Shown here: in pieces, positions 1 to 30,788 of the stretch
How the letters are laid out: every line of letters starts with the position of its first letter
Position numbering within the stretch: the stretch's first letter is position 1
Source of the DNA: a virus
Virus record (IMG/VR): IMGVR_UViG_3300023184_002232
Coordinates: 1 to 30,788 of that record
Reading direction: 5' to 3' (one strand)
DNA: 30,788 nt
Made by a program: the position numbers and the translations under genes
The notes under the pieces: generated by a model
Seen by the model: only the letters and a program-made list of their open reading frames with translations
Database searches by the model: none
Told to the model about the DNA's origin: nothing

Positions 1-2795
1 TAGCAGAACCCATAGTAAATGCCACATTATCTGGCACACTTACATAACTCGTAGTCCCATTAAAGTAGGCTGACGCACCATATGTTGCGGCGCTATATGC
101 TGCTGTGAGGCTAGTGAAACCAAACGGGTTTACGGTCCTTGGTTTAACATTATCAAAAGCTGTTAAGGCAAAATTATTGGTTGAGTTGTCTACAAAGGTT
201 GGGCTTTGCAGGGTTAACAAGCTGGTAGCTGTACCTGTAACGGCTGCAATGTTTGTACCCGCAGCCTGTGTGGCTGTTAGTGGTGCTGTGGGCGGTGTGA
301 ATGTGCCAGTGTAAACGGCTACACCTTTTACAATACGCACATTACTGATATAACCCAAGAAGTCATTAACAGTAGTACCATACTGTCTACCAATATACGT
401 TACAGCAGCAGCATAATTTCTAGTGTCAGCAACAGATGCCTCTTGCGCACCATTAATAAACAATTTAGTGGTGCCAGAAATTCTTACTGCTGCTACATGA
501 ACCCACTGGTTTACTGCTAATGCATTTGTACTAGTCAACCAAACACTTGTGCCATCAAATATGTTTAAATTACCGTTACCTGTTATAAAGAACAGTATGC
601 GAGTGCCTGCACCGGCCTCACTATCAACAATACCTCTTTGAACACCAGTGTCTGTTCTGTAAATCCAACATTCAACAGTAAAGTCGCCTGTACCAAACCC
701 CAATACAGCATTGCTAGGCACAGTTAAGTAATCACCTGTACCATCAAAGTAAGCACTGTGCGTGATTGCTGTTTGTGTCTGTGGGCTGAATGGTGAAAAC
801 CGTTGAACGATTGGTGTACCAATTAAGGAAGTTATAGCAAATGCGTTAACGCTATTATCTACAAAACCATTACTTTGACAAGTTAATAAACTTGTGGCTG
901 AACCGGTAATAGCACTAATATTTGTACCACTAGCCTGTACTGCTGTTAAGGGTGCTGTGGGTACTGTAAAGTTACCGGTATAAACTGCGGTACCTTTAAC
1001 AGCACGAAAATTAGATATGTAGCCCGTAAATGCGTAACTACTACCACCATAATCGCCAATTCTCAAACTAGTGCTAGTTTCATTTGCACCTGAACTTACT
1101 GTCGCACACGATATACCATTAATATACATTGTAATTACGCCACTATTTCTAACTATTGCTAAATGATACCATGAACCAACTGTTAGTCCCAATCCTGCTG
1201 TAGTAGAAGTTAATTCAGTTGCACCATTATTATAGTAAAATCTAACATAATTATTGTACACTTGTACACGGGTACCGTTACTTGCTTGATCAAATAAGTA
1301 ACCATTACTAGCAGAATAACTTACGCTGGGATTATACCACATTTCTATTGTATAATTTCCCGTACCCCAAATAAATGCGCTATTAGCACTAGGACTAATT
1401 GAAGAATTACTATTGCCAAAGTAGTTTGACCAGTTAGCACCATACGGGCTACTAGTGCCAGCACTGGTATTACCTGCACGAGTAACAGCAAAGGTATTAG
1501 TACTTGAGTCTAGGAACATGCTGTTGCTGGCTGGCTGATTTGTTTGCAGGGTTAACAGACTGGTTCCGGTTATGGCAGTTAGTGGTGCTGTGGGCGGGGT
1601 GAATGCTGAGGTGTAGACTGCTGTACCTTTGACAATACGAGCATTGCTAATGTAGCCATTTGTATACTCAAAATTACCCGCACCATTTCTACCTATAGCT
1701 ACAGTTTGGGCAGAATCAGTCATTGCTAATGCCGCCATATTAAGATCGATGCCTTTAACCCCGTCAACATACACATTAACTGTTGCACCATTGCGAACAC
1801 CAGCAACGTGATACCATCTGCCAACTGTTGGTGCTGTAGCAAAAGTAGAGAAATACATAACTCCAGCATAACCAATTCCTGTGCTAAACTGTGTCGAGCT
1901 GTTTATACCAAGTGTAAAACTCATGGAGGCAGCACTACCTGCAGCATCACAAGTTCCTATAAAAATTTGTTGGGCCGTACTATTTAAGTATACCCAGCAC
2001 TCTAGTGTATAATTTCCAGAACCCATAGTAAATGCCACATTATCTGGCACAGTTACATAACTCGTAGTCCCATTAAAGTATGTGCTGCCGTATGCAGCAT
2101 ACTGAGTGTTGGGTACGAATGGGGTTGAGGAACTAATCTTGGTATTGTCGTAGGCTGTTATGGTAAATGCGTTTGAGCTGTTATCAATAAATCTATTACT
2201 TTGGCAGGTTAACAAACTGGTGTTTGCGATTGCAGTTAGTGGTGCTGTAGGAGGGGTGAAGTTGCTGGTGTAGACTGCGGTTCCGTTGACAACACGTAAA
2301 TTAGAAATATACCCTGTATAGTAATAAAGCCCACTATAAGCTAGTGAATACCCAATGGTACTAACTCCGGCAGTACCCCAAGTACCTGCAAAAGCAGTTG
2401 AATTGGATAAAGCACCATTAATATAAAAATACATTGTTCCTGCAGAACGTACAAACGCAACATGTGTCCATGTGTTTAAAGTAACAGTAGCAGAACTAGA
2501 AATACTTACACCAGAATAAAAGGCATTTAATGCACCATCAGCAATACATAGATAAGAAGTACCATTTCCTAATAATATTCTATAACTGCTATTTGCAGTC
2601 ATGTAAACCCAACATTCAACAGTAAAGTCGCCTGTGCTAAAAGAAGATGAAGAACTGCTAGGCACAGTTAGGTAATCGCCAGTACCATCAAAGTAGTTGC
2701 TGTAGTATCCTGGCGTAAAGGGATTAAAATTGTTGGGCCGGGTATCGCCTGCAATGGCGAGTGCAAAATTATTTGTGCTGGCGTCTGTTATGAAT
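1..2795 (-). repeat. Tandem LamG-like modules, about 660 nt each
   Basis: At least four full modules and one partial module repeat inside the adhesin gene, roughly 2795-2196, 2195-1520, 1519-865, 864-193 and 192-1. The boundaries are marked by the recurring linker that encodes LLTCQS..DNS..F. A stretch at 4-69 matches 2017-2082 with one mismatch in 66 bases, in the same reading frame. A second shared segment occurs at ~665 and ~2609. Confidence 0.85.
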
Positions 2796-3742
2796 GTTTC
2801 TGTGCTGGCACTACCACTCAGCAGCAGTGTGTTGTACATTACATACTGATCTGTAGCTACACTCACGGTCCAGGTAATGGTAGCAGTGGCAGTTCTACCA
2901 GTAGTGGCTGCTGTAGCTGTAAATGTAGTAGCTGTAACAGCTGCTACTGTAGGTGTTCCAGTAACTGCGGATCCCACAATACTTAATCCGGCGGGTAGTG
3001 CAGTTGAAGTGTATGAAATGGTTTTACCAGCAGCACTGGTTGCTGTTAGTGCAGTGCTTGAAGCTGTGTTCTGCTCTAGCGTAACGCTTGTGTTAGCCAT
3101 AGTCACAACATCAGTGTTTATGGTTAAACTAAAGCTGGCAGAGGTACTGTCTTGCAGTTGAGCATCAGTTGCCTTTATGGTAAATGTATATGTTGTATTA
3201 CTTGCCGTAGCTGAAGCTGTACCAGTTAGTTCACCTGTACTGCTATTTAACACTGCACCGGCTGGCAGTGTGCCACTGGCTAGTGTGTAGACTATGGGCG
3301 CGTCTCCACCTGTAGTTACCAACACACCAGTTGCAATACTGTTGGTTTCGTATGTGCTAGCAGGACTAATTGCTGTAGTTGTCCAAACGGGTGTGCCACT
3401 GTATACCAGGCCAGGAATGTAGATTGCAGTGCCACCATCTGGGTTTAATACGTAGATGGCATATGTAGCTGCAGTTTTTGCAGGAGCCGTAAATGTCAGG
3501 GTATTTGCGTTAACGTATGCAGTAGTAACAGCACTACCGCCCAGTGTAATGATGGCACCTGATATAAAACCAGTACCGTTTATTTGTACGGTTTGCCCAC
3601 CCGCTATGTCTACAGCTGTATCATCCACAATAGCTGACGCAATAAGTATGTTGATGCTGTTGATAACAGGCGCTAGTGGAATACTTGCATTAATTACACT
3701 AGTTCTAGTAACTGTGTCATTTTTAACTGAAACTATGCTCAT
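1..3742 (-). CDS. Giant Ig-like/LamG-repeat tail adhesin, 3' end outside window
   Basis: The frame stays open from the ATG at 3742 to base 1, so at least 1,247 codons are present and the C-terminus is missing. The start overlaps the stop of the preceding gene (ATGA, 3739-3742), and upstream Shine-Dalgarno (SD) complementarity is weak, suggesting translational coupling. An IPT/TIG-like domain lies at residues ~25-110 (VQINGTGF, AIYVLNPDGG). Two putative Ig-like domains of the He_PIG type follow at ~110-205 and ~206-300 (GTLPAGAVLNSSTGELTGTA; ALPAGLSIVGSAVTGTP). Concanavalin A/LamG-like modules of ~220 aa then repeat, each with YFDGTGDYLTVP, DFTVECWVY, a YINGA-type strand and YISNLRVVNGTAVYT. 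They are joined by a TPPTAPLTA...SLLTCQSN..DNS linker. LamG folds usually bind carbohydrate, so a receptor-binding fibre is likely; that role is inferred. No intramolecular chaperone or peptidase is visible in the part present. Confidence 0.88.
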   Translation of the reverse strand, partial: MSIVSVKNDTVTRTSVINASIPLAPVINSINILIASAIVDDTAVDIAGGQTVQINGTGFISGAIITLGGSAVTTAYVNANTLTFTAPAKTAATYAIYVLNPDGGTAIYIPGLVYSGTPVWTTTAISPASTYETNSIATGVLVTTGGDAPIVYTLASGTLPAGAVLNSSTGELTGTASATASNTTYTFTIKATDAQLQDSTSASFSLTINTDVVTMANTSVTLEQNTASSTALTATSAAGKTISYTSTALPAGLSIVGSAVTGTPTVAAVTATTFTATAATTGRTATATITWTVSVATDQYVMYNTLLLSGSASTETFITDASTNNFALAIAGDTRPNNFNPFTPGYYSNYFDGTGDYLTVPSSSSSSFSTGDFTVECWVYMTANSSYRILLGNGTSYLCIADGALNAFYSGVSISSSATVTLNTWTHVAFVRSAGTMYFYINGALSNSTAFAGTWGTAGVSTIGYSLAYSGLYYYTGYISNLRVVNGTAVYTSNFTPPTAPLTAIANTSLLTCQSNRFIDNSSNAFTITAYDNTKISSSTPFVPNTQYAAYGSTYFNGTTSYVTVPDNVAFTMGSGNYTLECWVYLNSTAQQIFIGTCDAAGSAASMSFTLGINSSTQFSTGIGYAGVMYFSTFATAPTVGRWYHVAGVRNGATVNVYVDGVKGIDLNMAALAMTDSAQTVAIGRNGAGNFEYTNGYISNARIVKGTAVYTSAFTPPTAPLTAITGTSLLTLQTNQPASNSMFLDSSTNTFAVTRAGNTSAGTSSPYGANWSNYFGNSNSSISPSANSAFIWGTGNYTIEMWYNPSVSYSASNGYLFDQASNGTRVQVYNNYVRFYYNNGATELTSTTAGLGLTVGSWYHLAIVRNSGVITMYINGISCATVSSGANETSTSLRIGDYGGSSYAFTGYISNFRAVKGTAVYTGNFTVPTAPLTAVQASGTNISAITGSATSLLTCQSNGFVDNSVNAFAITSLIGTPIVQRFSPFSPQTQTAITHSAYFDGTGDYLTVPSNAVLGFGTGDFTVECWIYRTDTGVQRGIVDSEAGAGTRILFFITGNGNLNIFDGTSVWLTSTNALAVNQWVHVAAVRISGTTKLFINGAQEASVADTRNYAAAVTYIGRQYGTTVNDFLGYISNVRIVKGVAVYTGTFTPPTAPLTATQAAGTNIAAVTGTATSLLTLQSPTFVDNSTNNFALTAFDNVKPRTVNPFGFTSLTAAYSAATYGASAYFNGTTSYVSVPDNVAFTMGSA

Positions 3743-4071
3743 GATATTTCTGAGCCAAACAGGTTAAAACTCACCGTTGTGGTACTGGCTGTTACAGTGA
3801 TTACGTCAGTTGTAGCAAGTGTAATACCAATAGTCATGGTAATGCTGTCATTGGCATTTATGTTGGTATTAAATGCTAGATAGTGTTTAGCAATTTCAGC
3901 AGCTCCAGCAGGTCTTACTGAGATCTTAAATGTTGCTGCTGCTGCTGCCTGATTACATACCACAATGGTACTGCACACTGCTGATGTAGCTGCAGGTACG
4001 GTGTACAGTGTTATTGGTGTAGCTGCGGTTGCCAATACTGTTTGACCTAAAACTTTGTATGCAGTTGCCAT
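3739..4071 (-). CDS. Small conserved phage structural protein (110 aa)
   Basis: A 110-aa beta-rich protein beginning MATAYKVLGQ and ending SFNLFGSEIS. The pattern YKVLGQ, LYTVPAAT, VCNQ, FKISVRPAGA and KHYLAFN resembles a small family of phage virion proteins encoded beside tail-fibre genes. I recognise it from memory and know of no defined biochemical role. It shares a 4-bp ATGA overlap with the giant adhesin downstream, so the two products are probably made in a coupled fashion, and a role in adhesin attachment or assembly is plausible. A GGGAG element lies ~10 nt before the ATG. The gap to the preceding gene is only 6 nt. No membrane segment or signal peptide is seen. Confidence 0.85.
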   Translation of the reverse strand: MATAYKVLGQTVLATAATPITLYTVPAATSAVCSTIVVCNQAAAAATFKISVRPAGAAEIAKHYLAFNTNINANDSITMTIGITLATTDVITVTASTTTVSFNLFGSEIS

Positions 4072-4077
4072 GTTATT

Positions 4078-4272
4078 TTACGCTCCCATTAGTAGAAAAG
4101 AACTTAGTTCTTGTGAAGTAACAACGTTACCGGGTATCCATTTTGATGTTACTGTATCCCATACTAAAGCTTGACCAGCAGTGGGAGCAGCAGTTGTGGT
4201 ATTTACGTCAGACAACCAGTCAATGCTTATGTTGTCCTGCTCTACAGTACTCTGTCTAACTTTTGTAGTCAT
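4078..4272 (-). CDS. Short fibre-linker protein (64 aa)
   Basis: This 64-aa protein has a single recognisable motif, WLSDVNTTTAAPTAGQALVWD followed by SKWIPG. The same LSDV...P..G..LVW....SKW motif is a common joint in phage tail fibres. It recurs in this window in the 103-aa collagen-like protein (QLTDV...VDGSLLVYSTANSKW). Here it stands as a separate gene, with an AAGGAA Shine-Dalgarno 6 nt before the ATG and a 2-nt gap to the preceding stop. It may be a trimming remnant of a larger fibre or a small adaptor that sits between fibres; the sequence does not decide. The short length makes the function uncertain, but its tight packing in the operon supports a real gene. Confidence 0.72.
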   Translation of the reverse strand: MTTKVRQSTVEQDNISIDWLSDVNTTTAAPTAGQALVWDTVTSKWIPGNVVTSQELSSFLLMGA

Positions 4273-4274
4273 TT

Positions 4275-4643
4275 TTATTCCTTGTTAATTTCTACCCATG
4301 CAGCAGTTGGTTCGTCCCACACATACTGTTTGCCGTCTGCTGGAACGGCCACAGGCGCAATCCACCGGCAAGTGCTTTCATCCAATATCCAGCTTGTATA
4401 TGGTTTAGGTGGAATAAAAGCATCTCTGATTTCATCGTAACTGAATCCCACACCAGCGTAGTTTTTACGAAATTTAGCGTTATATGATGTTTGACGCCAC
4501 TTGTAGTGTCCGTTACTCCACAGGGTAAGAAACACTATTCCTCTATCCTCTGATTCTGTGTCACCATCTAGCAGCACATCATTATTTACAACCGCAACGC
4601 TTGTTACGGTGTTATACCTGTCTAATCGTGCAAAATGTGCCAT
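4275..4643 (-). CDS. Small tail-associated protein, FRKNYAG/PPKPY family (122 aa)
   Basis: The protein begins MAHFARLDRYNTVTSVAVVN and carries FRKNYAGVGFSYDEIRDAF, IPPKPYTSWILDE and a C-terminal WDEPTAAWVEI. This pattern matches, from memory, a small protein common in T4-like cyanophages and other aquatic phages and usually placed beside tail fibres; I know of no proven function. I chose the ATG at 4643 rather than an in-frame start at 4691. It puts an AGGAA element 5 nt upstream, on top of the previous gene's stop, and gives the conserved MAHFA start. The two tryptophan-rich ends (SWILDESTCRW, WDEPTAAW) look like a short duplicated motif. Confidence 0.86.
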   Translation of the reverse strand: MAHFARLDRYNTVTSVAVVNNDVLLDGDTESEDRGIVFLTLWSNGHYKWRQTSYNAKFRKNYAGVGFSYDEIRDAFIPPKPYTSWILDESTCRWIAPVAVPADGKQYVWDEPTAAWVEINKE

Positions 4644-4650
4644 AGTATTC

Positions 4651-6375
4651 CTAGAAGGTAATTGAACCGTTGCCAGTAAATCGATATACACGGTACGTGG
4701 TGCTAATAACGCTTATATCAGGACTACCTGTAGTAGCTGAAGCTGTTATGCTATAGGGTACTCTGATAATGACAACGCCTGAGCCGCCTGCAAAACCGCC
4801 AAGGCTATAATCAGCATTGGCACCTCCACCACCGCCAGTATTTGCAGTGCCAGCAGTGCTCTCGTTACCACCGCCACCTAGACCACCTACAGAGGCTGTA
4901 TTTCTTGACCAGCCAGCACCACCACCTGCATAGTATGTAAGTGAACCAGTAAGAATACTAGATTGAACACCTACGCCACCTGCACCTGTAGTTCCACTAC
5001 CACCTGATCCAACACCACCTGCACCGCCACCGCCGCCAGCAATATTGAGACTTGGATCACCTGCACCACCGGCATATCCTTGTACTGGGCTGGTTACAGG
5101 AGAGGATATACCTCCAGCAGTTGATCCAAAAATGCCGTCACCATAGTAACCTCCACCACCACCTGAACCACCATTGCCACCAACCATGGTTCCACTGCTA
5201 GAGCCTGTTCCTCCATAGCCACCGCCAGTGGCTGTAATTGTGCTAAAAACTGAATCCTGACCTACGTTACCCCTAGTATTTACAGCACCACCAGTTCCGC
5301 CTGATCCAACTGTTACAGAATAATTTGTTGCAGGTAGTAGAGTTAGTGATCCTGTTCTATAACCTCCAGCACCGCCACCACCACCACTACTGCCTCCGGC
5401 ACCACCACCACCAGCAACTACCAGGTATTCTGTACTTACTAGTGAACTGATCAAATAAAAGGTTACTGTGCCTGTACCAGCTGTAAATGTATAGATGAGG
5501 TAGTCGCCTGAACTAGTTGAGGAACTTGTTAGTCCTGCTGAAACAACAGCAGTGTAGGTATTGGGTATTTTAAGTACAACAACGCCTGAACCACCCGCAG
5601 CACCTGCACCTACATCAGTATTACCACCACCGCCACCGCCACCGCCTGTATTAACACTACCCGCAACTGCGGCTGTTGTTGGGTAAATCTGTCCAGCACC
5701 TCCGCCACCTGTTCCTCCTGCAGCACCAGCACCGTTACCGCTACCACCTCCACCGCCAGCATAGTATGTTGCAGTGCCAGATATACTTGACTGTAATCCC
5801 GCACCTCCAGTACCCAGATTAGCAGACTGACCTACTGCGCCAGCGCCACCACCACCAGCACCTGCGTACGGGGCAGCATTTGCAGAACTGCTAGTATTTC
5901 CACCGGCAAATCCTTGTCCTGCAATAGCAGTGCCACCAGTAGATGCTCCAGTCCAAGCACCGGCTCCTCCTCCCGAACCACCGCTAGTTGCCGCATTGCC
6001 TGGATATGCGCCTCCGCCTCCTCCGCCTGTGGACGTAATAGTACTGAATACAGAATTAGCACCACTACCCCCCGTACCTCGACCCGTACCAGCAGCACCT
6101 CCAGCACCAACAGTTACTGTTAATGCAGTACTAGGCACTAACACAAAACCACTGGCAGTTAGCAATCCACCTGCTCCACCACCACCTGCGTTGCAGCCAC
6201 CACCGCCACCACCACCAGCAACTACCAGATATTCCAGTACTGGAATATATCCAGGCCACAGGTTAGCAGTAGCACCCTGCATTTGTTCATTGGTGCGCCA
6301 TAGGCCAGCAGCAGCCGCAGTACTGATTGCTGCTGCCGTTGCTGATAGTATGGAGCCACGATATCTGGTAGACAT
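4651..6375 (-). CDS. Tail protein with two glycine-rich adhesin domains (574 aa)
   Basis: A short N-terminal head (RYRGSILSATAAAIS, LWRTNEQMQ, LWPGY; residues 1-45) resembles a leader found on many phage Gly-rich tail proteins. Two tandem Gly-rich domains follow, at ~46-310 and ~312-560. Each opens with EYLVVAGGGG and closes with GGSGVV(V/I)-type strands (GGSGVVVLKIPNTY; GGSGVVIIRVPYS) and a tail that ends YTFTAGTGTVTF or YRFTGNGSITF. Runs such as GGGGGGG and YYAGGG suggest a polyglycine-II-like sandwich, as known for the gp38 adhesin of T4-like phage S16. That structural parallel is inference. Its start overlaps the preceding stop as TAATG, pointing to coupled translation. Likely role: distal adhesin or receptor-contact protein of the tail. 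Confidence 0.86.
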   Translation of the reverse strand: MSTRYRGSILSATAAAISTAAAAGLWRTNEQMQGATANLWPGYIPVLEYLVVAGGGGGGGCNAGGGGAGGLLTASGFVLVPSTALTVTVGAGGAAGTGRGTGGSGANSVFSTITSTGGGGGGAYPGNAATSGGSGGGAGAWTGASTGGTAIAGQGFAGGNTSSSANAAPYAGAGGGGAGAVGQSANLGTGGAGLQSSISGTATYYAGGGGGSGNGAGAAGGTGGGGAGQIYPTTAAVAGSVNTGGGGGGGGNTDVGAGAAGGSGVVVLKIPNTYTAVVSAGLTSSSTSSGDYLIYTFTAGTGTVTFYLISSLVSTEYLVVAGGGGAGGSSGGGGGAGGYRTGSLTLLPATNYSVTVGSGGTGGAVNTRGNVGQDSVFSTITATGGGYGGTGSSSGTMVGGNGGSGGGGGYYGDGIFGSTAGGISSPVTSPVQGYAGGAGDPSLNIAGGGGGAGGVGSGGSGTTGAGGVGVQSSILTGSLTYYAGGGAGWSRNTASVGGLGGGGNESTAGTANTGGGGGANADYSLGGFAGGSGVVIIRVPYSITASATTGSPDISVISTTYRVYRFTGNGSITF

Positions 6376-7178
6376 TAGGTTATTGCCTCATAGCTTGCGG
6401 TTAGTTCAACGGCACTTGCAGTGCCCACAGTTACAGTAACAGACTGAGCTTCACCCAAGTAGAAACTGGTGCTCTTGTCAACCACAATTACTGCTGCATT
6501 AGCTGGTACTGGCAGTTGATAAACTAATCTGTAGTTAGTGCCTGAGCCAGTTGCAGCGCTGTTAATAGCTACCGTAACTGTTGCTGCTGTGCCTGTTACA
6601 TTAGCTGCAACAATATTGTCAATTTTATGAATTGTGCCTGCAGCAGGAGTAAGTGTGGTCCAAACTGCATTAGCTAAACTAATGGCAGTAGATGCAACAG
6701 TTTGTGTACTGCTAACAGTGTAAGTACCTGTTTGTCCAGCAGTACTTAAACTTAGTGTGCCACTTACTGCACCAGTAGTAACATTACTAATTGTTATGGT
6801 ACTTGTTGTGGTATTGATAGCGGTTACATAGGTATTGGCTGGAATACCTGAAATAGGCTGCACAAACTGACCAACTGCAATTGCAGCAACAGTGCCTACT
6901 GTATAACTAGTTAGCGCAAGTGTGCTAGATCCTGTAGTTGCTTGCGTAGCAGTGGCAGTAACTACTGCAGTAACTGCTGTTAACTGGTTAGTAACACGTG
7001 TATTGGTTGTTATGCCTGTGCCAGTAATAAAGTGATTGATCGCAATTTTACCAGAAGCTACTGCTGTTACTGTTAAAACAGTGGTGGCAATTGAACCTGT
7101 TAGTGATGCCAATGAAGGAATCAGGTAGTCAGAGACTCCATATATAGAGGTTACGTTTATTATGTTGGGATTTGCCAT
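6375..7178 (-). CDS. Small phage structural protein carrying a nested module insertion (267 aa)
   Basis: The two ends look like one compact protein: MANPNIINVTSIYGVSDYLI at the N-terminus, and VDKSTSFYLGEAQSVTVTVG with ELTASYEAIT at the C-terminus. This pattern is familiar from short (~110-130 aa) phage virion proteins. Residues ~26-165 look inserted. They begin [17 protein letters not shown] and end GTYTVSSTQTVAS, a Thr/Val-rich beta module. Inside it, residues ~78-144 form a second unit (LALTSYTVGTVAAIAVGQ...ISGIPANTYVTAI). An AAGGTG Shine-Dalgarno lies 7 nt before the ATG, and the gene follows the 368-aa fibre by 10 nt. The product probably sits in the tail fibre or baseplate complex; the specific role is unknown. 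Confidence 0.84.
   Translation of the reverse strand: MANPNIINVTSIYGVSDYLIPSLASLTGSIATTVLTVTAVASGKIAINHFITGTGITTNTRVTNQLTAVTAVVTATATQATTGSSTLALTSYTVGTVAAIAVGQFVQPISGIPANTYVTAINTTTSTITISNVTTGAVSGTLSLSTAGQTGTYTVSSTQTVASTAISLANAVWTTLTPAAGTIHKIDNIVAANVTGTAATVTVAINSAATGSGTNYRLVYQLPVPANAAVIVVDKSTSFYLGEAQSVTVTVGTASAVELTASYEAIT
6684..7103 (-). other. Inserted beta-rich module, itself split by a second module
   Basis: Residues ~26-165 of the 267-aa protein. The outer module, [13 protein letters not shown]...GTGI...GTYTVSSTQTVAS, also occurs in the 649-aa putative hub protein at 22425-22625. Its two halves are separated here by an inner unit at ~6747-6947 (AVGQFVQPISGIPANTYVTAI). The boundaries are judged by eye. 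Confidence 0.6.
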
Positions 7179-7188
7179 TTATTACACC

Positions 7189-8295
7189 TTAGGATCCGAA
7201 AATCAATGCCATTGCTATACTCTTACTGATAGCTGCTGAAGAACTTATACCAGTTGCTAACTCTCTTATTTGAATGGTATCATTTAATGCTGGAGCTGTA
7301 ACAAATGTAAGTGTTGTAGTACTTATTGTATAATCTGTAGTAGGCTTTTGAACGACACCGTTCTGAATAACTAATACACTGTCTACTGTACATCCGCTTG
7401 TTACGGTAAAGGCCGTCTGACTACCCGTACCTGTATAATTTCTTGTTAGAGAATTGTTACTTGCACTGGCTCCACCACCTGATCCAGTTGCAGTAGAATT
7501 TATGGTTTGATTAGGCCATGTACCTGTTACTGTGATATTTGTGCCAGCAACAATGCTTGGAGTTGTTGTGCCTGTACCGCCGTTAAGTACTGGTAGCGCT
7601 GTACCTGACAGAGTAATTGCTAGTGTACCACTAGTAGTAATAGGACTACCAGATACCGACAAAAACGCAGGTACAGTAGCAGATACACTAGTAACTGTGC
7701 CACCGCCACTTGCAGTAGAATTTATGGTTTGATTAGGCCATGTGCCTGTTACTGTTACGTTTGTACCAGCAACAATGCCTGGACTAGCAGTTCCTGTACC
7801 ACCATTAGCTACTGCTAGTGTACCAGCAAGAGTAATAGTTCCTGATGTTGTAATTGGACCACCAGATGTGGTTAATCCTGTTGTGCCACCTGATACATTG
7901 ATGCTGGTGACGGTACCATTACCACTTGCAGTAGAATTTACAGTTTGATTAGGCCATGTGCCTGTTACTGTTACGTTTGTACCAGCAACAATGCCTGGAC
8001 TAGCAGTTCCTGTACCACCGTTGGCTACTGCTAGTGTACCTGTCACGCCGGTAGAAAGAGGTAATCCTGTAAGATATGTAGCTGTACCGCTAGCTGGTGT
8101 ACCTAGTGCTCCGCCTGCTACGCTATCATAGTAAGAAGAACTAGCTATACGAGTAATAGTATTACCAGCATTTTTATAGTACAGTATACCATCTTGGTAA
8201 TTTAGGGCTAATTCACCATAATTTAGATCAGTAGTTAAGGGTACCCTTGCAGCTACACTTGATCTTTTAAGTGTAATAGTATTACTAGTTGCCAT
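7189..8295 (-). CDS. Repeat-containing tail fibre protein (368 aa)
   Basis: The N-terminus (NTITLKRSSVAARVPLTTDLN, YGELALNYQDGILYYKN) is a head typical of phage tail fibres and resembles that of the 635-aa fibre (SIKIKRSSTLG..GVGELAY). The middle holds three copies of a ~72-aa unit with VANGGTGT or LNGGTGT, (P)(G/S)IVAGTN(V/I)TVTGTWPNQT and a Gly/Ser/Thr linker. The C-terminal domain (residues ~285-350: NYTGTGSQTAFTV, VLVIQNGVVQKPTTDYTI, LNDTIQIRE) resembles a small beta domain that ends many phage fibres. An AGGAAC Shine-Dalgarno sits 5 nt upstream of the ATG. It is preceded by an 18-bp palindrome and lies 50 nt after the 635-aa fibre gene. Likely a trimeric side-fibre or adhesin subunit. 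Confidence 0.87.
   Translation of the reverse strand: MATSNTITLKRSSVAARVPLTTDLNYGELALNYQDGILYYKNAGNTITRIASSSYYDSVAGGALGTPASGTATYLTGLPLSTGVTGTLAVANGGTGTASPGIVAGTNVTVTGTWPNQTVNSTASGNGTVTSINVSGGTTGLTTSGGPITTSGTITLAGTLAVANGGTGTASPGIVAGTNVTVTGTWPNQTINSTASGGGTVTSVSATVPAFLSVSGSPITTSGTLAITLSGTALPVLNGGTGTTTPSIVAGTNITVTGTWPNQTINSTATGSGGGASASNNSLTRNYTGTGSQTAFTVTSGCTVDSVLVIQNGVVQKPTTDYTISTTTLTFVTAPALNDTIQIRELATGISSSAAISKSIAMALIFGS
7709..8040 (-). repeat. Direct repeats encoding the VANGGTG/TWPNQT unit
   Basis: Positions 7709-7824 and 7925-8040 match over 116 bases with about four mismatches by hand count, at an offset of 216 nt (72 codons, in frame). A more divergent third copy lies at ~7492-7609. Near identity indicates recent duplication or gene conversion. 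Confidence 0.88.
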
Positions 8296-8317
8296 GTTGT
8301 TCCTAATAAGGTATAAG

Positions 8318-8335
8318 CCCTGCTATATAGCAGGG
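8318..8335. other. Perfect 18-bp palindrome between two fibre genes
   Basis: ccctgctatatagcaggg is its own reverse complement and lies in the 50-nt gap between the 635-aa and 368-aa fibre genes. As RNA it could form a 6-bp GC-rich stem. The T-rich tail follows it on the plus strand (tatttttatttt), not on the transcribed minus strand. It is therefore not a convincing terminator for this operon; RNA processing, pausing or an anti-antisense terminator are alternatives. Confidence 0.6.
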
Positions 8336-8345
8336 TATTTTTATT

Positions 8346-10253
8346 TTAGTATGTTCCGCCGTCTACTAGATTTGAGAAGAAAGGATTGCCTGTACTGTCT
8401 GATTTTAAGAAACTGCCATCTATTGTGGCAGCAGCTGTAACACCAATAGTGCTGGTTCCATTACCAAATAGGATACCACGACTTGTAACAGTTGCTAAAC
8501 CTGTACCACCATAAACTGGAGTTAATACTGTACCATTCCATACGCCTGTAGTAAGTGTACCAACTGATGTTAAGCTACTAGCAGTAACAGTACTACCTAA
8601 TGTTGTTGAAGATAGTACTGATACATTATTGATCTTGAATACTTTACCGGTAACAATATTCCAGTCTTCACTGCTGTTCCAATTGCTGTAAGTGCTATCC
8701 CAAGTAATAGTTTTATTTGTAGTACCTTTAAGTAAGATACCACCACCATTAGCAGTTGTGTTATCTGGAGTGGCAACACTGCCTAACTCAATTAAAATAT
8801 CATCAACTGTAACTACTGTACTATTAATTGTTGTGGTAGTACCATTAACAGTTAGGTTACCACCAATTGTTATGTCACCCGTAGTGCTAAGTGTGGTAAA
8901 AGCACCAGTTGAAGCAGTTGTAGCACCTATGGGAGTGCCATTAAGACTGGTAAGACTTATACCCGTTGCACTGCCACTAATTGTAGCGGCACCTAAATTT
9001 ATAGTATTGCCGCTTAGGTATAGATCTCTAAAACGATATAGGTTACTACCTAGGTCATAGGTAATATTGGCAACTGGTAAAACATGTCCACTAACTGCCA
9101 GTGAGTTATTTATAGTAGTAGTGCCTGTGGCAGCACCTAAACTTAGGCTGGTTGCTGCACCACCAATATTTAGGGTAGTAGCTGTTGTATTAAAAGCACT
9201 AAAAGTAGTGGTTGTTGCAAGAACTGAGTCTGTAAAACTAGGACTTGTAGCAAATACACTTACACCTGTACCTGTTTTGTTTGTGAGTGCTGCAAGTAGA
9301 TTTGCGCTACTAAATGATCCTAGTACTGTGGCATTACCAGTTGAGGTTATATGCCCAGTTAAGTTAGCATTAGTAGTTACTGTACCGGCTGTAAAACCAG
9401 CTGCAGTTCCTGTAATATTTGTACCTATTAAGGCACTAGGAGTTCCTAGTGCAGGGGTTACTAGTGTGGGACTTGTGGCAAATACTAGGGCTCCAGTACC
9501 TGTTTCGTCAGTTACTGCTGCTGCTAAATTAGCTGATGTTGCAACAGCTAGAAAGCTAGCTATACCACTAGCTAAACCACTTACTCCAGTAGATACAGGA
9601 AGTCCTGTAGCATTAGTAAGTGTTGCACTACTTGGAGTTCCTAGTGCAGGGGTTACTAGTGTAGGACTTGTGGCAAATACTAGGGCTCCGGTACCTGTTT
9701 CATCTGACATTGCTGCAATTAAGTTTGCACTGCTAGGCGTACCCAGGAAAGTAGTCATATTTGCAGGAATAGAGCTCATACTACTAACTGCCCAAACACT
9801 ACTACCACTTCCATTTGATGTTAGTACATAACCATTGGTGCCAGTAGAGTTAGGAAGTGTAAATGCACCAATTTTTACTAAACCTGTACCATTAGGTGTA
9901 ATCTCAACACCACCATTAGTATCAGTGGCTGCAATAACATTGGTAACACCAGCACCACCTATTTGTAGGTTTGTGGTTTTAACAACATCAACCTTACCAC
10001 TAGCATTAACAACAATAGCAGAACTAGCAGTTAGAGTACCTGGTGTATGGTCTAGCATATCTGCAAAATACTTGCCACCAATAACATCATGTACAGATGC
10101 ATTGCCACTAGTTTCACCGCCCGTACCAATATATAATCTATCTCCTCCATTAGCATCAGTGCCTGTTAAAGACGAGTATGCTAATTCACCTACACCTAAT
10201 GTACCGGGATTACCCAGTGTAGACGATCTTTTAATCTTTATACTAGATGCCAT
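8346..10253 (-). CDS. Long repeat-containing tail fibre protein (635 aa)
   Basis: The N-terminal head (SSIKIKRSSTLGNPGTLGVG, GELAYSSLTG, DRLYIGTGGE; residues 1-60) is typical of phage fibre attachment domains. Residues ~160-340 contain repeats built from DETGTGALVFATSPTLVTP, ALGTPSSATLTNATGLP and GLASGIASFLAV. The second half carries motifs common in long fibres of aquatic phages: YDLGSNLYRFRDLYLSGN, TINLGAATISG, LTVNGTTTTINSTVVTVDD, and a VYGGTGL motif near the C-terminus. No S74 chaperone domain is present, so trimerisation would need another route. An AAGGAG Shine-Dalgarno lies ~8 nt upstream, with a 13-nt gap after the 103-aa gene. It shares a near-identical 342-bp block with the 377-aa fibre gene. 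Confidence 0.88.
   Translation of the reverse strand: MASSIKIKRSSTLGNPGTLGVGELAYSSLTGTDANGGDRLYIGTGGETSGNASVHDVIGGKYFADMLDHTPGTLTASSAIVVNASGKVDVVKTTNLQIGGAGVTNVIAATDTNGGVEITPNGTGLVKIGAFTLPNSTGTNGYVLTSNGSGSSVWAVSSMSSIPANMTTFLGTPSSANLIAAMSDETGTGALVFATSPTLVTPALGTPSSATLTNATGLPVSTGVSGLASGIASFLAVATSANLAAAVTDETGTGALVFATSPTLVTPALGTPSALIGTNITGTAAGFTAGTVTTNANLTGHITSTGNATVLGSFSSANLLAALTNKTGTGVSVFATSPSFTDSVLATTTTFSAFNTTATTLNIGGAATSLSLGAATGTTTINNSLAVSGHVLPVANITYDLGSNLYRFRDLYLSGNTINLGAATISGSATGISLTSLNGTPIGATTASTGAFTTLSTTGDITIGGNLTVNGTTTTINSTVVTVDDILIELGSVATPDNTTANGGGILLKGTTNKTITWDSTYSNWNSSEDWNIVTGKVFKINNVSVLSSTTLGSTVTASSLTSVGTLTTGVWNGTVLTPVYGGTGLATVTSRGILFGNGTSTIGVTAAATIDGSFLKSDSTGNPFFSNLVDGGTY
9301..9642 (-). 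repeat. Copy 1 of a 342-bp block shared with another fibre gene
   Basis: This block aligns without gaps to 12592-12933 (offset 3,291) with roughly 19 mismatches by hand count, about 94% identity. It encodes the GTPS..NATGLP, GLASGIASFLA and NITGTAAGFTAGTVTTNANL units in both genes. Parts of it are also repeated locally at ~9641-9710. Confidence 0.9.
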
Positions 10254-10266
10254 TTATAGGGCTCCT

Positions 10267-10578
10267 TTAATATTGTCCACATTCAAGGACCTGTTGGCTT
10301 AAATTTATAGTAGAATTCCATTTACTGTTAGCTGTGCTATACACTAATAAAGACCCATCTACTACTGGTGATGCTAAAATTACATCAGTTAATTGACCTA
10401 CTGTGCTTGCACCGGCACCAATACCTGTAGCACCAGGTGCCCCTGTAGCACCAACTGCACCTTGTGGACCTGTAGCACCTTGCGCACCTGGTATACCCTG
10501 TATACCGCTAACTACTATTATTTCTTTTACAGGAGTACTAACAGTAACTGGATTAGTGGGATTGCTAACCGTAATCAT
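10267..10578 (-). CDS. Short collagen-like fibre/linker protein (103 aa)
   Basis: After a Val/Thr-rich head (residues 1-26), residues ~29-54 form a short G-X-Y run (GIQGIPGAQGATGPQGAVG and onward). The joint motif QLTDV...VDGSLLVYSTANSKW follows, and the protein ends LECGQY. Collagen-like G-X-Y runs are common trimerising elements in phage fibres, so this is probably a small trimeric connector or accessory fibre. The start overlaps the stop of the 196-aa gene as ATGA (10575-10578), so the two are probably translated together. The same LxDV..SKW joint appears in the 64-aa protein at 4078-4272. Confidence 0.83.
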   Translation of the reverse strand: MITVSNPTNPVTVSTPVKEIIVVSGIQGIPGAQGATGPQGAVGATGAPGATGIGAGASTVGQLTDVILASPVVDGSLLVYSTANSKWNSTINLSQQVLECGQY

Positions 10579-11165
10579 CTGGTTATCTCACGCTCTAGTG
10601 TTATGTTGCCAAATAATAGGGGAATTACCGTTGAACCTTGTACTATCTCTAAATTATAGGCTGCAGAGGTAAAAGTATAGGCAGCAGTTTCAGTTGCAGG
10701 TACAACAATTCTTATCTCTTTAAGTGCATTGTCTATAACCAGTTTACCATTTGCTGTAGTTAATTCATCTATTACTACTGAACTAGATACCTTTTCGCGT
10801 ATCTGCATGCGTGCAGTTGTATTAGCTAAGTCTATAGGTACATTATACTCTATCATTCCTCCAGAAACATAGGTTGTGTAGTTTATAGCATTAATTGAGT
10901 TAAAGGTTAGGGTAGTACCAGTAGTACTGGTAACTGTTAAATAATCTATGGCATTACTAAGTTCCTTCATGCCATTAGTAACAGTGATTTTAACTCTCCA
11001 ATTGGCAGGTATAGTATGACCTGCTGTAGTTACTACTAGTGGGGCAGATTTAGATATATTAGTAATAGGAATATATTCTTTTAAAGAACTCTCCCATCTA
11101 ATAGTTTCAACGAAAGTACTGCCTTGATATATTTTTAAATTTAATTTTATTGGTTGTAAAGACAT
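10575..11165 (-). CDS. Baseplate/fibre-associated protein with TARMQIR motif (196 aa)
   Basis: The start (LKIYQGSTFVETIRWES) and the C-terminal half (DLANTTARMQIREKVSSSVV, ELTTANGKLVID, IVVPATETAAY, YNLEIVQG) match a widespread phage protein. I recognise it from memory; it is normally ~110-120 aa and lies near tail-fibre genes. Residues ~36-110 (APLVVTTAGHTIPANWRVKI through YVSGGMIEYNVP) look like an inserted module between the first strand and the TARMQIR part. A comparable long form exists in other phages. It is the first gene after the terminator-promoter pair at 11271-11348. An AGGAAAG Shine-Dalgarno precedes the ATG. Likely function: adaptor in the baseplate or fibre base. Confidence 0.84.
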   Translation of the reverse strand: MSLQPIKLNLKIYQGSTFVETIRWESSLKEYIPITNISKSAPLVVTTAGHTIPANWRVKITVTNGMKELSNAIDYLTVTSTTGTTLTFNSINAINYTTYVSGGMIEYNVPIDLANTTARMQIREKVSSSVVIDELTTANGKLVIDNALKEIRIVVPATETAAYTFTSAAYNLEIVQGSTVIPLLFGNITLEREITR

Positions 11166-11270
11166 ATACTTTCCTAATCACATTAATTAAGTGCCTAGTA
11201 TAAAACAGCTATAGTGCTTTATAGTAGTAGAACTGTAAAATAATCTAGAGTTCTATATTTATTGTATACC

Positions 11271-11299
11271 ATTATATCATATAGGCATACTGTCGTCAA
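11271..11299 (-). promoter_or_regulatory. Sigma70-type promoter for the fourth transcription unit
   Basis: On the minus strand, TTGACG (11299-11294), a 17-nt spacer and TATAAT (11276-11271) are present. A TGA directly before the -10 gives the extended form TGATATAAT. It lies just behind the strong terminator and ~105 nt upstream of the 196-aa gene. The predicted leader holds a 7-bp inverted repeat (11228-11234 with 11249-11255). Confidence 0.85.
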
Positions 11300-11302
11300 G
11301 CC

Positions 11303-11348
11303 AAAAAATATTCGACCTTTGCACTAAGGCAAAGGTCGAATATTTTTT
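11303..11348 (-). terminator. Very strong rho-independent terminator, 20-bp stem
   Basis: Arms 11303-11322 and 11329-11348 are exact reverse complements (20 bp) with a 6-nt loop. The stem contains ttcgacctttgc and ends in A/T runs on both sides, so it could act in both directions. It closes the unit that ends with the 253-aa Gly-rich gene at 11365. Confidence 0.93.
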
Positions 11349-11364
11349 TGTTGCAGACGGATTG

Positions 11365-12126
11365 TTAGGTAAAAGTTATAGTGCCACCAGTAATCCAGGT
11401 AAATACAGTATAAGTAACACTACTCTCAGTAATTGTTGTGACTGTAGCATTAGTTTGAGTGACAGTAGTATAGGCATCTTGTCTACAACGCATAATAACA
11501 ATGCCACCAGCACCGTTACCTCCATTAGCACCACTGCCACTCCAACTAAAACTTGTGCTGCCTCCATTACCGCCGCCGCCTGCCTGGCCTTTAGCACTAC
11601 CACTAGCACCTCCACCACTACCACCTATATAAGTTCTGACAGTTCCACCACTACCACCTCCACCATAACTAACACTTGTGCCTGTAATACTGCTGCTAGT
11701 TGAGGGAGTAACACTAAAGGTACTTAAACCTGTACTGCTAGCGCCTCCACCAAAACTTCCTGTACCTAATCCACCTGCTGCAGTCAATCCTGTGTTTACG
11801 CCAAAAACTCCAGATATACTAGAACTGCCACCATCTGTACCATCTATTCTGGTAAATGGCGAGGTAGATTGCTGAGTACCAGCAAATCCTGCTATTCCCA
11901 CTTGTATTGTATAGCTAGAATTAACTTTAACTCTGTTATTAGAAATACTAACAGTTGCGCCTCTGGCGGCATTACCGCCTGCACCATTAGTGCCAGTTGT
12001 ACTATTACCTGTACCACCTTGTCCAGCACTACCTCCTCCACCACCTCCTACCACAAGTAAAGATACTTGAATTATTTTATCAGAACTTCTGAAATTTCTA
12101 AATGCAGAATGTAGTACACCAGTCAT
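11365..12126 (-). CDS. Glycine-rich tail adhesin (253 aa)
   Basis: The protein begins MTGVLHSAFRNFRSSDKI, followed by one Gly-rich domain opening [11 protein letters not shown] (residues ~30-205) and closing GAGGIVIMRCR. A Thr/Val-rich tail ends TVFTWITGGTITFT. The domain resembles those of the 574-aa protein but is more diverged and lacks the EYLVVAGG consensus. I chose the ATG at 12126, not the in-frame start at 12153, because it gives a clean ATGA overlap with the preceding fibre stop. Likely a receptor-contact protein that works with the 377-aa fibre just upstream, an arrangement that recalls gp37/gp38 pairs of T4-like phages. That parallel is inference. It is the last gene before the 20-bp-stem terminator. 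Confidence 0.84.
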   Translation of the reverse strand: MTGVLHSAFRNFRSSDKIIQVSLLVVGGGGGGSAGQGGTGNSTTGTNGAGGNAARGATVSISNNRVKVNSSYTIQVGIAGFAGTQQSTSPFTRIDGTDGGSSSISGVFGVNTGLTAAGGLGTGSFGGGASSTGLSTFSVTPSTSSSITGTSVSYGGGGSGGTVRTYIGGSGGGASGSAKGQAGGGGNGGSTSFSWSGSGANGGNGAGGIVIMRCRQDAYTTVTQTNATVTTITESSVTYTVFTWITGGTITFT

Positions 12127-13256
12127 AGTAGCCCACTTCCACCAATAATCCAATTTGTAGTTGTAATCTTAATAGCAGTCGCTGATCCATACTGAGATAA
12201 ACTAAATGAACCTGTAGCACCACTAGGGCTCAGATATAGGGTATCAGTTGCAATTGCAATTGTTACAGTTGCAGTACTCATGTTAACAAATGTAATTGTT
12301 GTGCCAAGTGGGTAGGCTACTGATGCATTTGCTGCAATTGTATATGTTCTGGCAGTTGTATCGGCTGAAGGGTGAAGTAGTACTTTACCTGAGTCTGCTA
12401 ATACTGTGGTATACGCCGCACTTTGACTGTTGACAGGAATATTTTTAAAACCCACAAGGTCTGTGCCATCAACAGTGCAAGATGACAATGTACCACTGCT
12501 AGGTGTACCCAATACAGGTGTAACTAGTGTGGGGCTTGTAGCAAATACATTTGCACCAGTGCCTGTTTCATCAGTTAGTGCTGCAAGTAGGTTTGCACTA
12601 CTAAATGATCCTAGTACTGCAGCATTACCAGTTGAGGTTATATGCCCAGTTAAATTGGCATTAGTAGTTACTGTACCAGCTGTAAAACCAGCTGCAGTTC
12701 CTGTAATATTTGTACCTATTAGGGCACTAGGAGTTCCTAGTGCGGGTGTTACTAGTGTGGGACTTGTAGCAAAGACTAGGGCTCCGGTACCTGTTTCATC
12801 TGACATTGCTGCTGCTAAATTAGCTGATGTTGCAACAGCTAGAAAGCTAGCTATACCACTAGCTAAACCACTTATTCCAGTAGCTACAGGAAGTCCTGTA
12901 GCATTAGTAAGTGTTGCACTACTTGGAGTTCCTAAATTAGGTGTAACTAGTACCGGATTTGTAGCAAATACATTTGCACCACTGCCTGTTTCATCAGTTA
13001 GTGCTGCCGCTAAATTAGCACTTGATGGAACAGCTAGAAAGCTAGCTATACCACTAGCTAAACCACTTATTCCAGTAGCTACAGGAAGTCCTGTAGCGCT
13101 AGTAAGTATTAGACTGGTTGGGGTTCCTAAATTAGGTGTAACTAGTACTCCACTAACTCTTTCTGCTTTATCTGTATTTAAATTTGTAAAATTAGCGTCT
13201 ATTTCTACATTAGTTAGTGGAGATCCTTTACTAGTACGTGATATTATTGTAGTCAT
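12123..13256 (-). CDS. Repeat-containing tail fibre protein (377 aa)
   Basis: The N-terminus TTIISRTSKGSPLTNVEIDA is followed by NFTNLNTDKAERVSG, a head seen on many phage fibres (SPLTN.E.D.NF..LN). Residues ~40-270 are repeats of LVTPNLGTPTSL, SATGLPVATGISGLASGIAS and NLAAALTDETGSGANVFAT, near-identical at DNA level to part of the 635-aa fibre. The C-terminal ~110 residues form a different domain (NIPVNSQSAAYTTVLADSGK, TYTIAANASVAYPLGTTITF, TNWIIGGSGLL), resembling a compact beta domain at the tips of phage fibres. An AGGG element lies ~7 nt before the ATG. The stop overlaps the start of the Gly-rich adhesin. Probably a trimeric side fibre. Confidence 0.88.
   Translation of the reverse strand: MTTIISRTSKGSPLTNVEIDANFTNLNTDKAERVSGVLVTPNLGTPTSLILTSATGLPVATGISGLASGIASFLAVPSSANLAAALTDETGSGANVFATNPVLVTPNLGTPSSATLTNATGLPVATGISGLASGIASFLAVATSANLAAAMSDETGTGALVFATSPTLVTPALGTPSALIGTNITGTAAGFTAGTVTTNANLTGHITSTGNAAVLGSFSSANLLAALTDETGTGANVFATSPTLVTPVLGTPSSGTLSSCTVDGTDLVGFKNIPVNSQSAAYTTVLADSGKVLLHPSADTTARTYTIAANASVAYPLGTTITFVNMSTATVTIAIATDTLYLSPSGATGSFSLSQYGSATAIKITTTNWIIGGSGLL
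12592..12933 (-). repeat. Copy 2 of the 342-bp block shared between fibre genes
   Basis: Ungapped match to 9301-9642. The two encoded stretches differ at about five residues by my reading (for example NATGLPVATGISG against NATGLPVSTGVSG). Further partial copies continue to ~13110 within this gene. Confidence 0.9.
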
Positions 13257-13276
13257 TAGAAACCCTGTTTAAAAAA

Positions 13277-13741
13277 TTATGCAGCAACTAGGTTAATATT
13301 CCAGTTTACTATCATGCTATCTGTAGCACTTTTACTAAATGCACTAAATACAGTGCGGCATAGCATATCTCCAGTAGCTGCTGTACCACTATTAAATATG
13401 GCAGCTTCAGTTACTGTACCTGTTGAGACCCCAATATTAAATTCACAAGCATAATTAATACCAGAAGATGTAGGCGTTCCACCATTTACAAGTAGTGCTA
13501 CTCTACTGCCCAGTATTGTTTGAATATCTGTTTGTGCAGGTTGAACAGACACAGCATTTGATCCTATTGCCATGTGACTCATAACACTTTTAGCTGTTCC
13601 AGCCATTCTAGAAGCAATAAAGGCTAAACCTGTATTAACTATTAAATTATTAACTTTGCGAATATCTTTTATGTGGCCTTTACTGTCTATTAAAATTATA
13701 GTTAGCATACCACTAAGTTTTAGAGTTTCTTTAGTAATCAT
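13277..13741 (-). CDS. Phage tail-fibre-type protein (154 aa)
   Basis: The pattern MLTIILIDSKGHIKDIRKVN, NLIVNTGLAFIASRM, MSHMAIGSNAVSVQPAQTD, LGSRVAL, AAIFNSGTAATGDMLCRTVF and MIVNWNI resembles a common phage domain of ~130-150 aa found in tail-fibre and tail-tip regions of many phages and prophages. I know of no proven function. There is no clear Shine-Dalgarno in front of the ATG at 13741. An internal ATG at 13708 (MLTIILIDSKG) would fit the usual start of this family better, so the true start may be there. The gap after the preceding gene is 7 nt, which allows translation by re-initiation. Confidence 0.82.
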   Translation of the reverse strand: MITKETLKLSGMLTIILIDSKGHIKDIRKVNNLIVNTGLAFIASRMAGTAKSVMSHMAIGSNAVSVQPAQTDIQTILGSRVALLVNGGTPTSSGINYACEFNIGVSTGTVTEAAIFNSGTAATGDMLCRTVFSAFSKSATDSMIVNWNINLVAA

Positions 13742-13748
13742 AGAATAC

Positions 13749-14108
13749 TTATTGTGTAATATTAATAGAACTACCTGTATAGTCCTCTAAAAAATAATTT
13801 GCATTATCAACATAATCCTGCTTTAATATTGTGCCAGCACTAGATATGTTTAAAATATCGGCTAGACTTATACCACTTGAATATGGTCCTGTAATAACTT
13901 TGGCCTGTATATTGCTATAACTTACAGCTACTAGTTTATTTATAGTAGTAGCTTGAACTAGTTTGTTACTATAGGATACTACTAATTTTTTTGGAGTTAC
14001 AGAAATAACTGCTTTAATACCGGATACTGATAGGGATGCTAACTTTCTGCTATATATACTTGCTGTAGCTACAATAGCTCGTGTTAGCGAACCAATTACT
14101 TTAATCAT
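13749..14108 (-). CDS. Hypothetical tail-region protein (119 aa)
   Basis: I do not recognise a named family. The first ~70 residues are Ser/Val/Lys-rich and partly repetitive: VSYSNKLVQATTINKLVAVS and VSYSNIQAKV share a VSYSN motif. The C-terminal end (ISLADILNIS, KQDYVDNANYFLEDYTG) resembles a short acidic-aromatic tail I have seen on small phage baseplate-region proteins. It is encoded with an ATGA overlap (14105-14108) after the BppU-like gene and 7 nt before the 154-aa gene, so it is almost certainly expressed and probably belongs to the same tail-tip assembly. No membrane segment or cysteine cluster is visible. Confidence 0.75.
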   Translation of the reverse strand: MIKVIGSLTRAIVATASIYSRKLASLSVSGIKAVISVTPKKLVVSYSNKLVQATTINKLVAVSYSNIQAKVITGPYSSGISLADILNISSAGTILKQDYVDNANYFLEDYTGSSINITQ

Positions 14109-14431
14109 GCAATATCTTCTCGGATAAATAATTCTATAAGATCAAATACTGTTTCTCTTATACCAGCACTGTCTATAACTTCTATCTCAGCCTCATAGGT
14201 ACCTGGAGCCCTATCTAGATCTCCTGCTACCCATACTACGTTAGCTATACCTGAAGTGGCAGGACTAACAATAGTGGCAGCTTTGGTAAAGGATAGCACT
14301 GATGCCCCTTTAGCCCTAACATTAATATTAATTGTAGCACCAGTTAAATTAATAGCCTGTAATGATACACTATCTGTAAGTACTAATTTTAATATTGGCG
14401 AAGTATCACCCTGTACAAAATTAATAGCCAT
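14105..14431 (-). CDS. BppU-like baseplate upper protein (108 aa)
   Basis: The sequence starts MAINFVQGDTSPILKLVLTD and continues NLTGATININVRAKG, VWVAGDLDRAPGTYEAEIEV and ETVFDLIELFIRED. The arrangement of a short D/T turn, LTGA..N..V..KG, an Ig-like middle and a D...PG.Y.AE.E strand matches the N-terminal domain of the BppU family (PF10651 by my recollection). In lactococcal phages BppU links the receptor-binding proteins to the baseplate. Here it would be the adaptor for the fibres encoded downstream; that role is inferred. An AGGAAG Shine-Dalgarno lies 5 nt upstream. The gene overlaps the preceding one by 11 nt and the next by 4 nt (ATGA). Confidence 0.86.
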   Translation of the reverse strand: MAINFVQGDTSPILKLVLTDSVSLQAINLTGATININVRAKGASVLSFTKAATIVSPATSGIANVVWVAGDLDRAPGTYEAEIEVIDSAGIRETVFDLIELFIREDIA

Positions 14432-14777
14432 ATACTTCCTTTAAACCTGTTTTTTCTACCATAAGACTATGAAGTCTAGAGATTTCATTATTTAAGCTGG
14501 CTACTTCTACCTGTAGCTTTTGATTTTCTTTGGTAAGCCCACTTAATTGAGTACTTAGTGTAACTAGCTCTCCTTGAAGTTTTCCAATTTCATAGGATAG
14601 CGTAGTATTCTGTGAACTCATACGCTCTAATTCCTCATGCATCATTTTTAGTAATGAGCTCTCTGTTTTAGATATCTTCCAGTTCTTTAGTAGTGATTGT
14701 ATACCATACATAATTGCCCCTAAACCTACAGTTATTGAGACAATTAATTCTGTAAAATAGTTTGTTTGATCCGCCAT
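14421..14777 (-). CDS. Membrane-anchored coiled-coil protein (118 aa)
   Basis: Residues ~9-28 (ELIVSITVGLGAIMYGIQSL) form one hydrophobic segment. Residues ~35-110 form a long heptad-rich coiled coil (MMHEELERMSS, LSYEIGKLQGELVTLSTQL, NQKLQVEVASLNNEISRLHS). No signal-peptide cleavage site is apparent. The shape, one N-terminal transmembrane helix plus a coiled coil, fits a small phage membrane protein such as a holin-like or spanin-like protein, but no endolysin is visible nearby and no lipobox is seen. A structural role is equally possible. It is the first gene after the promoter at 14836-14864, with a ~50-nt leader and only a weak AGGG element upstream. Confidence 0.8.
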   Translation of the reverse strand: MADQTNYFTELIVSITVGLGAIMYGIQSLLKNWKISKTESSLLKMMHEELERMSSQNTTLSYEIGKLQGELVTLSTQLSGLTKENQKLQVEVASLNNEISRLHSLMVEKTGLKEVYGY

Positions 14778-14835
14778 AATTAATTAACCCTATAATGTGT
14801 TAGAGGTAAAATTTATACATCTATAGTTTTGTTAT

Positions 14836-14864
14836 ATTATACCATGGGGGCACCCTTAATGCAA
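14836..14864 (-). promoter_or_regulatory. Extended -10 promoter for the third transcription unit
   Basis: On the minus strand a TGG TATAAT extended -10 (14844-14836) is preceded at 17-nt spacing by TTGCAT (14864-14859), a moderate -35. A better -35 sequence, TTGACT (14869-14864), lies at 22 nt, which is too far for standard sigma70. It follows the terminator at once, and its predicted leader is ~50 nt. Confidence 0.72.
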
Positions 14865-14868
14865 GTCA

Positions 14869-14900
14869 AAAAAATAGCGACCCTACAGTCGCTATTTTTA
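14869..14900 (-). terminator. Rho-independent terminator
   Basis: Arms 14870-14881 (aaaaatagcgac) and 14888-14899 (gtcgctattttt) form a 12-bp stem with a 6-nt loop. A run of seven T residues follows on the minus strand. It closes the unit that ends at the 394-aa gene (stop at 14901-14903). Confidence 0.9.
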
Positions 14901-16085
14901 TTACACTTCCTCTATTTCTAGCGCGCTAGAGTAGAGTTCTAGTGTGTTATGTGTTATGGGATTTATTCCAGCAAGTTTTCCGTATATTTGAAAATCTCGC
15001 TCTTTTTCCAGGTCTGTGTCTTCTGGAAATAAACTTACAAACAGTGGTTTAGATGTTCCTGAACCCCTAAAAATACTAAATAAGTTATTTCTATCTGACA
15101 CATTTAGATAACCTAGGTCAAAATTTAGTCTACTAAACTTTGCTCCACGATTAGTAATTAAGTTGCCAGATTCAGTACGTTGGTTAACTGTTAGGTCATT
15201 AATAGTACTGGTTAAACCATACTGTGTATTATATTTAGGAGTCCAATAACTGCCAATTATAAGTCTAGATACCTCAACATATTTATCTGTATTATACTGA
15301 TCTGATATCTCTATTACTACGCTTGTGCAAGCAATCTGACTAGCTAAGGGAACATAGACTCTGGCATAAGTTCCTCCACTATAGCTAAAACTATTTACGC
15401 CCTTACCAATACTGCCCCAACTCCAGTCTCCTGACAGGCTGTATGGGGCGCATAGGCTACCTACTACACTAAATACCTCTGTACAGTTAGCCGTAGATAT
15501 AGCTGGACTAGTTACTCCACTGCCTATTGTGGGAAATACAAGTGGAGTTGTGCCTCTATATCCCTTAACAGTAATAGTTGCTGTTTTTGTAAAGTTAGTA
15601 AACGGCATTATAATAGCACCTACAATACTAGGCGCAGAAAATGTTGCCATTAAATTAGCTTTAAAACTAGCAGCATTTGGAGTAAGTGCTACACCCATAG
15701 TACTTCCACTTATACTTACAATGTAATAAGTAATATTAACCGTAATGCCGCCTATACTAGTGCCATAAAAAATTACTGATTTTCCTAAAAGTGTTGCAGC
15801 TGGGGCAGAAGCACAAGTTATTGTGTTACCACTACCAGCACTTATACTGTTTATAGTTATACTATATTTACCATCTATAGTAGCAACTAATCCAGTTGGA
15901 CTAGCCACTGCAGTTGTTGTTATTGCAGTAGCTGCAGGAGCTACTGCAGTCCTCCACACTTTAGACTTAGTATCAGACTTAAGGTTAGTTACAGGTAACG
16001 CCTCACTGGATGCAGACAGTGTAGTAACAATATTAGTAGTATCTACTAAGTTATCATATACTACTCGTAAATTGTTAGACGCCAT
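14901..16085 (-). CDS. Beta-rich tail structural protein with inserted module (394 aa)
   Basis: The N-terminus (RVVYDNLVDTTNIVTTLSAS, ALPVTNLKSDTKSKVWRT) and the later core (IIMPFTNFTKTATITVKGYR, SVVIEISDQYNTDKYVEVSR, LIIGSYWTPKYNTQYGL, LNVSDRNNLFSIFRGSG, LFVSLFPEDTDLEKERDFQI, YGKLAG) look like a phage tail protein built on galactose-binding-like beta sandwiches. That fold call is inference. Residues ~55-148 (PTGLVATIDGKYSITI ... SFKAN) seem inserted between KVWRT and the IIMPFTN strand. The stop lies directly against the terminator at 14869-14900. An AGGAA element lies 6 nt before the ATG. Likely part of the tail tip or baseplate; the exact role is unknown. Confidence 0.84.
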   Translation of the reverse strand: MASNNLRVVYDNLVDTTNIVTTLSASSEALPVTNLKSDTKSKVWRTAVAPAATAITTTAVASPTGLVATIDGKYSITINSISAGSGNTITCASAPAATLLGKSVIFYGTSIGGITVNITYYIVSISGSTMGVALTPNAASFKANLMATFSAPSIVGAIIMPFTNFTKTATITVKGYRGTTPLVFPTIGSGVTSPAISTANCTEVFSVVGSLCAPYSLSGDWSWGSIGKGVNSFSYSGGTYARVYVPLASQIACTSVVIEISDQYNTDKYVEVSRLIIGSYWTPKYNTQYGLTSTINDLTVNQRTESGNLITNRGAKFSRLNFDLGYLNVSDRNNLFSIFRGSGTSKPLFVSLFPEDTDLEKERDFQIYGKLAGINPITHNTLELYSSALEIEEV

Positions 16086-16113
16086 AATTATTCCTATTAA
16101 TTAATATTGAGCA

Positions 16114-16138
16114 CCAGAAAAATACTCTATTTTTCTGG
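16114..16138. other. Hairpin overlapping the stop codon of the 74-aa gene
   Basis: ccagaaaaata (16114-16124) and tatttttctgg (16128-16138) are exact 11-bp complements with a 3-nt loop. The hairpin spans the TAG stop at 16127-16129 and lies ~30 nt before the next start. It has no T-tract after it on the minus strand, so attenuation, pausing or mRNA end protection is more likely than full termination. Confidence 0.62.
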
Positions 16139-16351
16139 GATTGGGTGTACTGGTTTAGATACAATTTGTGTTGTAGTTGAGTCATAGTAAAACTGATCAG
16201 CTACAACATCATCAGCACAGGCAGTCCAGAATAGTGGGTCGGCCACTGAAAAAATTTCAGTGTCTAGCTCTACCTGCGCTACACGCCAACCAAGAAGCTG
16301 ACCCGTGTAATCATAAACTAGTTCATTTGGACAAATCACTGCGTTTTTCAT
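16127..16351 (-). CDS. Small fibre-associated protein (74 aa)
   Basis: The sequence MKNAVICPNELVYDYTGQLL continues GWRVAQVELDTEIFSVADPL, FWTACADDVVADQFYYDSTT. The FWTACADDVVADQFYYD part resembles a small protein I recall from phages of aquatic bacteria, encoded near fibre genes and without known function. I prefer the ATG at 16351 to an in-frame TTG at 16366, because a TGGAG Shine-Dalgarno lies ~6 nt upstream and the gene then starts 11 nt after the fibre stop. Its position right behind a long fibre gene, like the 122-aa protein behind the double Gly-rich gene, suggests a fibre chaperone, cap or decorating subunit. That is inference. Confidence 0.8.
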   Translation of the reverse strand: MKNAVICPNELVYDYTGQLLGWRVAQVELDTEIFSVADPLFWTACADDVVADQFYYDSTTTQIVSKPVHPIPEK

Positions 16352-16362
16352 GCTATCTCCAA

Positions 16363-20858
<4,496 letters not shown>

Positions 20859-20859
<1 letters not shown>

Positions 20860-22808
20860 TATACTAATACCTCTACATCTATGGTTGAAGTTAGCCAATT
20901 AGGACTTAATGTTACTACTTGACCAACTGTAGCAGTTGTTAAATTAAACCTGGGATGAGTCAGTGTTACACCTTGGCCAAGTTTTAAACTTAATAGACCT
21001 GGTGTACCTGTAAATTTATATATAGTTCTGGGTATACTATATAGTGTATTTAATTCAGTTGATCGGGTTTGTGCATCTTGAGCTCGCAGTAGTAGTGTAT
21101 CTATTCTGTTTATAGAGTCTTCTGATAGTTTATAGTTATCTCTAGCTGCGGTATTTACAGTAGTTTTTGTAAGGTATTCCGTAGCAAAATTAGCTTTATC
21201 CTCTGGACGTATATCAGTTAATAAGTTTTCTTGTATATTCCAATTTTTATTATAGTTAATAGTATTAGATGCAACTACTGTAGTTCTATAAGATATAGTT
21301 AGCGACTGATCTAGTATATTGTCTTCTGTAATATTAACTACAGTATCTGTAGTTGGGGAATCTATTTTTAATAATTGTAATTTGCCCTTACGATTCATAA
21401 ATATTTGAGCACCAATACTATTAGCTAACTGTTGACATACGCTTAATACTGAACTACTATCTTGAATCAGTATTCCAACTGGTTGAGTGTTAACAGCACT
21501 AAATGCCAGTAAATTTTCTAAGTCTAGTTCACCAGCTGTTAGCTTATTCTTTCCATACTCTCTAGCAATAAGAGCAATTAAATTAGCTATATTATTGACA
21601 TAGGTACCTGTTACTAGGGCACCTGTACTTAAATTAATTGATTTTTTAACTCCTTGTGCACTCATTGTTATAGTGCCTGCAGCAGGTACAGTTGTAGTAA
21701 ATATACCTGTTGGCAAATCTACAGTGCCACCACTACTTAATATTTCAGTAGTACCATTATGCGTATATAGGGGCTTTCCATTATCACGTACTTCAATTAG
21801 TAATTCGCTGGCATCCTTACAAAACATATACTTTGCAGAACCTGCGTACTGTGGAGCTGGGTCTATTAATAACGGACTAAAGTTAAATACTTCTCCAAAT
21901 ATTATGGGCCGTATAGTATCTTGATTAGTTTGTCCAGTACCCCAAGTTCCTAGAGTTCCTACTTTAACATCAGTTAGTGCTACATTTAGTCTGTCTAGTT
22001 TATCTCTGATCTTAATATTTAGCGTATTTCTATCTACAGAATCTACGTCAGCTATTACGCCATCAAATATTTTCTCAAACCGTGTGTGTACCTCTGTGAG
22101 ATCTTGACAGATCCATGCCGGATCTCCCAGATATATCTGTATAGCTCTGTTTGCCCAAATGTACTGGGTATAGTCTAACCAAACATCTAACTCACCTGCA
22201 GAGTTATTGACAGCTATGTCACCAAAACTTATAGTGGGTTGTCCATCTATAGGTAAACTTTCTGTGAACTGTACACCTCCTGAAATAACAGGTAAATAAC
22301 TAATACTACTATCTGCCGTAACATAACCTATATTAGATAAGTATATTGGAGTTTCAGCAGTAAAATTACCTGTTCCGGTACCTGTTCCAGTTCCTGTTGC
22401 AGTAAATGAAGTTCCAACATTTGGCTGAGCCGTTATTGTTGTTGAACTTGCCGTCATGCTATTGCTTAAGTTGTATGTTCCTACACCACCTGTGCCTGTA
22501 CCAAAAGATGAAATAGTAGTGCCAGCAGTAATACCTGTGCCATTAATAGTAGCACCAACAGTTAATGCACCAGAAGTTACAGCAGTAACTGTTAGAACTG
22601 TTGTTGCTACAGAACCAGTAACTACTGCCGTTGATGATGCACCAATTGAAACAAAATTAGTTGTACCAATTGTTTTTATTATATAAGATGCACCTATAGT
22701 AAATGCACCTGCTGTTGTTAGTATAGTAGAAATATTTTTAACTGCTAATTCAATAAGAATTCCGCGTATACTATTACTATCCTCTAACCAAGACTGTGAA
22801 TAAGACAT
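20859..22808 (-). CDS. Putative tail-tip/hub protein with nested inserted modules (649 aa)
   Basis: It directly follows the tape-measure gene, the usual position of tail-tip or hub proteins. Residues ~160-649 look like a hub-type core: [134 protein letters not shown] cannot assign a Pfam family with certainty. Residues ~34-147 hold a separate module ([20 protein letters not shown] ... [18 protein letters not shown]), and a second module (~62-128, [14 protein letters not shown]) is inserted within it. A GGGAG Shine-Dalgarno lies 5 nt before the ATG, and a strong promoter ~20 nt further up. Confidence 0.8.
22368..22709 (-). other. Module-within-module insertion in the hub protein
   Basis: Outer module: [17 protein letters not shown] and [16 protein letters not shown], which in other phage proteins form one continuous unit (from memory). 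Inner module: 22425-22625, [13 protein letters not shown]...[18 protein letters not shown], similar to residues ~26-62 plus ~150-165 of the 267-aa protein. The boundaries are judged by eye. Confidence 0.6.
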
Positions 22809-22835
22809 TTAGTCTCCCGATAAAATATTTAACTA

Positions 22836-22864
22836 ATTATAATACATTATGTATAATTAGTCAA
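22836..22864 (-). promoter_or_regulatory. Strong sigma70-type promoter for the second transcription unit
   Basis: On the minus strand, TTGACT (22864-22859), a 17-nt A/T-rich spacer and a perfect TATAAT (22841-22836) are present. The predicted start of transcription is ~20 nt before the ATG of the hub gene, leaving room for little more than its Shine-Dalgarno. It sits ~20 nt after the tape-measure terminator. Confidence 0.87.
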
Positions 22865-22882
22865 GTGTATTTTTAGTAAACT

Positions 22883-22911
22883 AAAAAGCCCCACAGTTAT
22901 GGGGGCTTTTT
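22883..22911 (-). terminator. Rho-independent terminator after the tape-measure gene
   Basis: Arms 22883-22892 (aaaaagcccc) and 22902-22911 (ggggcttttt) form a 10-bp stem with a 9-nt loop. A T run lies on both sides depending on strand, so it may work in both directions. It lies 5 nt after the tape-measure stop codon. Confidence 0.92.
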
Positions 22912-22916
22912 ATTGT

Positions 22917-25900
22917 TTAGGCTATTTTTACTGCTGAACGCATGTTCCAGGTATTGGCTGCAGTAGCTGCTTCAGTTGCATCAGCTACTTGCTGTGCAGC
23001 CAATTGATTAGCATCATAATTAGATTTAATTAAGTATCCTGTTTGTTCGCGTTGATCTTTTCTAAGCTGTGATATTTCTCTGTGTAAATTTCTTATCTCT
23101 GCTATTAGGTCTGCATTACTTAGTAGGTCATTGCTTGCTGGATTACTGTATACTCTGCTAGGTGTTTTAAAGTCTACTAGTTCTGGGCCCTGTTCACCTA
23201 CCAGTGCTAAACCCTTGGCTAAACCGCCTGAGGCAAAGGCAATGCCGGCCGGACCCGGACTAGGTGCGCCTGAGTCCGCACTTGTAGTACCCCCACCTGA
23301 GATATCTGCAAAACTCAAGCTGCTAAGGGTATCACCTAGGACTGTTGCTATACCTTGTCCCAGAGTGGTTGATATATGGTCTGAGACAAATGCAGAAAGA
23401 GTTGCTAGATTTGTATATCCAGCAGCACTAGCACTAGTACTATTACTACTATCATTACCGCCACCACCACCACCACCACCACTAGTTGTATCACTGCTGG
23501 CATGATATTTAACTTCATGACTAGCAATTGCAGCTTCAGCTGCAGCTACCCTAACAGCATCACTGTTTAATATAGCAGTTGTTGTGTCTTCAACAGCACT
23601 AGTGGTATCTTTAATAGCTAATCTAGCATCAGATCCGACAGTATTAGCTGTTGAATTAATAGCTATTCCAACAGTATTAGCTGATTCAACTATTTTTCCA
23701 GTATTAGATGCTTCATATACTATTCTAGCTGCTTCAGTTGTAGCCTGTGCTGCTGTAAGCGCTATCAATAGTTCTGCAGTAGATTCAGTAGCAGTTTTAA
23801 TTTTCTCTAAGAATGATACACTGGCAGTTAATTTTTCTAATTGTAGTTCAGTATCTGTTAGTTGAGTTGTTAGTAAACTAGTGCTAGTATCTACAAAATC
23901 AGTTACAGACTTGAAATCTCTTACGTAAGTAGCATCACTTGCATTTACTACTCTAGAAGCAGTTAAAAAGGCATCACTTACTGATGCAAATTTAGATATT
24001 GCATCTGCTTGGTTTAATTTTTCTGCATCAGTAACGGCTGGGGCTTTAATTAGGGTTATTAGTTTATCAAATGAATCTTTAGTTTGATTGTATACCTTAG
24101 TCGGATCTAGTATAGTCATGCTGCCTATAGTTAATGCAGTTTTATAATCTGTCAGTGTTTTAATTGAATTTTTTAGTGTGGTAATAGTTGATTTAATAGC
24201 AGTAGACTCATTATTATATGCTGTTGTTAATTTATCCTTTAGTGTTTTTTCGTCTTCTAGGGCATTAAGATAGATTTGACCTGGGCGAAGAAGTGCATCT
24301 AAGGCATTAAGTTGTTTAGTTCTACTGAGTATTAGGGCTTCCTCTGCTTTATCTAATTTTTCATATATGGCTATGCGTTGATCAAGTAAGTCATTATTTA
24401 AACTTTCTGCTGCTTTAACTATTAAGTCTACTCCGTCACTAAGTTTTAATAAACTAGTGTAAACTTCTGCTCCAGCTGGACCAAGTACTTTATATGCTTG
24501 AACTAGGTTTTTAAAACTCTCTCTAGTAAGGGTGCCGCTAACGCCAAGTCTAGTAAATTCTTTAGTTACAGCTGCTGCTACAGGTAGTAGTCTTTCCGTA
24601 TCTGTAATAAACTTACTGCCAAAGTTTTTGGTTAAATCTAGTGCTTTATCTAAACCTCCTGCGGCATCTATTATCCACTGACTAATTTCAAAGCCAGTCA
24701 TTCCACTACCTACAGTAGCTTTACCTATACTCTCCATAGCTAAATTAATTTTGTCAAGTCCATCAGTTACTCGCACAGCTGTTTGCAGCATGCCTTCACC
24801 CATAACATTGAATTTTTCAAGACTTTTAAATAATCCATCAGCTGCTGTATCCAGCATGCTACTAAATGCTGCTGATAGCGCATCTTCTAGTTGTTGACCC
24901 TGTAATCCACGTAAACTTACTATTTTATCTAAAGGTATTTTTGATAGCCCTGTCATTACATCGTTTACTGTCATACCCAAGCTTTTTCCAACTTCCACAA
25001 AAGTTACAGCTGCATTAAGGAATACTTTGCTTATAGCCTTGGTTACCTTAGCATTAAGAGGTCCAAGCAGTTCCTGAATTCTAGAACTAGTGCTTGAAAT
25101 CCACAATAAACTACTTGTACTAGTAATTAGTGAATTTTCAAAAGCTTGTACAAAGTCTTGACTACCTGCTATAAAATCAGCAATAGTACCCTTAAAGGCT
25201 ATTCCAGTATCGATAATTTGTTTATTAGTAGTACTACCAAATAGTCCCCCTAAAATATTATAACCACCACTCTCTGAGTCTTTGTTACCAAATGCTGAGC
25301 CACTAGTAAGGCCTATTGTACCATATACGCCTTTAGCAACTCCTGAAATACCCTTATTAATATCAGTTAATAGCTCTACCATTTTATTGTAGTAGGATAG
25401 TCCCTCTACACTGGTAGCGTTAAGTAGTGCTAATGAGTTATTAATAGATTGAGATTTAGCTGTGGAGTCTCCTGTTACAGTTCCAGTACCTTGTGTAGCC
25501 TGACGTTCTGTTGCAGTTTGGCCTGTCATGTCGACCATGCTGTCACCCTGTACACCCAAACCAAGTGCAGCAATTGCAGCTGCAGCAGCTGCCCAACCCC
25601 AAGGCCCCATCTGCTCCATAAACTTCATCATTACAGCTGGTATAGATGCTGTGGCTGCGGCTTTGCCAGTAATACCAGCTTGTGCAACTTCTAGTACATT
25701 TGCGGTAGCACTTGCTGTTTGCCACATTGTTAGTAAGCCTGATTTAAGAACAAACTCTTTTACTGCGTCGCCTATTTTTAAAGCATTAAAAGCTTTTTCA
25801 GCTCCAGCTAGTACTTTATAACCCACAGTTTGCTTATCATATAAACCTTGGGTAGCTTTTGCTACTAACCCAAGATTAGTTAGTACACCTGTGGTTTGCT

Positions 25901-28900
25901 CTTTATTGGCCTGTATAAGATCATCTTGATTGCCTGACGATTTAGCTTTATCTATTGCTGCTTGTGTATCTGCATACTCCTTACCAAATTTAGCTATAGC
26001 ACCAACTGAATCACCAATACTTTTACCTACATCACCAAATATTACCTCAAGTGAGCTGGTAAGACTTGCAATTTTTTCTATTAAGTTTTTCTGTTCTACA
26101 AGGAATAAGTTGTGTTTTAATTGTTCAGCTGTGCGTTTTTGTTCAATAGTATATGTATCTTCAATTTTCTTTCTAATAGATTCTGCTAAGTCAAGTGCAG
26201 TTTGTGCATCAGTTTGTCCTTTTGTTAGATTTACTGTAGCGTCTGCTCCTGATTGAGACATTAAACTTTCACCAGGTTTTCCAGTATTTAATTTAGCATC
26301 CAACGCATTTTTATCTGCTGATATTAATTTATTTCTGGCAGCAAGTACTGCTTCCTCAGCTACTCTGGACTTTTCTTTATATGCTAATTCCTGTTTAACT
26401 ATTTCTATTCCTGCCTTATTTCTAGCATATTGTGTATCAGTAATACGGCCTAGTTCTTTAGCATTATCTAATCTCTGATTTTCAAAATCTAATAAGGCAT
26501 TATCTACTTCTAATCTATCAGCTCTAATAGCAGCTGCTTTGGCTAATTTAGCTTCTAGCTCTACTTGTCTGGCCATTTCTACAGAATTTGCTGATTTTTC
26601 TTTAGTAATTTTTATATTAATACCTAAAGTTTCTAATAGTAGTTTAACTTGGGAGTCGGTAAGCTTATTAGTATCGTCTATAATTTTTTGCTGTTCTGCT
26701 AACTGTGATGTTTGTGCTGCACCCGCTTGAGTTCTTGCTTTAATTTGCTCAATATTAAACTCTGCCTGATCAATTTTAGAATTTGCACTCTTAGTAATTG
26801 AATCAATTTGTTTTTGTGCAGCCAATTGCAAGTTATCTAGATCCAAGCTAGATTTTTTAGTAATATAGTTAACATCAGTAAGTGTATTAAGTTCTTTCTG
26901 TAGTTCTAATAAACTTTCATTATTTATTATTTTTTGTTCTTCTACTGATTGTGATTGTTCTAATCTAACATAGATAGCATCTTGGACACGTTGTTGTGCC
27001 TCAAATATTGCTTTACTTTGCTCATAGGTATCTTTATTATTTTTTTGTTGATCTTGTTCCAATCTTTTTCTGGTCTCTAATCTACTTATTTCTGTAGTAA
27101 CTCTGACAGCTTCTGCCTTAGTTAGTTTAGATGCTTCAATATCTTTGGCTTTAGCAAACTCTAATTCTACTAATTCAAGTGTATTTAACTCACTCTTCTT
27201 ATCATTAATTTCTATTTGTGTTTGAAGGTTTATACGATTATTTGCTAAATTCTGTTTATTCTGAAGTGATTCAGCTGTAGTTAAACCAGTAATAGTAGTT
27301 AAAAGTTCTGCTTTTGAAACTTGTACATCTATGTCTTTTAAATCCTCTTGAGTTGCTTTATTCTTTTCAGCATAAGCCTTTTTTTCTAGATCAATAACTT
27401 TCTGAATATTTACTAATCTGCTGGTAGCATTAAGTTTTTGTATAGCTGCTTGAAAACCCTCAATTTTTGATAAGTATTCTAGTCTTTCCTTGTCTATAGC
27501 TATGTCTCCACGACCCATACTAGCTGAAGTATCCTTATAACTAGGACGCTTACTAAAATCTGCCTCTCTAGCTAATAATTTTTTCTCATCTTTTTGTAGT
27601 TGCGTAAACTTAGGATCGTTAGTACTTGCACCTCCGGGGGAACCCTCTATGTCCCTTCTTTCATCTATTATTCTGCGAAGAGCCATCTCAACTGTAAGAT
27701 GTTCCATTGTTTCCACTAAACTTATCTGGGTTTGAATAGATTGTCGTTGTACATCTATACTTTGCTGTTCTATTTTAGCCCTTATTATAATACCTGCTTT
27801 AGTATCACCAAGTATACCGGCTAATCCTTTTTGTACAGTTAAATTAGCTTCAGAAAAATCTTTGGCAAGTCTTGAGGATACTATACTTGCTCCTAGTTTG
27901 AATTGCTCTAATATAGCTGCATTAAATACTGATTTTAATTGGTCTGCTTTAGTTGTTATACTGGCTATAATATCTAACCCAATGGTTTTTGTCTTTTCTA
28001 GGTCTTGTATTTTTTGCTTTGTTTCATTTATTTCTTTAATAAATAAAGGATCAATCATAAACCGTACTAAAGAGGTACCAACTGGCAGGGTCTTATTAAG
28101 TTTTTCGCTAAGTTTAGCTATCTCAACATTAGTATCTGCTATAGATTGTACAGCATTTGCTTGCTGTAATTGAAGTGTTTTTAATGCATCAGTTTGAGCC
28201 ATTAATTCTACGGCTGTATCTTCAGGAAATAATCTTAACTTGTTAATATCAGTAACTACTTCTAGCATAGAATTTAAACTAGAAATTGGGTCTTGTATAG
28301 CTATACTTAACTTACTTGCGTCTTCTACCATAGCGGTACCAAGTCTAGAGTAAGTATCTGTGGCTTTTAAACTATTAGTAAATTCATCAAATATTTTATT
28401 AGTTAGAATATAGCTTTCTCTAAGTTCAGTGCTTTTAGCAGCACCAACTGAAAATTCTTGTGATACTTGTTGTAAAGCTGGAATTATTCTTAATATTGCT
28501 CCTTTGCCCTGAGCAGGCAGACTATTTAAAACATCTTGAAGTTGTTTTGAAGTTGTTATAGTTGTACCTAAAATATTGGCTACTGCTTTTTGAGCCGCTA
28601 CTTGAGCTGGTCCTTTATTTAGTGCCTCAAAACTTTTTACAACAACACTACTAATTTCTTCATTTAAACCTTTAGCAACGCCATAGCCAAAAAAGTTATT
28701 GACCCAATTTACACTGCCTGACACTCGCCCCATTTTTTCTAATTCTATATTAGCTTTTTCTACTGCAGATTTTGCTGATGCTACTAGTTCTGCAAGAGCA
28801 GTGGCTTTAGCTTGAACAGATTCAGTTGATAGTTGTTCAAGTAGTGGTTTTTTATTTATAGTTTCTAAAGTTTTATCTACAGTATCTAGGGAACTTTTTA

Positions 28901-30719
28901 ATAGATCCATAGCTTTAGATGTTGCTTCAGATTCTTTTGTAGTATTAGATAGATAACTAAGTAGAGTTATTAAACCAACCGCAACTAGACCTATAACTTC
29001 TAACCAAGGTAAAAATGAAGCAAGAGTTAACCCTATAGAAGCTATAGCAGCCCTTATAGTTACACCTATAAGCGTTATACCTCCTGCAATAGCATTAAGT
29101 TTACCACCTAATCTAACAGCAGCATCACCTGCTGCAGTTAGTCCATTTGTAGGTATATCTGTACCTTTAGCTACTGCTAACTTTGTATTTTCGTAAGCAT
29201 TTTTAACAGCGGCAACAAATCCCTCAGTAGCCTGCATCTTTCTAGCCTGATCAGCTATATAGATTTTTGAGGCAGATTTATCTGCTGTCTCTGATACTCT
29301 TCTTAAATTAGATTCTTGTGAGAGTACTCCCTCTGCTAATTTTACTCTGCGAGCAGATGTTGCTTCACCTTCATCAGTAGCAATTTTATTTATACGTCTT
29401 AAGTCTAAAACACCTGCTATCTGATTTCTAATTAGGGCAGCTTCCGCAGCATTAGCACCCTGTATTGTATTAGCTCTAGTTGCCCATATCTTTAATTGCT
29501 CATCTGTTGTAGTTTTAAGATTTTTTGTTAATCCAGTGCCTAAAGCAGTAAGCGTGTCAGTACTAAATTTACTACTATTAGACTCTAAAGTAGCTAATTT
29601 TGTATAGTAGTCTTCTTGTAATCTTACTTTTCTCTTAATACTTTGAGATGTAATATCATCTAATTTACCGCTTGCTAATTGCTGATTAAGAAACGCTTCT
29701 TGAGCTTTCTTATTTGCAAAAATAGCCGCATCTTCTAGTGACTGTTTAAACTGTCCTAGTGCAGGTATAGCTTGTTTTAACAGTATAACACCTAATGCAG
29801 TCATTACAGCTGCAAGTGCAGTAGGATTAGAAGATAGTATATCTAAGATAGGCGTCAATACTTTATTAACTAACTCAAGACCAGTTTGGGCCACATTAGT
29901 CATTGATGCCAGTAACTTGCTGTAGGGGTTGGCATCTATCTGTATATTGCCAAACTTTTTTTCGCCTTCCTCTAACACAGCATTTGCAAAAGCCTGTTTT
30001 TTCTCAAAATCAGTTAGCGAACTAACGCTTTTACCCAACTGACGAGCATAGGCCTCCTGACTAGGAATAACTCTGGCCATGATGCCTAATTCGTCTAGTA
30101 GTTCTGGTTGTACTTTAGCAATACCCTTTGTTAGTCGATCCATAGAGTCAGGCATATCTCTGCCTAATGCTAGTGAGGCCTTTTTAGCTACTTCAGTCAT
30201 CCTAAGAATATTGGCACTGCTCATGCCTGATGCACTTGCCATAGCTGTACTGCTCATAGCATCGCGTAAAGATATAGCACCATCAGCAGCCTGAACCATT
30301 TGTTTAGCTAAACCACCCAGACTTCTGCCACTAATTGCACCCAGCTGATCTAGGCCCTTAATAATGTTGGTGGTATCAGCAGCTCTAGATAGGGCACCAA
30401 ATGCAGCACTTACAGCAAACAAGTTGGCTGCAAATGTAGCGTAAACGTGAACAAGCCCACCAAGGCCTTGTGCCTGTTTTGCAAAGTCTCTACCACTTGC
30501 GCCACTTGCGCCCGCAACTCCGCGGCTTAAATTAGTGTCTGTGGCGGTTGAACCTGCACCAGGCATAGTAGCCTGTGCAGTACGTACAGGTATTGGTATT
30601 CTGATAGTTGCAGCAGCAGCTGCCGCACCCTTTAAGCTGTCATGTAGTTGTTGAGCCTGATTATTGGCACTAGATAGGCCTGGGGCTTCAACTTTTACTT
30701 CTACATTTACTGTTGCCAT
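22917..30719 (-). CDS. Phage tail tape-measure protein (2,600 aa)
   Basis: I chose the ATG at 30719 (MATVNVEVKVEA), with AAAGGGAG ~6 nt upstream, over an in-frame start at 30752. Residues ~195-260 (PELLDELGIMARVIPSQEAY, RQLGKSVSSLTDFEKKQAFA, NAVLEEGEKKFG) are typical of tape-measure proteins. Hydrophobic segments lie at ~299-315, ~545-590 (LPWLEVIGLVAVGLITLLS) and ~1703-1725 (GPWGWAAAAAAIAALGLG). Between the last two is a long charged coiled coil. Near the C-terminus are a Gly run (~2412) and the tape-measure motif LALVGEQGPELVDFKTPSRV (~2501-2526). By the usual ~0.15 nm per residue rule the tail would be about 390 nm, an inference that favours a long siphovirus- or myovirus-like tail. Gene order (hub next) agrees. 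Confidence 0.95.
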   Translation of the reverse strand: MATVNVEVKVEAPGLSSANNQAQQLHDSLKGAAAAAATIRIPIPVRTAQATMPGAGSTATDTNLSRGVAGASGASGRDFAKQAQGLGGLVHVYATFAANLFAVSAAFGALSRAADTTNIIKGLDQLGAISGRSLGGLAKQMVQAADGAISLRDAMSSTAMASASGMSSANILRMTEVAKKASLALGRDMPDSMDRLTKGIAKVQPELLDELGIMARVIPSQEAYARQLGKSVSSLTDFEKKQAFANAVLEEGEKKFGNIQIDANPYSKLLASMTNVAQTGLELVNKVLTPILDILSSNPTALAAVMTALGVILLKQAIPALGQFKQSLEDAAIFANKKAQEAFLNQQLASGKLDDITSQSIKRKVRLQEDYYTKLATLESNSSKFSTDTLTALGTGLTKNLKTTTDEQLKIWATRANTIQGANAAEAALIRNQIAGVLDLRRINKIATDEGEATSARRVKLAEGVLSQESNLRRVSETADKSASKIYIADQARKMQATEGFVAAVKNAYENTKLAVAKGTDIPTNGLTAAGDAAVRLGGKLNAIAGGITLIGVTIRAAIASIGLTLASFLPWLEVIGLVAVGLITLLSYLSNTTKESEATSKAMDLLKSSLDTVDKTLETINKKPLLEQLSTESVQAKATALAELVASAKSAVEKANIELEKMGRVSGSVNWVNNFFGYGVAKGLNEEISSVVVKSFEALNKGPAQVAAQKAVANILGTTITTSKQLQDVLNSLPAQGKGAILRIIPALQQVSQEFSVGAAKSTELRESYILTNKIFDEFTNSLKATDTYSRLGTAMVEDASKLSIAIQDPISSLNSMLEVVTDINKLRLFPEDTAVELMAQTDALKTLQLQQANAVQSIADTNVEIAKLSEKLNKTLPVGTSLVRFMIDPLFIKEINETKQKIQDLEKTKTIGLDIIASITTKADQLKSVFNAAILEQFKLGASIVSSRLAKDFSEANLTVQKGLAGILGDTKAGIIIRAKIEQQSIDVQRQSIQTQISLVETMEHLTVEMALRRIIDERRDIEGSPGGASTNDPKFTQLQKDEKKLLAREADFSKRPSYKDTSASMGRGDIAIDKERLEYLSKIEGFQAAIQKLNATSRLVNIQKVIDLEKKAYAEKNKATQEDLKDIDVQVSKAELLTTITGLTTAESLQNKQNLANNRINLQTQIEINDKKSELNTLELVELEFAKAKDIEASKLTKAEAVRVTTEISRLETRKRLEQDQQKNNKDTYEQSKAIFEAQQRVQDAIYVRLEQSQSVEEQKIINNESLLELQKELNTLTDVNYITKKSSLDLDNLQLAAQKQIDSITKSANSKIDQAEFNIEQIKARTQAGAAQTSQLAEQQKIIDDTNKLTDSQVKLLLETLGINIKITKEKSANSVEMARQVELEAKLAKAAAIRADRLEVDNALLDFENQRLDNAKELGRITDTQYARNKAGIEIVKQELAYKEKSRVAEEAVLAARNKLISADKNALDAKLNTGKPGESLMSQSGADATVNLTKGQTDAQTALDLAESIRKKIEDTYTIEQKRTAEQLKHNLFLVEQKNLIEKIASLTSSLEVIFGDVGKSIGDSVGAIAKFGKEYADTQAAIDKAKSSGNQDDLIQANKEQTTGVLTNLGLVAKATQGLYDKQTVGYKVLAGAEKAFNALKIGDAVKEFVLKSGLLTMWQTASATANVLEVAQAGITGKAAATASIPAVMMKFMEQMGPWGWAAAAAAIAALGLGVQGDSMVDMTGQTATERQATQGTGTVTGDSTAKSQSINNSLALLNATSVEGLSYYNKMVELLTDINKGISGVAKGVYGTIGLTSGSAFGNKDSESGGYNILGGLFGSTTNKQIIDTGIAFKGTIADFIAGSQDFVQAFENSLITSTSSLLWISSTSSRIQELLGPLNAKVTKAISKVFLNAAVTFVEVGKSLGMTVNDVMTGLSKIPLDKIVSLRGLQGQQLEDALSAAFSSMLDTAADGLFKSLEKFNVMGEGMLQTAVRVTDGLDKINLAMESIGKATVGSGMTGFEISQWIIDAAGGLDKALDLTKNFGSKFITDTERLLPVAAAVTKEFTRLGVSGTLTRESFKNLVQAYKVLGPAGAEVYTSLLKLSDGVDLIVKAAESLNNDLLDQRIAIYEKLDKAEEALILSRTKQLNALDALLRPGQIYLNALEDEKTLKDKLTTAYNNESTAIKSTITTLKNSIKTLTDYKTALTIGSMTILDPTKVYNQTKDSFDKLITLIKAPAVTDAEKLNQADAISKFASVSDAFLTASRVVNASDATYVRDFKSVTDFVDTSTSLLTTQLTDTELQLEKLTASVSFLEKIKTATESTAELLIALTAAQATTEAARIVYEASNTGKIVESANTVGIAINSTANTVGSDARLAIKDTTSAVEDTTTAILNSDAVRVAAAEAAIASHEVKYHASSDTTSGGGGGGGGNDSSNSTSASAAGYTNLATLSAFVSDHISTTLGQGIATVLGDTLSSLSFADISGGGTTSADSGAPSPGPAGIAFASGGLAKGLALVGEQGPELVDFKTPSRVYSNPASNDLLSNADLIAEIRNLHREISQLRKDQREQTGYLIKSNYDANQLAAQQVADATEAATAANTWNMRSAVKIA

Positions 30720-30771
30720 ATATTCTCCCTTTAACCATATAAATTTATACATGGTATTATTACTAACCCCT

Positions 30772-30780
30772 ATTATATCA
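30772..30780 (-). promoter_or_regulatory. Extended -10 element of a probable tape-measure promoter
   Basis: The minus strand reads TGATATAAT at 30780-30772, the same nine bases as the -10 at 11279-11271. It lies ~45 nt upstream of the tape-measure Shine-Dalgarno. A -35 box at normal spacing would fall outside the window, so the promoter is only half visible. Confidence 0.6.
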
Positions 30781-30788
30781 CCTATACA

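Follow-up and report, generated by a model that had tools for sequence, protein, structure and literature searches.

A small phage virion protein with a probable two-level domain insertion, and related nesting in other virion proteins

The 267-residue protein and its surroundings

The window analyzed here comprises a complete IMG/VR record (30,788 bases), the content of which corresponds to the tail end of a tailed phage with its genes on the minus strand. It includes a run of fibre genes and, also on the minus strand, an ORF of 2611 aa that resembles a tape measure. An ORF of 267 aa sits among the tail-fibre genes, and a gene encoding a glycine-rich protein adjoins it downstream. The features discussed below are listed here, the ends of the insert being precise to within a few codons.

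6375..7178, minus: 267-aa ORF, made up of a virion-type protein of 123 aa and an insert of about 144 aa (relatives with and without the insert)
7104..7178, minus: host protein, N-terminal part, residues 1-25 (alignment to uninserted 123-aa relatives)
6666..7103, minus: whole insert A(B), residues ~26-171 (gap versus uninserted relatives)
6981..7100, minus: module A, N-terminal part, residues 27-66 (A N-half profile, domain E 2.4e-15)
6933..6980, minus: A-B linker, residues 67-82 (alignment with A(B) of other proteins)
6732..6932, minus: module B nested in A, residues ~83-149 (B profile over residues 90-143, E 2e-11)
within the insert, minus: module B in the predicted model, where residues 70-146 match 9n71 in fold
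6681..6731, minus: module A, C-terminal part, residues 150-166 (A C-half profile, domain E 9e-4)
6378..6665, minus: host protein, C-terminal part, residues 172-267 (alignment to uninserted relatives; the jelly-roll match spans both parts)
4651..6375, minus: next gene, 574-aa glycine-rich protein, this copy without A or B match (relatives with A or A(B))
20859..22808, minus: hub-type protein, 649 aa, phrog_8917
22371..22727, minus: hub block, residues ~28-146, absent from the 525-aa relative L321
22428..22619, minus: uninterrupted hub module A inside the repeat-like unit E, the latter recognized by eye (phmmer, copy comparison)

Database searches with the 267-aa ORF gave neither a PHROG match nor a Pfam match above the cut-off. 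In a Pfam scan of this protein and the hub no Ig-like (Big_2) model matched up to E 0.1, a missing match of this kind being no proof of absence. PHROGs holds no family for the A module and none for the 123-aa host. The profiles of phrog_21413 and phrog_38233 (tail fibre) do contain module A (hub residues 46-128, E 3e-12), although these are whole-protein clusters. Against named phages, tblastn returned a single weak match for the 267-aa protein (E 0.01, Phage DSL-LC04) and none for the hub module, perhaps as a result of low-complexity masking. A scan of genome contigs led to 127 pattern matches and 0 relatives.

Further minus-strand genes of the record were noted. The 1511-aa fibre at 16363-20898 has a very long collagen-like stretch, matched five times by Pfam Collagen, and the fibre ORFs at 8346-10253 and 12123-13256 both contain a repeat like VFATSPTLVTPALGTPS...GTAAGFTAGTVTTNANLTGHITSTGNA, a further unit common to different genes of the record. 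An ORF of 1247 aa that runs off the record end (2-3742) carries repeats like FDGTGDYLTVPSS...DFTVECWVY, lectin-like by eye. The 110-aa protein encoded at 3739-4071 belongs to phrog_1276; its C half looks by eye like the 123-aa host, whose fold it may share as another small virion protein.

The insert and its empty site

Two viral contig scans provided 140 family ORFs with a MANPN-type start (140 loci). Four of them, the 267-aa ORF and its counterparts in L001, L067 and L068, carry an insert, always at the same place, and are 267-268 aa long. The remaining 136 lack it and measure 83-140 aa, the 83-aa one (L025) being an incomplete ORF; the distinct uninserted sequences retained, of 110-145 aa, number 111. 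L002-L007, the closest of the uninserted relatives, have 123 aa and a best-segment identity of 79-82%, and alignment to them places the extra stretch between residue 25 and W173. The initial annotation had taken the host for a virion protein of about 125 aa and called for versions without the insert in related phages. Such versions are the rule in the family, so that a lack of uninserted relatives, which would have refuted the annotation, does not apply. Its span for the insert, 6684-7103, was right at the upper end and slightly too short at the other, the insert covering about 6666-7103.

To place the carriers, a host tree was built after the insert had been cut out of all four and rows more than 97% alike had been removed (117 to 108 rows). 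The carriers fall inside a 37-row clade (95/89) together with 33 uninserted rows. L001, L067 and L068 are grouped (96/91), and the 267-aa ORF of the record lies in the same unresolved 19-row fan. The insert label needs two changes on this tree, of which well-supported branches force only one. Since the carriers are placed within a clade of otherwise uninserted proteins, the insert is best read as a gain, and on the evidence of the tree it was gained once or twice in this family, the poorly supported forks near the carriers being compatible with either count. DNA identity among the four carriers is 63-79% for the host part, 68-83% for A and 65-74% for B; insert and host are thus about equally diverged, which indicates an old insertion that was inherited with the gene. 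The two label changes and this equal divergence, by which the insert is not recent, would also suit an ancestral insert lost by most relatives. With carriers making up only 4 of the 140 ORFs, within a clade otherwise uninserted, such a history would require many precise losses at one site, and we consider it very unlikely.

The same comparison bears on two further explanations. Every record used is metagenomic, and a chimera of read assembly could in principle create a composite gene. However, four different contigs, whose host parts share 63-79% DNA identity, have this composite at one and the same position, which makes a chimera barely conceivable. The insert is also in frame, in a fixed place and patchily present, as would be expected of an intein or other self-mobile element. 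Inteins have a nucleophile at their N end and a His-Asn pair followed by a nucleophile at their C end. By contrast, this insert consists of only ~144 aa of beta sequence without cysteine and without a His-Asn end, and neither splicing nor endonuclease motifs were found in its letters. Its homologues, moreover, keep their place in many proteins that have no common target. We give an intein or similar element virtually no credence.

Modules A and B and their nesting in virion proteins

Within the insert the order is N part of A, linker, B, C part of A. Comparison of the A and B profiles with hhalign gave a probability of 93.4 and an E of 2.6e-7. By this profile match the two modules are homologous, and module A is consequently split by its own relative. 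As the initial annotation had proposed, the A module of the 267-aa protein is interrupted by a different unit, with the N- and C-half profiles of A flanking B.

To see how general this arrangement is, we ran the half profiles of A over 8,223 ORFs. This led to the identification of 119 N-halves with an adjoining C-half and of 43 N-halves without an adjacent one. Among the latter an orphan C-half was found 35-330 aa downstream in 12 of 43 and upstream in 0 of 43; shuffled downstream sequence gave 0.02 expected against the 12 observed. In eight of the 12 split A modules the inner unit is B (the 267-aa ORF, L001, L067, L068, L151, L152, L158 and L171), and in the other four it is a different one, D (L159, L165, L167 and L173). 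The split point is constant: the strand preceding it ends in ITALG or ITNQL, and GTYTV comes after it. Seven more orphan N-halves are nested by eye (L040, L127, L128, L131, L301, L312 and the 712-aa ORF of L189) and were left out of the 12/43 count. About 16 others are plain A modules with a divergent C end, and some orphans are cases of the N model matching B. Splitting of B on its own was seen in 0 of 163 B N-halves; the one split B relative, unit C in L040, came to light solely through the C query and inspection by eye.

These counts also speak to the possibility that A and B are tandem degenerate low-complexity repeats and that the C part of A is a chance match to GTYTVSS. T, V, A, S and G abound in the sequence, and because the two modules are homologous, repeat alignments can slip, as happened with MAFFT on L040. 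Against this, C-halves of A lie downstream and not upstream of the orphan N-halves, at a frequency that shuffled sequence does not approach, orthologues exist with A unsplit at the same point, and the insert of the 267-aa ORF can be aligned over its full length with A(B) segments from unrelated proteins. We regard a tandem-repeat origin as highly improbable and retain the parse of B nested in A.

A second copy of A in the record lies in the hub-type protein. Alignment of the hub with L321 is continuous outside residues ~28-146, and from this comparison the hub copy of A is also placed within an insertion, with unit E around A. E was recognized in the hub by eye only, from an unsplit copy in the 447-aa ORF of L001. 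This ORF (8769-10109, plus strand) is a fibre with A and then E between GSTIN and KTFVAGD, apparently a two-module tandem in one loop.

The hub and 267-aa copies find each other by phmmer (domain E 5.8e-7 and 4e-5), in agreement with the earlier statement that the same module recurs in the hub 15 kb away. Their N parts share 22 of 40 residues and 69 of 120 bases, and 9 of the 22 codons for shared residues are identical. The proposed alignment of the two modules at protein and DNA level thus gave a significant protein match and clear DNA divergence, upholding the annotation on both likeness in protein and divergence in DNA. The presence of the same module twice in one record, 15 kb apart, might suggest that the 267-aa protein received it recently from the hub of the same genome. 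The base and codon counts argue against such recent copying within the genome, as the annotation had also held. Furthermore, B is present in the 267-aa copy and absent from the hub copy, and the 267-aa form is common to three other contigs. A recent hub origin is therefore extremely unlikely; the sequences are compatible with either two arrivals or an old duplication. The annotation had in addition called the module mobile. It is indeed present inside many unrelated proteins; no transposition machinery was seen. The kinship of A and B, the insertion around the hub copy and the stepwise intermediates had escaped the annotation.

Stepwise states (empty, one module, nested) are found at the same genes. 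One case is the glycine-rich gene. Of the 96 followers of this kind, which include repeated contigs (L147-L150, L229), 83 have no A or B match. With repeats excluded, A occupies one site in 7 distinct loci and A(B) occupies it in 3 (L127, L128 and L131); the L168 follower has A at another site. In the MAFFT alignment of the glycine-rich proteins the sequence following the split was set wrongly in L127, L128 and L131, and their outer halves were consequently tested singly. For both halves the best match was the unsplit A of the same gene family in L090, with identities of 66-77% (N) and 79-83% (C). Because both halves are closest to the unsplit A of their own family, B appears to have been inserted into an A already present in this gene. 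The full A(B) stretch was also found in contigs L324 and L325.

A similar series is observed in head-closure proteins (phrog_578; E 2e-101 for L159, 2.7e-102 for L189 and 1.1e-61 for L165), where A is unsplit in 8 proteins and split by D at the same point in 5, the remainder of the proteins being ~62-74% identical between the two sets. L152, an A(B) carrier, also matches phrog_578. In the L040 fibre the B-like unit C is split by A(B), with iE values of 3.1e-16 and 5.5e-8 for its outer halves, and C is unsplit in 69 full-length matches elsewhere, in the same kind of fibre. The sequence of L040 thus supports three levels, C(A(B)), of which the predicted model leaves the outer unit unfolded; the 267-aa ORF has two levels plus the host.

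Predicted folds and a proposed course of insertion

The AlphaFold2 model of the 267-aa protein, obtained from 15 alignment rows, is of middling quality (mean pLDDT 71.9, pTM 0.56), with residues 1-12 below 50 and the insert mostly at 70-90. A Foldseek search against the PDB gave no match at E 0.001 or better. The fold matches reported here come from a VIA second look, in which Z values of 7-8 can be common. Most matches of the model fall on the host part and only 9n71 falls on the insert. The host part matches the HFTV1 turret 8qpg_TD (Z 11.1, 105 of 114 residues aligned, spanning model residues 1-267), STIV protein 3j31 (Z 10.5) and the KHP40 cement protein 7dou_4 (Z 9.0, 108 of 124 residues). 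All three span both sides of the insert, and the host is accordingly predicted to be a turret- or cement-like jelly roll closing around it. In a library of predicted structures, a 457-aa glycine-rich phage protein matched the model over 162 columns with an rmsd of 2.8.

Module B of this model matches 9n71 with Z 7.9, a value that can be common in this search (67 aligned, 30% identity). The L040 model gave a more confident view of B. The likeness of A, B and C led MAFFT to put the L040 units in the wrong place in alignments A7, A8 and A9; alignment A10 was used for the model, which left the outer unit without relatives in the input. In the resulting model the innermost B is confident (blocks of 86-96) and the outer unit is below 50 at its ends and unfolded. 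This B matches residues 103-179 of the Mystique tail tube 9n71_A (Z 9.6, 69 aligned, rmsd 1.9), LKA1 tailspike 4ru4 at residues 284-369 (Z 8.7) and a Bridgette chain (8.6), as well as, in or near the range of common values, P22 coat 9pgg (Z 7.0) and F1 ATPase barrels (6-7). K1 lyase, the phi92 tailspike and the Chi tail tip were also matched. The top PDB sequence match of the B profile is 9n71_B, weak at E 0.3. From these matches to a tail tube, tailspikes and the P22 coat, together with the top sequence match, B looks like a small barrel that phage proteins already use as an interior add-on.

Domain insertion is common; its recursive form is known mainly from ancient enzymes in which the intermediates are gone. 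In the beta' subunit of cyanobacterial RNA polymerase (SI3), HABAS/barrel-sandwich domains are described as inserted recursively, nested to six levels (PMC13114784, PMC11515920). The likeness to our case is that small all-beta domains lie inside their own kind at several levels, one family both inserting and receiving. As in SI3, the outer domain A is interrupted with both parts recognizable around B, and the inserted and receiving domains are homologous. SI3 as described there belongs to one ancient cellular enzyme, whereas here many phage virion proteins are concerned, with empty and half-filled states among relatives and with A(B) in several unrelated proteins. The word 'virus' does not occur in the available text of PMC13114784, nor 'phage' in that of PMC11515920.

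Among phage proteins, the small beta-barrel insertion domains of P22 coat, the Mystique tail tube and the LKA1 tailspike resemble B in fold and are also interior stretches. They are, however, single-level insertions, whereas the barrel seen here lies within a module homologous to it, which is itself set in a third protein. For tail tubes, too, inserted or add-on domains that occur singly are well described (PMC8718954). The HFTV1 (PMC12494034) turret and KHP40 cement jelly rolls are like the predicted host part in fold, with a low identity of 12-18% and no such insert. Phage mosaicism by domain shuffling, with fragments reused across unrelated proteins and tail fibres prominent, was documented by Smug et al. 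2023 (PMC10684548). The mosaics in the portion available stand side by side and the word 'nested' is absent from it, in contrast to the domain within a domain found here. Our searches of the open-licence literature turned up no description of related modules nested in this way in phage virion proteins. Recursive insertion of related domains is already known from RNA polymerase; what would be new, as far as we found no report of it, is its occurrence in phage virion proteins.

Taken with the empty site and the half-profile counts, the 267-aa ORF very probably encodes a small virion protein that has undergone domain insertion at two levels. The insertion, the nesting, the kinship of A and B, the common inner site and the intermediate states are seen in the sequences themselves, and the folds are predicted. 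In the course that we propose, a beta module of ~65 aa, A, would have entered the loop that follows the first strand of a ~123-aa jelly-roll protein. The ends of each module would lie close together, so that a loop could accept it without wrecking the surrounding protein. A would have received the homologous barrel B in a loop of its own, bounded by a strand that ends in ITNQL and one that begins with GTYTV, and this inner loop would then be open to further modules. Recombination between phages at alike stretches may spread and swap the modules. Lying outside the core folds, they would be exposed additions by which the surface of the particle is enlarged or varied while the core assembles. That they touch the host cell or steady the particle is a plausible guess at best.

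Some evidence for separate change of the inner module came from codon comparisons. Between L067 and L068, codons at shared residues are identical at 21 of 61 positions in linker plus B and at 103 of 158 elsewhere (Fisher p 6e-5). Only this pair differs among the six carrier pairs, the other five giving p >= 0.38. The pattern would suit a swap restricted to the inner module as well as a higher rate of change in B. A further, speculative reading, which we think rather doubtful at present, is that the inner loop acts as a self-similar socket, each inserted copy bringing the site for the next, with A(B) composites travelling and inner modules being swapped separately. If true, exposed parts of head-closure, hub and fibre proteins would grow and vary by a recursive, open-ended grammar that is still active today. 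A general socket of this kind would also offer a natural rule for adding a small barrel to a virion protein without spoiling its assembly. Empty, one-module and nested states coexist in relatives, which makes the order, sites and cost of nesting directly testable. Discontinuous modules defeat ordinary domain searches, and this may explain many phage tail and head proteins that cannot be annotated.

Modules were also observed in series. Two tandem B units apparently lie within A, by eye, in L300 (416-1000) and L301 (1183-1767). In L153, L155, L161, L177 and L189, two or three A modules occur in tandem in other proteins, indicating that the module grows side by side too.

Follow-up and report, generated by a model that had tools for sequence, protein, structure and literature searches.

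A repeat-module tract shared by two fibre genes of an uncultured phage and its probable origin by homologous copying

Results

Two fibre cassettes in one stretch of DNA

The DNA analysed here (the window; 30,788 bp, positions 1 to 30,788 of the IMG/VR virus record IMGVR_UViG_3300023184_002232) carries two fibre cassettes on the minus strand. In the order in which they would be transcribed, their genes and signals are the following.

14105-14431, minus: 108-aa protein, first gene of the first cassette; conserved alongside the 154-aa gene
13277-13741, minus: 154-aa protein (phrog_5417), first cassette; upstream of the 377-type head in most homologous loci
12123-13256, minus: 377-aa fibre with an N-terminal docking-type domain (residues 1-37), modules a, b and c, and a C-terminal domain of predicted gp9/XD1 fold (residues ~264-377)
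11365-12153, minus: glycine-rich protein of 262 aa (TTG start) or 253 aa (ATG start at 12126); Pfam Gly_rich_2, E 2e-9
11303-11349, minus: intrinsic terminator after the first fibre cassette; -32.3 kcal/mol, z -7.4
11271-11299, minus: promoter-like site TTGACG-17-TATAAT with an extended -10, before the second cassette
10575-11165, minus: 196-aa protein, first gene of the second cassette; 46-54% identity in 5/5 relatives with a 635-type fibre
10267-10578, minus: 103-aa protein, second cassette; directly upstream of the 635-type fibre in 4/4 relatives read
8346-10253, minus: 635-aa fibre with an N-terminal domain (residues 1-165), a partial module a, modules b and c, and a C-terminal region ending in DGGTY

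An earlier note on this DNA had assigned the two fibre genes to different transcription units separated by a strong terminator. This assignment appears well founded, because the terminator, a near-perfect hairpin for which no shuffle was equally good, is directly followed by the promoter-like site, which with 11/12 matches is the best within 8 kb. At the end of the first cassette, the ATG start of the glycine-rich gene overlaps the stop of the 377-aa gene, and the glycine-rich protein is likely a partner or adhesin of the 377-aa fibre. Neither the fibres nor the glycine-rich protein gave a sequence match to solved structures. The 108-aa protein has a weak, sub-threshold match to BppU_N; when it was compared with the 196-aa protein, encoded by the first gene of the other cassette, no common origin could be demonstrated.

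Repeats are also found elsewhere in the window. The 368-aa fibre contains a different repeat of its own, in three copies (7466-7602, 7688-7824 and 7904-8040; 75-92% alike). A fibre-like ORF that is cut off by the left edge of the window (2-3742, minus) encodes 1247 aa or more and has internal repeats, which by eye resemble LamG. In addition, extended GxT repeats of collagen type (Pfam Collagen) are found in a 1511-aa protein (16363-20898), whose end is rich in glycine.

The end of the window (30662-30788) is identical over exactly 127 bp to L226:9965-10091, the end of the contig IMGVR_UViG_3300023184_000107 (67,650 bp). Because of this exact overlap, the two contigs very probably belong to a single phage genome, whose size would be ~98 kb or more; the overlap also suggests that assembly words of 127 were used. 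The capsid protein is 32-42% identical to those of ~110-120 kb phages of Aeromonas, Vibrio, Pantoea and Erwinia, which we take to be T5-like. A search with this protein gave 68 loci, and 20 of those records, which are incomplete, were searched whole. With the 394-aa protein as query no relative was found, and with the tape-measure protein the sole match was L226, the contig with the 127-bp overlap.

A block of near identity lies within two rows of modules

The two fibre genes diverge at both ends, as the earlier note had described, and have in common a block that it had put at about 94% identity with about 19 mismatches and no gaps. The alignment bears out both descriptions: the copies lie in the same frame, align without gaps and have 19 mismatches over 342 bp (94.4% identity), a similarity that is far above chance. 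The block spans from within one module to within the next, and the units concerned are listed here together with it.

12951-13145, minus: module a of the 377-aa fibre, 65 aa; 69 bp match module b of the same gene exactly
12756-12950, minus: module b of the 377-aa fibre, 65 aa; 92% nucleotide identity to module b of the 635-aa fibre
12528-12755, minus: module c of the 377-aa fibre, 76 aa; 90-91% nucleotide identity to module c of the 635-aa fibre
12592-12933, minus: block copy 1, within the 377-aa fibre gene, parts of modules b and c; 323/342 identical to 9301-9642
9660-9731, minus: partial module a of the 635-aa fibre; 38 bp exactly as in module b of the 377-aa fibre
9465-9659, minus: module b of the 635-aa fibre, in the row of units of this gene
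9237-9464, minus: module c of the 635-aa fibre, in the same row
9301-9642, minus: block copy 2, within the 635-aa fibre gene; 323/342 identical to 12592-12933

A tabulation of synonymous against nonsynonymous differences, which the earlier note had proposed as a check, gave 11 synonymous and 6 nonsynonymous changes among the 17 codons over which the mismatches are spread (dN 0.023, dS 0.156). The copies are in-frame direct repeats offset by 3291 bp, with exact runs of 68, 50 and 43 bp. The block is the middle of a longer 495-bp module homology (434/495 identical), and further copies of its repeat unit lie within both genes; it is therefore part of a repeat family and not a single isolated duplicated block.

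The window is a contig from a metagenome and has no end repeats, so that a short-read assembler might have collapsed or duplicated the block. However, the copies differ at 19 positions, and the longest exact run (68 bp) is shorter than the apparent assembly word indicated by the 127-bp end overlap, as from assembly at k = 127. Thus, no 127-mer is common to the copies and the assembler could hardly confuse them; an assembly artefact has a negligible probability and was rejected.

The modules are widespread and the fibre ends are conserved

Repeated in-frame domains (a, b and c) are present in both fibre genes of the window, and a profile of the unit detected 503 units in 164 ORFs of the loci compared, chiefly large fibre-like ORFs of phage contigs; relatives of the unit were also found in three bacterial genome records. 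No Pfam or NCBIfam model covers the unit, PHROG 6002 (virion structural protein) covers it in part, and a text search of the literature for the repeat motif gave no match. Because the family is widespread in phages, the sharing of modules by two fibres is in itself ordinary. AlphaFold gave no usable model of the shaft, and the shaft role is therefore deduced from repetition and position; on these grounds, the modules would be interchangeable shaft segments.

For the C-terminal domain of the 377-aa fibre, AlphaFold gave block-mean pLDDT values of 80-96 over residues 281-377. The whole domain (residues ~264-377) matched the folds of 9ny6_C (Z 13.5; 96 residues aligned, 2.0 A), 7rej_B (Z 10.5), 1qex_A (Z 9.7) and 5iv5_AC (Z 8.7), and is predicted to have the fold of T4 gp9, T4 gp10 and the XD1 domain of CBA120 TSP4. 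XD1 has been described as an apparent spacer between protein-binding modules, and the glycan-binding domains of two bacterial proteases share its fold (PMC8825819). No usable AlphaFold model was obtained for the C-terminal region of the 635-aa fibre. Among the 635-type fibres of diverse phages, 20/21 ORFs compared end in DGGTY or DGGTF (window 8346-8363), and such a fixed C-terminus appears unlike a variable tip.

A low-divergence tract and a patchwork of units point to copying

Although modules are commonly shared, two copies as close as these are unusual. The b units of the two genes are 92% alike and the c units 91%, and the nearest unit in any other contig compared reaches 71-74%. Among the units compared, the window copies are mutual nearest neighbours by ~20 percentage points, and among 50 loci they form the closest same-locus pair (best-pair median 74%, 95th percentile 85%). 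Moreover, the closeness is confined to one segment.

9286-9643, minus (partner 12577-12934): low-divergence tract with 20/358 mismatches; best segment by likelihood ratio

This tract was reached by 0/500 position shuffles and 0/300 codon shuffles, and mismatches amount to 5.6% in the core versus ~27% in the homologous module sequence of its flanks (Fisher p ~1e-10). In other words, the mark of gene conversion is present, a low-divergence tract bounded inside more divergent homology (94% within 73%), and a tract of this kind inside older homology argues for copying between both genes within this phage. A finer mosaic is superimposed on it: module b of the 377-aa gene is identical to the partial module a of the 635-aa gene over exactly those 38 bp where it departs from the 635 module b, and within the 377-aa gene a run of 69 bp is identical in units a and b. 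Such a patchwork is expected when units have exchanged sequence repeatedly. Because the partial module a of the 635-aa gene is not a simple copy of the 377-aa array, several exchanges are needed.

Selection at the level of the protein could by itself keep the modules alike, and dN (0.023) is indeed well below dS (0.156) and the motif is conserved across phages. However, in other phages the DNA of units that share this protein motif is no more than 71-74% alike, and the low synonymous divergence of the core requires shared DNA ancestry, so that protein-level selection alone is hardly credible. As a further alternative, each fibre could have acquired its b-c module pair separately from the same or closely related donors, with no exchange within the phage. 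The modules are common and mobile between phages, they and the C-terminal domain of the 377-aa fibre are found behind many other N-termini, and the c-type unit is frequent in other fibres. Against this, no other contig compared is closer than ~74% in nucleotides to either copy, an exact 38-mer of the block has no other occurrence in all IMG/VR contigs, and the mosaic runs link different units both within and between the two genes. We consider separate acquisition unlikely, and it is probable that a two-module stretch of a widespread repeat family was made alike by homologous copying inside this phage lineage.

The core has a dN/dS of ~0.15, which argues that both copies are maintained. The capsid gene has a dS of 0.131 to its nearest known relative, L230, from another sample (95.8% nucleotide identity over 4.6 kb). 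Because the core dS is similar, the last homogenisation would be roughly as old as the split from L230, an estimate that has a large error from such short sequences and assumes similar rates. As a consequence, nothing shows that copying continues. The earlier note had proposed recent duplication or continuing gene conversion; the tract, the nearest-neighbour copies and the mosaic uphold the copying, whereas the dS of 0.16 in the block against 0.13 in the capsid gene does not favor recent or continuing homogenisation.

Modules, domains and whole cassettes are gained, lost and exchanged in other phages

The modules are absent from both fibre types in 20/20 records of the capsid-gene relatives; with the 377-aa fibre as query, matches were confined to its C-terminal domain and to a single record, and with the 635-aa fibre they lay mainly in its N-terminal domain and came from other records. 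From this absence, the modules were probably gained after the split from these relatives. Three of the relatives (G005, G006 and G018) have the order 118-aa gene, 196-aa gene, 103-aa gene, 635-type fibre and 368-type fibre, and the first cassette, from the 108-aa gene to the glycine-rich gene and including the terminator, is missing at that place (L310, L309 and L308, respectively). In G019, the first cassette is present and the second is not in the stretch read, and G010 has both cassettes with different fibre bodies. A 492-aa fibre of G010 (L306:5863-7338) combines a 368-type head with a 377-type C-terminal domain, as would result from domain exchange between fibre positions. The gene order of the relatives thus indicates that cassettes come and go as units, while heads keep their position and bodies are swapped. 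As a separate observation, comparison of window 11165-14421 with L308, L309 and L310 points to a site in the fibre region at which an entire cassette may or may not be inserted.

The module family itself differs in copy number between close relatives among other phages. For instance, L154-L158 and L203 differ by exactly 228 bp, i.e. one c unit, with flanks ~95-97% alike, and L149 and L178 likewise differ by 228 bp. The single 228-bp unit of L203 (ORF codons 343-418) has a head like unit 1 and a tail like unit 2 of L157 (ORF codons 406-557), a hybrid of the kind expected from homologous recombination between two units. When phages were compared with one another, their similarity ended within units in 166 cases versus 129.5 predicted by coverage; this excess is only slight and the ends are not independent, and their concentration within units was dropped as support.

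A deletion between the copies is plausible in itself

The earlier note had calculated that recombination between the copies would delete ~3.3 kb and fuse the two fibres, and had raised the possibility of a switch of receptor specificity. The arithmetic is correct, as a crossover would remove 3291 bp with the reading frame kept; the fused gene would be an open frame of 539 aa, judging from the 96-codon offset. The deletion would take out the glycine-rich, 196-aa and 103-aa genes. Because the same modules recombine in other phages, such a deletion is plausible, and the 654-aa fibre of the unrelated phage L077, which consists of a 377-type head and a 635-type domain, indicates that the combination can exist.

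In a working recombination switch, the deletion would be recurrent, and the fusion of the 377 head to the 635 tail would change the receptor. The in-frame direct repeats with their exact runs, the open frame expected of the product, the L077 fibre and the relatives that have a single cassette within the stretch read are all in line with this idea. However, a fused gene was found in none of the 20 records of capsid-gene relatives, and the 38-mer of the block lies nowhere else in IMG/VR. Moreover, the 196-aa and 103-aa genes, which are companions of the 635-type fibre in relatives, would be lost, and a dS of 0.16 gives no hint that the copies are often homogenised. Finally, with a gp9/XD1 fold at the C-terminus of the 377-aa fibre and a nearly invariant DGGT[YF] at that of the 635-aa fibre, both C-terminal parts look conserved or connector-like, unlike variable tips. 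The fusion would thus join conserved, connector-like parts, and the proposed change of receptor specificity is unsupported. We regard such a working switch as highly improbable. A standing switch, in which a minority of genomes in the population would lack the 3291 bp and encode a fused fibre of 539 aa whose role in attachment differs, is very unlikely. With regard to a programmed switch of the invertase or recombinase type, the copies are direct repeats of coding modules, and among those window proteins that were compared with profiles none was recognised as a recombinase.

Discussion

Based on the data reported here, the near-identical block is a real feature that is well explained by module copying, and there is no evidence for a working switch. 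The wide distribution of the modules, the tract of low divergence with its mosaic sub-tracts, and the gain and loss of units in other phages are direct observations, and we suggest a model that would connect them. In this model, a tract was copied between the two fibre genes and came to lie over an older, looser module homology; gene conversion or unequal exchange, in either direction, would account for the copying. After copying, the two genes would have drifted independently under purifying selection. More generally, the modules may offer stretches of homology that allow fibres to acquire, drop and swap internal segments.

The locus indicates how widespread shaft repeats can provide two fibre genes that differ in other respects with sufficient DNA homology for the exchange of segments. 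From the relatives it is further apparent that entire cassettes are acquired and lost, while heads remain fixed and the bodies behind them are replaced. Detection of the deletion form in reads would tie intragenomic repeats directly to a change of the attachment apparatus in an uncultured phage. For the present, the locus illustrates well an established process, in which phages rebuild their host-attachment fibres by recombination.

The order of genes in the first cassette may have a counterpart in T-even phages, in which the shaft gene, gp37, is followed by the adhesin gene, gp38. Similarly, the 377-aa fibre gene is followed, with a short overlap, by the gene for the glycine-rich protein (Gly_rich_2), although this protein has no sequence match to any solved structure. 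The predicted fold of residues ~264-377 of the 377-aa fibre resembles T4 gp9 and gp10 and the XD1 domain of CBA120 TSP4 (PMC8825819), with the differences that the domain is C-terminal here and that identity is 14-21%.

Duplication and loss of fibre domains alter host range in the Xanthomonas phages OP1, Xp10 and Xop411 (PMC2248197), and, according to the summary given in that paper, small fibre domains of T4 change in copy number with altered host range (Tetart 1996, via PMC2248197). As in those systems, short fibre repeats vary in copy number, possibly by recombination, as between L157 and L203 with their 228-bp units. However, the changes in OP1, Xp10, Xop411 and T4 lie within one fibre gene and are tied to host range, whereas the tract described here lies in two fibre genes and is read from sequence. 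In Kuttervirus and the Ackermannviridae, receptor-binding modules are exchanged among tailspike genes (PMC8432352, PMC11414711). The likeness to our system would be that a genome has several receptor-binding genes with swappable bodies, as in the relative in which a 377-type C-terminal domain follows a 368-type head (L306). The difference would be that the part exchanged there is the receptor-binding module, while the part shared here is a shaft-like repeat. Thus, the case belongs to a known kind, that of copy-number change of fibre domains and of module exchange, and its particular feature is a tract that spans two separate cassettes.
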